Shown here: piece after piece, positions 1 through 64,000 of the stretch | Position numbering within the stretch: the stretch's first letter is position 1 | How the letters are laid out: every line of letters begins with the position of its first letter | Program-made: the position numbers and the translations under genes | NCBI RefSeq assembly: GCF_000371805.1 | Contig: NZ_AQUK01000001.1 | Coordinates: 880,268 to 944,267 of the forward strand | Direction of reading: 5' to 3' | DNA length: 64,000 nucleotides | Source: Methanocaldococcus villosus KIN24-T80 | Lineage (GTDB): Archaea; AGJL01; Methanococci; Methanococcales; Methanocaldococcaceae | Notes under the pieces: model-generated | Databases searched by the model: none | Told to the model about the DNA's origin: nothing | Seen by the model: the letters and a program-made list of their open reading frames with translations, nothing else

Positions 1-120
1 TTAAATTATATCTGTTATAAAGAGGAAATTAAAAGATGTAAAATATGTGGATTTCCATCAAATAATGAAATATGTAAAGTCTGTTCTTGGCTTAAGGTGA
101 TTGAAAATGGATTTAGATGA
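1..120 (+). CDS. C-terminal end of a TtuA/Ncs6-type tRNA 2-thiolation protein (partial)
   Basis: Frame 1 is open from the window edge to a TGA at 118-120. The 39 residues contain a Cys-rich zinc-finger tail with two CxxC pairs (CKIC and CKVC). This is typical of the C terminus of archaeal TtuA/NcsA/Ctu1 ATP-pyrophosphatases, which thiolate tRNA uridine. The body of the gene lies to the left, outside the window, so the PP-loop motif cannot be checked. The last 14 bases overlap the start of rpa, implying translational coupling. M. jannaschii has a protein of this family close to its rpa gene, which supports the call. Any protein ending in a small zinc ribbon would look similar. Confidence 0.6.
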   Translation, partial: LNYICYKEEIKRCKICGFPSNNEICKVCSWLKVIENGFR

Positions 121-1921
121 GTATAAGAAACTAAAGAAAAAGGTTATGGAAAAATTGAAAATTGATGAACAAACATTGGATAAGATGATTGATGAAAAAT
201 ACAATGAATATGGAGGAATATTATTAAAAACTGGAATACTATATTTAATAGCAAAAGAGCATGGAATTGATTTAAAAGAGGAAGAATTTTTAATAAAAGA
301 TATAAAAGAAGGGATGATTGTTGATATTATTGGTGTTGTTAGAAAAGTTTATGATGTGAAGGAGTATGATGGTAAAAAAGTAAGAAAAATAATAATAGCT
401 GATAAATCTGGATCAATAACTGTAAGTTTATGGAATGAATTGGCAGACATTGAAATAAAGGAGGGAGATGTAATAAGATTAAAAAGGGTTAAAGCAAGGA
501 AATGGAATAAAAGATTAGAACTTACATCTTTACCAGAGACAGAGATAGAGATTTTAGAAGATTATAAAATAGAATTACCTGAATATAAAATCTCTGATCT
601 CATCCCAGGAATGGTTGTTGAGTTAGAGGGGGAAGTAGTTTTAGCCTTCCCTGTAAAGGAGTTTGAAAAGGATAATAAAAAGTTAAAATTAAAGTCTTTT
701 AATTTAAGAGATGAGACTGGAGTAATAAGAGTTGTTTTATGGAATGAACTAACTGAAATAGATGTTAGGAGAGGAGATTTTGTTAAAGTAAAAGGAGTGG
801 TAAAAGAGGGTTACTATGGAGGTTTAGAGATAGTAGCTGATGAGGTAGAAATTATTGAAAGAGGAGAGAAAATTGAAAGTGAAGTGGTAAATATAAAGGA
901 TCTTCATAACTATGAAAATGAAATTGTCTCAGTTAGAGGAAAAGTTTTAGCTTTAGGGAATAAAAAGATTGTTAATATTGATGGGAAAAGAAATAAGGTT
1001 CAAGAGATACTGTTAGATGATGGTAGTGGAAAAGTTAAGATAACTTTTTGGAAAGGATTGATAAATCTTTTAGAAAATATAAAAGAAGGAGATATAATAA
1101 AGGTTACTAATTGTAAAGTTAAATCTTACATTGATAGAGAGGGAAATATAAGATATGACCTTATAGCCACAATAGATTCAGAAGTTATAAAAGAAGGAGA
1201 AAGTGAATATAAAATAAAATTCGTTAAAATAAAAGATATTGTAAATAAAGAAGTAGATTGGGAAGATATAAACTTAATAGCAATAGTTGTTGACATAACT
1301 GAGCATGAGTTTGATGGGAGAAAGGTTAAAAATATTTTATTAGAGGATGACACAGGGAGAATAAGGTTATCTATTTGGGAGGATTTAGATATAGATATAG
1401 AAGAAGGAGATTTTATAAAAGTGTATCATGCATATGCAAAAGAGAGGGATGATTATATAGACCTCTATTTGGGAAGATTTGGAAGGATAGAGAAGAGTGA
1501 TGAAAGAGTAATAAAAAGAAAGTTTATAGCTGATCTCCTACCTGGAGATAAAGTTGAGATAAGGGGAACAATAGTTGAGGTTTTAAATGAAGAACCATTT
1601 ATTTACATGTGTCCAAACTGTAGGAAGATTATAACAGAGGAGGTATGTGAAGACTGTAAAGTAGAGGCTGAAAAGGTTTTAAGGTTAAATGTTATTTTAG
1701 ATGATGGTACAGGGGTTATTACATGCAGACTGTATAATAAAAAGGTTGAAAGGCTATTAAAAATCTTTAATGTTTTAATAGAAAACTTCAAAGAGAAATT
1801 ATTAGGAGAGGAGATTATATTTTATGGTAATGTTAAAGATCAATTTATTGTTAGGGCATTAAAACCTGTTAATGTTGATGAAGAAATTAAAATTTTGAGT
1901 GGGATAAAAGATGAAAGTTGA
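107..1921 (+). CDS. rpa: Replication protein A (single-stranded DNA-binding protein), large subunit
   Basis: This is the ssDNA-binding protein for replication, recombination and repair. The roughly 604 residues hold repeated OB-fold modules, each with a signature like 'D.sG.i.v.lWnel': near residues 65-140, 160-250, 265-350 and 370-455. A fifth C-terminal OB module (about 460-590) has a four-Cys zinc finger, CPNC then CEDC eight residues later. This multi-OB architecture with one zinc finger is that of M. jannaschii MJ1159. ATG 107 was chosen over the in-frame TTG at 101 because AAGGTGA (94-100) sits correctly ahead of it. The 3' end overlaps the PHP gene by 11 nt, so the two are co-transcribed. 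Confidence 0.93.
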   Translation: MDLDEYKKLKKKVMEKLKIDEQTLDKMIDEKYNEYGGILLKTGILYLIAKEHGIDLKEEEFLIKDIKEGMIVDIIGVVRKVYDVKEYDGKKVRKIIIADKSGSITVSLWNELADIEIKEGDVIRLKRVKARKWNKRLELTSLPETEIEILEDYKIELPEYKISDLIPGMVVELEGEVVLAFPVKEFEKDNKKLKLKSFNLRDETGVIRVVLWNELTEIDVRRGDFVKVKGVVKEGYYGGLEIVADEVEIIERGEKIESEVVNIKDLHNYENEIVSVRGKVLALGNKKIVNIDGKRNKVQEILLDDGSGKVKITFWKGLINLLENIKEGDIIKVTNCKVKSYIDREGNIRYDLIATIDSEVIKEGESEYKIKFVKIKDIVNKEVDWEDINLIAIVVDITEHEFDGRKVKNILLEDDTGRIRLSIWEDLDIDIEEGDFIKVYHAYAKERDDYIDLYLGRFGRIEKSDERVIKRKFIADLLPGDKVEIRGTIVEVLNEEPFIYMCPNCRKIITEEVCEDCKVEAEKVLRLNVILDDGTGVITCRLYNKKVERLLKIFNVLIENFKEKLLGEEIIFYGNVKDQFIVRALKPVNVDEEIKILSGIKDES

Positions 1922-2624
1922 TATTCATGTTCATTCAATTAATAGTAAATGTTCTTTAAATCCAAAATCATTATTAAGAAAGATGTGTAAGAAATATAAC
2001 CTCATACCTGCTGTATGTGATCATAATAAACTGACTAAGTTAGATTTTGCTATACCTGGAGAGGAAGTAGCTACAAACAGGGGAGAGTTTTTAGCTCTTT
2101 TTATAGAAGAAGAAATACCAGGAAATTTAGACATATTTGAAGCTTTAGATCAAGTTAAAGAGCAGGGAGGTTTAATCTGTATACCACATCCATTTGATAG
2201 TAAGAGAAAGAGAAGCCTTATAAAGTTTAATATTCTTGAAGATAGGGAGTTTTTAAGATATGTAGATATTGTAGAGGTGTTTAACAGTAGATGTAGAAGC
2301 TTAGAGCCTAATATAAAAGCTTTTGAATATGCTATAAAATATAACTTCCCAATGGGTTTTGGTAGTGATGCTCATTTTATTTGGGAGCTCAATAATGCAT
2401 ATATAAATTTTCCTGAATTAAATATAGATAAACCTTCTGAGATTTCTCCAAAAGAATTTTTAAATTTATTGGAAATTAGAACAAAAGAATTTTTAAAAGA
2501 AAAAATTGATCTTTTTAAAAACCCTTGGAAAGGAAAGAATCATTATGGTGCTTTAGGGGATAGAAAGAACATTGAGATTTACAGCAAACTACTTAAAAAG
2601 GTTAGGAAGATATTAAATATATAG
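1911..2624 (+). CDS. PHP-domain metal-dependent phosphoesterase
   Basis: The protein has 237 residues with PHP-family metal ligands. They are DIHVHS at residues 4-9, CDHN near 37, IPHP near 95 and GSDAH near 155, which together form the usual trinuclear metal site. The domain occurs in histidinol phosphatase, DNA polymerase X/III editing domains and RNase P-associated proteins; the natural substrate here is unknown. Its ATG lies inside the last codons of rpa (11-nt overlap). The context therefore suggests a role in nucleic acid or nucleotide hydrolysis, but this is inference only. There is no signal peptide, so it should be cytoplasmic. Confidence 0.8.
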   Translation: MKVDIHVHSINSKCSLNPKSLLRKMCKKYNLIPAVCDHNKLTKLDFAIPGEEVATNRGEFLALFIEEEIPGNLDIFEALDQVKEQGGLICIPHPFDSKRKRSLIKFNILEDREFLRYVDIVEVFNSRCRSLEPNIKAFEYAIKYNFPMGFGSDAHFIWELNNAYINFPELNIDKPSEISPKEFLNLLEIRTKEFLKEKIDLFKNPWKGKNHYGALGDRKNIEIYSKLLKKVRKILNI

Positions 2625-2641
2625 AGAGGTTGTTGAAAAAT

Positions 2642-3475
2642 TTAGTTAATTGAATTTAAAGTAATATCCTTTGTTGTCATTGGGATAAAGTTGTATTTTT
2701 TAGCATGCTCAATACATTTTTTGGTCATCTCAATATCATTAACATAATCTAATGTTAGAATAACTAAGTGATATTTTTCCTTTAAATTTTTTAATCTCTC
2801 ACTTTGGGCATTTATCCAATTTAGATCACTACCTTCCCAATAATATGCCTTCTTATTTTTGAAATCATAGTGTGTTGTGAAATCCTCAAAAAGAACTCCA
2901 TCTATGTATGGGGCAGTTTTTTCAATAATCTCAAAACCTCTATTTTGGATGATTATAATATCTGGATTTTCTTCTCTAATTTTTTTGATTAATTCAATAA
3001 CCTCATTTTTTTGATTTGTATAGATTGCACTATCAACTGTATCTAAAAACACTCCATCAAATCCCATATTTTTAAACTTTTTAACTTCATTTAAAATTAT
3101 CTTTTGCCATATTGGAGATGAGATATTTATATAATAAGAGTTCCAATTTTGATTTTTTCCAATAATTATTTTTTGGCATTCTTTAAAATAAGGTCTATCT
3201 TTGCTAACCTCTCCTATGCTTAGATAGGCAATAACCTTTATATTTGGATTTAATAACTTTAATTTTTGAATGTCTTCTTTTTTGTAGTTGTATGGCTCTA
3301 TAATAACTAAATCATACTTTGAAAGTTTTTCTATATTATCTGAGCCGTAATAAACCCAAAAATTGTTGATGTTTAATTTATTATTTATATTTGGTTTATC
3401 ATCGGCAATTTTGGTATTATTTAAACATCCACAAAATAAAATTAAAAATAAAAAAGTAAGTAAAAATTTTCTCAC
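2642..3475 (-). CDS. Exported lipoprotein, GH114/TM1410-like (endo-alpha-1,4-polygalactosaminidase family)
   Basis: The 277-residue protein starts with GTG. A hydrophobic signal sequence ends in a lipobox-like FCGC around residue 18, so it is probably lipid-anchored outside the cell. The body has TIM-barrel motifs of the GH114/DUF297 family: IEPYNY, AYLSIGEV near 85 and GFDGVFLDTVDS near 140. The family includes polysaccharide hydrolases acting on galactosaminoglycans, but archaeal members have no proven substrate. The start overlaps the stop of the preceding surface-protein gene by 1 nt, so both are probably made together as cell-envelope proteins. Confidence 0.75.
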   Translation of the reverse strand: MRKFLLTFLFLILFCGCLNNTKIADDKPNINNKLNINNFWVYYGSDNIEKLSKYDLVIIEPYNYKKEDIQKLKLLNPNIKVIAYLSIGEVSKDRPYFKECQKIIIGKNQNWNSYYINISSPIWQKIILNEVKKFKNMGFDGVFLDTVDSAIYTNQKNEVIELIKKIREENPDIIIIQNRGFEIIEKTAPYIDGVLFEDFTTHYDFKNKKAYYWEGSDLNWINAQSERLKNLKEKYHLVILTLDYVNDIEMTKKCIEHAKKYNFIPMTTKDITLNSIN

Positions 3476-3972
3476 TATTTCACCTTTTTTCTTAATATTA
3501 TTAATGGAATTGCTATTAATGTTAATATTACTGCTCCTAAGGGAATTGGGGTTTTTGTTGTGGGAGTGGAAATTGTTATATTCTCTAACTTATAATATAC
3601 TGAATAATTAGCTGTATTAAGATTTTCTCCCTCCAATTTAAGAATATTACTTCCATCATTTAAATACTTGGTTATATCTAAAGATTTTCTTTTTTTATAA
3701 TGTCCTGAACCATCATTGGAATCACCTATGGTATAAATTAAATTATCATTTAAATATAAATAAACTTTCATATTTTCATTAATATTTCCATAATGTATAA
3801 AATTTAACGTATATTTTTGATTTTTAACTTTATTTATGGTAAATGATATATTTTTCATTTTTTGTTTTTTTGTTACATTTAAACTTCCTAAATTTAAAGC
3901 TTCTCCATAAATTGCACTAATTAATAGTAGAATCCCAACTAAAATAATCATTTTTTTAAGCATATTTCTCAC
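3475..3972 (-). CDS. Hypothetical surface protein with signal peptide and C-terminal membrane anchor
   Basis: No family was recognised. The 165 residues show an N-terminal signal sequence (residues 1-23), a hydrophilic beta-rich middle (about 30-130), a Thr/Pro linker (STPTTKTPIP) and a C-terminal hydrophobic stretch followed by LRKKVK. This layout is common in archaeal S-layer-associated proteins tethered by a C-terminal helix. An alternative start is ATG 3963. It is the first gene of a two-gene unit with the GH114-like lipoprotein. A role in display or in a cell-surface carbohydrate complex is inference. Confidence 0.6.
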   Translation of the reverse strand: MRNMLKKMIILVGILLLISAIYGEALNLGSLNVTKKQKMKNISFTINKVKNQKYTLNFIHYGNINENMKVYLYLNDNLIYTIGDSNDGSGHYKKRKSLDITKYLNDGSNILKLEGENLNTANYSVYYKLENITISTPTTKTPIPLGAVILTLIAIPLIILRKKVK

Positions 3973-4046
3973 TATATCAATCCTATAATAAATAAGTAAT
4001 ATTTAAATTTATTAAAATATATAATAAAATTTTTATTCTTAAATTC

Positions 4047-4066
4047 TATCATTATTAATAATGATA
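4047..4066. promoter_or_regulatory. 20-bp perfect palindrome upstream of ehbM (putative operator)
   Basis: TATCATTATTAATAATGATA reads the same on both strands. It ends 16 nt before the ehbM ATG, just downstream of an A+T-rich TATA-like stretch (about 4008-4030), so a bound protein would cover the transcription start region. An almost identical site precedes the second ehb operon at 8036-8055. The regulator is unknown. Confidence 0.65.
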
Positions 4067-4082
4067 AATCTTAGGTGAAGGT

Positions 4083-4529
4083 ATGAAAACACTTGCTAGG
4101 AAAAAGTGTATTCATGTTTTTTTAGCATATACTGGAGGATGCAATGGTTGTGATATAGAAGTAGTTAATGCAGTTCTTTCACCTTATTATGATGCTGAGC
4201 AGTATAATGTGTTTCTCACATTTAATCCAAGGGAGGCTGATATATTAATTGTTTCTGGATGTGTAACATTAGCTAATTTAAAACCTCTAAAAGAGATTTA
4301 TAAGAAAATACCTGAGCCAAAGGCTGTAGTAGCTGTAGGATCTTGTGCTCTTATGGGTGGGGTTTATAAGAATATTTATGGAGATCTTGGACCATCAGAG
4401 TTTGTTGTAGCTCCTGTTGATAAAGTTATTCCAGTGGATGTTAAAGTTCCTGGCTGTGCCCCAAGGCCTGAAGATATAATTGCAGGGATAGTTAAAGCCA
4501 TACCAAAAATATTAGGGGAGAGAAAATGA
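4083..4529 (+). CDS. ehbM: Energy-converting hydrogenase B, small (electron-transfer) subunit EhbM
   Basis: This is the [NiFe]-hydrogenase small-subunit homologue of the membrane-bound Ehb complex, which uses the ion gradient to reduce ferredoxin for anabolic CO2 fixation. Of 148 residues, the proximal [4Fe-4S] ligands are visible as GGCNGCD (Cys20, Cys23), VGSC near 88 and [10 protein letters not shown] near 124, as in complex I NuoB-type proteins. A GGTGA motif precedes the ATG. The stop overlaps the ehbO ATG by 4 nt. The hydrogenase large subunit (EhbN) is not in this window, which fits the dispersed ehb genes of Methanococcales. EhaN is the alternative; the MnhB-type partner at 8377 favours Ehb. 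Confidence 0.85.
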
Positions 4530-5479
4530 AAGAACTTTCTGCATTAGCCATTCCAATTTTAGCTTTTGCTATCTCAACATATATTCCTGGAATTCAGAGG
4601 AAAATAGAGGCAAGAATACAGCAAAGAATAGGACCTTCAATACTGTCTCCAGGATTTTGGGCATTCTTTAAATTTATATTTAAAGAAACACAAACACCTG
4701 ATGCTAAATTGTATAAGTTATATAATAACCTGCCTCTACTTTCTATAGCTGTTTTATCAGCTATATTGATAGTTATTTCATTAAACAATTTTTTAGCTAA
4801 CCTCATATTTATAGTAGGATTGTTAAAGATAGAAGAGATGATGTACATCATTCTTGGCTCACTTTCTAACTCTATTATGGGTTGTAATATGCCTTTTGAA
4901 GATGATTGCAAAGGAGCAAAGTTTATAAATGTTATAAAATATTCATTAGAACAGCTCTCAGCCATTAGAAACTTTAAACTAATAACTATTGGATCATTTC
5001 CATTTTATTTATCATTGTTTTTACCATTTGTTAATAGTAAGAGTATATTTATAAATGATCTCTCAGGAGTTTTCTTATTCTCTTTATCAGGAGTGTTCGG
5101 AGCTGTTTGTTATTTTATTGGTTATTTAATAATGATAAAAGAGTATCCATTCTCTATTAGCCATACAAAAGCTGATGTTATTGAAGGGGCTACATTAGAA
5201 CTAATGGGAAAATATAGAGCTTTTTATTTAGCTCTAACTGAGTTACTAATGATAACTTTAGGAATATTATTTGCTGTACTATATTTGAACATAATTCCTA
5301 ACATTGAACAACCAATAACTATTCTTGAAAGTTTTGCCATAGCTATAATCTTTCCAATATTAGCTGCAGTAGTTAGAGCATTCTCCCCTCTATTACTCTT
5401 TAAGCATATTTATCCTATAAGTTACATGGCTACACTTATTGGAGTTGTTGGTTTTATATTAGCTCTTTTAGGATGGTAA
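4526..5479 (+). CDS. ehbO: Energy-converting hydrogenase B, membrane subunit EhbO (HycD/NuoH-like)
   Basis: The 317-residue polytopic membrane protein has about eight hydrophobic helices. It matches the NuoH/HycD/EchB family that anchors the hydrogenase module and couples electron transfer to ion translocation. The cytoplasmic-loop motif near residues 24-40 ([14 protein letters not shown]) resembles the quinone-loop RxGP signature of this family, and [20 protein letters not shown] (about 210-229) resembles the conserved acidic loop. It overlaps ehbM by 4 nt. It ends 1 nt before the hairpin assigned to the convergent selD, so the two 3' ends face each other. Confidence 0.85.
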
Positions 5480-5480
5480 T

Positions 5481-5516
5481 TGGGTATGCCTCCCATGAAA
5501 GGGTTTGGCATACCCA
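5481..5516 (-). promoter_or_regulatory. Putative SECIS element in the selD 3' UTR
   Basis: On the minus strand a 10-bp outer stem (UGGGUAUGCC with GGCAUACCCA) encloses an internal loop of AAA on the 5' side and A on the 3' side. A 3-bp CCC/GGG stem and a six-base UUUCAU loop follow. Archaeal SECIS elements, as I recall them, lie in 3' UTRs and have this 3:1 purine loop (GAA:A) under a short GC stem. The first loop base here is A, not G. The hairpin lies 34 nt after the selD stop, where the element is expected. Confidence 0.75.
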
Positions 5517-5533
5517 TCAAACATTTTTAACTT

Positions 5534-5552
5534 ACTGCCCAGCACTGAGCTT
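5534..5552 (-). repeat. 19-nt element in the selD 3' UTR, complementary to the Sec-codon region (right arm at 6502-6520)
   Basis: Plus-strand ACTGCCCAGCACTGAGCTT is the exact reverse complement of 6502-6520, and the match stops at both ends. In selD mRNA this segment begins inside the UAA stop codon and ends 17 nt before the SECIS-like hairpin. It could pair perfectly with the segment just after the UGA selenocysteine codon. Its G+C content is far above the surroundings, so chance is unlikely. Confidence 0.85.
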
Positions 5553-6573
5553 AAACTTCAATAATCTTTGGGTTTTTTAGCACTGCTTTTCCTTCTCCTC
5601 TTTTAACTTCTCCAACTTCAAAAGCATATCCTACTTTTTCTAATTCATCAATTAGATCATCTTTATATTCTTTTTTAGCAGATATTAATAACCCTCCTGC
5701 AGTTTCAGCTCCATAACCTTCTAATAATGGATGTCCAAACATTTTACTTAATTCTGGTGTTTTTTTAATACACGGTAGTGCTTTAATTTCTATAAGCTTT
5801 TTACTGAATTTAGCTATCTCATTACTATGTCCTAATATTCCAAAACCAGTTACATCAGTTAAAGCATTAGCTATTCTATCACCAACTCTCTCTTCAGCTT
5901 TTCTTAATGCCATTAAAGCATATCTATTTGATGTTGTCATAAGTTCAATTGCTTTATCTATAATTTCCTTTATTTCTTCCTCACTTAAACCTATAAACTC
6001 CTTAAACTCATCAGGAACCCTACTTAAAGCCATAGCTGTCTGTGTTCCTAATGGTTTTGTTAAAATTAATAAATCTCCTTCTTTAGCTCCAGCTTTAGTT
6101 AATAATTCTTCTTCTTTTCCAACTCCTGTAACCGCTCCTCCTATCAATGGCCAAGGATTTATTATAGTATGCCCACCAACTATAGATGTTTTATTCTCCC
6201 TACAGAAATCTTGAAATCCTCTTAACATCTCTTTAGAAATTTCAATAGGGAATTTTTCAGGAAAACCAATTATACATAGAACACCTATAATATCTAAAAA
6301 TCCCATAGCATAAATATCACTTGTTGAATTACAAGCTGCAATTTTTCCCTGTATATAAGGATCATCAACTATTGGGGTAAAAACATCAACAGTTTTTGCT
6401 ATTAGTATATCCCCCCTTTTAATTACAGCTGCATCATCCCCTAAACCAACAACCACATCTTTTAAATCTTCTTCAAAAACTATTCCATTAACTAAATTTT
6501 CAAGCTCAGTGCTGGGCAGTTTGCAAGCTCATCCATGTAGTTTAACCATTTCTGTTAGTTTTATTTTTTTCAT
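5551..6573 (-). CDS. selD: Selenide, water dikinase (selenophosphate synthetase) with in-frame UGA selenocysteine
   Basis: SelD makes selenophosphate, the selenium donor for Sec-tRNA, from selenide and ATP. A plain ORF begins only at 6456, which lacks the conserved N terminus. Reading through one TGA (6529-6531) extends it to ATG 6573, preceded by GGTGAT, and gives 340 residues. The added N terminus reads ...VKLHGUACKLPSTEL, placing Sec15 at the catalytic Cys position (Cys17 in E. coli) with Cys17 and Lys18 following. The nucleotide-binding GLGDDAAV and GGHTI motifs follow. M. jannaschii SelD is a known selenoprotein. The gene lies 10 nt behind cofA and is probably co-transcribed with it. A SECIS-like hairpin follows the stop. 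Confidence 0.95.
6502..6520 (-). repeat. 19-nt element just downstream of the selD UGA(Sec) codon (left arm at 5534-5552)
   Basis: Plus-strand AAGCTCAGTGCTGGGCAGT is the exact inverse of 5534-5552. On the mRNA it begins 8 nt after the UGA codon and encodes the conserved residues around LPSTEL. Pairing of the two arms would bring the SECIS hairpin next to the recoded codon. Confidence 0.85.
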
Positions 6574-6583
6574 TAATTATCAC

Positions 6584-7966
6584 CTATTTATTGATAACAA
6601 CCGTTTTTATATAACTCATCTCTTCCATTGCATACCTTACCCCTTCTCTCCCTAACCCGCTCTTTTTAATACCACCAAATGGCATATTATCTTGCCTATA
6701 TAGAGAAGAGTCATTTATTATAACCCCACCATAATCTAAGTTTTCAGCAAAATATAAAGCTTTATTAATATCCCTTGTAAATACTGCAGCATGCAGCCCA
6801 TATTCTGAATTAGCATAATCTAACATATGCTCCTCATTAGCTACAACTATAGGGGCTATAGGGGCAAAGGTTTCAGTATTACAAATAATATTATCATTAT
6901 CAACCTTTAAAACTGTTGGATATACAACTGCTTTAACTCTTTTTCCTCCCAATAGTAACTCTGCTCCTTCCTCAATAGCTTTATTTATTAACTCTTCAAC
7001 CCATTTAGCATGTTCTAGGCTTATTACTGGACCTAAATCTGTTTTTTCATTTAAAGGATCTCCTACATTCAATTTTTTTGTTTTTTCTAAAAATAATTTT
7101 ATAAATTTATCAGCTATGCTTTCATCAACTATTATTTTGCCTACAGATATACACACTTGTCCAGAGTAGATGAAGCTACCTTTTACTAAACTATCAACAG
7201 CTCTTTCTATATCAGCATCAGCTAAGACAATGTTTGGATTAACCCCTCCTAGCTCTAAACAAACTTTTTTCTTAGCTTTCTCTAATATCATTTCTCCAAC
7301 TTTTATGCTTCCTGTAAAAGATATCATATCTACCTTATCATTAACAACAATTTCTTCTCCCACAACCTCTCCTAATCCAGTTAATAAATTATATCCTCCT
7401 AAAGGGGCATTATATTTTTTGAAAGCTTCATATATTATCTTAGCTAATTCAATACAAACTAATGGAGCTTTTGGTGAGGGATGATGAACTATTGAATTAC
7501 CAACAGCTATAGCTGGAGCTATTTTATGTGCTGAGAGATTTAATGGGAAGTTAAATGGAGTTATTGCTCCAACTAATCCAATAGGTTCTCTTCTTGTAAA
7601 TATCAATCTATCTGATGGGATAACTTCATTTCTGAATTCTTTTACATAAAAAGCTGCAGATCTAAAAGTCTCTATACTCCTATTTACCTCTACTCTTGCC
7701 TGTTTTATTGGTTTTCCAGCATCTATAGCTAAAAGTTTAGCTAGTTCTTCTTTTTTTTCTTTAATTTTCTTGGCTATATACATTAAAATGTTAAATCTTT
7801 TTGTAATTGATAACTTCTTCATATCTTCTTTACAACTACAAGCTATATCTATAGCCTCTCTTACCTCATCTCTGCTTAATGCAGGGATCTTTCTAATAAC
7901 TTCTAATGTATATGGATTTATAACTTCCAAATCTTCCCTTTCAATCCAATTACCATTTATGAGCAT
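6584..7966 (-). CDS. cofA: Lactaldehyde dehydrogenase (aldehyde dehydrogenase superfamily)
   Basis: This is an NAD(P)-dependent aldehyde dehydrogenase. In Methanocaldococcus the member of this size (MJ1411, CofA) oxidises lactaldehyde to lactate for coenzyme F420 synthesis. The 460 residues show FNFPLNLSAHKIAPAIA (about 136-152), the glycine motif FTGSIKVGE, the catalytic Glu in CLELGGVNP (near 240), the catalytic Cys in GQVCISVGK (near 274) and a C-terminal PFGGIKKSGLGREG. It is the first gene of cofA-selD and is divergent from ehbH. A non-phosphorylating glyceraldehyde-3-phosphate or succinate-semialdehyde role is the alternative; length and sequence favour CofA. Confidence 0.8.
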   Translation of the reverse strand: MLINGNWIEREDLEVINPYTLEVIRKIPALSRDEVREAIDIACSCKEDMKKLSITKRFNILMYIAKKIKEKKEELAKLLAIDAGKPIKQARVEVNRSIETFRSAAFYVKEFRNEVIPSDRLIFTRREPIGLVGAITPFNFPLNLSAHKIAPAIAVGNSIVHHPSPKAPLVCIELAKIIYEAFKKYNAPLGGYNLLTGLGEVVGEEIVVNDKVDMISFTGSIKVGEMILEKAKKKVCLELGGVNPNIVLADADIERAVDSLVKGSFIYSGQVCISVGKIIVDESIADKFIKLFLEKTKKLNVGDPLNEKTDLGPVISLEHAKWVEELINKAIEEGAELLLGGKRVKAVVYPTVLKVDNDNIICNTETFAPIAPIVVANEEHMLDYANSEYGLHAAVFTRDINKALYFAENLDYGGVIINDSSLYRQDNMPFGGIKKSGLGREGVRYAMEEMSYIKTVVINK

Positions 7967-8035
7967 AATTCCACTCTTTAATTTTTATATATAAATCTTA
8001 AGATGTTAGCAATATTTTATATATTTTAACAAATT

Positions 8036-8055
8036 TATCATTATTTATAATGACA
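8036..8055. promoter_or_regulatory. Near-palindrome upstream of ehbH, matching the ehbM site
   Basis: TATCATTATTTATAATGACA differs from the perfect palindrome at 4047-4066 at two positions (11 and 19). It ends 14 nt before the ehbH ATG and follows a TATA-like stretch (about 8013-8026). It lies between the divergent cofA and ehbHIJK, so it could also act on cofA. Confidence 0.6.
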
Positions 8056-8069
8056 AATTTGTGATAGAT

Positions 8070-8375
8070 ATGGATTATGATAAACTATTAAAGAGGTTGA
8101 AAGATAAAGATGGAATTACAGTTGGAGCTTACTATACAGGAGATTGGAGCTTATATTTAATGTTTATCTTTGGATCTATTATAGTAGGAAGGATTTATGG
8201 AAACACAATGATGGTTATTATCTCTTTAATGTCTTTAGCTTTGCTATTTTCAGTGCCCTCTCTAATATTCCACTTCAAAAAGGAGAATTCAAACAATATT
8301 AATACACAACTTTTTTGGTTTTCCATATTTTTAGGAGCTTTAGCTTTAATAATATTTATAGCTAAGGTGAAATAA
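8070..8375 (+). CDS. ehbH: Small membrane subunit of energy-converting hydrogenase B (EhbH-like)
   Basis: The protein has about 101 residues with three predicted membrane helices (near residues 30-50, 53-70 and 85-100). It is the first gene of the second ehb unit. The letter is assigned by position: it sits immediately before an MnhB-domain protein (EhbI), as EhbH does in other methanogens. ATG 8070 is preferred to GTG 8061 because the GTGAT at 8061-8065 fits a ribosome binding site. One base separates its stop from ehbI. The exact subunit letter is uncertain. Confidence 0.6.
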
Positions 8376-8376
8376 T

Positions 8377-9156
8377 ATGAGTAGAGAGATAATAGTTTCT
8401 ATCTCATTCTTAATATTTGGTGTATCACTTTTATTAGCATTGTGGAATATCCATGTTTCTCCAGGTGTTAATTTGATTTATTTAAAAAACTATATTATCC
8501 CAAACTATGTTTGTGCTGTTGTTTTTGATTGGAGGGCTTATGATACATTAGGAGAAGCTTTAGTTTTAGTTGTAGCTGTCATGATATCATGGGTTATATT
8601 TGGAAAATCTTTATATGATAACAGTTTTTTAAAAGAACTTTTTAAGATTCCAGAATCAGATGATTATATAACTCTTCAAAAATGGGGAGAATTTACAAAC
8701 ATAATTGAGTTTTTAGCTTTTCCTATGAGTATTTTAATGGTTGGTTTGGGTATAATAACTATATTAGGAGGTCATATAACCCCTGGAGGAGGTTTTCAGG
8801 GGGGAGCATTAATAGCTGGGGCATTTATATTATCTGTTGTGGCCTTTGGTTCAAAAACTCCACTATGGTTTGATCATAAGTATTTAGAGAAATTAGAGGC
8901 ATTAGGGGCATTAGGATATTTATTAATAGGCTTATTAGGGATGGTGTTTGGAGGGTATTATTTATTTAACTTCTACTCTGTGAATGGTTTTATAATATTC
9001 CCATCTCCAAAAGAGATTGTAACAGCTGGGATAATCCCTTATTTAAATATATTTGTTGGATTAAAAGTTCTTGCAGGGTTATCTACAGCATCATTTTTGT
9101 TATCCTGTGAAAAGGTTATAATTGAAAGGATAGAGAAATCTGAAGAGAAGTGGTAG
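8377..9156 (+). CDS. ehbI: Energy-converting hydrogenase B subunit EhbI (MnhB/MrpB-domain membrane protein)
   Basis: The 259-residue polytopic protein carries the MrpB/MnhB signature [18 protein letters not shown] (about residues 132-149), known from Na+/H+ antiporter complexes and membrane-bound hydrogenases. An N-terminal helix pair (1-25, 60-80) and C-terminal helices (175-200, 225-245) surround it. In Ehb it is thought to take part in ion translocation. It lies between ehbH and ehbJ with minimal spacing, so the genes form one transcript. The domain separates this cluster from Eha. Confidence 0.75.
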
Positions 9157-9158
9157 AG

Positions 9159-9377
9159 ATGATAAGCTTATTGTATCCATCAGTACTGTCATTTATTGTA
9201 GGGTTTATAGTAGGGATAAAATATAGAGAGAAGATAAGGAATAAATTACTAATAATTATCTTATCTATAGTAATAGCTTACTTTTTAGGAAGTTTTCCTT
9301 ACTATAATTTACCTATATCATTTTCTTATGTGTCTGCTGTTTTAGGAGTTATTTTTGGTAATATGGTGAGAAAATGA
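9159..9377 (+). CDS. ehbJ: Energy-converting hydrogenase B small membrane subunit EhbJ
   Basis: The roughly 72-residue protein has two or three hydrophobic helices and a short basic loop (KYREKIRNK). It lies between the MnhB-type subunit and the polyferredoxin, the place of EhbJ. ATG 9159 is chosen over GTG 9150 because GGTAGAG lies just upstream. Its stop overlaps the ehbK ATG by 4 nt. It has no catalytic motif and is probably an integral scaffold of the complex. Confidence 0.55.
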
Positions 9378-10768
9378 TTATAACTCTACTAGATAAGTGT
9401 CGACCAAAGGATGAGTGTAAATCCTGTCCTTTCTATACAAAAACATCCAAATGTATTGAAGCTTGTCCTACAGATGCTATTTTTTTATTAAATAATAAAA
9501 GCTTTTCCTGCCTAACATGTGGTCAATGTGCCGAAGCTTGTCCAAATAAAGCAATAAGGAAGAATGAATTTGGAGGTTATTATGTGGATAGAAAGAGATG
9601 TAATGGTTGTGGCCTTTGTGAAAAAGCCTGTCCTATAGGGATAATAAAGCTTGTTGAAAAGGGGGGAAGAAAGTTTCCAATGGGTATATGTAGTATGTGT
9701 GGGGCATGTGTAGAGGTTTGCCCATACAATGCAAGGGTCAGCTCTTATGAGTTATTAAATACTAAAAGAGATAAACTTGCTGATATATATTTAAAAGCTT
9801 TATCTAAAATTTTAAAAGTTGATTTAAAGAGAGAAAATATAGAAGAAATGAGAAAAATAAAAGAGAAGAGAGTAAATATAAAAATAGATAAAGATAAATG
9901 TGTTGGATGTTTGAGATGCTCATATCTTTGCCCTAAAGATACAATTAAACCAATTAATGTTAATGCCTGTACACTCTGTAATTTATGTCATGAACACTGC
10001 CCTGTAGATGCTATTGAATATGGAGAGGTAAAAGAGGGTTGTATATTATGCTTTAACTGTGTTAATATCTGCCCAAACAGTGTATTAAAAGTTGAGAATT
10101 TTAAAGTAGTTAAATTAAAAGAAGATAAAAAAATTAAACCTAAAAACTACTGTATAAACTGTGGTTTGTGTGCCTTGGAATGTAAAAGTGGAGCTTTAAA
10201 ATTTGAAGATAATAGATTATATTATTCTCCAGATCTATGTTGGAAATGTTTGAAATGTGTGGAAGTTTGTCCACAAAATGTTAGAGAGTTGAAAGGAGAT
10301 ATAATTATAGGTGGTTGTTCTCTATGTGAAATTTGTATAAATAACTGCCCAGAGAATGCTATAGAAATAGAAGAAAAGATATTTGAAAATATCAAAGATG
10401 ATAGATGTATAGTTTGTGGAACTTGTTCAAATGTTTGTCCAATGAATGCTATAATAATAGATAAAACTAATAAGACAATTATGTTTAAGGATAACTGTAT
10501 AGCTTGTGAAAACTGCTCAATTCACTGTCCAAGAGATATAATTCCTAATACAACAGGATTTAAAAAAGTTGTAGATAAGGAAAGATCATTTATAAGAACT
10601 GATATGAGCCTTTGTATAAAATGTGGATTGTGTAATAAAGCATGTCCAAATGAATGTATAGATTATGGGGTTATAGATTATGATAAATGTGAATTTTGTG
10701 GAGCTTGCTACAACACCTGCCCTGTAAAGGCTATTTACTTATATAGAAGTTGGAAGATAAAAGAATAA
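9374..10768 (+). CDS. ehbK: Polyferredoxin EhbK of energy-converting hydrogenase B
   Basis: The 464-residue iron-sulfur protein has 13 canonical CxxCxxCxxxC motifs plus one atypical N-terminal set (Cys9, 15, 18, 27, 31), so it may bind about 14 [4Fe-4S] clusters. Spacing is uneven: four clusters in the first 120 residues, then a Lys/Glu-rich linker (about 125-170), then the rest. It should pass electrons between the hydrogenase module and soluble ferredoxin. The seventh canonical set ends CK rather than CP. It is the last gene of the unit. Confidence 0.85.
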
Positions 10769-10835
10769 TATTGCTATATATTATGTAGTTAAATTTATAT
10801 ATAAATATAAAGCTAATTCTGTATTGGTGATATTT

Positions 10836-12086
10836 ATGGTTTTTGAAGAATTTATCACAGGTCTAAAAAAGGAGGATAAAAAATTTACAGATAATCTTAA
10901 AAAAGATAATATTTTAGAAAATGAGATAAAAGAAAAATCTAAAATAGCTGAATTGGAGAGTAAGATATTAAAATTAGAAATGGAAAAGAAGGAATTAGAA
11001 AGGGAAAATTTACAACTTTTAAAAGAAATTGAAGTTTTAAGAAGAGAATTAGATAGAATGAGAGTACCTCCATTGATTGTAGGGACAGTTGTAGATAAAA
11101 TAAGTGATAGAAAGGTTGTTGTTAAAAGCTCTACTGGACCAAACTTTTTAGTAAGTGTTTCTCACTTTGTAGATCCTGACAAATTAACTCCTGGGACAAG
11201 GGTGTGTTTAAATCAGCAGACTTTGACTGTTGTTGATATTTTGCCAGAGAGTAAAGATTACAGAGCAAAAGCTATGGAAGTAGATGAACGACCAAATGTT
11301 AGATATAGTGATATTGGAGGATTAGATAAACAAATACAGGAAATTAGAGAAGTTGTTGAGCTGCCATTAAAACATCCTGAACTATTTGAAAAAGTAGGTA
11401 TTGAACCACCAAAAGGTGTTCTCTTATATGGACCACCAGGAACAGGAAAGACATTATTAGCTAAAGCTGTAGCTACAGAAACTAATGCAACATTTATAAG
11501 AGTTGTGGGTTCAGAGTTAGTTAAAAAGTTTATTGGAGAAGGGGCTCAATTGGTTAAAGATATATTTAAATTAGCTAAAGAAAAGGCTCCTTCTATAATA
11601 TTCATTGATGAAATAGATGCTATAGCTGCAAAAAGGACAGAAGCACTAACTGGTGGAGATAGGGAAGTTCAAAGGACACTAATGCAATTGTTAGCAGAAA
11701 TGGATGGGTTTGATCCAAGAGGAGATGTTAAAGTTATAGCAGCAACAAATAGATTAGATATCTTAGATCCAGCCATTTTAAGGCCTGGAAGATTTGATAG
11801 AATTATAGAAGTTCCACCTCCAGATGAAAAAGGAAGATTAGAGATATTAAAAATCCATACAAGAAATATGAACTTAAAAGATGTGGATTTAGAAGAAATA
11901 GCTAAAATTACAGAAGGTTGTGTAGGTGCTGATATAAAAGCTATATGTACTGAAGCAGGGATGAATGCTATCAGAGAATTTAGAGATTATGTAACTATGG
12001 ATGACTTTAGAAAGGCTGTTGAGAAAGTTATGGGCAAAAGAATTAAAAAAGAAGAACCTGCACATCTTTCAGTATTATATAGATAA
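10836..12086 (+). CDS. pan: Proteasome-activating nucleotidase (PAN)
   Basis: PAN is the AAA+ hexamer that unfolds proteins and feeds them to the 20S proteasome. The 416 residues have an N-terminal coiled coil (about 25-75), an OB domain ending in QQTLTVVDI, then the AAA domain. That domain has Walker A GPPGTGKT (near 200), Walker [10 protein letters not shown] (near 253), sensor AATNR and arginine finger RPGRFDR. The C terminus LYR is the HbYX motif that opens the proteasome gate. Start ATG 10836 follows GGTGAT and matches the MVFEEF start of M. jannaschii PAN; the upstream TTG/GTG are part of the leader. It is monocistronic, with a T-rich stretch after the stop. Confidence 0.97.
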
Positions 12087-12106
12087 ACTTTTTTTATTTT
12101 TTATAT
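12087..12106 (+). terminator. T-rich transcription terminator after pan
   Basis: Immediately after the pan stop the plus strand has runs of seven and six Ts separated by single A or AT. There is no hairpin, which is the usual archaeal termination signal. Confidence 0.45.
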
Positions 12107-12142
12107 TTAAAATTTATAGATGGCTCTTTTATTTTTATAATG

Positions 12143-12396
12143 TTTTTTATCCTTGTTTTAATGGATGAGCGATTCAAACACCTTGAATACTTGCTTGACA
12201 TGGTTAGATATGCTGTTTCCATCCTTGTTTTAATGGATAAGCGATTCAAACCTGGCCATTGATGACATTGACACTTACGTCGATGGTTTCCATCCTTGTT
12301 TTAATGGATGAGCGATTCAAACATTACAAAATTATGTATATTGTGAAGATATTGATGATGTTTCCATCCTTGTTTTAATGGATAAGCGATTCAAAC
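12143..12396 (-). CRISPR. CRISPR array: four 37-nt repeats, three spacers (35, 34 and 37 nt)
   Basis: Repeats lie at 12143-12179, 12215-12251, 12286-12322 and 12360-12396. In the direction of transcription (minus) the repeat starts GTTTGAATCGC and ends AAGGATGGAAAC; the GGAAAC end is the usual 3' end of archaeal repeats. One internal base varies (TCAT or TTAT in GC-TCATCC / GC-TTATCC). The leftmost repeat has three changes at its outer end, as expected for the leader-distal terminal repeat. Orientation is supported by the long leader on the right. No cas gene is in the window, so processing and interference must be supplied from elsewhere. Confidence 0.95.
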
Positions 12397-12750
12397 CCTA
12401 TGCAACCACTAACTATATTCGCCAAAACTCCTATATAAATCTTTCTTTTCCCATGCGATTTTTCTTACTACCCAATTATTAAAACCTTTATAAAGTTAAG
12501 AAAGATTATGCAAATTATTTATAAATATAACGCACAACTGTATCATAAAATATAAACAATTATAACTTATCTAACTAAAATAAAAACAAACTAAACATAA
12601 AACCATAAAAATAAAAATAAATAACAAAAATAATTAAAAAATCTCAATTTTAATTTGAAAAAATCATTATTACTTTTTCCCGATTTTCTCATACAAATTT
12701 TAACAAGAGGATATATAAAGGCAAGAAAAGTTAATTAAAAAGATTGATAT
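12397..12750 (-). repeat. CRISPR leader (left copy), with pre-crRNA promoter
   Basis: The stretch between the first repeat and phoU has no ORF and is extremely A+T-rich. A TATA-like TTTATATA (12432-12439, minus) lies about 36 nt before the first repeat, so transcription should start roughly 10 nt upstream of it. Bases 12468-12750 recur, inverted and nearly identical, at 63719-64000. This identifies the segment as a conserved leader module shared by two arrays. Confidence 0.85.
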
Positions 12751-12768
12751 AGTTATTAGAAAATTAAT

Positions 12769-13437
12769 TTATTTTTTTATTTCTTCCTCTAATTCCCACT
12801 CTTTTATCCTTTCTCCTGTTAGCATGAATACTATTCTATCACCTATAGAAGCTACAATGTTACCACTTCTCTCTAAATACTTTCCTGCAAAAATGATCTC
12901 AGTGTAAAGAGTGATTTTATTTGGATTTTCTATAATTTTTGTTAGCATACTTCTATACAATTGTTCAAACAATTCATGTAACTTCTTATCCATATTATAT
13001 ACTTCTATAGCTAACTTTTCATCTCTATTTTTGAATGCATCCATAGCTTCATCAAGCATATCTAATAAATAATTTTTCATAACAATTAATAACTCATTAT
13101 ATCTTTTTCCTTCAATATCAGATTTTAACAAAAGTTTGCAAATCTTTGAAGCATTATCACCAACCTTCTCAAGCTTTGAAGAAATCTTTAATACTGTTAT
13201 TATTTCCCTAAGATCTTCTGCTACAGGTTGATATAGAGCTAGGGATTTTATACATTTGTCCTCTATATTAATCTCCATAAGATCAATATCTACATCTTTT
13301 TTCCTTATGATCTTAGCATTATTTTTATCCCCTTCCATAAAAACCTTAATAGCATTTTCAGTTTGTTCTTTACAAAGATTGGCCATTTCCATTAAATCTC
13401 CTTCAAGTTCTTTTATGATAGCTTCAAATCTTCTCAT
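12769..13437 (-). CDS. phoU: PhoU-family phosphate uptake regulator
   Basis: The 222-residue all-helical protein has two PhoU repeats. The metal-binding helix motifs appear in the repeats as [10 protein letters not shown] (near 92) and [12 protein letters not shown] (near 190). PhoU restrains the Pst transporter and links it to phosphate sensing; in archaea its signalling partners are unclear. It is the last gene of pstSCAB-phoU, 17 nt after pstB. Its stop is 19 nt from the edge of the CRISPR leader homology. Confidence 0.9.
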
Positions 13438-13454
13438 AATTTTCCCCTCTATAT

Positions 13455-14213
13455 TTAACCAAATCTACCCCTAATATAATCATCAGTTTCTTTCTTTTTT
13501 GGATTTAAGAAAATCTCTTCTGTTTTATCAAATTCAATTAATTTTCCCATTAAAAAGAATGCAGTATAATCAGATATTCTACTAGCCTGTTGCATATTAT
13601 GAGTTACAATAACAACAGTATAGTCTTTAGCAAGTTCAGTAATTAACTCTTCTATCTTTAATGTAGATATAGGATCTAATGCAGATGTAGGCTCATCCAT
13701 TAATAACACTTCTGGCTTTACTGCTATGGCTCTTGCTATGCACAACCTCTGTTGCTGCCCTCCAGAGAGCTTAAGAGCATTTTTATGTAATTCATCTTTA
13801 ACCTCATCCCATAGAGCAGCTTTTTTTAAAGCCCATTCTACTATCTTATCAAGTTCTTTCTTATTTTTAATTCCATGAATTCTTGGTCCAAAGGCTACAT
13901 TATCATAAATACTCATTGCAAATGGATTAGGTTTTTGAAAGACCATACCCACTCTTCTTCTTAACTCATAAACATCTACATCCTTATCATATATATTCTT
14001 CCCATCCAAAAATACCTTTCCTTCTATTCTAACATTTTCAATAAGATCATTCAATCTATTAAGACATCTTAAAAATGTTGATTTTCCACATCCTGATGGA
14101 CCTATTAATGCTGTTATTCTATTTTCATATATAGGAAGGGAAATATCAAATAAAGCCTGTTTTTCTCCATACCATAAATTTAAGTTTTTTGTTTCCATTT
14201 TTATTTTTTCCAT
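13455..14213 (-). CDS. pstB: Phosphate ABC transporter ATP-binding protein
   Basis: PstB (252 aa) powers high-affinity phosphate import. Visible motifs are Walker [10 protein letters not shown] (near 37), the Q-loop MVFQKPNPF, the signature LSGGQQQR (near 148), Walker B VLLMDEP and the switch His in [24 protein letters not shown] and [11 protein letters not shown] are typical of PstB rather than other importers. It lies 14 nt after pstA in the operon. Confidence 0.96.
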
Positions 14214-14227
14214 AAAATCCCTCCCAA

Positions 14228-15070
14228 TTATATTTTAATATCTTCTCTTAAAGCATATCTTATGGGAATAAAAATTGATAAGAATATGATTAACATAATT
14301 AAAGCCGTCCCCCATGCCATTTTATGGTCTTCAGGTGAAGGGCTATTTATAAGTTCATAAATTAACATAGGTATAGCCCCAATGGGTTTAAGGGGGTTTA
14401 ATAGATCAGGATAACTCTCATATAACCCCCCAATAGTAAAAATAAGTGGTGCTGTTTCTCCTGCAACTTTTGCCATTCCTATTAACATACCTGTGAGTAT
14501 TCCTTTTTTAGCCATTTTTGTTATAACTTTAAATATTACTTGTGCTCTTGTGCAGCCAAGAGCATAAGCCCCCTCTTTATATATTCTTGGAATTTCAGAC
14601 ATGGCTTCTTCTGTATATACTGCAACATAAGGAGTCATAATTAAAGCTAAAGCTAAAGCTCCAGCAATAGCTGAGAATGACCCAAGAGGAACTACAACAA
14701 CTGCCATTATGAATGTTCCCACTAAAATTGTTGGAAACTCTAACATAATCTGCAGTAAAACCCTTGTAGCTTTTCCTATAAAGCTCTTTGGAAACTCATA
14801 AGCATAAGTTCCTGCTAAAAATGCTAATGGAAGGCCAATTAAAGAAGCTAGAAAAGTTAAATATAATGTTCCAATTATGGCTGGTCCTATCCCTCCTTCA
14901 CTTTTAGTAGCTGTTAAAAATTTCAATCCTCCCTCTAAAACCACAGGTAGACCTTTTAATATTATAGAAAATATAATATGGAATAATGGTAAAACAGCCA
15001 AGAATGTCAAACATCCTATAACAATCAAAAATAATTTATCTTTTATCATTCTAATTCTTTTATGACTCAT
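14228..15070 (-). CDS. pstA: Phosphate ABC transporter permease PstA
   Basis: The 280-residue permease has about six membrane helices and the BPD-transport EAA loop ([19 protein letters not shown], about 164-182) that contacts PstB. The segment [20 protein letters not shown] is a PstA-type helix. It pairs with PstC. The gap to pstC is 9 nt. Confidence 0.93.
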
Positions 15071-15079
15071 AAAAACCCC

Positions 15080-16018
15080 TCAATGACTTATTTGCTTCCT
15101 CCATTTCATTAAATAAATCACTCCAATAATATTAACCACTAATCCAATTATAAATAGCACTAAACCTGCAGCATACAAGGTAGAGAGCATATATTCATAG
15201 AGATTGGCATTTCCAAATTGATTAGCTATTAATGAAGAGATTGTGTAACCCGGAGCAAAGAGTTTGTATGTTAAATTAAATGAGTTTCCTATAACTAATG
15301 AAACAGCAACTGTTTCTCCTAAAGCTCTACCAAATGCTAATATAAATCCTGAGACTATAGCTGGTGATATGTATTTAATAAGTTGTTTTGTGGCCTCATA
15401 TTTTGTACAACCTAAAGCATACAGCCCTTCTTTATAAACTTGTGGTATCATAGCATAAGCTTCTCTAATAATAGCTGAAGCAAAAGGAGTGACCATAATA
15501 CCTAACAGTATTCCTGCAGCAAAATATGAATAACCTGTTATTGGAGGGTAATTAAATAATGGAATAAAAGAGAAATGTTCATATAATATCTTCATTACAG
15601 TGTCTTTTAATATAGGAACTAAAAAGAATGCCCCCCAAATACCATATATTATTGTAGGTAATCCTGCCATAATGTCTGAGATAATAACTAAAATCTGCTT
15701 TAGCCATTTTGGAGCATAGTCATTAACAAAAATCGCAAAACATATTGCTATAGGAATAGCAAAAATAACAGCTATTGTAGCTGTATATACACTTCCCCAT
15801 ATGGCAGCAGCTAATCCATATTTTTCTCTTGAAGCTTCCTCTGCTGCTATCCATATATTTTTTATAAAAAGATCTATTCCAAACTTCTCTATAGCTGGAT
15901 AGGCATTAATAAAATATGATAATAACATTGTAATAAAAATTAAAAAAACAATTAAAATTGCTGGAAAGGTTATAATAACAAAACTATCAATCTTTTTAAA
16001 TATTTTCTTAAAATTCAT
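15080..16018 (-). CDS. pstC: Phosphate ABC transporter permease PstC
   Basis: The 312-residue permease has six helices. The EAA loop reads YKEGLYALGCTKYEATKQL (about 196-214), and the PstC-type segment GRALGETVAVSLVIGN (about 231-246) follows. The first periplasmic loop (about 45-70) is long, as usual for PstC. A 73-nt gap separates it from pstS, so pstS may have extra transcripts. Confidence 0.93.
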   Translation of the reverse strand: MNFKKIFKKIDSFVIITFPAILIVFLIFITMLLSYFINAYPAIEKFGIDLFIKNIWIAAEEASREKYGLAAAIWGSVYTATIAVIFAIPIAICFAIFVNDYAPKWLKQILVIISDIMAGLPTIIYGIWGAFFLVPILKDTVMKILYEHFSFIPLFNYPPITGYSYFAAGILLGIMVTPFASAIIREAYAMIPQVYKEGLYALGCTKYEATKQLIKYISPAIVSGFILAFGRALGETVAVSLVIGNSFNLTYKLFAPGYTISSLIANQFGNANLYEYMLSTLYAAGLVLFIIGLVVNIIGVIYLMKWRKQISH

Positions 16019-16091
16019 ATAATCCCTCCAAATGTTAATTACATTTAAAAAAGTAAAAAATAAGGTATAAAAAAGTTATTGATTATGTTTT

Positions 16092-17201
16092 TTACTCCTT
16101 AACCATGTCTATAGCCTTTAAGCCTATTTGAGCTACTTCTGGTGGTAAGCCTACATAACCTTCAGCCAAGTGCTCTGGCTTCTGTCCTTCAGTCAATACC
16201 CACTTTACAAATGTTTTGACAGCTTTAGCTTCTTCTGTGGAATAGTGCTTTTTATTTTTATTCTCCCAAACTAAGAAGTGTGTAAATGCTACAATTGGAT
16301 ATGCATTTTTTCCAGGAGCATTTAATAACTGTTTTAGATCTTCCTTATAACCTTCTGTAGGATCAGGAATATTTGCTTTAACAGCTGCTACAGCTGCTTT
16401 TATTGTTTCATCTGTAGGAGTTACAAAGTTTCCAGCTTTATTTTTAATAGCTGCTACAGGTAAATTATTCTTTATAGTATATGAAAGCTCAGTATATGCT
16501 ATTGAATAAGGAGTTTTTTCTAAAATTGCTATAACTCCTGGGTTTCCTTTACCTCCAATCCCTCCTAAATTTGATGGCCAATTTTTACCAACATAATCAC
16601 TTGGCCACAATCCATTTGTAGCTAAGTTTAAATATGTTGTAAATATCTTTGTAGTTCCACTAGCATCAGATCTGTGTATTGTTACAATCTCTTTATGAGG
16701 TAGATTTAAACCAGGATTTAATTCTTTTATAGCTGGATCATCCCAATATTTTATATCTCCTTTAAATATCTTTGCTATGACTTCTGGAGTTAAATTTAAT
16801 GTAGCTTTTCCTATTTCTGGAACATTGTAAGTTACAACAACAGCACCAACAATTTCAGGGAATTGTAATGGCTGATCTCCTGTAGATAAGAATTTTTTCC
16901 ACATCTTTTCAGTAACTGGTGGATCACTTCTACCTATATGTGTTAACCCTTTCAAAAATGCATCCTGACCATGCCCAGAACCTCCACCTTCATATTCAAC
17001 CTTTATATTTGGATACTCTTTTTGGAAGTCAGCAATCCACTTTTCTATTTGATACTTTGGAAAAGTAGCTCCTGTAGTTCTAATGGTAATTATTTTCTGA
17101 GTTTCTTTCTGAGAACTTTTTTCATTAACACATCCTGCCAAGAAAGATGTAGAGATTAGGATTGTTAGTAGGATTATTAAGATTTTCCTCAAATTTTTCA
17201 C
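16092..17201 (-). CDS. pstS: Phosphate-binding lipoprotein PstS
   Basis: This is the extracytoplasmic phosphate receptor (369 aa). The signal peptide ends in lipobox LAGC (Cys24), so it is lipid-anchored. Phosphate-binding motifs of the family are present: TGATFPKYQIEKW, EYEGGGSGHGQDAFLKG and HRSDASGTTKIFTTYL. It is first in pstSCAB-phoU and divergent from cheR; the 150-bp gap between them should contain both promoters. Phosphate limitation is the expected inducer, but no known archaeal Pho box could be assigned. Confidence 0.95.
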   Translation of the reverse strand: MKNLRKILIILLTILISTSFLAGCVNEKSSQKETQKIITIRTTGATFPKYQIEKWIADFQKEYPNIKVEYEGGGSGHGQDAFLKGLTHIGRSDPPVTEKMWKKFLSTGDQPLQFPEIVGAVVVTYNVPEIGKATLNLTPEVIAKIFKGDIKYWDDPAIKELNPGLNLPHKEIVTIHRSDASGTTKIFTTYLNLATNGLWPSDYVGKNWPSNLGGIGGKGNPGVIAILEKTPYSIAYTELSYTIKNNLPVAAIKNKAGNFVTPTDETIKAAVAAVKANIPDPTEGYKEDLKQLLNAPGKNAYPIVAFTHFLVWENKNKKHYSTEEAKAVKTFVKWVLTEGQKPEHLAEGYVGLPPEVAQIGLKAIDMVKE

Positions 17202-17351
17202 CTCCAGTATGGCATCAATATGTTAATAGCATAAAAGTATTATTTAAAATTTACTATTTTGAATTATAATTCATAAAATATGAACAATATAAAAGATATA
17301 TAAATATTAATAGAATAATAATTGAATTAAAAACAATAAAAAAGTGAAATA

Positions 17352-18203
17352 ATGATGATATCAAGGGATGATGTAGAAAGTTTGGATCCTATAGAAAAGA
17401 TGTATTTTAAAAGAATACTATCATTTATAAAAAACACTTTAAAAATTGATGTTACTCAATATAAAGAGAGTTATATTATAAGAAGAATAAGAGTAAGAAT
17501 GAAAGCTACAAAATGTCAAAGTTTTAAAGAATATTATGAATATCTTAAAACCCATAAAGAAGAGCATGAGGAGTTAGCTAACACTTTAACAGTTAACGTT
17601 ACTGAATTTTGGAGAGATATTACTGTATATAAGGAGATAATGAAAATTATTGATAATTGGGTAGCTGATAGATCAATAAGAAAGCTGAGAATCTGGAGTG
17701 CAGGTTGTTCTTCTGGGGAAGAGCCTTATGGAGTAGCTATTATATTAAATGAAGCAATAGAGAAGCATAAAAGAAAGTTATTATTGGCATCAATTATTGG
17801 GACTGATATTGATAAGGAGGTTTTAAATAAAGCTAGGATTGGAATTTATCACATAAAACAATTAAAAAATTTACCCCCTCATATAATTGAGAAGTATTTT
17901 ATCAAACTAAATGAGGAAGAATATCAGATAAAACAGATCATTAAAAAATATGTAAAATTTCAATTACATGATCTAATAAAAGATCCTCCATTAAAAAATA
18001 TGGATATGATATTATGTAGAAATGTTATCATTTATTTTGATAAAAAGATACAAGAAGAAATATTTTTAAAATTTTATGAAGCTCTAAATCCTGGAGGATT
18101 TTTAGTGTTGGGTAAAACAGAGATATTACATGGAGAGGCTAAAAAGTTATTTAAAACATATAATGCTAGGGAAAGGATATATCAAAAACCAAAAGAAGAA
18201 TAA
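17352..18203 (+). CDS. cheR: Chemotaxis protein methyltransferase CheR
   Basis: CheR uses S-adenosylmethionine to methylate glutamates of chemoreceptors (adaptation). The 283 residues have the N-terminal helical domain (about 12-90), including VNVTEFWRD, then the SAM-binding loop IWSAGCSSGEEPYG (about 116-129) and the ILCRNVIIYFD motif near 220. No receptor-tethering beta insert is obvious. It faces the minus-strand cheC genes, with stops 1 nt apart. CheA, CheW, CheB, CheD and receptors are absent here. Confidence 0.93.
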   Translation: MMISRDDVESLDPIEKMYFKRILSFIKNTLKIDVTQYKESYIIRRIRVRMKATKCQSFKEYYEYLKTHKEEHEELANTLTVNVTEFWRDITVYKEIMKIIDNWVADRSIRKLRIWSAGCSSGEEPYGVAIILNEAIEKHKRKLLLASIIGTDIDKEVLNKARIGIYHIKQLKNLPPHIIEKYFIKLNEEEYQIKQIIKKYVKFQLHDLIKDPPLKNMDMILCRNVIIYFDKKIQEEIFLKFYEALNPGGFLVLGKTEILHGEAKKLFKTYNARERIYQKPKEE

Positions 18204-18204
18204 A

Positions 18205-18825
18205 TTAGCTTTCCATATCAACTACTTTATCTAATTTTTTAATAGATTCTGGATCAACAATTATTATTAAGTAACATTTTAGAGGAAATCTACCAATAAT
18301 CTCAACTTTTGTGTCGTATAACATAACAACATCAGTCTTTTCAGCAACCTCTGTTATTAAAGATTCAACAATAGTGAATCCTATATCTTTAATGAATTCT
18401 GGAGGGGTGAAATTAATTACACCATTTAATCTATTAGCAAAAACATTTAGAAAGGAAGTAATAACTATATTCCCCACTTCACCAATTAGTGACCTTTCCA
18501 TCTCTTCATAATCTGGTAATTCTGACTTACTTACAAGAGAATCCCAAAGTATATCTATTAGTAATAGTTTTTCTAATTTAATGGCATCTTTTTCAGGTAT
18601 TAATATCAACCCCTTACCTGATAAAACTCCTTCAAAGTCAATTCTAGCAGCTTTATAATTCTCATCCCCAAATTGTTCAGGTATATATTCTATTAAAGCA
18701 AACCTTATCCCTAAAAAATTTACTTCTACATTTTCTCCAGTTAGTTCCATAAAAGAATGTGCCATATTCTCAGTAGCTTCTTTACCTAGCTTAATAAGCC
18801 TATTTATTGGTTTAATAAATCCCAT
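18205..18825 (-). CDS. cheC: CheC-family CheY-P phosphatase (shorter copy, one half-site degenerate)
   Basis: The 206-residue CheC-like protein should remove phosphate from CheY. CheC carries two (D/S)xxxExxN half-sites. The first is intact (SLIGEVGN, near 110), but the equivalent second region after PPEF reads DIGFTIVE, lacking the Glu/Asn pair. It may therefore have one active site or a regulatory role. A GTGAT ribosome site precedes ATG 18825. It is the last gene of cheF-cheY-cheC-cheC. Confidence 0.8.
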   Translation of the reverse strand: MGFIKPINRLIKLGKEATENMAHSFMELTGENVEVNFLGIRFALIEYIPEQFGDENYKAARIDFEGVLSGKGLILIPEKDAIKLEKLLLIDILWDSLVSKSELPDYEEMERSLIGEVGNIVITSFLNVFANRLNGVINFTPPEFIKDIGFTIVESLITEVAEKTDVVMLYDTKVEIIGRFPLKCYLIIIVDPESIKKLDKVVDMES

Positions 18826-18848
18826 AATATCACAAAAAATTTAAGTAT

Positions 18849-19595
18849 TTAACTTTCAAATTTTACACTTAATTTATCTTTTACTTTACCTTCAGTTATT
18901 GCTTTAAACAATTTATCAACAGATTCATTTGGTAACACTATTAATACCTCAAAGCTCTCTCCAACTTCACATATGTGCATTGTTGATTTGAAGGCCATTA
19001 TAATATCATCATCTTTAATATTATTATCTTTGAAGATTTTATTTAAAATTTCTCCTCCCATACCTGTTATAAATTCTGGTGGAGTCATAGTTAGAGTAGT
19101 GTCCATAAAATTAGCAAAAGAGTCAACATAAGCTGAAATTAGTATATTACATATCTCATTTATAGCAGATATTTTCATATCATCCATTTCATCATTGTCA
19201 CATTCCATACCCATTCCTAATAACATTGCTTTAGATATCTCTAAAGCTCCTTTTTCAGAGAAAATTAAAACCCCAGTACCAGAAATCTCTCCACTAAAGT
19301 TTATTTTTGTAAATATCTTTATTTCATCACCATACTCACTTATAATTTCTGGAGGAGTAATGAGTCTAATATTAAAAACTTTTAACTCTGCAGAGTAACC
19401 TGTCATATCTGTTATAAATCTCATAGCTTTTTCAGAGGCAAATTTTCCTATATCTTCTATTTTTTTGAAATATCTAGGATCTAAAGTAGTTAGAGCATTT
19501 GCAGACATTTTTGAGTCCCCTAATGTACTTTCAATAATAGCTTTCACAATTATATCCCACGATTTTGGAGATATTTCTACATTTCCGAATCTCAT
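18849..19595 (-). CDS. cheC: CheC-family CheY-P phosphatase (longer copy)
   Basis: The protein has about 248 residues from ATG 19595; GTG 19604 belongs to the ribosome site GTGATA. The first half-site reads SAINEICN and the second GMGGEILN after TPPEF, so both Glu/Asn pairs are present. The N terminus is about 40 residues longer than in the neighbouring copy, without a recognised domain. Paired CheC paralogues suggest a division of labour, perhaps one active and one tethering. Located directly downstream of cheY. Confidence 0.82.
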   Translation of the reverse strand: MRFGNVEISPKSWDIIVKAIIESTLGDSKMSANALTTLDPRYFKKIEDIGKFASEKAMRFITDMTGYSAELKVFNIRLITPPEIISEYGDEIKIFTKINFSGEISGTGVLIFSEKGALEISKAMLLGMGMECDNDEMDDMKISAINEICNILISAYVDSFANFMDTTLTMTPPEFITGMGGEILNKIFKDNNIKDDDIIMAFKSTMHICEVGESFEVLIVLPNESVDKLFKAITEGKVKDKLSVKFES

Positions 19596-19624
19596 ATTTA
19601 TCACATATAAAAATTAAGGATTAT

Positions 19625-19999
19625 TTAATCAGGGAAGAGTTTATTTAATTCATCAATAACCTTCTGTGCTTGGAAAGGTTTAACAATATACCCATCAGCT
19701 CCAGCTTCTAAAGCTTCTATAACCTTTTTTTCCTGATCTACAGAAGTACACATTACAATTTTAACATTTGGCAATATCTTCTTTATTTCTCTTGTGGCTG
19801 TTATTCCATCCATTTCTGGCATGACAATATCCATTGTTATTAAATCAGGCTGTAGTTCTTTAGCTTTTTCTATAGCCTCTTTACCATTTGAAGCTTCTCC
19901 AACAACCACAAACTTTCCTGTCTGTGTTAATATTCTTTTTAATATATTCCTCATAAATGCAGAATCATCAACTACCAAAACTTTAACAACTTTGCTCAT
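19625..19999 (-). CDS. cheY: Chemotaxis response regulator CheY
   Basis: This is a single-domain receiver (124 aa). Acidic pocket DD at residues 11-12 (VVDDSAFMRN), phospho-acceptor Asp in ITMDIVMPEMDG (near 56), Thr/Ser in MCTSVDQ and Lys in YIVKPF are all present. There is no output domain, so it acts by protein contact; in archaea CheY-P reaches the archaellum motor through CheF, encoded just upstream. The motif MPEMDGITATREI is typical of archaeal and Bacillus-type CheY. Confidence 0.94.
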   Translation of the reverse strand: MSKVVKVLVVDDSAFMRNILKRILTQTGKFVVVGEASNGKEAIEKAKELQPDLITMDIVMPEMDGITATREIKKILPNVKIVMCTSVDQEKKVIEALEAGADGYIVKPFQAQKVIDELNKLFPD

Positions 20000-20065
20000 T
20001 TTCTCCCTCTCTATTTAAAAAGTTTTAGTAAAATATTTTAAAAAAGTATTTATAAATTTTATGTT

Positions 20066-21097
20066 TTAGAAATTACTAACTATATAATTAGTTATTGCCC
20101 TACCTTTTTCAGACAATTCCACTTCTTTTCTTACTCTTACTAAAGTAACTAACCCCTTTTCAATCAGATCATCTAATATCCTCTCTACTTCATCAACATC
20201 CATATTTAACATATTTGGTAAATCTAATGATGAGATTCCTGTGTATAGTGCCATCAATATTTCTTGCTCTTGTGGAGTTAGTTTTTCTAATTCACTTTTT
20301 ATTCTTTCTCCTGAGAATTCTTCAGCAGCAAACTCAGATGTTAATTCATCCTCAGTTTTTGGTAATAAGTCTTTAACTACATTTTTATATTTAGTTAGGT
20401 TTTCAATATATCTTAATATAAATAACCTTTCTCTTGGCTCTACATATAAATATGATGTTATATTCTCATTTCCTTTAATCTGTTTTATTTCAAGAACATC
20501 TTTTTCTTCTTCTCCTACCATTTTTTTCTTTATCCTAATAGATTCTAAGTTTGTAAAAAGATTATAAACTTTAGGTTTTCCATCTTCTAAAACTGCTACA
20601 GCTAACACTTCTCCAGGAGAGAGTAGAGATTTAACCTTAGCAAATACTAAATAACCATCCTCCCATTTAACATTAGGATCAACAGTTCCTCCTTTTATAG
20701 CTCCATATTGAACTTTTACTTCCTTTTTATTTAGAAGTGCATAAAATAACTTTCTCAAGAAATTTTCTATTGGTTTTCTACCATATATAGATGTTTCTGG
20801 AGCAAAACCTATCATTGTTTTATCTGATTCAGGTAATTTATAAGTTATTGAGGAGTGGTATGTTATATCTTCTAAGCTAGTTTTTGCAACTTCAATAGCC
20901 CTTCTTGGTAATCCTGCTCCAACATCTTCAACATACTGTAATTCTACCTCTATCTTTTTATCTTTAAATTCAAATAACAGAGAGTCTTCATATAAAGTAA
21001 TTTCTAACTTTTCCCATTTTAATACTGGACTTTTTATGGTGTATTGGTTTAATAATATTCCTTTACCTTGAAATTTAGCTAATTCCTTTTTAGCCAT
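20066..21097 (-). CDS. cheF: Archaeal taxis adaptor CheF
   Basis: The 343-residue protein belongs to the archaea-only CheF family (DUF439), which links phosphorylated CheY to the archaellum switch. The first ~240 residues form the CheF domain (FQGKGILLNQY, then a long beta-rich region). The C-terminal ~75 residues look like a winged helix (LTPQEQEILMALYTGISSLD ... LVTLVRVRKEVELSEKG). It is first in the che operon. Its presence argues that the cell has archaella, although no arl gene lies in the window. Confidence 0.85.
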   Translation of the reverse strand: MAKKELAKFQGKGILLNQYTIKSPVLKWEKLEITLYEDSLLFEFKDKKIEVELQYVEDVGAGLPRRAIEVAKTSLEDITYHSSITYKLPESDKTMIGFAPETSIYGRKPIENFLRKLFYALLNKKEVKVQYGAIKGGTVDPNVKWEDGYLVFAKVKSLLSPGEVLAVAVLEDGKPKVYNLFTNLESIRIKKKMVGEEEKDVLEIKQIKGNENITSYLYVEPRERLFILRYIENLTKYKNVVKDLLPKTEDELTSEFAAEEFSGERIKSELEKLTPQEQEILMALYTGISSLDLPNMLNMDVDEVERILDDLIEKGLVTLVRVRKEVELSEKGRAITNYIVSNF

Positions 21098-21170
21098 ACA
21101 ATCACCAAATCATAATAATTTTATAGTAAGTTTATGTTTGTTTAATTATATAAAATTTAAGTATAAGGTA

Positions 21171-23684
21171 TTAACATCTTTTGGATTTTATAAATTCCAT
21201 TATCTTCTTATGCAATTCAGCTATCATTTTCCTTTTATCCTCCATTAATACAACATCTGAAGATGATGAAAATATATTGAAAGAAAAGGGGGAAGGGTAT
21301 AGTAGCTCTAAAAATATTTTCTCTCTTTTTTTAACTTTTTTATAATAATCTAAAGCATTATCTATATCTAAATAATCCTCTAATATCTCTCTTACTGTTT
21401 CTCTATATAATGGATGATTAACCTCTTTGCAATATTCTAATAAAACTTCAGCATTATATTGCTGTTTTTCAACTGATAGTTTTTTACCTAAATATCTCCT
21501 TAACACCATAAATCCTCTAACTGCTACATGCCTAAATCTTCTTTTTAAAATTTCACTCCTTTCTATTGATTCTTTCACATTTTCTATTATATCAATATTA
21601 AAAAGTTTTTCTATTTCCTTTTTATTCAATTTAATTTTTTTAGGTAAAATTAAAGCAATATTGTAATCATTAACTAAAATTCTAACATTACAATTCTTTA
21701 TTTTTGATATATAATTAGCAAATGCTCTTGCTAGAGCTTCATTAGCTCTTCTACCCGCAACAAAGTGGAAAACATAATATCTCCTTTTTCCCTCTATAAA
21801 GCTCTCTATTAATAATCTCTTTTCATTAGGTAAAATAGCATATTTTTCTTGCTCTATCATATAACTTTTTATAGCTTTAGCTGTTTTATCATCTACATTA
21901 TATTTTTCTCTTAGTTTTTCCAAATCTTCTTTTAATGCTTCTTCTCTAAATTTTTCTATATCTAAGGCTAGATCATAGGCTAAAGGTAGCTGTTCAGAAA
22001 ACCATGATGGAATTGTTGGTTTTTCATCAGGAGCTGATTTAACCATTATCCTATTACCCTTCCCTCCTAAAAATTTATATGTTTTCCCTGCTAAAACAAA
22101 TATATCTCCCTTCATCAATTTTTCAGCAAACTCTTCTTCAATCTCACCAATATATCTACTACCTTCATAAACTTCTATACTAGCTTCATCAGGAATTGTC
22201 CCAGTGTTCATATAATATATAACCCTAACACTCTTACCTCTCTTACCAAACTTATTATCTTCAAACCATATTTTAGCATATACATTTTTTTCTTCAATAC
22301 CTCCAGAAAGGTATTTTAAAACATCTAAGAAATCTTCTTTTTTAAGATCTTTATAAGGATAAGCTTTTTTTATCAAATTATAAGCCTCATCTACATCCCA
22401 AATCTTTTCCAAAGCCATGCCTACAATGTGTTGACAAAGGACATCTAAGCAATTTTTTGGAATCTTAACTCTATCTATTTTCCTATTTATTGCATTATAA
22501 CAAAGAACTGTATTTTCTACTAGGTCATCTCTATCAAATGGAATCAGGATTCCCTTACTCTTTTCATGTAACTTATGCCCACTTCTTCCAATTCTTTGTA
22601 AAGCTCTTGCTACACTCTTAGGTGAGCCTAGTAAGATAACCAAATCTATGCTTCCAATATCTACACCCAACTCTAAAGTTGCTGAACTCACAATTACTTT
22701 AATTTCTCCCTTTTTTAATCTATTTTCAACATCTAATCTGTGCTCTCTACTAAGAGATGAGTGATGAGCTTCAGCATCTATACCTAACTTTCTTAGATTA
22801 TAAACTACTCTTTCAGTAGCACTTCTTGTGTTAGTGAATATTAATGTGGTTTTATGCTTTAAAATTAAATCCTTTAATAGTTTATATAAATTGTTAGTAA
22901 TCTCTTCAGAAGAACTGTAAATAAAATCATCTACAGGAGATATAACTTTTATTTCAATCTCTTTTTTATATGAGACATCTACTATATAACAATCTCTATC
23001 CCCTACTAAAAACTTTGCTACTTCCTCTAATGGAGATATTGTTGCTGATAATCCAATTCTAACAAAGTTAGCTTTATAATTTAATCTTTCTAAAGATAAA
23101 GTTAAATGAACCCCTCTCTTATTTATTAAAGCATGAACTTCATCAACTATAACATATCTAACATCTTCCAGATATTTTGAAAATTTTGGAGAATTTAAAG
23201 CTATAGCTAAAGATTCTGGAGTAGTTATTAAAATATGAGGAGGTTTTTTAAGCATTTTCTGTTTTTGATAATTAGTGGTGTCACTTGTTCTAACAGCAAC
23301 CCTAATTTCATCTAAATCAATGTTCATTTCTTTAGCTATCTTTTTAATCTCTTTTAATGGTTCTTTTAAATTTTTCTCAATATCATTATTTAATGCCCTT
23401 AATGGAGATATGTATAAAATGTATATCTTATCCTCTAACTTTTTTTCCATACTTAATTTTATTAATTCATTAATACCAGCCAAAAAAGCTGATAATGTTT
23501 TACCTGATCCTGTTGGGGAACAAATTAATACATTTTTCTTCTCATGAATTTCTTTTATTGCATATCTCTGTGGAGGAGTAAATGAACCATATTTCCTTTT
23601 AAACCATTCTCTAACAGGTTTTTCTAATATTTCATATATTTCTTCATCAGAATACTCTTTTTTTAAATATTCAATCCTGCCCAT
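21171..23684 (-). CDS. lhr: Lhr-type superfamily 2 ATP-dependent helicase
   Basis: The 837-residue DNA/RNA helicase has Walker A CSPTGSGKT (near 55), DEVH box, SAT motif (GLSATISPLEEVAKF) and motif VI QRIGRSGHK (near 362). A winged-helix/Lhr-core region follows, ending in RRYLGKKLSVEKQQYN. The size matches archaeal Lhr proteins such as MJ0294. Lhr helicases are linked to replication-fork repair. The start overlaps the upstream radical SAM gene by 22 nt. Confidence 0.9.
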   Translation of the reverse strand: MGRIEYLKKEYSDEEIYEILEKPVREWFKRKYGSFTPPQRYAIKEIHEKKNVLICSPTGSGKTLSAFLAGINELIKLSMEKKLEDKIYILYISPLRALNNDIEKNLKEPLKEIKKIAKEMNIDLDEIRVAVRTSDTTNYQKQKMLKKPPHILITTPESLAIALNSPKFSKYLEDVRYVIVDEVHALINKRGVHLTLSLERLNYKANFVRIGLSATISPLEEVAKFLVGDRDCYIVDVSYKKEIEIKVISPVDDFIYSSSEEITNNLYKLLKDLILKHKTTLIFTNTRSATERVVYNLRKLGIDAEAHHSSLSREHRLDVENRLKKGEIKVIVSSATLELGVDIGSIDLVILLGSPKSVARALQRIGRSGHKLHEKSKGILIPFDRDDLVENTVLCYNAINRKIDRVKIPKNCLDVLCQHIVGMALEKIWDVDEAYNLIKKAYPYKDLKKEDFLDVLKYLSGGIEEKNVYAKIWFEDNKFGKRGKSVRVIYYMNTGTIPDEASIEVYEGSRYIGEIEEEFAEKLMKGDIFVLAGKTYKFLGGKGNRIMVKSAPDEKPTIPSWFSEQLPLAYDLALDIEKFREEALKEDLEKLREKYNVDDKTAKAIKSYMIEQEKYAILPNEKRLLIESFIEGKRRYYVFHFVAGRRANEALARAFANYISKIKNCNVRILVNDYNIALILPKKIKLNKKEIEKLFNIDIIENVKESIERSEILKRRFRHVAVRGFMVLRRYLGKKLSVEKQQYNAEVLLEYCKEVNHPLYRETVREILEDYLDIDNALDYYKKVKKREKIFLELLYPSPFSFNIFSSSSDVVLMEDKRKMIAELHKKIMEFIKSKRC

Positions 23685-24523
23685 AACTTTTCTTCCCTTA
23701 ATAATTTTTTATATAAATATTCTCTTGCAAAGCATCCCTTAGATTTAGCCTTAAATAATTCTCCATTAAAATTCTTAATATTTCCCATATAAAAATATCC
23801 TTCTAAAGTAGGGCATGGATAGATGTCTCCAATTTCATTAACAAATAATAAATCCCCTTTATTTAAAAAACAGTAATTATCTTTTCTTTGATAAAGATTT
23901 TTTATATATACTGGATATTTAGATAAGTTATTAAGAACTTTTTCAAACTCCCTAATATTTGGCATTAATTTTAAATCCTCTCTCTTCTTAGGTTTTAATA
24001 AATCAAAACTAAAACTCTTAACCCCTACTGCAATTAAATAACCAACAAACTCTTCCAAATAGGGGAGATTTTTATTTGTTACTACAATAGTAACTCCAAA
24101 GGGTATATCATATTTTTCCAATAAGTATATCCCTTTTATTGTATCTAATGTTGAACATCTACCATCTTTATAAGGTCTCAATTCATCATTAACTTCCAAA
24201 CCATCAATACTAACCCCAACATTTATACCTAACTCCTTAATTTCTTCTACATAATTACCTAACAAAGTACCATTTGTTTGAATAGCATATCTAAAATTTC
24301 CTTTATCTTCTGTATAATTAACAACCTTCTCAATTAATTTGAAATTTAATAATGGTTCTCCTCCAGTAAATTGGATCTTTATATTATCATCAAAATTTAA
24401 GAGGTAGTTAATGGCTTTCTTAGCTATTCTAAATTTCATATCTTCATTATTTTTATTTAAAGAGTAGCAATATTTACAGTTTAAATTGCATCTATCTGTT
24501 ACTTTTAAAATTAAAAATTTCAT
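23663..24523 (-). CDS. Radical SAM protein with SPASM/twitch-like C terminus
   Basis: The 286-residue protein has the radical SAM cluster motif CNLNCKYC (residues 12-19) and FTGGEPLLNF (near 55). Further C-terminal Cys residues occur in NYCFLNKGD, IYPCPTLEGYFYMGNI and KGCFARE, resembling a SPASM/twitch auxiliary-cluster domain. Such enzymes often modify peptides or act in cofactor maturation. It overlaps cobN by 4 nt and lhr by 22 nt, so it is translated with both. The substrate is unknown; a corrinoid-related role is only suggested by cobN. Confidence 0.75.
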   Translation of the reverse strand: MKFLILKVTDRCNLNCKYCYSLNKNNEDMKFRIAKKAINYLLNFDDNIKIQFTGGEPLLNFKLIEKVVNYTEDKGNFRYAIQTNGTLLGNYVEEIKELGINVGVSIDGLEVNDELRPYKDGRCSTLDTIKGIYLLEKYDIPFGVTIVVTNKNLPYLEEFVGYLIAVGVKSFSFDLLKPKKREDLKLMPNIREFEKVLNNLSKYPVYIKNLYQRKDNYCFLNKGDLLFVNEIGDIYPCPTLEGYFYMGNIKNFNGELFKAKSKGCFAREYLYKKLLREEKLWAGLNI

Positions 24524-27500
24524 AATCTTTCCTCTATCATACCCTCTATTTCTAAATATTTCTTCCTTAACTTCTCTTTCATTTCATCATCAGCTTTCCA
24601 TAAACCTCTTTCTATGGCTTCTAATAATCTCTCAGTTATATTTAAAAGAGCATAAGGATTGTTTTCTTTAAAAAACTCTTCCATTTTTTTATCAAAAACA
24701 TACTTTTCAGCTATCTTCTCATACATCCAATCCTCTACTATATCTGATGTAGCATCCCATTGAAAGATATGATCTATATATTTTGAAAAATCACTTGCTC
24801 CTTTATAACCATGTCTTTTTAATCCATTAATCCACTTAGGATTTAATATTTTTGTTCTGAACACTTCTTTACCTTCTTCTTTTAGATTTTTTATTTTAAT
24901 TCCACAACTAGTGTCTCCAACATAACTTTTTGGTTTTTTCTTAGAGTAATATCTTACAGCAGCTATCATACCTCCATGGTAGCTATTAAAATCATCTCCT
25001 TCAAAAATATCCCACTCTTGACTATCTTCATTTTTAACAGTTAACTCTATCTTTGATAAATTATATTTGAACAGTTCCTTAGCCTCTTCCCCATAAGTGT
25101 TTTCCCCATATGCATAACCTCCCCACTCTACATAGACTTTAGCAAGATCTTCCAAACTTTTCCAATTTTTACTCTCTAATAGGTTAGATATTCCTGCCCC
25201 ATAAGTCCCAGGTTTATCACTGAAAATCCTATAAAACTTTTTAAACTTTTTAATTTCCTCTTTATAATGTTTTTTAACAAAGTTCATATCATCAGGTTCA
25301 TCCAAATTAGCTACCATATTGACAGCTTTATCCATCAGCTTTAAAAGTTGAGGAAAAGCATCTCTGAAGAACCCTGATACTCTTGCAATAACATCAATTC
25401 TAGGTCTTTTAAGTTCTTCTAATGGAATTATCTCTAAATCAACTACTCTACCCATTTTATTCCAAACCGGTTTTACTCCTAAAAGGTATAAAAATTCAGC
25501 CACATCATCTCCTTTAGTCCTCATAGTTGGAGAGCCCCATACAATCAATCCTACTCTTTCAGGATATTTTCCTTCCTCCTCTAAATATTTTTTTAATAAC
25601 TCTTCAGCTAATCTTTTTCCCATTTCATAAGCAGCCTTTGTAGGAATTTCTTGAGGATTGCAAGAATAGAAATTTCTTCCTGTTGGTAGACAGTTTATGT
25701 CTTTTGTAGGAGCACCAGCTACTTTGGGAGGTACATAATAACCATGTAGAGCATTGACAGCATAATCTATTTCTTCTTTAACTCTCATTAAATTATCATA
25801 AATGTTCTTAATTATCTCAAGAATTTTCTTTAGTTCATCATTAACTTTTATAACACTTATTTTTTCTATTTTAAACTCATTTTCAATAAATTCTTTAATG
25901 ACTTCTATACCTATCTTATTTATTTTATCAATAATTTTATGATTCTTACCTTTATTTTTATTCAACTCATCCCAATCGTAGTTTAATATTTTAGCTATAG
26001 TTTTTAGATATTCAAACTGATATCTGACAATCATAAATATCATATTAATTAGTTTTTCTCCATCTAAAGGTTTCCCTAAAATATGAAGACCATCATTTAT
26101 TTGTCTATTTTTTAAATCTTGTAGATAATTATGAACCTCTCTTAAAAGTTCTTCAAAATCATTTGCATTTATGTTTTTATCTATTAGATCTTCATCTAAT
26201 TTCAATTCTTTTATCTTTTTCTTTATTTCTTCTTTTAAAAATTCTTTTTTCTCTTTTTCAGTTTCATAATATTCATCTATCATCCTTTCTAACTCTTCTA
26301 AATCACCATATAATTCAGAGATTGTCATTGGAGGGATTAGGTGGCTTATTATTGTTGCATATCCCCTTCTCTTTGCCTGTGTACCCTCTCCAGGATTATT
26401 GACTATATATGGGTAAATATTTGGTAGTTCCATACAAATGTCTGGATAGCAATCCTTAGATAATCCTGCTCCTTTTCCTGGGAGCCATTCTAAACTTCCA
26501 TGTTTACCAATATGCATAATAGCATCAGCTTTAAAAACTTCTTTAATCCATTTATAAAATGCAATATAATAATGTGTTGGTGGTTTTTTTGGATCATGAT
26601 AAATAGCTGAAGGGTCTTCATTAAACCCTCTTGGTGGTTGAACAGAAATAAAGATATTTCCATTTATTATTCCAGGAATAATTAATTCTCCGTTGAAATT
26701 CATAACATTACCAGGAATTTCTCCCCAATTTTCTATTAACTCTTTTTTAACTTTTTCAGAAAGAGAGTTAAACCATTTTTTATAATCCTCCCTCTTTATT
26801 TTTCCAACAGCTTTTTTAATTATTTCATCAGTTATGAAATTTTTATCATTTGTAGGATATTTTAAAAGCTCATTTATTAGTTCATTTCCATTTTTATACA
26901 ATCTTTCTACATGAAATCCTCTCTTCTTTAATTCTTTTAACAACCTAACAACACTTTCTGGGCTATCTAAACCAAATGCACTGGCTATTTTATCATTTCT
27001 TGGAGGGTAGTTGTGAAGTATTATTGCTATTCTCTTTTCTTTATTATTTTTCAATCTTAGATTTGCATATTTTATAGCTAAATCAACAATCTTCTCAGCC
27101 CTATCTTTTATAGCTTTATATTTTATAATTGGAACTCCTACATCTCCATCTTTAACTTTTTCTTTTCCAGCAATTGGAAAATGAATTATTGCCCCATCAA
27201 ACTCTGGCATTGCCATACCAATAACTAGATCAATTGGGTTAATGCTATATCCCTTTATCCAGTTCTCAATATAATCAGTACTAACTATTCCCTGCAAAAT
27301 AGGAACATTTAAATCTATTAAAAATTCAGGTTCATTAGTAATATCATTCTTAACACCCATTGAGAGTGTAAACATAGTAGTGTTTATTAAAACATCAATA
27401 ATTGGCTTGTTATTATAATAGAAAAACCTTTTAAAATTCTCATCTATTCCTAAACTACCAAATTCATTTTTTAAGTGAGAAGAAAAGAGAGCTATTGGAA

Positions 27501-28116
27501 TTCCTCCTTTCTTTTCAATAATCTCTATTAAATAATCAACATATTCAATATTTCTAGATATAAACCAATTTCTATAAAAGAGAATTCCTATTTTTGGTTT
27601 ATTTAAATCTTTAAATAATTTTAAATATTCTTCTAAGTTCTCATAACATTTTCCTTTATAATAAATTCCTTGCCAAGGCATAGGTTTTGGCTTGTCATAA
27701 GGTATAGAGCAATCTCCAAATTTGTTAGCCAAGTACAATAAAAGATTCTTATAATTTTCAACTCCCTCATAACTTAAATATTTTCTAACTTCTTCTTTTA
27801 TCTCTTCACTTACTGTGACATCTCTTTCTAATTCTGGATAAAACTCACTTGTAGTAGGTAATGGTAAAAAAGGAATGTTATTTTTTAATAAAAATTCTTT
27901 TAATTCATCATAATATTTAAATGCTTCTTTTCCACCCATTAGTTTTGTAAATACTATATTTGCATCCTTAACAAACTTTAAAAACTCTTTAAATTCTTCT
28001 TCTGAACATTTAGCATCCAAAATTTTAAACTCTATAATATCTTTTATCTCTTTATAAGCTTCTTCAAAAGTTAGGTCATCATTATCTACTGTTGATATAA
28101 AAGCTATCTTTACCAT
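24520..28116 (-). CDS. cobN: Cobaltochelatase subunit CobN (magnesium-chelatase H family)
   Basis: The 1198-residue large subunit of the ATP-dependent chelatase should insert cobalt into a corrin or sirohydrochlorin-type ring for B12. It shows CobN family motifs: IAIILHNYPPRNDKIASAFG (near 375), HIGKHGSLEWLPGKGAGLS (near 545) and GRNFYSCNPQEIPTKAAYEM (near 815). The length fits methanogen CobN (MJ0908). The AAA+ partners are not in the window. It is first in cobN-radSAM-lhr and divergent from hisC across an 81-bp gap. The related Mg-chelatase H is less likely because there is no chlorophyll pathway. Confidence 0.88.
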   Translation of the reverse strand: MVKIAFISTVDNDDLTFEEAYKEIKDIIEFKILDAKCSEEEFKEFLKFVKDANIVFTKLMGGKEAFKYYDELKEFLLKNNIPFLPLPTTSEFYPELERDVTVSEEIKEEVRKYLSYEGVENYKNLLLYLANKFGDCSIPYDKPKPMPWQGIYYKGKCYENLEEYLKLFKDLNKPKIGILFYRNWFISRNIEYVDYLIEIIEKKGGIPIALFSSHLKNEFGSLGIDENFKRFFYYNNKPIIDVLINTTMFTLSMGVKNDITNEPEFLIDLNVPILQGIVSTDYIENWIKGYSINPIDLVIGMAMPEFDGAIIHFPIAGKEKVKDGDVGVPIIKYKAIKDRAEKIVDLAIKYANLRLKNNKEKRIAIILHNYPPRNDKIASAFGLDSPESVVRLLKELKKRGFHVERLYKNGNELINELLKYPTNDKNFITDEIIKKAVGKIKREDYKKWFNSLSEKVKKELIENWGEIPGNVMNFNGELIIPGIINGNIFISVQPPRGFNEDPSAIYHDPKKPPTHYYIAFYKWIKEVFKADAIMHIGKHGSLEWLPGKGAGLSKDCYPDICMELPNIYPYIVNNPGEGTQAKRRGYATIISHLIPPMTISELYGDLEELERMIDEYYETEKEKKEFLKEEIKKKIKELKLDEDLIDKNINANDFEELLREVHNYLQDLKNRQINDGLHILGKPLDGEKLINMIFMIVRYQFEYLKTIAKILNYDWDELNKNKGKNHKIIDKINKIGIEVIKEFIENEFKIEKISVIKVNDELKKILEIIKNIYDNLMRVKEEIDYAVNALHGYYVPPKVAGAPTKDINCLPTGRNFYSCNPQEIPTKAAYEMGKRLAEELLKKYLEEEGKYPERVGLIVWGSPTMRTKGDDVAEFLYLLGVKPVWNKMGRVVDLEIIPLEELKRPRIDVIARVSGFFRDAFPQLLKLMDKAVNMVANLDEPDDMNFVKKHYKEEIKKFKKFYRIFSDKPGTYGAGISNLLESKNWKSLEDLAKVYVEWGGYAYGENTYGEEAKELFKYNLSKIELTVKNEDSQEWDIFEGDDFNSYHGGMIAAVRYYSKKKPKSYVGDTSCGIKIKNLKEEGKEVFRTKILNPKWINGLKRHGYKGASDFSKYIDHIFQWDATSDIVEDWMYEKIAEKYVFDKKMEEFFKENNPYALLNITERLLEAIERGLWKADDEMKEKLRKKYLEIEGMIEERL

Positions 28117-28152
28117 ATACTCACCTTTTAAAAATATTAAATTTATATTTTA

Positions 28153-28180
28153 TTTTTAGAAATTTTAATTTTTCTAAAAA
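28153..28180. promoter_or_regulatory. 10-bp inverted repeat between cobN and hisC
   Basis: TTTTTAGAAA (28153-28162) and TTTCTAAAAA (28171-28180) are perfect inverse copies separated by 8 bp, in the divergent gap between cobN (start 28116) and hisC (start 28198). The element could be an operator. It could also form a weak hairpin in the hisC leader. Confidence 0.4.
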
Positions 28181-28197
28181 TTTCAAAAGGTGTTATA

Positions 28198-29295
28198 ATG
28201 ATAAGGGAGGTTGTGAAGAAATTAAAACCATATGTTCCAGGAAAATCAATAGAGGAATTAAAAAGAATGTATGGATTAAAAGAGATCATTAAACTAGGGT
28301 CTAATGAGAATCCTTGGGGATGTTCTCCAAAGGTGAAAGAGGCTATATTGAAAGAGATCAATAATATTCATCATTATCCTGAACCAATAAACCCTATTTT
28401 AATGGAAGAATTAAGCATGTTTTTAAATGTTGATAAAAATAATATCATTGTTGGTGGTGATGGGGCGGATGAGGTGATAGACACTCTCTTTAAAACATTT
28501 GTTGATAAAGGAGATGAGGTTATTATCCCAATTCCAACTTTTACACAATATAGAGTTTCTGCTCAAATATACGATGCTAAAATAAAGTTTGCTAAGTTTG
28601 ATAAAAAGAATGGATTTAAGTTAGATGTTGAAAGTGTTTTAAATAATATAACCAATAGGACTAAACTAATATTTTTATGTTCTCCTAACAACCCAACAGG
28701 AAATGTTATAGAAAACAGAGATATTGAAAGGATTTTAAAAGAAACTGAAGCCATTGTAGTTATTGACCATGCATATATTGAATATGCTGACAAAAAATAT
28801 GATTGGAGTAGGAAAGTGTTAAAATATAATAATGCTATAGTTTTAAGGACATTTTCAAAAGTTTTTGGATTAGCAGGAATGAGAATTGGCTATGGAATAG
28901 CTAATGAAGAGATTATAAATTATATGATGAGGGTCAAACCTGTATTCAGTTTGACAAGATTGTCTCAAGTTGCAGCTATAGAAGCTTTGAGAGATAAAGA
29001 ATTCTTAGATTTTAGTATAAAGAATGGAATAAAAAGTAGAGAAATGTTATACAGCGGTCTAAAAAGATTAGGAATAAAGGTTTATCCTTCACAGGCAAAC
29101 TATGTTTTGGCTGAAATTGAAAATGGAAAAATGGTTTATGAGGAGTTATTAAAAAGAGGTGTTATAGTTAGAAGCTGTTCATCTTTTGATGGGCTTGATG
29201 AAAGATATTTAAGAATATCTATAGGAAAATTTGAAGAAATAGAAAAATTTTTAAGTATATTGGAGGGGATTTTATATGATATTGGGAATAGATGA
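28198..29295 (+). CDS. hisC: Histidinol-phosphate aminotransferase
   Basis: This PLP-dependent enzyme of histidine synthesis (365 aa) transaminates imidazole-acetol phosphate. Family motifs: [12 protein letters not shown] (near 31), [10 protein letters not shown] (near 87), SPNNPTGNV, the PLP Lys in [17 protein letters not shown] (near 222) and the phosphate-binding Arg near the C terminus (YLRISIGK). AAGGTG lies ahead of the ATG. It overlaps rnhB by 20 nt. Related aromatic aminotransferases are the alternative, but the length and motifs are HisC-like. Confidence 0.9.
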
Positions 29296-29906
29296 AGCTG
29301 GAAGAGGATGTGTTATTGGTCCATTAGTAATTTGTGGTTATGCCACTGATGAAGAAAAATTAAAGAATATTGGAGTAAAAGATAGTAAGAAATTAAATAA
29401 AAAAGAAAGAGAAAGATTAAAAAATATTTTAGAATCAATTGGATATTATGATGTGATAATCATAACTCCAGAGGAGCTCAATAAAATGATGAATAAGAAA
29501 AATCTTAATGATATTGAAATAGAAGCTTTTAAAGAGATTATTAAGAAATTTATTAATAAGTTTGAAATAGAAAAGGTTTATATAGATGCATGTTCTTCCA
29601 ATTTGTTATCTTTTAAGAGAAAATTTAAAGACTTGGATATAGAAATTATAGCTGAACATAAGGCTGATGATAAGTATCTTCGTTGTCTCAGCAGCCTCTA
29701 TAATAGCTAAAGTTATTAGAGATAATATTATTAATGAATATAAGAAAGAATTTGGAGACTTTGGAAGTGGATATCCTTCAGATATAAAGACTGTAGAATT
29801 TTTAAAAAGATATTATGAAATACACAATAAATTACCACCAATAGCAAGAGAAAAATGGAAAACTTGTAAAAGATTAAAAGGGGAAACATTAGATAGATGG
29901 CTGTGA
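29276..29906 (+). pseudogene. rnhB: Ribonuclease HII, disrupted by a +1 frameshift
   Basis: RNase HII cleaves RNA in RNA-DNA hybrids. The first frame (29276-29710) carries all four catalytic acidic residues: [15 protein letters not shown] and HKADDKY. It then runs into unrelated residues and stops. The second frame resumes exactly with VVSAASIIAKVIRDNII and continues to WL* at 29906. The family reads ...KYPVVSAASI, so one extra base lies in 29678-29681 (CTTC where three bases are expected). The truncated product would keep the active-site carboxylates but lose the C-terminal helices. A sequencing error, a true mutation or ribosomal frameshifting are all possible; the site is not a homopolymer. 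Confidence 0.9.
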
Positions 29907-29910
29907 GATT

Positions 29911-30720
29911 ATGGATTATAAATTATTAGTAGACGAAAGAGGGAAAAAATATCTATTAAAAAAAAGTGTTGAAAAATTTTGTACTGATTTGGGAGTGGTA
30001 GAAACTAAAGAAATTGGAAAAAGGCTGGAATCTCATTTAGGTCATAAGTTTTATTTAGTTGAGCCAACCCTTTATGATGTATTAAAAAGAATGAAAAGGA
30101 CAGTAACAGCACTGCTGCCAAAAGATATTGGTTTTATTATTGCAAGAGGTGGGATTAGAGAAGGAGAAACTATAGTTGAAGCTGGAACAGGTGCAGGAGT
30201 TTTAACAATGTATTTGGCAAATGCTGTAGGAAGGGGGGGGAAAGTTATAAGTTATGATATAAAACCAGAAGCAATTAAAGTTGCTAGGAAAAACTTATTA
30301 AGAGTAGGTTTAATAAAGAAGAATCAAAAAATTTTAGGTTTAGATGAGGATTTTGAGGATGATATTGAAGTAGAAGATGGGCTTTTTAATGTAATTTTAA
30401 AATTTGGAGATGTTAGAGAAAAAATAGATGAAAAGAATGTGGATGTTATCGTTTTAGATATGCCCGATCCATGGAATGTTATTGAAAATGCTAAAGAGGT
30501 ATTGAATAAAAAGAGAGGGAGGATAATAACATATCTTCCATATATAGATCAAGTGAAGAAGACAGTTAGTAAGTTAAAAGAGGAAGGATTTTGGGATATA
30601 GAGACTTATGAATTAATGGAAAGGATGATAGAAGTTTCAGACAAAGGTGTAAGGCCATCTACTAGAATGATTGGGCATACTGGATATATCACATTTGCAA
30701 GAGCTCCATTAGAGGAGTAG
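29911..30720 (+). CDS. trmI: tRNA (adenine-N1)-methyltransferase TrmI
   Basis: This SAM-dependent enzyme methylates A57/A58 in the T-loop of archaeal tRNA. The 269 residues have an N-terminal beta domain (about 1-70), then motif I EAGTGAGVLTMYLA (near 90), VISYDIKPEAIKVARKNL and the active-site VLDMPDPW (near 186). The ending RPSTRMIGHTGYITFAR is typical of the family. It lies 4 nt after rnhB, the same order as MJ0135-MJ0134, so it depends on the same transcript. Confidence 0.9.
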   Translation: MDYKLLVDERGKKYLLKKSVEKFCTDLGVVETKEIGKRLESHLGHKFYLVEPTLYDVLKRMKRTVTALLPKDIGFIIARGGIREGETIVEAGTGAGVLTMYLANAVGRGGKVISYDIKPEAIKVARKNLLRVGLIKKNQKILGLDEDFEDDIEVEDGLFNVILKFGDVREKIDEKNVDVIVLDMPDPWNVIENAKEVLNKKRGRIITYLPYIDQVKKTVSKLKEEGFWDIETYELMERMIEVSDKGVRPSTRMIGHTGYITFARAPLEE

Positions 30721-30722
30721 GT

Positions 30723-31580
30723 ATGGTTAAGATAACCATTTTATCTCCAGAAGCTAAAGGAAGAACTGTTTGGGCTTTAAAGGAAGAGATAGAAAAGCTT
30801 AATGCGAAAGCAGAAATATTTTTATTGGCTGAAAATGATAATTTGATCACTTATGACTTTTCTTTAGAAACTGATCTTATTCATTCAAGATGTGGAATTG
30901 GATTCTATAATGATAAGCTTACCCTTTATTCATGGCAAGTTATGAATAGTTTAGATGCCAAGTTTGTTAATTCTTTAGAAACTGTGTATTTAACATCTGA
31001 CAAATTCAAAACTATTAGAATATTACATAAGAATAACATCCTTACTCCCAAAACTGCATTAATTAGAGATTATGATGATGCTATAAAATTTATGGAGAAG
31101 TATGGGTTAGAATTTCCAGTAGTTATAAAAAAATCATTCTCAAAATGTGGAGTTAGTGTTTTTTTGGCAAAGAATGAGGAAGAGTTGTGGAGGTTAACTA
31201 AAGATGCTATATATGAGTGTAAAATAATTCAAGAATTTATAAACTTTAAAAATAATGGGTATTATAAGGATATAAGAGTGTTAGTTGTAGATGATGAAAT
31301 TGTTGGAGGTTATAGTAGAGTAAGTAAAGACTTTAGAACAAACATACATTTAGGAAATAATGTTGAAAAGATCAATTTAAATGATGAGGTGAAAGAAATA
31401 GCATTAAAATGTGCAGAAATATCTAAAGCTAAAATTTTAGGAGTTGATATTCTTCCAAAAATGGGGAAGTATTATGTTATTGAACTCAACTCTGCACCTG
31501 GAACTGAAGGATTTAGAAAGTTAGGAGTAAATGCTGATAAAAAAATAGCTGAATTATTAGTTAGAGAAGCAAAAAAGTGA
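30723..31580 (+). CDS. RimK-family ATP-grasp ligase, possibly tetrahydromethanopterin:alpha-L-glutamate ligase (MptN)
   Basis: The 285-residue ATP-grasp enzyme is of the RimK group that adds glutamate to an acceptor. Motifs: TSDKFKTIRILHKNNILTPK (near 90-110), FPVVIKKSFSKCGVSVF (near 133), IIQEFI (near 167) and the Mg-binding end KYYVIELNSAPGTEGF (near 247-262). Methanogens have two such ligases, MptN and CofF. The overall look favours MptN, but this is a guess from memory. It is followed directly by dacZ. No signal peptide. Confidence 0.6.
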   Translation: MVKITILSPEAKGRTVWALKEEIEKLNAKAEIFLLAENDNLITYDFSLETDLIHSRCGIGFYNDKLTLYSWQVMNSLDAKFVNSLETVYLTSDKFKTIRILHKNNILTPKTALIRDYDDAIKFMEKYGLEFPVVIKKSFSKCGVSVFLAKNEEELWRLTKDAIYECKIIQEFINFKNNGYYKDIRVLVVDDEIVGGYSRVSKDFRTNIHLGNNVEKINLNDEVKEIALKCAEISKAKILGVDILPKMGKYYVIELNSAPGTEGFRKLGVNADKKIAELLVREAKK

Positions 31581-31585
31581 AAACT

Positions 31586-32497
31586 ATGATAAGTAAATAT
31601 ATTATTAAACATGGTATTGAGTTAGCTTATGATATAAAAGCTAAAGCTTTTCTTCTATTCACTGAAAGTGGAAAATCTTATGAAATATTAAAGAGTATTA
31701 AAGTAGAGAAAAGTAGTAAAAGTATATTTAAATTTTTAAATATAGATAAATTAAAAATTATTGTAATCACTCCAAATATATCTACATATAATAAACTAAA
31801 AAATGAGAAAGATATAATCCCTCTATATGTGAGATATAAAGAAGAAAATAGGCAAATGATAATTACTAGTGGGGTATTACAAGCTATTGAACAAGATCTA
31901 TTAAAAGAAAAAGACACTGTTGTTGCTGTCTTGGGGGATCCTAAATTAAAAATGTTAGATACAATAATGGTTATTAATATTAGAGAGCATATTAAATCTT
32001 TAAAGATCTATAAGCTTTTAGAAACATTAGATGAGAAGTTAAGAAAAACATTTAAAGAAGTATTAAAGTTAGCTATAGAAATAGGTAGAGAAGGTAGAGA
32101 AGGTAAGCAGGTAGGGACAATATTTGTCATTGGAGATACTTTAAATGTTATGAACAATTCAAAACCATTGATATTAAACCCATTTGCTGGACATAATGCA
32201 AAGATTTTTGATAAAGATGTTAAAGGAACTATAAAAGAACTCTGTTCTATAGATGGGGCTTTTATTATAACTGATGATGGTAAAGTTGTATCTGCTGGGA
32301 GATATTTAGAAACTAAAGGGAATGTTAAACTCCCTAGTGGTTTGGGGGCAAGACATATGGCTGCTGCAGATATTACAAAAAATACAAATGCCATAGCTAT
32401 AACTGTTTCTCAGTCTGGAGGTATTGTTAGAGTATTCAAAGATGGAGAAATTGTATTTGAGTTAGATCCTAAAAAAAATGCTATTTTATTTGATTAG
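31586..32497 (+). CDS. dacZ: Diadenylate cyclase DacZ (c-di-AMP synthase)
   Basis: The protein has about 303 residues with a C-terminal DisA_N/DAC domain that condenses two ATP into the signal c-di-AMP. The catalytic motifs are present: DGAFIITDDGKV (near 215) and GLGARHMAAAD (near 248), equivalent to the DGA and RHR motifs, followed by VSQSGGIVRVF. The N-terminal ~130 residues are the archaeal DacZ-specific region. ATG 31586 is preferred; GTG 31577 overlaps the ATP-grasp stop. Its stop shares 4 nt with the convergent RNase J gene. Confidence 0.88.
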   Translation: MISKYIIKHGIELAYDIKAKAFLLFTESGKSYEILKSIKVEKSSKSIFKFLNIDKLKIIVITPNISTYNKLKNEKDIIPLYVRYKEENRQMIITSGVLQAIEQDLLKEKDTVVAVLGDPKLKMLDTIMVINIREHIKSLKIYKLLETLDEKLRKTFKEVLKLAIEIGREGREGKQVGTIFVIGDTLNVMNNSKPLILNPFAGHNAKIFDKDVKGTIKELCSIDGAFIITDDGKVVSAGRYLETKGNVKLPSGLGARHMAAADITKNTNAIAITVSQSGGIVRVFKDGEIVFELDPKKNAILFD

Positions 32498-33840
32498 ATA
32501 ACTCTTTCAAAACTTAAACACTGTCCATTTCTTAATAGATGAACATCTTCTCCAAGCCTATACCCTTCTTCTTCAGCTAATTTTGTATATTCAGCGGTTA
32601 AGTTAAAGTCTCCATGAGATGGGATAAGGTGTTCAGGATTTAACCATCTTAGCATGTCTCTATGATCTTCTTTAGAAGCATGTCCTGAAACATGAGCTCC
32701 TTTAAATATTCTAACTCCTAAAAGTTTTAATCTTGACTCTAAAAGATATCTTTGGGCAGCATTTATTGGATTTGGAATTGGATCAGCAGAGAATATTACA
32801 CAATCATATTTATCAAACTTATAACTAGTTTTGTTTGTAGCCATTCTTGATAGAACTGCACCCTCCTCTCCCTGATGTCCTGTAGCAATTATTAAATAAT
32901 TTTCCTTACCTTCTTTCATTATCATCTTTAAAGCCATCTCTATTGAGGAGGGATCTCCATAAATTCTTAAATCTTCTGGAAATTTAACTATACCTATTTC
33001 TTGAGCTATTCCACAGTATCTGAGCATACTTCTTCCTAATAAAACAGGAGTTCTTCCCATTTTTTCTGCTATTTCAGTTATAGATTTTATCCTAGCTATA
33101 TGTGAAGAAAATGTTGTTACTATCACACCATTTTTATCATTATCAGCAGCTAATAGGTCATTCTTTAATAATCCTGAAGCTATAATTTCTGGAGGAGTTT
33201 TTCCCTCATGATTAACTCTAGTAGTTTCGCTTATAAAACATAAAACACCATTTTTTCCTAATCTTTTTATAGCCCTATAATCAGGTCTCTCTCCAACAAC
33301 AGGAAAGTTGTCTAATTTAAAATCATTACCATAAACTATAGTCCCATATGGAGTGTGTAAGACAGGTAAAACAGAGTCAGGAATACTGTGAGTAATTCTC
33401 ACAAATTCTAAAGTTATATTTGGTGTTAAATCTATAGCCTCTCCAGCATTTAAAACAACTAGTGGATTTCTAACATCAAATTTTTTTTCACTTAAGATCT
33501 CTCTTTTAACAAGTTCAATAGTATATGGAGTTCCTATTATAGGAGCATTATATCTATGGGCTAATTTTGGTACAGCTCCAATATGATCTAGATGACCATG
33601 AGATAGAACTATAGCTTTAACTTCTCCATCCAAATTTTTTATAACTGTATCATTTGGAATTATACCCTTTTCTATTAGCTCTAAACTGTGTAATTTGGAT
33701 ATGTCAGTATCTTCATGTATTAAAACTCTATCCAATCTTATACCCATGTCAATAATTATTATTTCCCCATCAACATTAATAGCAGTCATGTTTCTTCCAA
33801 CTTCTTCATAACCTCCAATAGCAACAATCTCTAATTTCAT
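32494..33840 (-). CDS. rnj: Ribonuclease J (beta-CASP metallo-beta-lactamase)
   Basis: Archaeal RNase J is a 5'-3' exoribonuclease (448 aa). The metallo-beta-lactamase motif HGHLDHIGA (near 80), the strand TPYGTIVYGNDFKLDN (near 165) and the beta-CASP motifs TGHQGEEGAVLSRMA, SGHASKEDH (near 380) and PSHGDFN mark it. Length and sequence match MJ0861. It overlaps the upstream fni gene by 4 nt, the same arrangement as MJ0862-MJ0861. Confidence 0.93.
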   Translation of the reverse strand: MKLEIVAIGGYEEVGRNMTAINVDGEIIIIDMGIRLDRVLIHEDTDISKLHSLELIEKGIIPNDTVIKNLDGEVKAIVLSHGHLDHIGAVPKLAHRYNAPIIGTPYTIELVKREILSEKKFDVRNPLVVLNAGEAIDLTPNITLEFVRITHSIPDSVLPVLHTPYGTIVYGNDFKLDNFPVVGERPDYRAIKRLGKNGVLCFISETTRVNHEGKTPPEIIASGLLKNDLLAADNDKNGVIVTTFSSHIARIKSITEIAEKMGRTPVLLGRSMLRYCGIAQEIGIVKFPEDLRIYGDPSSIEMALKMIMKEGKENYLIIATGHQGEEGAVLSRMATNKTSYKFDKYDCVIFSADPIPNPINAAQRYLLESRLKLLGVRIFKGAHVSGHASKEDHRDMLRWLNPEHLIPSHGDFNLTAEYTKLAEEEGYRLGEDVHLLRNGQCLSFERVI

Positions 33841-34892
33841 CCTTTCCCTCTTACAATTTTTGACAATTCCCCTTTTATAAAATAAGGTGTATTTTTTAGC
33901 TCTTCAATGTTTTCAGCACCAACTAAAAACATGGTAATTTTTAGCTCTTCAATGTATTTTTCTAATAGTTTTATGACCTCATTATGCCCTTTTAGAGCAG
34001 CTTTTAATATAGGTAAAGCTACAGCTGAACAATCACAACCAAGGGCTATACATTTAGCTATATCAATCCCGCTTCTAATTCCTCCTGATCCTATTAGTGT
34101 TTTATCATAAACTTTTTTAACCTCTAATATAGATAGAGCTGTAGGAATACCCCAATTAATAAAGTTTTTTAATATCTCTTTTTTTTCGTTGTTATTTACT
34201 CTATAAAACTCAACTTTAGCCCAAGATGTTCCTCCAGCTCCCTGTATATCTATTGCATCAAAATCTTTTAATGTCAATGCATCCTCTTTAGAAAAACCTT
34301 CTCCTACTTGCTTAGCTATAAATGGAATATTTTTATAGCTTTTTTTATAATTTTTAATAGTTTCTAATACTCTATTTATATTCTTAAATGTTAAATCCCC
34401 TTCAGGTTGGATAATCTCTTGTAAAGGGTTAAAATGTATAGCCATTGCATCAGCATTAATCATTTCTACAGCATAATCTATAATCTCCTCATCCCAATTA
34501 TCTTTTACAAAATTTACAGCTCCTAAGTTACCAATAACAAGATTATCAGTATAATCTCTAACAACACTGTAAGTATCCACAAGCTCTTTATTTAAAATCC
34601 CAGCCCTCTGAGAACCTACCCCCATTCCCAAACCTAACTCTTCAACAGCTTTTGCTATATTTTTATTAATTTCTTTAGCCTTTCTAAATCCCCCAGTCAT
34701 TCCTGAGACAATTATAGGGGCAGATAATGTTTTTCCAAATAATTTTATTTCAGTATCTATATCATCATAATTTACGTTTCCTGAACCTCTATGAACTAGT
34801 TCAATATCTTCTAATAATGTTGTTTTATCATATTCAACATTACAATTTAAGCATATTAATATATGCTCCATCTTTCTTAATTCTATATTCAT
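33837..34892 (-). CDS. fni: Isopentenyl-diphosphate delta-isomerase, type 2 (FMN-dependent)
   Basis: The enzyme interconverts isopentenyl and dimethylallyl diphosphate for archaeal lipid synthesis. The 351-residue TIM barrel shows IVSGMTGGF (near 60), GLGMGVGSQRAG, the substrate loop AIHFNPLQEIIQPEGD (near 150), DIQGAGGTSWAKVE and the FMN phosphate site GSGGIRSGIDIAKCIALG (near 268). It is co-transcribed with rnj (4-nt overlap). The type 2 enzyme is the usual archaeal form. Confidence 0.93.
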   Translation of the reverse strand: MNIELRKMEHILICLNCNVEYDKTTLLEDIELVHRGSGNVNYDDIDTEIKLFGKTLSAPIIVSGMTGGFRKAKEINKNIAKAVEELGLGMGVGSQRAGILNKELVDTYSVVRDYTDNLVIGNLGAVNFVKDNWDEEIIDYAVEMINADAMAIHFNPLQEIIQPEGDLTFKNINRVLETIKNYKKSYKNIPFIAKQVGEGFSKEDALTLKDFDAIDIQGAGGTSWAKVEFYRVNNNEKKEILKNFINWGIPTALSILEVKKVYDKTLIGSGGIRSGIDIAKCIALGCDCSAVALPILKAALKGHNEVIKLLEKYIEELKITMFLVGAENIEELKNTPYFIKGELSKIVRGKG

Positions 34893-34985
34893 TATTTCAC
34901 CGAAAAATAATATAAAAAGATTTTTATTTTATTAATATCTAAATCAATCTATTAAAATATTTAGATATAAATCTTAAAAAAATAT

Positions 34986-35510
34986 TTAGATTTTTAAAAG
35001 TTCTCTACCCTTTGCAACAACAATTCTGCAAGGAATAGGTAGCTTCATAGCAGCCCTTCTTAATGCTTCTTTAGCTGCCTCATATTTATCAGGATTTACC
35101 CAAATACTCATAATAGCTTGCCCTTCTTTAACTCTTGCTGCAGTACCTATTGGTTTTCCAAAAGCTAATCTCATACCATCTGAAATCCTATCAGCTCCAG
35201 CTCCAGTAGCCATCTTATGCTCTCTTAAAACTTGATGAGGATAAACTCTTATTTGGAATTTATAACCTAATCTACCACACATTTTGGAGATGTATTTGTT
35301 AGCCGCAACTCTTGCTGCTTCTAATGCATTATGTCTTATTTGTATTGGCCTTGTAGCAACAAGATCTACTTGAACAGGAAAGTCAGCTGATAGATTACCC
35401 ATTATATAATGTACAACTTTTGGCTGAGGAACTCCTTTTATATATTCTTTCCTAGTATATGGTGGTTTATCTACATCTCTATAACATCTGTTTGGTCTTA
35501 ATGCTGCCAT
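34986..35510 (-). CDS. rpl10e: Large ribosomal subunit protein L10e (uL16 family)
   Basis: The 174-residue archaeal L10e binds 23S rRNA near the peptidyl-transferase centre and tRNA. Motifs are [12 protein letters not shown] at the start, [20 protein letters not shown] (about 97-116) and [11 protein letters not shown]. It is a single gene, with a TATA-like A+T-rich region between it and the FIST gene orientation boundary. Size and sequence fit MJ0543. Confidence 0.97.
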
Positions 35511-35585
35511 TTTCTACCACCTAAAAGTGTTAATAATAATGAGCTTATTTAAAATTTAAGTATAGAGTATATATATTTTTCTAAG

Positions 35586-36800
35586 TTATTGAGAAATGAC
35601 TTTTTTACTAATAACTAAGATAGTAGAAGTTTGATTGTAATGCCCTATAGCTCCACCTCTTGTAGATCCCTGCTCTCCATAAGTATTAAACCCTATAACA
35701 GGTACATCTCCAACAACTTCTTTAATAATATCTACATCATTTATTTTTAATTTTTCTTTTAAAAAGTGTCTTAAAATGCAGTTAAATATAACAATAGCCC
35801 CTACATCCTCTTTTTCTATATTTGCATCACCAATAGCCATCATTATTGCCTTCTTAAAACTTTCTATAGCAGTCTCTCTGTCAGTTTCCATTATAGATAA
35901 ATAGCTACCTTCATAAATTTCTGAGTATAAGCTAACACTCCCATCAGGATTTTCGCGCATAGCACTTTTTATAATATAATCTCCATAAATATCAGAACTT
36001 CTTAAACCAAATGGATTTTCAGATAGAATTTCAGGAGTTAATGAGTCAACATCTAAAAGTTCTTTTAATACTTCAGCAGCAGGTCTATTATTTAACTCAT
36101 AAATTGTTCTACCTCTTGCTTTAGTAACTACAGCCCCTTTATCAGTTGGTTTATATGGATGACCCATTCCTGTACCCATCTTTAAACCAGCCACTATTGT
36201 GTTAATGATAGCATTATTGTAAACTCCATCTGCATATTGATATGTCATATTAAACTTTAAATCATCTCCTGTTGAACCTCCAACTATCCTGATATTTCTT
36301 CCTAAAATAGATAGTATTCCTCTCATAGCAGGTTCTTCTAATCCAGACAATCCATCAATTAATGTTATAGAAACAAATGGATTTATATTCAGATTTTTTA
36401 TTTCTTTAGATCTTATCAAACCAAGATAAATGAGATGAGCTAATAGTGGATCTCTAACTATGTTTTTATAACTTTCTTTTGCAGCATTTTTTCCAGCTAA
36501 TTCAGGATTTACAACTAAGTCTTTTCCTACACCTAAGCCAACTTTTAGAGCTTTACTTTCTAAGCTCATAATTGCTATAGTATTATTTTTTGGTTTTTTA
36601 AATAAGCTTGTATATTCTCCAGCAGTGGTTCCTCCTATTATATGCCCAGAAATTTTTTCTTTAACTCTATTATAAACTTCATGAGGGTTAAAACAGCTTG
36701 ATGAAAAAACAAATGTTAGATTAGGTTTAGAAACATTCTGTAAAACCATTTCTATAGCATCATCTATATCCTCTGACTGCCCTAATCCAACCTTTAACAT
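35586..36800 (-). CDS. FIST-domain sensory protein
   Basis: The 404-residue protein has an N-terminal FIST_N domain (FVFSSSCFNPHEVYNRVKE ... GGTTAGEYTS, about residues 30-190) and a C-terminal FIST_C domain (about 215-390, ending GFNTYGEQGSTRGGAIGHYN). FIST proteins are predicted to bind small ligands such as amino acids and are often fused to, or encoded near, signalling proteins. Here it stands alone without a kinase or cyclase. No signal peptide or membrane helix is visible, so it is cytoplasmic. The ligand is unknown. Confidence 0.8.
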   Translation of the reverse strand: MLKVGLGQSEDIDDAIEMVLQNVSKPNLTFVFSSSCFNPHEVYNRVKEKISGHIIGGTTAGEYTSLFKKPKNNTIAIMSLESKALKVGLGVGKDLVVNPELAGKNAAKESYKNIVRDPLLAHLIYLGLIRSKEIKNLNINPFVSITLIDGLSGLEEPAMRGILSILGRNIRIVGGSTGDDLKFNMTYQYADGVYNNAIINTIVAGLKMGTGMGHPYKPTDKGAVVTKARGRTIYELNNRPAAEVLKELLDVDSLTPEILSENPFGLRSSDIYGDYIIKSAMRENPDGSVSLYSEIYEGSYLSIMETDRETAIESFKKAIMMAIGDANIEKEDVGAIVIFNCILRHFLKEKLKINDVDIIKEVVGDVPVIGFNTYGEQGSTRGGAIGHYNQTSTILVISKKVISQ

Positions 36801-36861
36801 AATACCACTATTAAAATTTTTAATATTGGTTTGGAAAATAGAATATAAATATTTTATTATT

Positions 36862-38790
36862 TTAGAGTATTATTATTCCCAAAATGTAAACTATTAGAGC
36901 TGCTATGAAAGCTACAAATGTGCTATATATTACAGAGAATATAGCCCACTTCCACCCAGCTTCCTGTTTAATGACAGCAATTGTGGCTAAACATGGGATG
37001 TAAAGTGTAAAAAACACCATATATGAGAGTAGAGAGGCTTTTGGTAGAGTGGATAGTGTGGCTTTTAAACTTTCTTCTCCAACACCATACAGTATTGCCA
37101 ATGTACTAACTACATTCTCTTTAGCTATAAAACCATATAGTAAAGCTGAAGACAGCTTCCAATCCCAACCAAATATTTGGAATATGTATGAGAGGTATTT
37201 ACCAATAATAGCTGAATATGAGAGTGAGATATCCGACACATAACCACTGGGTCCAAAGCTTGATAGGAACCATATTAATATAGATCCAAATAAAATTACT
37301 GTTCCTGCCTTTCTTATAAAGGAATATATATTTTCCCAAGCATTTTTTAAAGCCATTTTTATATTTGGAAAGTGATATTTAGGAAGCTCTATTATTAGAG
37401 GTTCTGGCTGATCTTTAAATATTGCTTTTCTAAACAGTAAAGCTGAAAATAAAGCTGCGGCTATTCCTACAAAATACATTAATAATAGAACTAATCCAGG
37501 ATTTTTTGGGAATAGTAAAGCTGAGAGTATAATTAATGCTGGTAATCTTGCAGGGCATGTTATGAAAGGATTTATTAAGATAGTTACTAACCTATCCCTC
37601 TCATTCTCTATTATTCTTGTAGCTAAAATTCCAGGAACATTACAACCAAATGACATTATTATTGGTAATATTGCCAATCCTGGCAGTCCAAATTTATTTA
37701 AAATCTTTTCAGTTAATAGAGGTAATCTTGCTAATAAACCAGTTTCTCCTAATATGGATAAGCTTATAAATAAGAAGGCAATGTTTGGTAAGAATGTTAA
37801 AACTGATCCTACTCCCCCTATAATACCATCAGCCACTAATGAGGCTAATACTTTATCACTTATACTTTTAGAAGCATAGTCAGCTAAGTAGCTAATGAAG
37901 TAATCAATAATATCTACAAAAGGCTGAGCAAAATCAAAGGTTATTTTAAATAAAATCCAGACTATTGGGATTAAAGCGAGGATACCATAAACTTCATGAG
38001 TGAAGATTCTATCCAATAGATCTGTTATATCTCTCTTTTCCTCCCTTTTTATACACTCCTTCACAATCTTATCAATAATCTTATACCTCTCTTTAGATAT
38101 ATCTACTTTAATATTTTTTAAAAGCTCTTCAATATCTTTTGAAACTTTAGAATTTTTAACTATTTCTTTTACAATTTGATCATTTTCTAATAATTTAACA
38201 GCTAAAAATCTTAAATTATAATTTTTTAAATTCTCATCTCTCTTTAATATTTCAATAATTTTGTTAATAATATCTTCAATTTCCTTATTATATCTTATTT
38301 TAGGTTTTCTTTTATTTTTTAAATTTTCTAAAATTTTTTTCTTTAGATTTTCAATTCCTATATTTTTCTTAGCAGAGATTTTTACAACATCTATACCCAA
38401 TAACTCTTTTAGCTTTTTTTCATCCACTATAACATTTGTAGAATCTATTTTATTTAACACTAATAGAACATTATAACCAGTATCTAACAACTCTAAGGTT
38501 AAATATAAATCTCTATCAAGGGTATTTATATCAGCTATGTTAACAATTAAATCTGGCTTCTCTGTTAGGAAGTATTTTTTAACTACTATTTCATCCATAG
38601 CACTACCTGAGAGATTATAAACTCCTGGAAGATCAATAATTTCAATTTTCTCATCTCCACATATGAAAACTCCTTCTTTTTTCTCAACCGTGACTCCTGG
38701 CCAGTTACCTACATAAACTCTACCACCCGTTAAAAGATTAAATAAAGTAGATTTCCCCACATTAGGGTTTCCTATTAATGCTATCCTCAT
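36862..38790 (-). CDS. feoB: Ferrous iron transporter FeoB
   Basis: FeoB (642 aa) imports Fe2+. The N-terminal GTPase domain has G1 GNPNVGKST (residues 7-15), G3 DLPG (near 54), G4 NKID (near 112) and G5 SAKK. A helical spacer (about 165-250) follows, then a polytopic membrane domain with two Gate motifs: PIIMSFGCNVPGILATR (near 395) and the GFIAKENVVSTLAILYGVG region (near 560). It overlaps feoA by 4 nt. Iron-responsive control through the palindrome upstream of feoA is likely. Confidence 0.96.
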   Translation of the reverse strand: MRIALIGNPNVGKSTLFNLLTGGRVYVGNWPGVTVEKKEGVFICGDEKIEIIDLPGVYNLSGSAMDEIVVKKYFLTEKPDLIVNIADINTLDRDLYLTLELLDTGYNVLLVLNKIDSTNVIVDEKKLKELLGIDVVKISAKKNIGIENLKKKILENLKNKRKPKIRYNKEIEDIINKIIEILKRDENLKNYNLRFLAVKLLENDQIVKEIVKNSKVSKDIEELLKNIKVDISKERYKIIDKIVKECIKREEKRDITDLLDRIFTHEVYGILALIPIVWILFKITFDFAQPFVDIIDYFISYLADYASKSISDKVLASLVADGIIGGVGSVLTFLPNIAFLFISLSILGETGLLARLPLLTEKILNKFGLPGLAILPIIMSFGCNVPGILATRIIENERDRLVTILINPFITCPARLPALIILSALLFPKNPGLVLLLMYFVGIAAALFSALLFRKAIFKDQPEPLIIELPKYHFPNIKMALKNAWENIYSFIRKAGTVILFGSILIWFLSSFGPSGYVSDISLSYSAIIGKYLSYIFQIFGWDWKLSSALLYGFIAKENVVSTLAILYGVGEESLKATLSTLPKASLLSYMVFFTLYIPCLATIAVIKQEAGWKWAIFSVIYSTFVAFIAALIVYILGIIIL

Positions 38791-39011
38791 TTAATATCAC
38801 CTACAATAATTTTCATAGCCACTCCTCTCCCTAATGCTATCTTCACACCTCTATTTTCTACAATTACTGGACCATGACTGTTTTTTAACACTTTAACCTT
38901 ATCACCAATAACTAAACCCATTGACTGTAACCTATTTTTTAAACCATGTCCAGCTAGTATATCTTTTATTACTACAACCTTCCCTTCTTCTACATCAGCT
39001 AAACTCATCAT
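38787..39011 (-). CDS. feoA: Ferrous iron transport protein FeoA
   Basis: The 74-residue SH3-like protein supports FeoB. It contains LAGHGLKNRLQSMGLVIGDK and the C-terminal GVKIALGRGVAMKIIV typical of FeoA. It is first in feoAB. Tandem ATGs (39011 and 39008) follow a GAGGTTAA ribosome site; either may be used. Confidence 0.92.
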   Translation of the reverse strand: MMSLADVEEGKVVVIKDILAGHGLKNRLQSMGLVIGDKVKVLKNSHGPVIVENRGVKIALGRGVAMKIIVGDIK

Positions 39012-39032
39012 AATTTAACCTCACTTAAAATT

Positions 39033-39048
39033 TTTAACTATAGTTAAA
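39033..39048. promoter_or_regulatory. 16-bp perfect palindrome upstream of feoAB (putative metalloregulator operator)
   Basis: TTTAACTATAGTTAAA lies 21 nt before the feoA start, within the promoter region and close to TATA-like DNA at 39053-39062. A related half-site (GGTTAAACAACTATAAA) lies nearby at about 39073. The position fits an iron-responsive DtxR/IdeR-type repressor, though no regulator gene is present here. Confidence 0.5.
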
Positions 39049-39146
39049 TTTTATCATATATATAATTTTCGGTTAAACAACTATAAAATATATTTATATA
39101 TATTTTAAAATTTATATAATACTCAAAATAGCAAAGGTGATCTAAT

Positions 39147-39311
39147 ATTAACAAAATAGCCATATTTTTAACTTTACTAGGAATGTGGTTAGCATTTATA
39201 GCTTTATTATTCTCAACATTTAAAATAGTTAGTTACATAGAAATTGGTCTTATTTCATCAGTATTAATAATAATTAGTAGAATTATTCAAAAAAGATTTA
39301 GAAAGTATTAA
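39147..39311 (+). CDS. Small membrane protein, possible ATT start
   Basis: The open frame encodes up to 54 residues: two hydrophobic helices (about residues 4-22 and 26-44) and a basic tail QKRFRKY. A strong ribosome site AAGGTGAT (39134-39141) is followed at the right distance only by ATT (39147) in this frame; the first ATG is 39183, which would cut helix one. It overlaps the 3' end of SAM synthetase by 14 nt, tail to tail. The composition is protein-like, but there is no family recognition. Confidence 0.5.
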
Positions 39312-40530
39312 CTTTACCTTCAATAATCATCTTTTGAACTTCCAATATATTATCTAACCACTTATTAGCAATTTCTTTAGCTTTCTTTTCAATATCTTCT
39401 ATTTTATATCCTTCCTCTAATATTAATTCAATATCTAATGCCTTTGGTTCATTTATTGGCTTACCAATTTGGCTTAATATCCTTACATAACACTCTTTAA
39501 CCCCTTCTAATTTTGATATATCATTAGCAATTAGGTTAGCTAAAATATTATATATTTTTCCAACATGGTTAACAGGATTCTTACCACTTGCTGCTTCCAT
39601 ACTCATAGGTCTAAATGGTGTTATCAATCCATTAACTCTATTTCCTCTACCAACAGAACCATCATCACCCATTTCTGCAGAAGTTCCTGTTACAGTTAGA
39701 TAAACCACTCCTCTATCATAATCATCAGCAGTATTTATAAATATTTCAACTTCATACCCTTTAGCTATTTCTTCAGCTAATTTTTCAACCTTTTCTCTAA
39801 TTTTTTCTATAACTTTTTTATATTCATCAATATCTCTAACATACTTATCTATTATAGCAGCAGCTATTGTTAAACTTATTTTCTTTCCATTTCTTAGTCC
39901 CATAACCTTTATATCTTCTCCCAAAGCAGGTATCTCCTTCTTAGTTTCTTCACTGTTTAATAATCTTTCTGTTTCTAATACTAATTTCTCTGTTATTGAG
40001 AGAGGAGCATAACCTACTCCAAAAGAAGTGTCATTAGCTAATGGAATCTTATTTTTCTGCCTTTCAAACACATCTACCAAATCTACTGAACCTTGACCAA
40101 TTCTACAATCTATAATAACATCTTTATCTACATCAATATTTCTCAAAACTTTTCTTAAATATTCCTTAGCAGCTTTTACAGCTACAGTACCAACAGGAAG
40201 TTTTATAATTTCATTCTTTTCTTTATCTAAAATTTGCATTGTTGCTCTTCCTGAAAGTAGGATATAAATAGGATTAACCATCTCCCCTCCACCAAATTTT
40301 GGATAAGCATGTCCACCAACAACTTCTACTTGGTCAGTATTGTGATGTAAAATTGTTCCAAACTTTTCCATATACATTTTACAGAGTGCTTTACTCACAG
40401 CTTCAGCAATTCCATCAGCTAAACTATCTGGATGTCCTAAACCCTTTCTTTCTACTATTTCAATAGGTTTTTCTTCTATTGGGACATCTTTTAATTCTTT
40501 AACAATTATGTTCCTCACATTCACCACCAT
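39298..40530 (-). CDS. mat: Archaeal S-adenosylmethionine synthetase
   Basis: The enzyme makes SAM from methionine and ATP. The 410-residue protein is of the archaeal family, very different from bacterial MetK. Motifs: [20 protein letters not shown] (near 28-47), [33 protein letters not shown]-like ([14 protein letters not shown] near 185) and [19 protein letters not shown] (about 284-302, as [15 protein letters not shown]). GTG 40518 is a possible alternative start, since GGTGGTGA lies just ahead of it. It supports the many SAM-dependent enzymes nearby. Confidence 0.94.
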
Positions 40531-40583
40531 ATTTTATTATGATAATTAATCTTAACATTAAATTCTATTATAAATATCTAATT

Positions 40584-41756
40584 TTAGAACCTCACATATT
40601 TAAATACTGTCTCAAACCTTGTCACTTGATAACCTATAACTGCTCCGATAGAAGAAGGTATTGCAAAATCAAAGCCAAACATCTCTGTACAGAGGACAGC
40701 AGATCCTAATGGGGCATTTAATGAAGCAGAAAGTGCAGTAGCCATACCCAAGACAATAAAGGGTGTAGGATTTAAAGCAAAAATTGAGCTAAAAAGTGCT
40801 CCTGAAATAGCCCCAACACAAATAGATGGGAACACTAAACCTCCAGGAGTTCCTGATCCTACTGTAAAAGAAGTGGCTAATACCTTACCTATTAATAAGA
40901 ACAGTAAGAATATCAAAGAAAACTTTATCATAAATAGTTCTTTTACTAAAATAACCCCCATTCCTAAAATTTCTGGAAGAAAATATCCAATTGTTGCTAC
41001 GACAATTCCACCTAATAGAGATTTGATGGCATAGGGGATAGTTATGTTATCAAAATAATTTGAAATTGTTTTATATGTTTTTATATAAAAAGAAGCTATT
41101 ATAGAGCAGAAAATTGCTCCAAATAAAAACCAAAATATGTCAATTGGGTCAAAACAATAGTGTGGAAGATATTCAAATAAATGTTTCTTATGTGTGATAA
41201 CATAAAAAACAGCATAACTAAAAACACTAGCCATCATTGGAGGAATTAAGTTTACATATCTAAAATCCTCTTTTTCTATAATTTCACAAGCTAATATAGC
41301 TGTTCCTAATGGTGCTGAAAAAGCCCCACTTAATCCTCCAGCTATGCCTGTTATTATAACCAACTCTCTATTTTTTAACTTCAACATTCTATGAATTTCA
41401 TCAGCAAAAGATGCACTACTTTGAACACAAGGTCCTTCTTTTCCACAACTCCCCCCTACAGCTATAACTAAACTTGATAAAATAGTTTTTAATATCCCTA
41501 TTTTCCAACTGAGATTTATATTATAGTTTAGAGCTTTTAATACTCTATCAACACCAGAACCTTTTAACTCATAAATTTTATCAACAAAAAATCCTGATAT
41601 AAAAAATATAATTGGAATTAAAAATATATTATTTTTTTCTGGAAAATATTTTATAATAATGGCCATTAATAAAGAACTTAAACCTCCAACTAACCCAATT
41701 GCTGCAGAAAGTATAGTCCATTTAATTATTGTTAATATATTTTTTATCTTTTGCAT
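40584..41756 (-). CDS. ClC-family chloride channel or transporter
   Basis: The 390-residue polytopic protein has ClC signatures. These are the selectivity-filter helix GSCGKEGPCVQ with the gating Glu (near 108), GSGTPGGLVFPSICVGA (near 300) and LSASLNAPLGSAVLCTEMFG near the C terminus. There are no CBS domains. In E. coli ClC-ec1 a second intracellular Glu conveys protons; by eye the equivalent position after ILACE is Ile, but the register is uncertain. Channel versus exchanger therefore cannot be decided. It lies 7 nt after tfrB and may be on the same transcript. M. jannaschii has a similar protein (MJ0305). Confidence 0.88.
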   Translation of the reverse strand: MQKIKNILTIIKWTILSAAIGLVGGLSSLLMAIIIKYFPEKNNIFLIPIIFFISGFFVDKIYELKGSGVDRVLKALNYNINLSWKIGILKTILSSLVIAVGGSCGKEGPCVQSSASFADEIHRMLKLKNRELVIITGIAGGLSGAFSAPLGTAILACEIIEKEDFRYVNLIPPMMASVFSYAVFYVITHKKHLFEYLPHYCFDPIDIFWFLFGAIFCSIIASFYIKTYKTISNYFDNITIPYAIKSLLGGIVVATIGYFLPEILGMGVILVKELFMIKFSLIFLLFLLIGKVLATSFTVGSGTPGGLVFPSICVGAISGALFSSIFALNPTPFIVLGMATALSASLNAPLGSAVLCTEMFGFDFAIPSSIGAVIGYQVTRFETVFKYVRF

Positions 41757-41763
41757 TTTACCA

Positions 41764-43197
41764 TCATAAATGATATTTAGATAAAAATGTAGCTATATTC
41801 ATAACTTTAATTTCCTTATCAATTTTATTTATATTTTTATATTTTTCTAAACACTCTCTTAAGTGATATTCACAAAATGGACATACAGTAACTACAATCT
41901 CAGCATCAGTATTGTAAATCATCTTAGCCCTTCTCATACCTATAGCATCAGCTATCTCTCTCCTTCCACTTCTTAAACCCCCTCCTGCTCCACAACAGCA
42001 AGCTTTTAAGTCAATGAAATTTGATGTTTTTTTTAGTATTTCCCTTGGTTCTTTATAAATTCCTTGCCCTCTTAAAAGATGACATGGATCATGATATGTT
42101 ACTTTAATATTTTTTCTATTTTCTTTTACTTTTTTATAAATTATTTCTGTTATATCTCTAACATTTTTTAATCCATAATCTTTCTTTAATGTAGCTCCAC
42201 AGCCAGCACATACAGTGATAATATAATCAACATCTAACTTCTCAAACACCTCAATATTTTTTTCTTTTAATTTCTCTGCTAAATCTCTCTGACCTGTCCT
42301 AAACATTGGAGAACCACAACATACCTGATCTTTTGGAATAATTACTGAAATATTGTAATGGTTTAGAACTTTTATTGTATCTTTACCAACATCTTTTAAT
42401 CTATAATCTATCAAACATCCAGTAAAGAAAGCTACTCTAAGATCTTCATCTTTAACCAAATACTCTTCTTCTATTTCATCTAATAAAGATGCTCCTTCCT
42501 TAACAACTGATCTATTGCCTTTTAATATATTTTCTCTAACCTTTAAATGTTCATCTAAATAATAACCCTTTTTAAAACACAACTCTCTTAAGTTTTCAAT
42601 AGCTTTAACAAGATTTATTTCTTGTGGGCAAACCTCTACACATTTGGCACATGTGGTACAGTTATATATATTTTCAAAAAATGCTATTCTTTCCCTATCT
42701 TCTTCATCTCTGACATCATAAGCAAACCTTAAAAGTTGTCTCATTATTGTAGCTCCTGAATAGTTAAAATCTCTTGCTGGACACTGAGATAGGCAAGAAA
42801 GACAATCAATACATGCTCTTAATTCCTTAGTTTTTTCAACATCATCCTCATTAATATTCTCCAATCCTTCAGGATATTTTCTTCTAACAACATAATTTTT
42901 AATACTTAGAAGTTTCTTATTATACACCTCTCTGTCAACTATTAAATCTTTTATAACCTTAAAGCCTTTTAATGGCTCAATGAGCATGTTATCTTTAACC
43001 TTTGTAATACATGCAAGTCTTGGCTCGTTGTCTATAGTTAAAGCACAGCTACCACACTGTCCATTCCTACAACCATATCTGAATAATATGTTTGCATTAT
43101 ATTTTTTATTTATATATTCTAAAGCTTCTAAAACTGTTAACCCTTCAGGTACTTCATAACTTTCTATTTTATTTCCTCTCTTTATTCTTATTTTCAA
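41764..43197 (-). CDS. tfrB: Thiol:fumarate reductase subunit B
   Basis: TfrB (477 aa) carries the heterodisulfide-reductase-like half of the enzyme that reduces fumarate with coenzymes M and B. The N-terminal [2Fe-2S] ferredoxin domain has CRNGQCGSC (about 42-50). Two [4Fe-4S] sites follow (CIDCLSCLSQC near 131, CTTCAKCVEVC near 181). Two CCG domains at the C terminus (CCGSPMFRTG near 282; ACCCGAGGGLRSG near 395) match HdrB. The flavoprotein subunit TfrA is not adjacent, as in M. jannaschii. A succinate dehydrogenase iron-sulfur subunit is excluded by the CCG domains. Confidence 0.9.
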   Translation of the reverse strand: MKIRIKRGNKIESYEVPEGLTVLEALEYINKKYNANILFRYGCRNGQCGSCALTIDNEPRLACITKVKDNMLIEPLKGFKVIKDLIVDREVYNKKLLSIKNYVVRRKYPEGLENINEDDVEKTKELRACIDCLSCLSQCPARDFNYSGATIMRQLLRFAYDVRDEEDRERIAFFENIYNCTTCAKCVEVCPQEINLVKAIENLRELCFKKGYYLDEHLKVRENILKGNRSVVKEGASLLDEIEEEYLVKDEDLRVAFFTGCLIDYRLKDVGKDTIKVLNHYNISVIIPKDQVCCGSPMFRTGQRDLAEKLKEKNIEVFEKLDVDYIITVCAGCGATLKKDYGLKNVRDITEIIYKKVKENRKNIKVTYHDPCHLLRGQGIYKEPREILKKTSNFIDLKACCCGAGGGLRSGRREIADAIGMRRAKMIYNTDAEIVVTVCPFCEYHLRECLEKYKNINKIDKEIKVMNIATFLSKYHL

Positions 43198-43267
43198 AAT
43201 CTCACCTAAAATTATTTATAAGTATTAAATAATATTATATAAAATATTAATCATTTAAGGGGGGAGG

Positions 43268-44119
43268 ATGGTTAAGAAGGCTATTATTCCTGTAGCGGGG
43301 TTTGGAACAAGATTGTTACCTATAACAAAAGCTCAACCTAAAGAAATGTTACCTGTGGTCAATAAACCTATAGTCCAATATGTTGTTGAAGATCTTGTAG
43401 AAGCTGGAGTTAAAAATATACTATTTGTAACTGGAAAAGGAAAGCAAGCTATTGAAAATCATTTTGATATTAACTATGAATTAGAATGTAAGTTAAAGGC
43501 ATCAGGGAAAAACTCTCTTTTAAAAATATTAAAGGAAATTGATAATTTGGGAAATATTTATTATGTTAGACAGAAAGAGCCTAAAGGTTTAGGTGATGCA
43601 ATTCTATATGGAGAAAATTTTGTAGGTAATGAGTATTTTATAGTTATGGTTGGAGATACAATATATTCAGAAAATATTGTTTTTGATCTATTAAAGGCTT
43701 ATAAAAAATATGGATGTTCAGTTATAGCTTTAGAAAGAGTTCCAAAAGAAGAGGTTTATAAATATGGGGTTATAGAAGGAGAGAAGATAGAAGATGGAAT
43801 TTATAAAATAAAAAGCATGGTTGAGAAACCTTCTGTTGAAGAAGCTCCATCAAATTTAATAATAACTGGAGCATATCTTTTCTCTCCAAAGATATTTGAG
43901 AAAATAAAGGAAACTTCTCCAGGGAAAGGAGGAGAGATTCAAATAACTGATGCTATGAATCTACTACTAAAGGAGGAAGATATTGTAGGAGTAGAGATAA
44001 AATGTAAAAGATATGATATAGGAGATGTGCTTGGCTGGTTAAAAGCAAATGTTGAAATAGCTTCTGAGAAAATCCCTGAATTTAGAGAATTTTTAAAAGA
44101 ATTTGTTAAAAACTTGTGA
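43268..44119 (+). CDS. galU: UTP-glucose-1-phosphate uridylyltransferase
   Basis: The 283-residue nucleotidyltransferase makes UDP-glucose for glycan synthesis. Motifs: PVAGFGTRLLPITKAQPKEM (residues 8-27), VVNKPIVQYVVEDLVEAG, GLGDAILYGENFVGNE (near 111) and MVGDTIYSE (near 130). AGGGGGGAGG precedes the ATG. Length and sequence match MJ1334. The next gene, a small transporter, begins almost at its stop. Confidence 0.92.
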   Translation: MVKKAIIPVAGFGTRLLPITKAQPKEMLPVVNKPIVQYVVEDLVEAGVKNILFVTGKGKQAIENHFDINYELECKLKASGKNSLLKILKEIDNLGNIYYVRQKEPKGLGDAILYGENFVGNEYFIVMVGDTIYSENIVFDLLKAYKKYGCSVIALERVPKEEVYKYGVIEGEKIEDGIYKIKSMVEKPSVEEAPSNLIITGAYLFSPKIFEKIKETSPGKGGEIQITDAMNLLLKEEDIVGVEIKCKRYDIGDVLGWLKANVEIASEKIPEFREFLKEFVKNL

Positions 44120-44123
44120 AATT

Positions 44124-44528
44124 ATGGATGAGATAATTTTGGGTTTATTAGTAGCTATATTTTATGGTATTAGCACATTCTTTGCAAAAATAGTTTGTAA
44201 TGAAAATCCTATATTCCAATGGGTAGTTGTAAATATTGTAGGAATAATTCTATGCTTAATATTACTCCTATATTTTAAAGATGTATTTGTTTTTGACAAA
44301 AAAATTTTAATTTTTGCTATATTATCAGCTGTGTTTGTAGTTTTTGGTTCTTTATTATTATATTATGCACTTTATAAAGGAAAAGCAAGTATAGTTGTAC
44401 CAATCTCTTCTGTAGGTCCTGCTATAACAGTTGTATTATCAATAATATTTTTAAAAGAAAGCTTAACAATAAATCAAATTATAGGAATAGTTTTAATAAT
44501 GATTGGAGTTATAATGTTATCAATCTAA
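44124..44528 (+). CDS. Single-domain EamA/DMT-family transporter
   Basis: The roughly 134-residue protein has four to five hydrophobic helices and one EamA domain (GLLVAIFYGISTFFAKIV ... ASIVVPISSVGPAITVV ... FLKESLTINQIIGIVLIMIG). Full DMT exporters have two such domains, so this one probably acts as a dimer. ATG 44124 was chosen; an upstream TTG (44103) lies inside galU. The substrate is unknown. Its stop overlaps the convergent small gene by 4 nt. Confidence 0.72.
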   Translation: MDEIILGLLVAIFYGISTFFAKIVCNENPIFQWVVVNIVGIILCLILLLYFKDVFVFDKKILIFAILSAVFVVFGSLLLYYALYKGKASIVVPISSVGPAITVVLSIIFLKESLTINQIIGIVLIMIGVIMLSI

Positions 44529-44779
44529 CCTTCTTCTATTTTTAATACATACTTCTTAGCCCCTTGTATACCTAACTGTAGCTTTATAGCTTTTATAAGC
44601 TCATAAACATCTTCAACAGATTCTGCATCATTTAAAGCTTCTCTAAATTTTTCTCTTTTTGATGGTTCAATTAGATTTAATAAATACTCAACAGTAGCAA
44701 CAAGCTCAATATATTTTTTTTCAACATTCATTATGTTATTTAACTCATTTAAAATTTCCTGGATTTTCTCTGATGGCAT
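44525..44779 (-). CDS. Small helical protein of unknown function
   Basis: No family was recognised. The 84 residues are predicted mostly alpha-helical and charged, with heptad-like stretches (IQEILNELNNIMNVEKKYIE ... LLNLIEPSKREKFREAL). There is no Cys or His cluster, signal or membrane segment. It is a lone gene, convergent with the EamA gene and divergent from thiC. The ribosome site GGTGAAACT precedes ATG 44779. Coding is supported by the strongly protein-like composition. Confidence 0.6.
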   Translation of the reverse strand: MPSEKIQEILNELNNIMNVEKKYIELVATVEYLLNLIEPSKREKFREALNDAESVEDVYELIKAIKLQLGIQGAKKYVLKIEEG

Positions 44780-44871
44780 GATAGTTTCACCCTATAACAA
44801 ATTTCAATTGATAGTTATAATTTTTTATATATTATATTTTCTATTCAATAATTAAGATTAAGGTGATTATT

Positions 44872-46149
44872 ATGACACAGATAACTGAAGCTAAAAAAGG
44901 AAACATTACTGAAGAAATGAAAGTTGTTGCAAAGAATGAAGGTATAGATGAAGAAAAATTAAGAAGATATATTGCTAAAGGTTATGTTGTTATTCCTAAA
45001 AATATAAATAGAGACACAAAACCTGTAGGTATTGGAAAAAATCTTAGAACAAAAGTTAATGCAAATATTGGCACATCTCCAGACTTTGTTAATATTAAGT
45101 TAGAGGTAGAAAAAGCAAAAGTAGCAGTTAAATATGGAGCAGATACTGTAATGGATCTAAGTACAGGTGGGGATTTAAGTAAAATAAGAAAAGCTATTAT
45201 GGAAGCAGTTAATGTTCCAATAGGAACTGTCCCTATATATGAGGCTGCTAAAATTGCCAAAGAAAAGTTTGGAAAAGTTATTGATATGAATGAAGACATT
45301 ATTTTTAAAGTTATTGAAAATCAGGCTAAGGAAGGAGTAGATTTTATGACCCTTCATTGTGGAGTTACAAAACAGTCAGTAGATAGGCTAAAAAAGAGTA
45401 AGAGGGTGTTAGGAGTAGTGAGTAGAGGAGGGGCTTTTTTAACAGCATATATTATCTATCATAATGAAGAAAATCCATTATACAAAAATTTTGATTATTT
45501 ATTAGAGATTTTAAAAGAATATGATATAACTATAAGCTTAGGAGATGGTTTAAGACCTGGGGCTATATTGGATAATACAGATAGAGCTCAAATAGAAGAA
45601 TTATTAATCTTAGGAGAACTTGTAGAAAGATGTAGAGAATTTGGAGTTCAAGCAATGGTTGAAGGTCCTGGACATGTGCCAATAAATAATATAGAGGCTA
45701 ATATAAGACTACAAAAAAGTGTTTGTAAAAATGCACCATTCTATGTTTTAGGACCTATAGTTACAGATATTGCTTTAGGTTATGACCACATTGCAGCGGC
45801 TATTGGTGGTGCATTAGCTGGCTATTATGGAGCAGATTTCCTTTGCTATGTAACCCCTGCGGAACATTTAAGACTACCAACTATTGAAGATGTTAAATTG
45901 GGAGTAATAGCAACAAAAATTGCTGCTCAAGCAGCAGATGTTGCTAAAGGAAATAGATTAGCATTAGAACTTGAAAAGGAAATGGCATTTGCTAGAAAAA
46001 ATCATGACTGGGAGAAACAATTTAATTTAGCCATAGATGGGGAAAAAGCAAGAAAAATGAAAGAAGAAATTCCTTCAAAAGATAAAAAAGCATGTTCAAT
46101 ATGTGGGGACTTTTGTGCTTTATTATTAGTTGAAAAGTTTTTAAGGTGA
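44872..46149 (+). CDS. thiC: Phosphomethylpyrimidine synthase ThiC
   Basis: ThiC rearranges aminoimidazole ribotide to HMP phosphate for thiamine, using SAM and a [4Fe-4S] cluster. The 425 residues show TKVNANIGTSP-like (LRTKVNANIGTSPDFVN), DLSTGGDLSKIR, LHCGVTKQSVDRL, SLGDGLRPGAILD, MVEGPGHVP and the C-terminal cluster motif CSICGDFC (CxxCxxxxC type: CSICGDFCA). ATG 44872 follows AAGGTGAT; GTG 44863 lies within it. Its stop runs into the nop5 ribosome site, suggesting coupling. No TPP riboswitch is visible in the leader. Confidence 0.95.
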   Translation: MTQITEAKKGNITEEMKVVAKNEGIDEEKLRRYIAKGYVVIPKNINRDTKPVGIGKNLRTKVNANIGTSPDFVNIKLEVEKAKVAVKYGADTVMDLSTGGDLSKIRKAIMEAVNVPIGTVPIYEAAKIAKEKFGKVIDMNEDIIFKVIENQAKEGVDFMTLHCGVTKQSVDRLKKSKRVLGVVSRGGAFLTAYIIYHNEENPLYKNFDYLLEILKEYDITISLGDGLRPGAILDNTDRAQIEELLILGELVERCREFGVQAMVEGPGHVPINNIEANIRLQKSVCKNAPFYVLGPIVTDIALGYDHIAAAIGGALAGYYGADFLCYVTPAEHLRLPTIEDVKLGVIATKIAAQAADVAKGNRLALELEKEMAFARKNHDWEKQFNLAIDGEKARKMKEEIPSKDKKACSICGDFCALLLVEKFLR

Positions 46150-46154
46150 TTATT

Positions 46155-47312
46155 TTGGTTTATGTAGCAATAACACCTATAGGTTTATTTGGGAGTGATA
46201 AAGAAAAAGTAGAGAAGTTTAGTGACATAAACTATAGAAAATTATTTAAAGAGGATGAAATTGTTGATAAACTATATTTAATGAGGACAAATCCAAGAAA
46301 ACTTTTAGATGAGATAAAAGATTGGGGAGAAGTTAAATTTGAGTTTTTCTCGGGGCCCAATAGTGTTGGAAATTATTTAAGAGAACATTTATTTGAAATT
46401 GGAAAGGAATTAAAATATTTCACTGACTATGAGGATTTTAAAAGAAAAATGAACTATTGGAATCTTGAATTAACAAAAAGGCTAATAAAAAGTTATGCAC
46501 AACAAAAAGATAAAATTATTATACAGGTGGCTGAGGCAATATCTGATTTAGATAAAGTTTTAAACCTCCTTTCTGAAAGGTTAAGAGAATGGTATTCTCT
46601 ATATTTTCCAGAATTAAATAGTATTCAAAAACATGAAACATATGTTAAACTTATAACAACACTAAAAAAAAGAGAAAATTTTACAAAAAGCCAATTAAAA
46701 AAATATTTTTCATCAAAAGTAGCTGAAAAAATAGCTGAAAATGCAAAATCTTCAATGGGAGGAGAGTTTGAAGATTATGATTTAGAAGCTGTTGTTAAGT
46801 TTGCTGAGGAAATATCACATTTATATGAAAAGAGAAAAGATTTATATGAATATTTGGAAAAATTAATGAAAGAAGAAGCTCCAAACTTAACAAAATTGGC
46901 TGGAGTTAGTTTAGGTGCTAAACTCATATGTTTAGCAGGAGGTTTAGAAAAATTAGCCAAACTTCCAGCATCAACTATTCAGGTTTTAGGTGCAGAAAAA
47001 GCACTGTTTGCACATCTCAGGTTAAAAGTAGATCCACCAAAGCATGGGGTTATATATAATCATCCATTAATAAAGAATGCACCAAAATGGCAGAGAGGTA
47101 AAATAGCAAGAGCTTTAGCATGTAAATTAGCTATAGCAGCTAGAGCAGATTATTTAGGAGATGATATAGCTGATGAACTTTATGAAAAATTAATGAAAAG
47201 AGTAGAAGAAATTAGAAAAAAATATCCAAAACCTCCAAAGAAGAAAAAAGTAAAAAAGAAATTTAAAAAGAAAAAAGAAAAGAGATTTAAAAAGAAAAGG
47301 GAGAAGAAATGA
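46155..47312 (+). CDS. nop5: Nop5/Nop56-related C/D box sRNP scaffold protein
   Basis: Nop5 bridges L7Ae-bound C/D sRNA and fibrillarin for guided 2'-O-methylation. The ~385 residues have an N-terminal fibrillarin-binding domain (about 1-115), a coiled coil (YAQQKDKIIIQVAEAISDLD onward), the Nop RNA-binding domain (LTKLAGVSLGAKLICLAGGL ... GAEKALFAHLR) and a Lys-rich tail PKPPKKKKV. TTG 46155 after GGTGAT gives a start aligning with M. jannaschii MJ0694; GTG 46146 is the annotated alternative. Fibrillarin is not adjacent. A predicted client sRNA lies at 55989-56044. Confidence 0.93.
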   Translation: MVYVAITPIGLFGSDKEKVEKFSDINYRKLFKEDEIVDKLYLMRTNPRKLLDEIKDWGEVKFEFFSGPNSVGNYLREHLFEIGKELKYFTDYEDFKRKMNYWNLELTKRLIKSYAQQKDKIIIQVAEAISDLDKVLNLLSERLREWYSLYFPELNSIQKHETYVKLITTLKKRENFTKSQLKKYFSSKVAEKIAENAKSSMGGEFEDYDLEAVVKFAEEISHLYEKRKDLYEYLEKLMKEEAPNLTKLAGVSLGAKLICLAGGLEKLAKLPASTIQVLGAEKALFAHLRLKVDPPKHGVIYNHPLIKNAPKWQRGKIARALACKLAIAARADYLGDDIADELYEKLMKRVEEIRKKYPKPPKKKKVKKKFKKKKEKRFKKKREKK

Positions 47313-48010
47313 TTAGAGAGATATTTAACTCTATAATGGGTGAAGGAAAATATATAGGTAGGAGGTTTATATTTGTAAGATTTGCAGGATGTCCATTAGA
47401 ATGTATCTATTGTGATGAAAATATAAAAAATTATCTAAATAGGGTAGAAAAAACACCTGGATCTGGGGATTTTATTGAAGAAGAATTAGGTTTGGAGGAG
47501 ATAGTTTATCATATAAAGAGATTAAAAACTCCTGATGTGTTTGCTATTTCTTTTACTGGTGGAGAACCTTTATTATATCATAAAGAGATTAGAAAAATAG
47601 TATCTAACTTAGATGAAATTACATTTTTAGAAACAAATGGGATATTCCCAAATAGAGTTTTTTACTTTGACATAGCCTCAGTTGATATAAAATTAAGAGA
47701 ACACTTTAATGATATTAAAAATTATAATAAAATATATAGAAATGAGTTAAAAACTATAAAAAAATTTTATAATATGGGTTCTGATGTTTATGCTAAAGTG
47801 GTTATATTAAAAAATACTAAATTAGAAAGGCTAAGAGAGGTGGCAAAAGATCTATGTGATATAGGAGATATAACTTTATGTATCCAGCCTGTATTTAATA
47901 AAGATTTAAAGCCTTCAAATAAAAAACTATTTGAGATATTAAAAATCTGTGGAGAGTATGTAGATGTTATGCTAACAGTCCAAATGCATAAATACATGGG
48001 AGTGCTTTAA
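47309..48010 (+). CDS. queE: 7-carboxy-7-deazaguanine synthase QueE
   Basis: This radical SAM enzyme of archaeosine (G+) synthesis converts carboxy-tetrahydropterin to CDG. The 233 residues have IMGEGKYIGRRFIFVRFAGC (about 9-28), the cluster motif CPLECIYC (28-35) and FTGGEPLLY (near 84). ECIYCDE is diagnostic for QueE. It overlaps nop5 by 4 nt, linking two RNA-modification functions. The fragment 61977-62969 is a different radical SAM type. Confidence 0.9.
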   Translation: MIREIFNSIMGEGKYIGRRFIFVRFAGCPLECIYCDENIKNYLNRVEKTPGSGDFIEEELGLEEIVYHIKRLKTPDVFAISFTGGEPLLYHKEIRKIVSNLDEITFLETNGIFPNRVFYFDIASVDIKLREHFNDIKNYNKIYRNELKTIKKFYNMGSDVYAKVVILKNTKLERLREVAKDLCDIGDITLCIQPVFNKDLKPSNKKLFEILKICGEYVDVMLTVQMHKYMGVL

Positions 48011-48059
48011 TTAGGAATGGGGGGTTAATTCTTAGACTAACAAATAATGTGGAGGAATT

Positions 48060-49018
48060 ATGCTTAAAAATATTAAAAAGTATGTTTTAATATTTACTGT
48101 AATGTTATCATTGGTATTATCATTTATTTTTGGTTATTTTATTGGAATTTCTCAGATAACATATTCTGAAAATCCAATTATTCAATATATTAAGAATCCA
48201 AAACCATTTACAGTTGAAAATGTCAATATGCCAGTAACTTATTATGGGACTATAAATGGAAAATACATAGGCTATCAAATAACTCCCCACAATGTAAATG
48301 ATGAAGCAAGGAAATGTTTTTATAAATATCTTAAATTAAAAAATGAAGATCAAGAGGAAGCAGAAAATTATTTAAAAAGGGGGTTTATTTTTAACCGAAT
48401 ATCTAATATCTCAATCAGAAGAAGAAACCGTTAATTTAAATGGAACAAATATTATCCTTATTATTTGGAGGTATAATTTTGATTATCCTGAATATAATTT
48501 ATCAAAAGGATGGGCAGGCTCATTATGTCAGGCAGGATGCTTAAAAACATTATACTTAGCATATACCATAACTGGGGATGAAAGATATTTAATATTGGCT
48601 AATAAAGCATTAAATGCCTTTAAAGTTCCAGTTGAGAAAGGAGGGTTATTAAAAATAAGGAAATAATAAAACTTACTATTGGTATCCAGAATATGCATCA
48701 AATAACCCACCTTATGTTTTAAATGGATTTATAACCTCTGTTATATGGATTGGGGAATTTGCAAATAAAACCAACAATAAAGATGCAAATTTTTTATATA
48801 GAGAGGGGATTAAATCAATATTTTTATATAGAGAGGGGATTAAATCAATAAAAGCTTTCATTTCTGATTATGATGATAATGATTGGAGTTATTACGATAC
48901 CTTAGGCCATAGGTGTAATAAACATTATGAACATCTTCATAGATTGCAAATGTTATGGCTTTATAATTTAACTAAGGATGAAACATTTTTAAAATATTAT
49001 AACAAATGGAAGGAATAA
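48060..49018 (+). pseudogene. Broken D-glucuronyl C5-epimerase-like (C5-epim_C) gene
   Basis: Three frames together read like one exported protein. Frame 1 (48060 to about 48380) has a signal-anchor helix and QYIKNPKPFTVENVNMPVTY. A second frame continues with LTEYLISQSEEETVNL ... GWAGSLCQAGCLKTLYLAY ... FKVPVEKGGLL to a stop near 48667. A third resumes at KTYYWYPEYASNNPPYVLNG to KWKE* (49018). The GxSLxQ, PxYxLNGF and SYYDTLGHRCNKHYEHLH motifs match the C5-epimerase C-terminal domain family, whose members act on uronic-acid glycans or glycosaminoglycan-like surface polymers. There are two frameshifts, at about 48378-48396 and 48659-48667. A perfect 30-bp tandem duplication at 48791-48850 is in frame. 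Confidence 0.8.
48791..48850. repeat. Perfect 30-bp tandem duplication
   Basis: Two identical adjacent 30-bp units (48791-48820 and 48821-48850) begin TTTTTATATAGAGAGGGG and encode FLYREGIKSI twice in the same frame. This suggests a recent slippage or unequal exchange inside the already damaged epimerase gene. Confidence 0.95.
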
Positions 49019-49045
49019 TGCTATGGTTAGAATTAACATTGATGA

Positions 49046-49285
49046 GACAATATTTTTATTTTTTTATCTTTATTTAAATATTATTTCTATTTTCCTAATA
49101 AGACCATTGATATTGAAGGTTTGAAAAGGTTAGGAGTTATAGAGTTGTTTAAAATTAGCTATGACAATGGCATGTTAACTATGATATATGCATCATTATT
49201 ATCTCAGATAATCTCAAATGTTCCAACATTAATTTATATTTTGCATTTAATTGCATTAGTTATATATTTCATAGGATTTAATTAA
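49046..49285 (+). pseudogene. Remnant of a membrane transporter C terminus (ArsB/SLC13-like)
   Basis: The frame is open from after a TGA at 49043-49045 to TAA 49283-49285 but has no start or ribosome site. It reads ...NKTIDIEGLKRLGVIELFKI ... ASLLSQIISNVPTLIYIL ... YFIGFN*. SQIISNVP resembles the SNxP motif of the last helices of ArsB/NhaD/SLC13 ion transporters. It is therefore probably a residual 3' end after deletion. The identification is weak; another decayed membrane protein is possible. Confidence 0.35.
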
Positions 49286-49320
49286 GATAATGAGATAAAA
49301 GAGTTTTTACTATGGATAAT

Positions 49321-50388
49321 TCATAAATTTTCTTTAACAACTTTTGCTATTGCCCGGCTTAAGCAGGGAGGAACACTCTCCCCAATCTGATTTAAACAAC
49401 TTCTTATACCTCCTACAAATAGATGATTATCAGGATAACTCATCAATCTTGCTTGTTCCCTTGGAGTTAATAATCTATCTTCATATGGGTGGATAAAAAA
49501 TCTTTTACCCATAACGGTCTCAGCTAACTTTAAGGGATGTAATCTAATATAATTGCCTAATCTTCTACTGGCTCCTTTAAAATAGATAAAAGCATCACCC
49601 CATCCAAGGTAATGAACCTTCCTCCAAAATCTTCTGGGTAAAGCAGCATATTCATGATTTGGAACATCTCTACCTTTATACATTAAATCTCCTATAGCCT
49701 CAATAACAGTTTTAGGCTTTTCTTTTTCAGGAATAATTTCTATATTTGAGACAAATACTCTTCTTCTTACAGAAGGGTTACCATAATCCTCTGCCCTTAA
49801 AATATTAAAATATACATCCTCATATCCAACATCTCTAAACTCTTTTATTATATCTCCCTTAACATCTCTTATAGCAGGAACATTTTCCATAACAAATACT
49901 TTTGGTTGTAAATCCCCCACAATCCTAATAAAATCTAACACTAATCTTCCCACATCATCTTTATATAATCTATCATGTGGATTTTTCTCTCTCTTAGGAT
50001 TAGCTCCAGTATAACCTTCACATGGTGGGCCACCAATAATAACATCAACCTTCTTAACAAATCTTTCAATATCTAAGCTATGTATTTCTCTAATATCATT
50101 ATTTAATACAATAGGATTTATATCATCTCTATAAGTTCCAAAATATTTTAACCACTTTATACTTTCATCATCTAATGGCATCCTAAATGGATAACTTCCC
50201 ACATAACCTTTCATTTCTTTTAATTTAAATTTATCTCCTATTTTCTCATATATTATGCCATTAAAATTTAAAGCATATGAAAAGGCAGCATCTTCATCTA
50301 ACTCAATAGCTAAAACTGGCTTAAAACCTTCTTCAACAAATCCTCTTGAGAATCCCCCACATCCAGAGAAAAGATCTATAATTTTCAA
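49321..50388 (-). CDS. DNA (cytosine-5)-methyltransferase, orphan
   Basis: The 355-residue enzyme makes 5-methylcytosine. Motif I is IIDLFSGCGGFSRGF (residues 3-17), motif IV GGPPCEGYT with the catalytic Cys (near 123), motif VI FVMENVP, motif VIII NPSVRRRVFV and motif X GESVPPCLSRAIA. Between VIII and IX the target recognition region is short. TTG 50388 after AAGGTGGT is preferred to the ATG 50418, which adds an unconserved tail. No restriction endonuclease gene lies next to it. The recognition site cannot be predicted. It borders a decayed accessory patch. Confidence 0.85.
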   Translation of the reverse strand: MKIIDLFSGCGGFSRGFVEEGFKPVLAIELDEDAAFSYALNFNGIIYEKIGDKFKLKEMKGYVGSYPFRMPLDDESIKWLKYFGTYRDDINPIVLNNDIREIHSLDIERFVKKVDVIIGGPPCEGYTGANPKREKNPHDRLYKDDVGRLVLDFIRIVGDLQPKVFVMENVPAIRDVKGDIIKEFRDVGYEDVYFNILRAEDYGNPSVRRRVFVSNIEIIPEKEKPKTVIEAIGDLMYKGRDVPNHEYAALPRRFWRKVHYLGWGDAFIYFKGASRRLGNYIRLHPLKLAETVMGKRFFIHPYEDRLLTPREQARLMSYPDNHLFVGGIRSCLNQIGESVPPCLSRAIAKVVKENL

Positions 50389-50446
50389 AAATACCACCTT
50401 AAATAATATATACTTCAAAGGTTAATAATTATTTGAGGTGATGACA

Positions 50447-51109
50447 ATGATAGTGTGGTATGGCCATGCATGTTTTAAAGTTGATAATGTATTAATAGAT
50501 CCATTTGTACCAAATCCTCTTTGTAATTTACCATTTGATGAGATAATGGAAGGTGTTGATGTTATAGCAGTAACCCATGGACACTCTGATCATCTTGGAA
50601 ATGCAGAAACTCTATCAAAGAGTTACAATGTTCCTGTTGTTGCTATCTATGAGATTGCATGTTATTTAGCTGAAAGAGGAGTTAATGCTGAAGGAATGAA
50701 TATTGGAGGAAGTATAAAGATAAATGGGGCAAAACTAACAATGGTTAAAGCAGAACATTCATCTGATATTAATTTAAATGTATCTGGTGGAGTTGCAGCA
50801 GGTTATATTGTGAATGATAGAGTTTACCATACAGGAGATACTGGATTATTTGGAGATATGGAATTAATAGGAGAGCTATATAGCCCTGAAGTAGTCTTAT
50901 TACCTATTGGTGGAAGATACACAATGGGAATAGAGGAAGCTCTTACAGCTTTAGAACTAATATATCCTGAAGTTGTTATACCAATGCATTATAACACATT
51001 TCCTCAAATACAGGTTACTGAAGAGGAGCTGAAAGCATTTGTCAAAGGTGCTGAGTCATTAGGTGTTGAGGTAATAATTCCTGAGATAGGGGAACCTTTA
51101 GATTTATGA
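50447..51109 (+). CDS. UPF0173 metal-dependent hydrolase (metallo-beta-lactamase fold)
   Basis: The 220-residue protein has the motif VTHGHSDHLGNA (near 45) plus AEHSSD (near 105), HTGDTGLFGDM (near 128) and PMHYNTFPQ (near 185), which complete a binuclear metal site. The family is widespread but has no assigned substrate. ATG 50447 follows GAGGTGAT; GTG 50438 and ATG 50441 lie in that site. It corresponds to MJ1163 and, as there, is convergent with the XRE regulator, with ends overlapping by 6 nt. Confidence 0.85.
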   Translation: MIVWYGHACFKVDNVLIDPFVPNPLCNLPFDEIMEGVDVIAVTHGHSDHLGNAETLSKSYNVPVVAIYEIACYLAERGVNAEGMNIGGSIKINGAKLTMVKAEHSSDINLNVSGGVAAGYIVNDRVYHTGDTGLFGDMELIGELYSPEVVLLPIGGRYTMGIEEALTALELIYPEVVIPMHYNTFPQIQVTEEELKAFVKGAESLGVEVIIPEIGEPLDL

Positions 51110-52045
51110 TGATAACATTTTCTTTATATGTTCTATTAACTCTAATGCATCATCCATCTTTTTTAACTCTTCCATACTAACTGTTGGAATATTTTTTAAT
51201 TCTTTCTCTTTTTTTTCTAATATTAATAATGAATAGCTGTTTAACATCTTAGAAATCTCTTTAACTATAATAGCTTTTTTTAAAACTTCTTCATCAATTT
51301 TCTCTTCTATATTTGTTAATAGTATATTTTGCATTTCTTCAACATTTTTCTCAGCAACAGCATCAAATGGGGCTTTATTAACAACAATTGACCTAAAACC
51401 AAGTTCACTTAAAAAATTTATAGCTTCTCTTTTATAATCTTCTAATTTTTCTACTTTATCCTCTATATTTTCATCATTTATAGGTTCAAATAAATCAATA
51501 GCTTTTACTAATGGCACATCCAAATATTCTTCTATTTTTATAGCTATATCTAATGATGGAGAGGCTAGCCCTGCTTCATATTTATATATTGTTTTTCTTG
51601 AAACCCCTACAGCATCAGCTAATTCTCCAGCAGATATACCAAGAGCTTCCCGAACTTCTCTAAGAACTTGCCCATCTATTTTTACAAACAATCCTCCCCT
51701 TTGGACATAAACAATTGGAGGATTACCTTCTAAGAAGTCTTTGAATGTTTCAAATGTTACAGCTTTTATATTATATCTATCATAAACAATTCCATATTCC
51801 ATTGGAGCATTTCTTGTTCTTAATCCTATTATTAAAGGAGTTCCTGCCAATATCTTACTAATCTTCTTTAATTCAATAGATTGTTCTTTACTTAGGCTAT
51901 CTATATTTTTTAATATTTTTAATATCAACTTTACATCATCTTTACTTGCTATAATATCAAAGCAGCTCCTTCCAAGAGGTTTGGATACTATAAATTTATG
52001 GTGTTTCAGTAATTCTATACATTCAGCTATTAACATCTCCCTCAT
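51104..52045 (-). CDS. XRE-family HTH transcriptional regulator (MJ1164-like)
   Basis: The 313-residue DNA-binding protein has a nuclease-fold-like N terminus (residues 1-110, including SKPLGRSCFDIIASKDD), a Cro/C1 helix-turn-helix (LREVREALGISAGELADAVG ... VSRKTIYKYEAG, about 128-165), and a C-terminal region that repeats the N-terminal theme (FLSELGFRSIVVNKAPFDAV). ATG 52045 follows AGGTGAT; GTG 52054 is within it. The targets are unknown. The family is restricted to archaea. Confidence 0.85.
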   Translation of the reverse strand: MREMLIAECIELLKHHKFIVSKPLGRSCFDIIASKDDVKLILKILKNIDSLSKEQSIELKKISKILAGTPLIIGLRTRNAPMEYGIVYDRYNIKAVTFETFKDFLEGNPPIVYVQRGGLFVKIDGQVLREVREALGISAGELADAVGVSRKTIYKYEAGLASPSLDIAIKIEEYLDVPLVKAIDLFEPINDENIEDKVEKLEDYKREAINFLSELGFRSIVVNKAPFDAVAEKNVEEMQNILLTNIEEKIDEEVLKKAIIVKEISKMLNSYSLLILEKKEKELKNIPTVSMEELKKMDDALELIEHIKKMLSS

Positions 52046-52259
52046 AAATATCACCTACAAATCTATTTCTTATTTATAATTTATTGTTTACCCTGATAAG
52101 ATTAGCAAGTGATAATAGAACATCAATAAAATTAGATTAACTAATAATTAGAGATATGTTTAAAAATAACTTTCTATATAAATATATTGTTTAGATTCCC
52201 TATATATCTTTTATTACTAAAATAAAGTGTTAAAAATTATTAATAAACTGTGGTCAAAT

Positions 52260-53180
52260 ATGAAAATGATAGAGTTATTAAGAAAACAGAGATACCAAAT
52301 AGATAACCATACAGCAGTTAAGTTGTGTGGATGGGTTAGAAAAAAAATGTTAGAAGATAAAAATTGTTATAAATCTAAATTTTATGGAATAGAAACACAT
52401 AGATGCATACAATGTAGTCCTGCATTTATGTGGTGTCAGCAGAGTTGTATTTTCTGTTGGAGAGTATTACCTTCAGATATAGATGCTAAAATAGAAGAAC
52501 CAAATTGGGAAGAACCTGAAGTAGTTTATGAGAAGATTTTAAAGTTACATAGAAGGGCAATAATGGGGTATAAGGGTATATTAAATAGAGTTGGTGAAAA
52601 GAAGTTTAATGAAGCATTAAATCCAAAACATGTGGCTATATCTCTATCAGGGGAGCCTACTTTATACCCATATTTAGATGAGCTTATAAAAATCTTTCAT
52701 AAAAATGGTTTTACAACATTTGTTGTTTCTAATGGGATATTAACAGATGTTATAGAAAAAATAGAGCCTACACAGTTGTATATTTCTTTAGATGCATATG
52801 ATTTAGAGAGTTATAAGAAAATATGTAGAGGAAAAGAAGAGTATTGGGAAAATATACTGGAAACTTTAGATATTTTAAAAAAGAAAAAGAGAACTTGTAT
52901 AAGAACTACACTTGTTAGAGGTTATAATGATGATATTTTGAAATTTGTTGAGCTTTATGAAAGAGCTGATGTCCATTTTATTGAGTTAAAGTCCTATATG
53001 CATGTTGGATATTCCCAAAGAAGATTAGAAAAAAAACACATGTTGAAGCATGATGAAATATTAAAATTAGCTAAAATGTTGGAAGAAGAAAGTAAATATA
53101 AGCTCATAGATGATGCTGAGGATAGTAGAGTAGCATTGTTAAAAAATACTGACAGGGATATAAGTGTGAAAATATGTTAA
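52260..53180 (+). CDS. taw1: tRNA 4-demethylwyosine synthase Taw1 (TYW1)
   Basis: This radical SAM enzyme builds the tricyclic wyosine base at m1G37 of tRNA-Phe from pyruvate. The 306 residues have the radical SAM motif CQQSCIFC (near 60) and three upstream Cys at 23, 36 and 49. Their 13-residue spacing matches the second-cluster ligands of M. jannaschii TYW1. SLSGEPTLYPY follows. ATG 52260 was chosen because the upstream 11 codons of the longer frame are unconserved. It overlaps the next gene by 7 nt. Confidence 0.93.
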   Translation: MKMIELLRKQRYQIDNHTAVKLCGWVRKKMLEDKNCYKSKFYGIETHRCIQCSPAFMWCQQSCIFCWRVLPSDIDAKIEEPNWEEPEVVYEKILKLHRRAIMGYKGILNRVGEKKFNEALNPKHVAISLSGEPTLYPYLDELIKIFHKNGFTTFVVSNGILTDVIEKIEPTQLYISLDAYDLESYKKICRGKEEYWENILETLDILKKKKRTCIRTTLVRGYNDDILKFVELYERADVHFIELKSYMHVGYSQRRLEKKHMLKHDEILKLAKMLEEESKYKLIDDAEDSRVALLKNTDRDISVKIC

Positions 53181-53602
53181 TTTTAGAAAAATTGAGAATA
53201 TCTTTGGATGATCTAATAAATTCGGCAATGGAATTGTATATTGGAGAAGATTATAAGAAGGTTAGGGATAAGTTAAAAGATATAATAATAAAATCATTAA
53301 ACAATCCAAATGTCTCTACATTAATAATAGCAGCCTATTTATTAGATATGGAAGGTAGAAAAAATAAATTACCATTCAACTATGAAGAAGATCCAAATTA
53401 TGTTTATGTTGATGAAGTTATTGGTTTGGCTATAGCAAATGAAATAGCAGGTACAAAGGCAATATTTAATTTTAGATTTTATGATAAGGAAAAACCTGGT
53501 GTTATTGGAAGATTGGATAAAGAAGGATATATGTTTTTAGATGATGCTATAGCAGGATTATTAGCAGGCTGTATGAGCAAGGTGTTTGAGGATGAAGGGT
53601 AG
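53174..53602 (+). CDS. PgpA/CobZ-like phosphatase
   Basis: The 142-residue protein resembles the phosphatidylglycerophosphatase A fold: VDEVIGLAIANEIAGTKAI, FNFRFYDKEKPGVIGRLD and MFLDDAIAGLLAG are its conserved blocks. Soluble archaeal members include CobZ, an alpha-ribazole phosphatase of B12 nucleotide-loop assembly. It lacks obvious long membrane helices, favouring a soluble role. It overlaps taw1 and comD (17 nt from the TTG, 11 nt from ATG 53592), so the three genes are co-translated. Confidence 0.65.
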   Translation: MLILEKLRISLDDLINSAMELYIGEDYKKVRDKLKDIIIKSLNNPNVSTLIIAAYLLDMEGRKNKLPFNYEEDPNYVYVDEVIGLAIANEIAGTKAIFNFRFYDKEKPGVIGRLDKEGYMFLDDAIAGLLAGCMSKVFEDEG

Positions 53603-54095
53603 TTTAGCTATATATAGAGCTTTAAAAGATAGTGGAATAAAGTTTATATGCTCAGTACCATGTGCAAATTTAAAGAATCTTTTGAAGCTTGTAGATGAGG
53701 ATGAATATTTCTTACATGTTCCAGCAACCAGAGAAGAAGAAGCTTTTGGGATTTGTGCAGGAGCTCACATGGCAGGAAAAAAGACTGCTATATTAATGCA
53801 GAATTCTGGATTGGGGAATAGTATAAATGCAATTGCTTCTTTATATAAAATATATCAAATCCCTACATTATTAATTATAAGCCATAGGGGAGAACTAAAA
53901 GAAAAAATACCTGCTCAAATCCCTATGGGAAGATGGGTTACAAAGTTATTAGATGTCTGTGAGATACCATATTATAAACCAAAAACTCCAGAAAAAGCAT
54001 ATAAAATTATAAAATATGCTTCTGAATATATGGAAAAAATATCATACCCAGTAGCTGTTTTATTTGATGCTTTATATTGGGAGTGGGATTATTAA
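53592..54095 (+). CDS. comD: Sulfopyruvate decarboxylase, alpha subunit
   Basis: ComD, with ComE, decarboxylates sulfopyruvate to sulfoacetaldehyde in coenzyme M synthesis. The 167 residues form the PYR half of a thiamine-diphosphate enzyme: CSVPCANLKNLLKL (near 18), PATREEEAFGICAGAHMAGK with the cofactor-activating Glu (near 48) and MQNSGLGNSINAIASL. ATG 53592 aligns with MJ0256; TTG 53586 is less likely. ComE is not in the window. The stop overlaps the convergent methyltransferase by 4 nt. Confidence 0.88.
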   Translation: MKGSLAIYRALKDSGIKFICSVPCANLKNLLKLVDEDEYFLHVPATREEEAFGICAGAHMAGKKTAILMQNSGLGNSINAIASLYKIYQIPTLLIISHRGELKEKIPAQIPMGRWVTKLLDVCEIPYYKPKTPEKAYKIIKYASEYMEKISYPVAVLFDALYWEWDY

Positions 54096-55048
54096 TGCTT
54101 TTTAAATATTAATGTTATTTCATTTTTTGTATTAGCTTTTAGTTTCACTACCTTAAAAAGTTCTAAATCTTTTGCTAAATTAATAACCTCATTTATATCA
54201 TTTTTTATATTCTCTTTACATGATTTTACAGTTTGTATTATATAACCTCCACTCTTTAAATTCTTTAAAAACTTTAAAGTGAGAATCATAGATTCTTTGG
54301 GATATAGGTTGGTGTCATTTGTTATTAAATCAACTTCTTCATCAATATTAACATTTTCAGCTTTTTCTTTTATATGGATAATATTATCAGCTTTCACCTT
54401 TAAATCGGCTCTATCTATAGCATAGACCTTCTTAGCTCTTTTTGAGAGAACCTTTACCCACCCTCCAGGAGCAGATCCAATATCTAAAACCGTATTCAGA
54501 TTCTCAAAAATAAAAGGAAATTTCTCCATAAGTTCAGACATTTTCCTTTCTGATCTATTTAATGGTCTCTCCTTATATCTATTTATTTTTTCTAACTTTT
54601 CAATGTTCTTTTTAAAAACAATCTCTTTAAAGTTTTTATCAAAAATAGATACATAAACTTTATCTTGTAATATTTCTATGTTAATTTTAAAATCATAATT
54701 TTTTAAATCAACCTTTAAGTTGAAATTATCAACAATCTCTTTTCCTAAAAATTTTTCAAGTTCCTCACTAGTAAATTTATGTCTTCCTCTCCTATTTACT
54801 CTAACTACAAATTTTCCTTTTAAATTTTTCTCTTTTATTAAATTAAAAATAGTTTCTTTTAAATTTTCTAAGCTACAGGCTCTTTCAATAGGAATAGCTT
54901 TAAAAATATAGTTAATATTAAAATCTTTAAGATCATCTTCCAATAATAAAATTCCTCTAAATATTGTATATCTTACTCTATAACCTCTCTTTTTTAGCTC
55001 TTTCATTAAATATGGCTCAAATCCAGGTTTTGTTGTTATAAGCATCAT
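54092..55048 (-). CDS. THUMP-domain FtsJ-like RNA methyltransferase
   Basis: The 318-residue protein has an N-terminal THUMP/ferredoxin-like region (TTKPGFEPYLMKELKKRGYR, about 5-24; VVRVNRRGRHKFTSEELEKF near 82-100) and a C-terminal RrmJ/FtsJ Rossmann domain with motif I VLDIGSAPGGWVKVL (about 185-199). The domain also has DLITNDTN in the catalytic Asp region and SGGYIIQTVKSCKEN, giving the K-D-K type set. It should 2'-O-methylate rRNA or tRNA; the target is unknown. It overlaps cofD by 4 nt. Confidence 0.8.
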   Translation of the reverse strand: MMLITTKPGFEPYLMKELKKRGYRVRYTIFRGILLLEDDLKDFNINYIFKAIPIERACSLENLKETIFNLIKEKNLKGKFVVRVNRRGRHKFTSEELEKFLGKEIVDNFNLKVDLKNYDFKINIEILQDKVYVSIFDKNFKEIVFKKNIEKLEKINRYKERPLNRSERKMSELMEKFPFIFENLNTVLDIGSAPGGWVKVLSKRAKKVYAIDRADLKVKADNIIHIKEKAENVNIDEEVDLITNDTNLYPKESMILTLKFLKNLKSGGYIIQTVKSCKENIKNDINEVINLAKDLELFKVVKLKANTKNEITLIFKKH

Positions 55049-55968
55049 ACTAACTCCAATATTTCCTTAGCTAATCTTAATTTATCTTCTAAAGTTCTCA
55101 TTATTATATTTGTTGTTATTACCTCACAATCAAAGTCTTTGGCTTTATCTTTGTCACTTATATCTATAATCAAAATATCTACAAGATCTTTATAAAACTC
55201 ATAAATTCCATATATAGATGAATCATAACCTTTAGCTCTCATAAGTTTTCCTGCAGGTCCAGATATAGGAGAATTTCCTACTATTGGAGAAACTACAATA
55301 GTCTTCTTTTTACTTATACCTTCTCTTATCTCATCAAAAGCTAATATAGGCCCTATAGATGTTATAGGATTTGAAGGGCCTATAATTATAGCCTTACTTT
55401 TTTCTATTGCCCTTAAAGCTTTTTCGCATGGTTTGGCATAAGTGATGTTTTCATAAATTACATCTATAACATCTACATTTCCTTTTCTTTTTACCCAAAA
55501 ATCATGAAATTTTAATAAATCCAGCTTACCATTTAATTTGGTTAATATCTTAGTTTCTACTCTATCATCACTCATAGGAAGTACTTTAGCTTTTATGTTA
55601 AACAGTTCTCTTTCCATATCTATAATTTCACACAACTTATATCCTTTCTTTAAATAATAAGCTTTATGCATTTTTAAAGCTCTATCTTTATCTCCAATTC
55701 TTAAAAGCTCATCTATTCCAAAGGCTTTTAAAGTTTCATGTGTGGTGAATGTATCATCTCTCCTACCATACCATACATCCTCATTTATCAAATCAGCTAA
55801 TGTGTAGAGAACAGTATCAACATCTGGAGAAACATACAAATCATTAATCCAAGTGTCTTCAGCAGTATTAACAATAATATTTAATTCTTCACTTAAAAAT
55901 CTTTTTAAACCTTGTAAAAGCTTAGGAGTCCCAGTACCACCAGATAGAACTGTTAAGATAATAATCAC
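55045..55968 (-). CDS. cofD: 2-phospho-L-lactate transferase CofD
   Basis: CofD joins the lactyl-phosphate moiety to Fo, making F420-0. The 307 residues have VLSGGTGTPKLLQGLKRF (about 7-24), NTAEDTWINDLYVSPDVDTV (about 35-54), DDTFTTHETL and GPSNPITSIGPILA (near 198). Homologues start close to the LSGG motif. No ATG/GTG/TTG lies at the right distance after AGGTGAT; the GTG within that site (55968) or an ATT/ATC a few codons later must serve. It is paired with cofA at 6584 in the same pathway. Confidence 0.92.
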   Translation of the reverse strand: MIIILTVLSGGTGTPKLLQGLKRFLSEELNIIVNTAEDTWINDLYVSPDVDTVLYTLADLINEDVWYGRRDDTFTTHETLKAFGIDELLRIGDKDRALKMHKAYYLKKGYKLCEIIDMERELFNIKAKVLPMSDDRVETKILTKLNGKLDLLKFHDFWVKRKGNVDVIDVIYENITYAKPCEKALRAIEKSKAIIIGPSNPITSIGPILAFDEIREGISKKKTIVVSPIVGNSPISGPAGKLMRAKGYDSSIYGIYEFYKDLVDILIIDISDKDKAKDFDCEVITTNIIMRTLEDKLRLAKEILELV

Positions 55969-55988
55969 CTTTAATATTTAATTTTAAA

Positions 55989-56044
55989 GGCTCAGCCGCG
56001 GGAGTAGTCATCATCATTCAGATAGCGAAATTCTCATCATCGCC
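55989..56044 (-). ncRNA. C/D box sRNA overlapping the sufB stop codon
   Basis: Read on the minus strand, it has terminal GGC/GCC pairing, C box AUGAUGA (56040-56034), a 12-nt guide, D' box CUGA (56021-56018), C' box AUGAUGA (56014-56008), a second 12-nt guide and D box CUGA (55995-55992). The 56-nt length, symmetric guides and short D'-C' spacing are canonical for archaea. The sufB stop UGA is part of the D' box. The D' guide GAAUUUCGCUAU fits the universal 23S rRNA segment UAGCGAAAUUC. The D guide CUACUCCCGCGG fits, with about two mismatches by memory, a site just upstream in the same rRNA region. Confidence 0.88.
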
Positions 56045-56977
56045 TATCATACCTTTAATTATAACTTCTGTAGCCTCTTCTTCATCTAATCCCTTAGCCA
56101 TTAATGTTTCCAACTGTTTCTTATCAACACTACCTATAGCTGCTTCATGAGTAATCCTTGCTTTTTCATCTCTAACTAAAACAATAGGAATAGATTCTAC
56201 TTCAGCCTTATCTTTTATAATTTCAGCACAGTCTATATGTCCTTTACAATATGGGGCATTACCTTCTATTTTAAACTTTAAAGTTATTTTTGAATTATCT
56301 TTACCTGCTCCCCTACCTCTTATCATACATTTGGCATTTTCTCCATTTAATCTAACAATCTCATCTACATTTACTTTATCATCTTTAATAGCATAAGTTT
56401 TAGTTATTATATCAATTAATGCCTCTTTATCAGCTTCTATCTCTTGATGTATATCTAAAATTCCTATTCTACCTTTTGTAAGGTTAAATTCAGAAATATA
56501 AACCCCTCTTTCACCTATATTAACTTTCATAGTGGGTTTAACTAATATATCCCCCTCTTCCCCATGGTAGTGTGTCTCTTTATATATAAATTTAGCATTT
56601 TTGCCTATTTTTATATTTCCATTCATTATATGCTTTAACTTCTTACCCTTTGGAAATGAGCAATGAGATAATAACATGATCTCAGAATCATCTTCTAAAA
56701 TAATTTCTACATCAATTATTTGAGATACGTTATCTTCTGTTATCCCTGTACACATATGTATTGGTTCTTTAAACTTATATCCTTTTTTAACAATTATTTT
56801 TGCTAATATCTTTCCATCTTCCTCTTTACCCTCTATTTTTATACCTTCAGTTTCTTTAATATCTAATATTTTACCTTCTTTAATTATTATTCTTGCTCCT
56901 TTACCATGCACAATTTCTTCTGGATTTTTCATAGTATATTTTAAAAACTCAATATCTCTTAATATTTCTTCTTTCAT
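56018..56977 (-). CDS. sufB: SufB/SufD-family Fe-S scaffold protein (minimal SUF/SMS system)
   Basis: The 319-residue protein belongs to the archaeal short SufB group (MJ0034). With SufC it forms the two-component Fe-S assembly system of methanogens. The central right-handed beta-helix region is visible as alternating hydrophobic strands with KGKKLKHIMNGNIKIGKNAK and YHGEEGDILVKP. The C-terminal helical part has RITHEAAIGSVDKKQLETLM, matching the family. Its last four codons and stop lie in the C/D sRNA at 55989-56044. It lies 6 nt after sufC. Confidence 0.88.
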   Translation of the reverse strand: MKEEILRDIEFLKYTMKNPEEIVHGKGARIIIKEGKILDIKETEGIKIEGKEEDGKILAKIIVKKGYKFKEPIHMCTGITEDNVSQIIDVEIILEDDSEIMLLSHCSFPKGKKLKHIMNGNIKIGKNAKFIYKETHYHGEEGDILVKPTMKVNIGERGVYISEFNLTKGRIGILDIHQEIEADKEALIDIITKTYAIKDDKVNVDEIVRLNGENAKCMIRGRGAGKDNSKITLKFKIEGNAPYCKGHIDCAEIIKDKAEVESIPIVLVRDEKARITHEAAIGSVDKKQLETLMAKGLDEEEATEVIIKGMIGDDENFAI

Positions 56978-56983
56978 CTTTAA

Positions 56984-57700
56984 TCACCTGAATTTACACT
57001 TTCCACATCTTCTTCTATAAAATTCAGATACCTTTTTTGGATCTCCTGTAAGAATCACTTCTCCATTACATATTAGAGATGTTCTATCTGCATTTTTTGC
57101 CATCTCTTCTCTATGAGTTATGACCAATAAAGAACATCCCTGCTCTTTCAGATATTCAAAAACATTAAGTATTTCGTCAATAGACACCATATCTATTCCA
57201 CTGTCAGGCTCATCCAATATTGCCAAATCTGGCTCCATACATATAATTGATGCCAACTCTATTCTCTTTCTTTCTCCACCACTTAGTGAGTCATCAACAA
57301 ACCTTTCCATATATTTATTACATTTCAAACCTACTAAATCCAAAGCCTCTCTTATTTTATCTTCAGGATTATTTAGATATTTTTTATTCATTCCTATTTT
57401 AAGATATTTCTTAACTGTGATTCCTTCAAATCTAGCAGGCTCTTGCCAGGCTAATGTTAATCCCATCCTTGCCCTTTCATAAATAGGCTTATTTGTTATA
57501 TCTACATTTTTAAATACAATCTTACCCTTATATGGCTCATATCCTGAAACTCCCATTAGTGTATATGCCAAACTACTCTTTCCAGCACCATTTGGGCCAA
57601 TAATGGCATGAATCTCATTTTCATTAACTTCTAAATTAACACCATTTAAAATTTGTCTGTTTCCTTTTTTTAGATATAACTCTTCAACTTTCAATAACAT
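56984..57700 (-). CDS. sufC: SufC-family ATPase of the Fe-S assembly system
   Basis: The 238-residue ABC-type ATPase drives conformational change of SufB. Walker [10 protein letters not shown] (near 34), the Q-loop [11 protein letters not shown], signature [13 protein letters not shown] (near 144) and Walker [14 protein letters not shown] are typical SufC. The C terminus has extra Cys residues ([10 protein letters not shown]) that may touch a cluster. It is first in sufC-sufB and matches MJ0035; divergent from rpsO. Confidence 0.92.
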
Positions 57701-57796
57701 TTTATCACCAAAAATTATAAATATCTTTATTCTTTATTCCTTATGGTAGGTCTAATATTTAAAATTATTTTTATCAATCTTTTAATAGGTGGCAGC

Positions 57797-58258
57797 ATGG
57801 CAAGAATGCATGCTAGGAAAAGAGGAAAATCAGGATCAAAAAGACCTCCAAGAAAAGAGGTTCCAGAATGGGTAAAATACACACCTGAAGAAGTAGAGAA
57901 TTTAGTTGTAGAGTTGGCTAAAAAAGGTTATCAGTCTGCACAAATTGGTTTAATACTAAGAGACTCATATGGAATTCCTGATGTCAAATTAATAACTGGG
58001 AAGAAAATTAGCAGAATAATGAAAGAGCATGGGTTATATCCAAAAGTTCCTGAGGATTTATTAAACTTAATGAGAAGAGCAGTTAATTTAAGAAAACACC
58101 TTGAACAACATCCAAAGGATTTACACTCAAAAAGAGGGCTACAGTTAATTGAATCAAAAATTAAGAGATTAGTAAAATATTACAAAAGAAAAGGAGTTTT
58201 ACCACAAGATTGGAGATACACACCAGAAACAGCAAGGTTGCTGGTTGAACAAGGTTAA
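57797..58258 (+). CDS. rps15: Small ribosomal subunit protein S15 (uS15)
   Basis: The 153-residue archaeal/eukaryal-type S15 binds the central domain of 16S rRNA. Start ATG 57797 ([17 protein letters not shown]) follows AGGTGG; the longer frame from 57743 would add a hydrophobic tail absent from the family. [20 protein letters not shown] is the conserved C-terminal helix. It is divergent from sufC and convergent with the small gene at 58255. Confidence 0.96.
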
Positions 58259-58593
58259 TCTTTATTTTTTAAAAAGTATAGATATTTTTTATCTTCTAAT
58301 AAACTATGAATCAATCCTTGTCTAACAATAAATTCAGCTTTTTTTATTACCTCACTCTCCTTTTTAACTATATTTTCTAATATCTCAACTATGTCATCAT
58401 CTTTTAGAGTAATATTAATATTTGGTTTTTTGTTATAACTTATTAGATATCTCTGATATAGGTCTTCAGCAGAGTACATTTCAAATTCAGCTAGATCTTT
58501 TAATAATTTATTTTCATATTTTTCCAAACTTTTAAATCTAGCTAAAATAGAAAGTTTAACCTTCTCATTTATTATTTTTTCAATCTCCTCCAT
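58255..58593 (-). CDS. Small hypothetical protein
   Basis: No family was recognised. The ~112 residues are charged and predicted helical ([20 protein letters not shown] at the start; [20 protein letters not shown] later), with no Cys cluster, signal or membrane segment. ATG 58593 follows GTGATA; GTG 58602 lies in that site. It overlaps the rps15 stop by 4 nt, tail to tail, and lies 21 nt after hcp on the same strand, so it may be the second gene of an hcp transcript. The sequence context gives no function. Confidence 0.6.
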
Positions 58594-58614
58594 AAATATC
58601 ACATAAAAAATAAT

Positions 58615-60240
58615 TTAAATTATTCCAAGCTTTTTCATATCCTCTTCTACTGTGGAAATCTGGCTAATTCCAAACTTCTCTACTAACACCTTAGCTACAT
58701 TTGGAGATAAGAAGGCTGGAAGTGTTGGACCTAAGATAATGTTTTTTACTCCCAAGTATAGAAGTGCTAATAATACAGCAACTGCCTTTTGCTCATACCA
58801 TGAGATATTATATGCTATAGGCAACTCATTAATGTCTTTTAAACCAAGGACATCTTTTAATGTTAAAGCTATTTTTACTAAAGAGTAACTGTCATTACAC
58901 TGCCCTGCATCTAAAACCCTTGGAATTCCATCAATATCTCCTAAATCTAATTTTATAAATCTATATTTAGCACATCCACATGTAAGTATAACAGTATCTT
59001 TTGGTAGTTTTTTAGCAAATTCTGTATAATACTCTCTAACTTTAAACCTACCATCACATCCAGCCATTACAACAAACTTTCTAATTTTTCCTTCATTTAT
59101 AGCTTTTATTATTTTATCTGCTAAGGCTATAACTTGATTATGTGCAAATCCACCAATAATTTTTCCTTCTTCTAATGGTTCTGGTGGATTACATTTTTTA
59201 GCATGCTCAATAACTTCAGAGAAATCCTTAACCCCATCTTTCTCAGGAATTCTTTTTACTCCAGGATATCCTACAGGACCTGTAACATATAATCTATCTT
59301 TATAACTCTCATCTGGAGGGACTAAGCAGTTGGTAGTCATTATTATTGGTCCATTAAACTTTTTAAATTCTTCTCTTTGTCTCCACCAAGCCCCTCCATA
59401 ATTGCCAACAAAGTGTTCATATTTCTTAAAGTATGGATAATAATTAGCTGGTAGCATTTCACAGTGGGTGTAGATATCAACACCTTTATCTTTACTCTGT
59501 TCTAACAGCTGTTCAAGATCTTTTAAATCATGCCCACTAATTAATATTCCTGGCCTATTTCTTACACCAATATTTACCTCAGTAATTTCTGGATGTCCAT
59601 AAGTTCCAGTATTAGCTTTATCTAACAACTCTAAAGTTTTTACAGCATATTTTCCAGTTTCCATGGCTAAATTGAATAACTCATCTACAGATAGATCTTC
59701 AGTGAGTTTAGCTAAGGTGCTTTTTATAAACTTATGAATCTCCTCATCGTTATATCCAAGATTCATAGCATGATATAAATAGGCAGAGATTCCTTTAATT
59801 CCATATGTTATAAGCTCTTTCAGTGATCTTTTATCTTCATCCCTTTCAGCTAAAACTGAAACTTCATGAGTGTAAGCTTTTTTAATAATATCTTCATCAT
59901 TTTCAGGTTTCCATGTTGCACAATCTGGTAGATTTTCAGAATTATATTTTATATTTTCTCTAAGCTCTATACATTTTTTTATTCTTTCTATAATGTCACT
60001 ATCATCAAAATTTACATTAGTTATTGTAGCAAATAGAGATTCTACAATAAATTTATCTATTTTTTCATCTGAGTATCCTGATTTTTCACAAATTAGACAT
60101 AAACCTTTTATTAAATATATTAATAAATCTTGTAAATTAGCTACTTTGTCATCTTTCCCACAAACTCCTCTTATAGTACATCCTTCATTTTTTGCAGTTT
60201 CTTGACATTGGAAGCAGAACATTTTTGTCTCTCTTTCCAT
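58615..60240 (-). CDS. hcp: Hybrid cluster protein (hydroxylamine reductase)
   Basis: Hcp (541 aa) carries an N-terminal [4Fe-4S] site and a [4Fe-2O-2S] hybrid cluster. It is associated with hydroxylamine or NO reduction and nitrosative stress. N-terminal [20 protein letters not shown] (about 8-27) gives the cubane ligands. Hybrid-cluster ligands appear as [34 protein letters not shown] and TCGCAKYRF. The second ATG (codon 7) is an alternative start. It is divergent from amt; the 187-bp gap holds both promoters. Confidence 0.93.
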
Positions 60241-60385
60241 ATTTTCACCTAAATATACAATCTTATTTTTTGATATAAATAAATTTTTGATAATTTTTTC
60301 AATTTCCTAGATTAAAAATTATTCATAGAACTGTTGTGATTGTGATAACAAAATATTTATATAGGAAATAGGAAGTTAGGATATA

Positions 60386-60399
60386 GGAAGACATGTTCC
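60386..60399. promoter_or_regulatory. NrpR-type nitrogen operator upstream of amt-glnK
   Basis: GGAAGACATGTTCC matches the GGAA-N6-TTCC operator of the methanogen nitrogen repressor NrpR. The arms extend to TATAGGAA and TTCCTATA (60382-60403). It lies 28 nt before the amt ATG, after a TATA-like AATATTTATATA (60350-60361). Two further GGAA half-sites stand just upstream (60364-60367, 60371-60374). Confidence 0.85.
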
Positions 60400-60427
60400 T
60401 ATATAAAAATAAATTTACAGAGGTGAA

Positions 60428-61579
60428 ATGTTGGAAGGTATTGATGTTTTTTTCTTTTTATGGGCTGCATCATTGATATTTTTTATGAAGGCTGGTTTTG
60501 TTGCATTAGAGATAGGCCAATTCAGCCATAGAAATGTTGCTTATCATTGTGTTCTTAAGTTGTTAGATTTAGCTGCAGTATTTATTGGTTATTTAGTAAT
60601 TGGTTATGGAATCTCTTATGGATTTGAAAACATTGTTCCTCTATTGTTTGGTAATTTTAATGTTGAGTTAGGAGCATGGTTCATGAAAATGGTTATGTTT
60701 GCTGCTGCTGCAGTGACAATCATAACAGGAGGGGTTGCAGAGAGAATAAAAATCTTGCCTTATTTTATAGGGGCTTTAATTGTTGGAAGTATTTTATATC
60801 CAATTGTTGAACATTTAGTGTGGGGAGGGGGATTTAATGCTTTAGGAATAGCTTTTCATGACTATGCAGGAAGTGGAGCAGTTCATTTGTTTGGAGGTTT
60901 GGTTGGTTTAATGGCTGCATGGGTGTTGGGACCAAGGGCTAAGAAGTATATAAATGGTATTCCACAAGCACTTCCAGGGCATAACATTCCATTGGCTGTT
61001 TTAGGAGCATTTATGCTAGCATTTGGATGGTATGGGTTTAACATTGGAAGTGCGGCAAGTGTTGGAGATGGTTTAGAATTAACAAGGGTTGCAGTGGCAA
61101 CAACAGTGGCTCTTGCTGGAGGAATTATAGGAGGTGCTATAAGCTCAAAGAATGATCCATTATACACTGCTAATGGTATGTGTGCAGGATTAGTTGCTGT
61201 TTGTAGTGGGGTAGATTTATACACTCCAATAGGGGCTTTAATTGTTGGATTGTTGGCAGGTTTACAACAACCATTCACATATAAGTTTATTGAAGAAAAA
61301 TTAAAAATAGATGATGTCTGCGCTATTGGACCAGTTCATGCAATGAGTGGTTTAATTGGGGTTATATGTGCAGGAATTCCATTCTTATTAAGGGAACCAA
61401 CAACATCATTTATTGGGCAGGTGTTTGGGGCGATTATAATAAGTTTAATCGCTATAATTGGTGGATGGGTATTATATAAGGGGTTAGATATTGTTATTGG
61501 ATTAAGAGTTCCAAAAGATGTTGAAGAGATGGGATTGGATGAAGGAGTTTTACATGTGAGTGCCTATACAATTAAATAA
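60428..61579 (+). CDS. amt: Ammonium transporter Amt
   Basis: The 383-residue protein has 11 predicted helices and conducts NH4+/NH3. It has AMT signature AFHDYAGSGAVHLFGGLVGL (about 137-156, first pore His), and the second pore His in IGPVHAMSGLIG (near 301). It lies behind an NrpR operator and 45 nt before glnK, whose PII product blocks Amt when nitrogen is ample. It resembles MJ0058. Confidence 0.95.
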   Translation: MLEGIDVFFFLWAASLIFFMKAGFVALEIGQFSHRNVAYHCVLKLLDLAAVFIGYLVIGYGISYGFENIVPLLFGNFNVELGAWFMKMVMFAAAAVTIITGGVAERIKILPYFIGALIVGSILYPIVEHLVWGGGFNALGIAFHDYAGSGAVHLFGGLVGLMAAWVLGPRAKKYINGIPQALPGHNIPLAVLGAFMLAFGWYGFNIGSAASVGDGLELTRVAVATTVALAGGIIGGAISSKNDPLYTANGMCAGLVAVCSGVDLYTPIGALIVGLLAGLQQPFTYKFIEEKLKIDDVCAIGPVHAMSGLIGVICAGIPFLLREPTTSFIGQVFGAIIISLIAIIGGWVLYKGLDIVIGLRVPKDVEEMGLDEGVLHVSAYTIK

Positions 61580-61966
<387 letters not shown>

Positions 61967-61976
61967 GGGATTATTT

Positions 61977-62969
61977 ATGATATTTCTAAAAAAAGCTGAG
62001 AATGAAGCTATATCAAATTTTTTAATAGCTAAATGTATAGAAGTTGAAGATTTTGGTGGATTGAAATTAGAAGATCTCTGGGAGATTCATAATAGTATTA
62101 AAGTCAAAGAAAAATACTTTGATGGAGAATTTAAAAAACCAAATTTATTAGATTTAAAGATAGAAATAGCTAGAAATATTTTTAAAAACTGCCACTTCTG
62201 TGAGCATAGGTGTTATGTCAATAGAGAAAAAGATAGAGGGTTTTGTAAAATTAGAAAGAGTTATTACTCTTCTGAATTTTTACATATGGGGGAGGAGAGA
62301 ATATTAATTCCATCACATACAATATTTTTCTGTGGATGTAATTTTAAATGTGTCTTCTGCCAAAATTGGGATATATCTCAAGTCTATTTTGAAAAGATAC
62401 CTTGTTATTGTCATCCTTATAATCCAAAAGATATGGCTAAGATAATTGAGAGAAAGAGAATTTATTCCAAAAATGTTAATTTTGTTGGTGGAGAACCTAC
62501 ACCACATTTGTTATCCATCTTAGAAACATTGAAATATGTAAATTTAAATATTCCTGTTGTTTGGAATTCTAATATGTATCTAACTATTGAAGCATTGAAA
62601 TTGTTAGATGGGGTAGTTGATTTGTATTTGACAGATTTTAAATTTGGAAATAACACTTGTGCTGAAAGACTCTCAAAGGTTAAAAACTATTTTGATATTG
62701 TAAAGAGAAATCACATTTTTGTTAAAGAATATGATATGATAATTAGGCATCTTGTAATGCCAAACCATTTACAATGTTGTACAGAAAGAATATTTAAATT
62801 TATTAAAGAAAATTTAGATAGGAAAAATATTTTAGTTAATGTAATGTTTCAATATAGGCCAGAATATAAAGCAAAGTTTTATAATGATATTAATAGGCCA
62901 TTAACTTATGAAGAGATGGATATGGCTATGGAATTAGCTAAGAAATATAAATTGAACTTAATTTTATAA
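61977..62969 (+). CDS. Radical SAM protein, PflA-like (COG1313 type)
   Basis: The 330-residue protein has the radical SAM motif CGCNFKCVFCQNWDIS, with the cluster Cys spaced CxxxCxxC (about 120-127). A Cys-rich N-terminal segment CHFCEHRCYVNREKDRGFC (about 63-81) may hold a second cluster. FVGGEPTPHLLSILE follows. The family is related to pyruvate-formate-lyase activases and AmmeMemoRadiSam-type proteins; the substrate is unknown. It lies 10 nt after glnK and 11 nt before cbiJ, so it may be under nitrogen control. Confidence 0.75.
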   Translation: MIFLKKAENEAISNFLIAKCIEVEDFGGLKLEDLWEIHNSIKVKEKYFDGEFKKPNLLDLKIEIARNIFKNCHFCEHRCYVNREKDRGFCKIRKSYYSSEFLHMGEERILIPSHTIFFCGCNFKCVFCQNWDISQVYFEKIPCYCHPYNPKDMAKIIERKRIYSKNVNFVGGEPTPHLLSILETLKYVNLNIPVVWNSNMYLTIEALKLLDGVVDLYLTDFKFGNNTCAERLSKVKNYFDIVKRNHIFVKEYDMIIRHLVMPNHLQCCTERIFKFIKENLDRKNILVNVMFQYRPEYKAKFYNDINRPLTYEEMDMAMELAKKYKLNLIL

Positions 62970-62980
62970 GGGTAGTGGTT

Positions 62981-63733
62981 ATGATACTATTGATGGGAGG
63001 AACTAGAGATAGCAAAATTATTGGAGAAAAATTAAAAAAGTATAAAATTATATACACAGCCACTACAGAGTATGGAGCAATGTTAGGTAAGGATTTTGCC
63101 TATAAAATAATAAGTAAACCATTAGATAAGGAAGATTTAAAGAAAGTTATAGAAGATTATAAGGTTAAACTACTAATTGATGCTACCCATCCATTTGCTG
63201 TAAATGCTAGTAGGAATGCTATTGATGTTTGTAAGGAGTTAGGGATTGAATATATAAGATTTGAAAGAGAGTGTGAAAAAATAAATCATGAAAATGTTAT
63301 ATATGTGAAAAACTTTGAGGAGGCTTTTAATATAGCTAAAAATTTCAATAGAATATTTTTTATGGCAGGTATTAAGAACTTAAAAAGGGCTGTTGAAGTT
63401 CTTGGGGATAAAATAATTGCAAGAGTTTTGCCTATTTCTGTTATGGAAGCCTTAAAGTTACTGCCACAGCAAAACATTGTGGCAATGTATGGAACTTTCT
63501 CAAAGGGTTTAAATAGAGAGCTTATTTTAAACTATAAATGTGATGCTATAATAACAAAAGAAAGTGGGGAATTTGGGGGATTTAAAGAGAAAGTTTATGG
63601 AGCTATAGAAGCTAATGCTAAAGTTATTATTGTGGAAAAGCCAAAATTGGATTATCCTAAAGTGTTTTATGATATTGATGAGTTAGTTAAGGAAGTTAAT
63701 AAAATTTATATTAACTCTTATCAATCTTTTTAA
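62981..63733 (+). CDS. cbiJ: Cobalt-precorrin-6A reductase CbiJ/CobK
   Basis: CbiJ reduces the corrin ring in anaerobic B12 synthesis. The ~250 residues begin ILLMGGTRDSKIIGEKL, the family's nucleotide-binding start, and contain LIDATHPFAVNASRNAIDVC (near 70), YIRFEREC (near 95), FFMAGIKNLKR and ITKESGEFGGFKEKVYGA. ATG 62981 is preferred over GTG 62975. Its last codons (YQSF-stop) lie inside the conserved CRISPR-leader copy that runs to the window end. Confidence 0.88.
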   Translation: MILLMGGTRDSKIIGEKLKKYKIIYTATTEYGAMLGKDFAYKIISKPLDKEDLKKVIEDYKVKLLIDATHPFAVNASRNAIDVCKELGIEYIRFERECEKINHENVIYVKNFEEAFNIAKNFNRIFFMAGIKNLKRAVEVLGDKIIARVLPISVMEALKLLPQQNIVAMYGTFSKGLNRELILNYKCDAIITKESGEFGGFKEKVYGAIEANAKVIIVEKPKLDYPKVFYDIDELVKEVNKIYINSYQSF

Positions 63734-64000
63734 TTAACTTTTCTTGCCTTTATATACCCTCTTGTTAAAATTTGTATGAGAAAATCGGGAAAAAGTAATA
63801 ATGATTTTTTCTAATTAAAATTGAGATTTTTTAATTATTTTAGATATTTATTTTTATTTTTATAGTTTTATGTTTAATTTGTTTTTATTTTAGTTAGATA
63901 AGCTATAATTGTTTATATTTTATAATACAGTTGTGCGTTATATTTATAAATAATTTGCATAATCTTTCTTAACTTTATAAAGGTTTTAATAATTGGGTAG
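63719..64000 (+). repeat. CRISPR leader (right copy, inverted relative to 12468-12750)
   Basis: From the 3' end of cbiJ to the window edge the plus strand is nearly identical to the reverse complement of 12468-12750, with only scattered substitutions over about 282 bp. In the left copy this sequence leads into the CRISPR repeats, so here an array transcribed rightward should begin about 70 nt beyond the window. No ORF is present in 63734-64000. Confidence 0.88.

Follow-up and report, generated by a model that had tools for sequence, protein, structure and literature searches.

The selD mRNA of Methanocaldococcus villosus carries two 19-nt arms, one just 3′ of the selenocysteine (Sec) UGA codon and the other in the 3′ UTR beside the SECIS hairpin, that are perfectly complementary and that covary among relatives. 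Comparable arms occur in other selenoprotein genes with a distant SECIS, and we consider it likely that a docking helix of this kind is a general architecture in Methanococcales, including a unit in the genome studied here that would act only in trans. The capacity for pairing, the covariation, the gene specificity, the spacing and the position of the arms are shown from sequence; the presence of the helix in cells, an increase in Sec insertion and the trans-acting RNA are inferred.

Complementarity between the selD coding region and its 3′ UTR

We analyzed a window of 64,000 nt from the M. villosus KIN24-T80 genome (contig NZ_AQUK01000001.1, positions 880,268 to 944,267), in which the selD locus has the following parts.

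5551..6573, minus strand: selD, coding for selenophosphate synthetase (340 aa, Sec at codon 15); the frame is open when TGA is taken as Sec
6529..6531, minus strand: Sec UGA codon in the HGUACK active-site motif; from translation, context conserved in relatives
6502..6520, minus strand: CDS arm, coding for part of KLPSTELE; covaries with the 3′ arm
5534..5552, minus strand: 3′ UTR arm, perfect complement of the CDS arm; covariation, matched in 15 loci
5516..5533, minus strand: 18-nt linker from the 3′ arm to the SECIS; from sequence
5482..5515, minus strand: archaeal SECIS hairpin; from sequence and a SECIS covariance model match

The sequence at 5534-5552 is the exact reverse complement of that at 6502-6520, and the complementarity reaches 22 nt with one mismatch (5534-5555 with 6499-6520). 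The CDS arm begins 8 nt 3′ of the UGA, the 3′ UTR arm starts inside the UAA stop codon (5553..5551), and 11 of the 19 nt are G or C (58%). An initial annotation, made from the sequence alone, had described this perfect match with the same coordinates, G+C content, 8-nt offset and start in the stop codon, all of which held; its figure of 17 nt between the arm and the SECIS was off by one, the measured distance being 18 nt.

The selD hairpin has the layout GGGUAUGCC-AAA-CCC..GGG-A-GGCAUACCC and was matched by a SECIS covariance model at 5483-5514 (E = 5e-4), with no other match in the window. Its kink-turn-like motif is AAA_A, the usual form being GAA_A; an AAA/A variant has been reported to function with reduced capacity (PMC11881835). 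Thus selD meets the criteria for an archaeal selenoprotein mRNA of an in-frame UGA in a conserved active-site motif and, albeit with the variant motif in this species, of a SECIS hairpin. The SECIS finder and the covariance models were custom-built. The first model (R1) resembled selD too closely to be applied to whole genomes; the second (R2) detects the SECIS elements of vhuD, vhuU, fwuB and selD and the stand-alone units described below, and misses those of the hdrA type.

A chance origin of the arms was rejected by two kinds of shuffling. Shuffles of the window gave an expectation of 0.01 such matches, and the longest complement between the 200 nt downstream of the UGA and the 3′ UTR, 19 nt in selD, was 7.7 ± 1.0 nt in dinucleotide shuffles (maximum 10); pooled over five genes, such shuffles of the 3′ UTR gave a mean of 7.8 nt and a maximum of 12 in 300. 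The 19-mer has only two sites genome-wide and no third copy with up to three mismatches, and the shuffles and this search together uphold the initial claim that the match is very unlikely by chance. Having just two genomic copies also led us to reject a repeated or mobile element. A C/D-box guide RNA was rejected when no D box was seen by eye after the arm, and the selD region has no Rfam family match at the gathering score. No local inverted repeat was reported at the selD UGA, the partner of the post-UGA sequence lying ∼950 nt downstream, and no cross-arms were found between selD and the 3′ UTRs of other genes.

Covariation of the selD arms among relatives

We sampled 36 Methanococci genomes, of which 33 have a clear selD orthologue. 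A matched arm occurs in every one of the 15 selD loci found in Methanocaldococcus and Methanotorris. They come from all 13 Methanocaldococcus genomes for which selD could be identified, the window's among them, and from genomes G034 and G035, which we take to be Methanotorris. Exact pairing extends over 17-22 nt in these loci, with a mismatch near one end in genome G010, and every cell of the core alignment is a Watson-Crick pair (225 of 225), without G-U. Seven pairs have changed on both sides, involving 23 cells, and the covariation score of 0.232 was not reached in any of 500 shuffles (0.090 in shuffled alignments). When the register was slid, paired cells fell from 90% to 22-44%. Mapped on a tree inferred from the remainder of selD, the core underwent at least eight independent compensatory double changes. 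Changes in the coding sequence (CTG/CTT/CTC, AGC/AGT, ACC/ACT/GCT, GAG/GAA/GAT and TTA/CTT/TTG) are mirrored in the UTR, except where the helix is ragged at its outer end. The UTR arm is still matched where it lies 24 nt past the stop codon (G004) or 7-8 nt past it (G008 and G013), and its distance to the SECIS varies among relatives. A thermodynamic model gave the arms a pairing probability of 0.98 at 37°C and 0.94 at 85°C, compared with 0.00 and 0.02, respectively, for arm-less selD of the Methanococcus type.

The compensatory changes for which the initial annotation proposed to search in Methanocaldococcaceae are therefore present, and the outcome that it named as refuting, loss of the arm in close relatives that still decode the UGA, was not met within Methanocaldococcus and Methanotorris. 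The selD genes of Methanococcus, Methanothermococcus and their relatives have no arm, though they decode UGA at the same distance, from which we conclude that docking by such an arm is not obligatory. Arms were likewise not found in Asgard-type selD loci.

Arms in other selenoprotein genes with a distant SECIS

We identified the other selenoprotein genes through family searches and applied to them the arm scan used for selD. Those with over 900 nt between UGA and SECIS (fwuB, hdrA and fwdB2) mostly have arms. In fwuB, arms of 14-26 nt at UGA+26..29 were found in 19 of 31 loci, extending to Methanothermococcus-type genomes, and three Methanococcus-type genomes have arms of 10-11 nt; across the class the fwuB arms covary at five pairs (16 cells), a result matched by none of 500 shuffles. 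The hdrA arms are 15-28 nt long at UGA+28..53 (16 of 30 loci), some of the cis arms being partly decayed (G004 and G007), and four thermophile copies of fwdB2, the second Sec-type fwdB, have arms of 17-19 nt at UGA+30..32. In fdhA, 15-17 nt at UGA+28..30 can pair with the 5′ UTR (7 of 9 loci), and some genomes also show complementarity at UGA+45. Arms were absent from nine Cys-type FwdB paralogues examined at the same distance, where the longest complement was at the background level of 7-9 nt, and no conserved arm was found in vhuU, fruA or vhuD, in which the UGA is 39-372 nt from the stop codon and the SECIS is near.

The arms start at +9 to +13 in selD, +26 to +29 in fwuB and +28 to +53 in hdrA, and none overlaps the UGA. 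The gap that separates the UTR arm from the internal loop of the SECIS is 23-28 nt in fwuB and 26-32 nt in 13 of 15 hdrA measurements, the two automatic values of 6 nt probably reflecting mis-located motifs; in selD it is 23-49 nt with one outlier at 88. A near-constant gap between arm and SECIS, together with arms that stay clear of the UGA, is what docking of the SECIS near the UGA predicts.

As a separate observation, the hdrA 3′ UTRs of five genomes (G000, the window's genome, G003, G008, G009 and G013; loci L226, L229, L219, L230 and L220, respectively) contain a short AUGA...UGAU-like hairpin in place of a canonical SECIS. This hairpin lacks the GAA_A motif, yet the hdrA UGA is retained. 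Because R2 misses hdrA-type elements, the absence of a SECIS from hdrA rests on the custom finder and inspection, and its absence in cis in these five genomes is less certain than that for fwuB described below. Use by hdrA of the vhuD SECIS directly downstream also remains possible.

A stand-alone SECIS unit with guides for two genes

In Methanocaldococcus, the two fwuB arms in the fwuB 3′ region enclose 21-23 nt that are perfectly complementary to hdrA (UGA+10..12), 7 kb upstream, so that hdrA and fwuB both have guides on a single SECIS. Neither the guide unit nor any SECIS is present after fwuB in the window's genome (G000). A search with the SECIS core instead located a unit at C1:315,296, ∼447 kb from hdrA and fwuB (C1:757-764 kb), and stand-alone units were also found in other loci.

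G000:C1 ∼315,230-315,335 (L249 1432-1535): stand-alone SECIS unit, ∼100 nt
L252 ∼1433-1530: stand-alone SECIS unit
L254 ∼1480-1590, minus strand: stand-alone SECIS unit

The G000 unit sits between two genes that are on the strand opposite to it and consists, in order, of guide 1 (fwuB UGA+109, 14 nt), guide 2 (hdrA UGA+10, 23 nt) and guide 3 (fwuB UGA+29, 17 nt), followed by a linker and then by a SECIS of canonical form (E = 3.8e-8). So far from its targets, it could work only in trans, as an RNA of its own. The G009 unit shares a contig with neither target, and its guides match the fwuB and hdrA sequences of G009 itself, which have diverged. The G003 unit, flanked by ksgA and an aminotransferase gene, is only ∼3.8 kb beyond fwuB, and a shared transcript is therefore not excluded. 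Among ten distinct rows from 11 genomes, ten target-guide pairs have changed on both sides (2.4 in shuffles, none of 500 as high), and G-U pairs are also present. In the contexts that we inspected by eye, guide 1 is preceded at a distance of 22-25 nt by a TATA-like octamer; the exception is G011, where the upstream sequence is unrelated. The stand-alone RNA has no match in Rfam.

G000, G003 and G009 form one clade in the selD tree. In each, a single FwdB was found, which contains UGA (fwuB), and no SECIS was found within 1.5 kb downstream of it. Because this is the sole FwdB found and it lacks a SECIS in cis, we conclude that fwuB in these genomes needs a SECIS from elsewhere. We therefore predict that the stand-alone unit is a trans-acting SECIS guide RNA, its transcription and function being inferred from sequence; as a separate RNA of ∼100 nt it would be predicted to begin near GGGGUGGGCGUG. 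The bolder reading, that this guide-SECIS RNA directs Sec insertion in trans for the mRNAs of two methanogenesis genes, fwuB and hdrA, in the clade of the window's genome, seems to us likely, with transcription and trans function again inferred.

An ACACGUC-like linker between guide 3 and the SECIS is common to the stand-alone and fwuB 3′ units of several genomes and is not explained by guide pairing.

A docking model and alternative explanations

In the model we propose, the two selD arms would form a long-range helix in the mRNA that holds the 3′ UTR SECIS near the UGA, so that selenocysteine factors bound to the SECIS would be at hand when the UGA occupies the ribosomal A site. All of the helix would be 3′ of the UGA, at the mRNA entry channel or beyond it, and could thus persist during decoding; the advancing ribosome would unwind it, after which it would re-form. 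The same scheme would apply to distant-SECIS genes generally (selD, fwuB, fwdB2 and hdrA, and fdhA via its 5′ UTR), which tend to bear SECIS-adjacent antisense arms of 10-28 nt. The earlier suggestion that long-range pairing brings the SECIS to the UGA is thus supported by covariation and by the comparison with other genes, with formation of the helix in cells and an effect on Sec insertion remaining inferences.

Several observations count against the docking model. Besides the arm-less selD genes of other genera and the partly decayed hdrA arms, they include published reporter tests in M. maripaludis. Complementary flanks on a 5′ SECIS caused no significant change in activity, and mRNA was about threefold lower, equivalent to only twofold more activity per mRNA (PMC11881835); moreover, no strict distance limit was found (PMC9622424). 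It is possible that the arms matter most at high temperature or low selenium.

The initial annotation had also raised a roadblock and autoregulation, and experiments have not separated these from docking. Under these alternatives, the helix would mainly slow the ribosome at or after the UGA, or would act as a selenium- or SelD-dependent switch of selD. The selD helix does start 8 nt past the UGA, near the mRNA entry channel, and such spacing is typical of readthrough stimulators; SelD makes the selenium donor, and feedback is therefore plausible. However, like arms are found in fwuB, fwdB2, hdrA and fdhA, which are outside the selenium pathway and in which the arms start at +26 to +53, outside the ribosome. 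Furthermore, what is constrained is the distance from arm to SECIS, and arms are lacking in genes whose SECIS is close by. Docking is thus favored by the comparison among genes, and we consider the roadblock and autoregulation unlikely. Still less probable is an explanation at the level of DNA, in which an inverted duplication without RNA function is held identical by gene conversion. The selD core is all Watson-Crick with no G-U, as conversion would yield, but the arms adjoin the SECIS and always leave the UGA free, they are absent from Cys paralogues, and their boundaries stay at ∼20 nt while the flanking spacers vary in length. In addition, hdrA and the trans guides contain G-U pairs and mismatches, and guides 447 kb away or on another contig still track their targets.

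For the stand-alone RNA, the alternative is that it regulates hdrA and fwuB by antisense pairing, for instance as a repressor responding to the supply of Sec-tRNA through its SECIS, rather than donating SECIS function. Antisense sRNAs are common, and many Methanocaldococcus genomes retain a cis SECIS on hdrA. Nevertheless, a SECIS must be supplied to the UGA-containing fwuB of G000, G003 and G009, and the spacing between guide and SECIS resembles that of the cis arms. We therefore consider a regulator an improbable reading and retain that of a trans-acting SECIS donor.

Relation to known systems

The closest precedent is fdhA1, for which flanks of a 5′-UTR SECIS complementary to the ORF have been reported (RNA Biol 2025, PMC11881835); they are longer in thermophiles, and the fdhA pairing was reproduced in our analysis. 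In both genes a UTR SECIS adjoins a complement of the coding region 3′ of the UGA, and selD meets the fdhA1-type criterion that this complement be perfect. Unlike fdhA1, selD has its SECIS in the 3′ UTR and an arm on one side only, with a partner just 8 nt from the UGA. It thus fails the criterion of flanks on both sides of a 5′ UTR SECIS, its single arm being 5′ of the 3′-UTR SECIS, and also that of conservation across Methanococcales, the arm being confined to Methanocaldococcus and Methanotorris. Searching the text of PMC11881835 for selD and complementarity, we found fdhA1 named and did not find selD, hdrA or fwuB arms or a trans form. A wider search of the open-access literature, which did not cover subscription papers and supplements, found no selD, fwuB or hdrA arms and no trans-acting SECIS. 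The initial claim that no such element had been described was therefore partly upheld: the fdhA1 flanks are published, no account of the selD arm was found in these searches, and we regard the selD arm as a new variant of fdhA1-type flanks.

Other systems are less similar. In bacteria, a structure next to the UGA likewise recruits the Sec elongation factor, but there the hairpin itself follows the UGA, whereas in selD a distant hairpin would be brought by a separate helix; selD fails the bacterial-type criterion of a local hairpin directly downstream of the UGA. The readthrough elements of tombusviruses (PMC3234231) and of PEMV1/PLRV (PMC9553062) also pair sequence 3′ of a recoded stop codon with a distant 3′ element; these are viral and involve neither a SECIS nor Sec-tRNA, and the resemblance, by analogy, is one of mechanism only. 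The Rfam family RF01737 (flpD RNA, listed as cis-regulatory) matches the hdrA 3′-UTR SECIS of a M. jannaschii-like genome (L172 4453-4498). It models the hairpin alone, without arms, and matches neither selD nor the stand-alone RNA.

No archaeal SECIS-binding factor is known (PMC2933860, PMC11881835). The covarying arms offer a concrete and mutable answer to how an archaeal UTR SECIS reaches a ribosome at a distant UGA, as well as a rule for finding the SECIS partners of selenoproteins. To our knowledge, a SECIS has not been found to act other than in cis; if the trans reading is true, a SECIS carried by a guide RNA that base-pairs with its targets would constitute a categorically new type of recoding device. 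The stand-alone unit suggests that base pairing can program recoding in trans, a principle that could be exploited to direct selenocysteine to codons of choice.

An in-frame insert in selD of Jordarchaeia/Freyarchaeota

All four Jordarchaeia/Freyarchaeota selD loci (L040, L041, L042 and L046) contain a 30-nt in-frame insert that ends in UAA, ∼270-300 nt into the gene. The insert (in L041, VY[NVNHPDLHA*]AIG) folds as a 9-bp hairpin, and its excision restores the conserved SelD sequence. It may be a tiny spliced intron or a bypassed segment, both of which we mention only as possibilities.

Follow-up and report, generated by a model that had tools for sequence, protein, structure and literature searches.

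In Methanocaldococcus villosus, the stop codon of a sufB-like gene lies inside a C/D box guide sRNA, which raises the question of whether this overlap couples Fe-S assembly to ribosome modification or is a by-product of how the two genes came to lie together. The locus was analysed in a window of 64,000 nucleotides of the M. villosus KIN24-T80 genome, the window being the whole stretch of DNA, and all positions below refer to it. The sRNA gene is composed of the following parts:

55989-56044, minus strand: sR39-type C/D box guide sRNA gene with terminal stem (Rfam RF01122 match at 55990-56044)
56044-56042, minus strand: 5' arm of the stem, GGC (from the sequence)
56034-56040, minus strand: C box AUGAUGA (from the sequence), invariant in the genus alignment
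56022-56033, minus strand: D' guide GAAUUUCGCUAU, 12 nt (from the sequence and its 23S rRNA pairing)
56018-56021, minus strand: D' box CUGA, whose UGA (56020-56018) also serves the sufB-like ORF as its stop codon
56017-56015, minus strand: loop of 3 nt between D' and C' (from the sequence)
56008-56014, minus strand: C' box AUGAUGA (from the sequence), conserved in the genus
55996-56007, minus strand: D guide CUACUCCCGCGG, 12 nt (from the sequence and the 23S rRNA pairing of its core)
55992-55995, minus strand: D box CUGA (from the sequence), invariant in the genus
55991-55989, minus strand: 3' arm of the stem, GCC (from the sequence)

An Rfam search of the window matched the sR39 family (RF01122) at 66.7 bits, with an E-value of 4.9e-14 over 64 kb and a match covering model positions 1-56 of 56; the curated gathering cut-off of this family is 50 bits. 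The consensus motifs RUGAUGA (C and C') and CUGA (D and D') were exact in all four boxes, which stand in the order C-D'-C'-D. The terminal stem pairs GGC with GCC and contains one further A-U pair, giving a 4-bp stem by script, and a kink-turn with a 3-nt bulge and tandem G-A pairs was read off the sequence, not off a structure. Both 12-nt guides lie upstream of D or D' and are complementary to rRNA, the D guide through its core. When the C/D'/C' pattern was read backwards, zero matches were found in the whole M. villosus genome. A chance pattern is thus contradicted by the score and E-value of the RF01122 match, by the absence of backward matches in this genome, and by the conservation in the genus described below. 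The segment 55989-56044 is a genuine archaeal C/D box sRNA of the sR39 family. It has the same boxes and the same guide cores as RF01122 and matches the family over its full length, and the M. villosus copy differs in its genomic position only, its 5' half overlapping the 3' end of a protein-coding gene. Other snoRNA families returned by a loose-threshold Rfam search all scored below RF01122 and mostly reflected a generic C/D resemblance.

The genes that surround the sRNA are as follows:

56984-57700, minus strand: SufC-like ATPase, part of this gene string and upstream of sufB (TIGR01978, 178.9 bits, below the cut-off of 212.8)
56018-56977, minus strand: SufBD-core protein (sufB-like), 319 aa (Pfam PF01458)
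55045-55968, minus strand: cofD, 2-phospho-L-lactate transferase (TIGR01819, 407 bits)

The 56018-56977 protein scored 62.6 bits against the SufB model TIGR01980 (cut-off 346.4 bits) and 87.6 bits against the SmsB model NF052511 (cut-off 650 bits). Because it reached neither of these cut-offs and matched only the SufBD core of PF01458, "SufBD-family protein" is the safe name for this product; its gene is written sufB below for brevity. The sufB ORF ends with ...GMIGDDENFAI, and its UGA coincides with that of the D' box, so that an upstream ORF on the same strand stops inside a box motif. The sRNA supplies the codons of the seven C-terminal residues, DDENFAI, which lie outside the SufBD core match at residues 81-309 of 319. 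On the other side, the listed GTG start of cofD lies 20 nt past the sRNA stem. The original prediction had described a C/D box sRNA with four boxes, two 12-nt guides and terminal pairing, a D' box holding the sufB UGA, an sRNA first half encoding the last SufB residues, and sufC, sufB and cofD running in one direction. This description was borne out in each point, with exact coordinates, and the sRNA lies on the same strand between sufB and cofD. The gene string that holds the guide sRNA also includes an ORF at 54092-55048 (minus strand), which overlaps the cofD end by 4 nt at its start and encodes a THUMP and FtsJ-like methyltransferase, a candidate stand-alone RNA 2'-O-methyltransferase. Elsewhere in the window, three CRISPR direct repeats (Rfam type CRISPR-DR7) were located at 12215-12396 (minus strand).

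To describe the distribution of the sRNA, 14 genomes of the genus, M. villosus included, were compared, the relatives being labelled G001, G003, G004 and so on. sR39 was present in 14/14 of the genomes searched, and the alignment showed boxes and guide cores that were invariant or nearly so in every one of them. The Rfam control search was positive in M. jannaschii. A pattern scan of named genomes also revealed sR39 in Thermococcus and in Thermococcales MAGs, where the gene neighbourhood is different. When the sRNA model was searched in the sister family within the same order, it gave only weak partial matches and no convincing homologue; therefore, no sR39 homologue is claimed there. Most of this family holds only a ~30% identical homologue of the sufB-like protein, in a longer frame of about 410-440 aa. 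Pattern matches in several bacteria and in one Crenarchaeota MAG lack the remaining boxes at the proper positions and look like chance.

The two guides fit neighbouring sites in the 23S rRNA of M. villosus itself. The D' guide GAAUUUCGCUAU pairs with GUAGCGAAAUUC through 12 contiguous pairs, 11 Watson-Crick and one G-U, and none of 300 shuffled D' guides reached this pairing score in 16S plus 23S rRNA. Through its core UACUCCCGC, the D guide forms 9 pairs with GCGGGGGUA, which lies 28 nt upstream of the D' target; the second guide position counted from box D is mismatched. Of 20,000 shuffled D cores, 396 (~2%) likewise had a full match in the target vicinity. The D-core variants of three lineages (UACUCCCGC, UACCCCCGC and UACCCUCGC) each form 9 pairs with the unchanged GCGGGGGUA, with the G-U pair moved or lost. 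The D guide also matched elsewhere in 23S rRNA, but these sites were set aside, as the full 9-nt core was paired only at GCGGGGGUA. By counting five nucleotides from the box and numbering from an E. coli 23S gene, the predicted modifications are Cm at E. coli C1934 for the D' guide and Gm at E. coli G1906 for the D guide. Together with L7Ae, Nop5 and fibrillarin, the sRNA would direct 2'-O-methylation at these two positions, which flank helix 69. Archaeal 2'-O-methylation hotspots include helices 68, 69 and 71, and both targets of a single sRNA often lie <100 nt apart (PMC4644070).

The overlap with sufB has a far narrower distribution than the sRNA. Among the SufB-like orthologues compared, comprising those of the 13 other genus genomes and the two nearest outer ones, the ending GMIGDDENFAI was found only in M. 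villosus. All 15 close orthologues end with GMIGDL, GMIGE, GMIGEI or GMLGED on a TAA or TAG of their own. In five relatives (G004, G007, G008, G012 and G013) the sRNA shares the strand of sufB and lies 8-28 nt past its stop, and G001 has an ORF of about 280 aa between the two. The remaining genus genomes have the sRNA elsewhere, and its proximity to sufB is confined to about half of the genus; in G003, which has the nearest SufB relative (79%), the sRNA is not beside sufB. Where the sRNA is elsewhere, the gene often convergent with it appears to encode thiol:fumarate reductase subunit A.

Comparison of the junctions suggests how the fusion arose. In three relatives, ATGATA is followed by 20-23 nt starting with GGGGAT or GGTGAT and then by GGCGATGATGA, and in M. 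villosus ATGATA is joined straight to GGCGATGATGA. A deletion of 20-23 nt at the GGNGAT microhomology would explain the fusion. Such a short deletion would have taken out the old sufB stop and the spacer before the sRNA, and the sufB frame would then read into the sRNA and halt at the UGA on which the D' box depends. Because G003 lacks an sRNA beside sufB, we infer the ancestral adjacency, and hence a deletion and not an insertion, from the other relatives. An insertion would mean that the sRNA behaved as a mobile C/D cassette and that a copy of it, placed in the 3' end of sufB, replaced the old stop, with no deletion involved. The variable positions of sR39 across the genus, the mobility of C/D sRNAs discussed for Nanoarchaeum (PMC3491384) and the fusion of sR39 to another gene in G009 all speak for this course. 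However, we consider it unlikely, since the sRNA follows sufB by 8-28 nt on the same strand in five relatives and a simple deletion turns three of those five arrangements into the M. villosus junction. The fusion was seen in a single genome, as would be expected of an assembly or sequencing artefact, but this is hardly credible given that the sRNA is intact, as are the genes on either side, that the frame is open across the junction, and that a second locus of the same genome (L018, below) shows a like merging.

Inspection by eye in M. villosus (TTATAATTAA) and several relatives placed T/A-rich stretches only about 8-20 nt ahead of the sRNA, too near for a transcript that begins at the 5' end of the sRNA itself. 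An archaeal TATA element with the right spacing, about 26 nt, was not noticed in this inspection. Archaeal C/D sRNAs mostly have no promoter of their own and are released from longer transcripts, and their maturation survives changes to the flanking sequence (PMC7994747). As sufC, sufB, the sRNA and cofD are co-directional, with 20 nt from the sRNA stem to the cofD start, processing from a common transcript is likely, and excision of the sRNA from a sufB-cofD transcript is plausible. The sRNA would probably be co-transcribed with sufC-sufB(-cofD) and then trimmed out or protected by sRNP assembly.

Further cases of a stop codon inside a box were identified. In G009 (L014:1501-1527), the same sR39 overlaps the end of a 4-phosphopantoate--beta-alanine ligase family protein that is unrelated to SufB; this protein ends with LGDDENFAI, its stop is again the D' UGA, and its orthologues in two genus relatives have different ends on TAA. 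In M. villosus itself, the C-box UGA of L018 (G000:C1:58942-58973, plus strand) is the stop of an upstream open frame of 333 aa ending ...CGEKIDIITR, and in G007 the counterpart of this host gene stops on a TAA of its own, which precedes the sRNA by about 12 nt. The sufB overlap and L018 are alike in being M. villosus C/D sRNAs whose box UGA stops an upstream ORF, but L018 uses the C box and has other guides and another host gene. In G003, two C/D sRNA candidates (L138 and L154) likewise have a C-box UGA that is the stop of the upstream ORF. In a strict and incomplete sample from five genomes, the upstream stop fell inside a box in roughly 4 of about 40 credible C/D candidates, a rate that is rough because the simple filter applied also drops genuine-looking candidates (such as L158, L161 and L168). 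This filter required a D box and a terminal stem, and it removed L025 and some pattern matches in other genomes. According to Tripp et al. 2017, as cited in PMC7994747, about 25% of archaeal C/D genes overlap the 3' end of an upstream gene whose stop codon falls inside the sRNA; the C box holds the stop in almost half of the cases and any of the four boxes may do so (PMC7994747), and in Nanoarchaeum C/D sRNAs mostly overlap mRNAs (PMC3491384). The M. villosus locus resembles the published 3'-overlapping C/D sRNAs (PMC7994747) in its stop within a conserved box, in having no separate promoter apparent by eye and in its probable processing from a longer transcript, and it differs from almost half of them in that the sufB stop sits in D' and not in the C box. 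It is a real sRNA with a real overlap, in an arrangement of an already documented kind.

The original prediction had gone further and proposed that the overlap links Fe-S assembly to ribosome modification, with loss of the boxes in relatives counting against it. The boxes are conserved in 14/14 genomes; what is not conserved is the overlap, which is absent from the 13 other genus genomes and from the two nearest outer orthologues. Under such coupling, assembly of L7Ae, Nop5 and fibrillarin or excision of the sRNA would truncate or stabilise the sufB mRNA. The overlap does place the stop codon and the C/D kink-turn in one RNA, so that one molecule cannot be both a full sufB mRNA and a mature sRNA, and L7Ae binding to mRNAs can regulate archaeal translation (PMC5539422). 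Nevertheless, the main expectation of coupling is that the overlap be conserved, and this fails: the overlap is confined to one genome, the sRNA is near sufB in only part of the genus and has other neighbours in Thermococcales, and G009 has the same overlap with an unrelated gene. Furthermore, in the reporter tests of Tripp et al. 2017, as cited in PMC7994747, the effect of 3' overlaps was neutral or slightly negative. The proposed link is therefore not supported, and regulatory coupling of this type appears quite improbable. Slighter still is the chance that ribosomes completing SufB face competition from sRNPs assembling on the suf RNA as it is made, in which case translation of the last codons would set the release of sR39 and thus the methylation flanking 23S helix 69. 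An ordinary sR39 guide, a deletion-made fusion to sufB, a likely shared transcript and a neutral overlap very probably account for the locus. The overlap itself is probably neutral, and most likely came about as a by-product of tight gene packing, not as a regulatory link.

This corrects an over-reading of the locus, since the overlap tells little about a shared function of the sRNA and sufB. Because each box must keep its UGA, an ORF that has lost its own stop and enters a C/D sRNA from upstream ends at one box or another in any frame; read off the sequence of sR39, frame 1 stops at D', frame 2 at C' and frame 3 at C. The M. villosus locus is a clean example of stop codon migration into C/D boxes, and together with G009 it shows the identical tail GDDENFAI put on two unrelated proteins, in two species, by the same sRNA.
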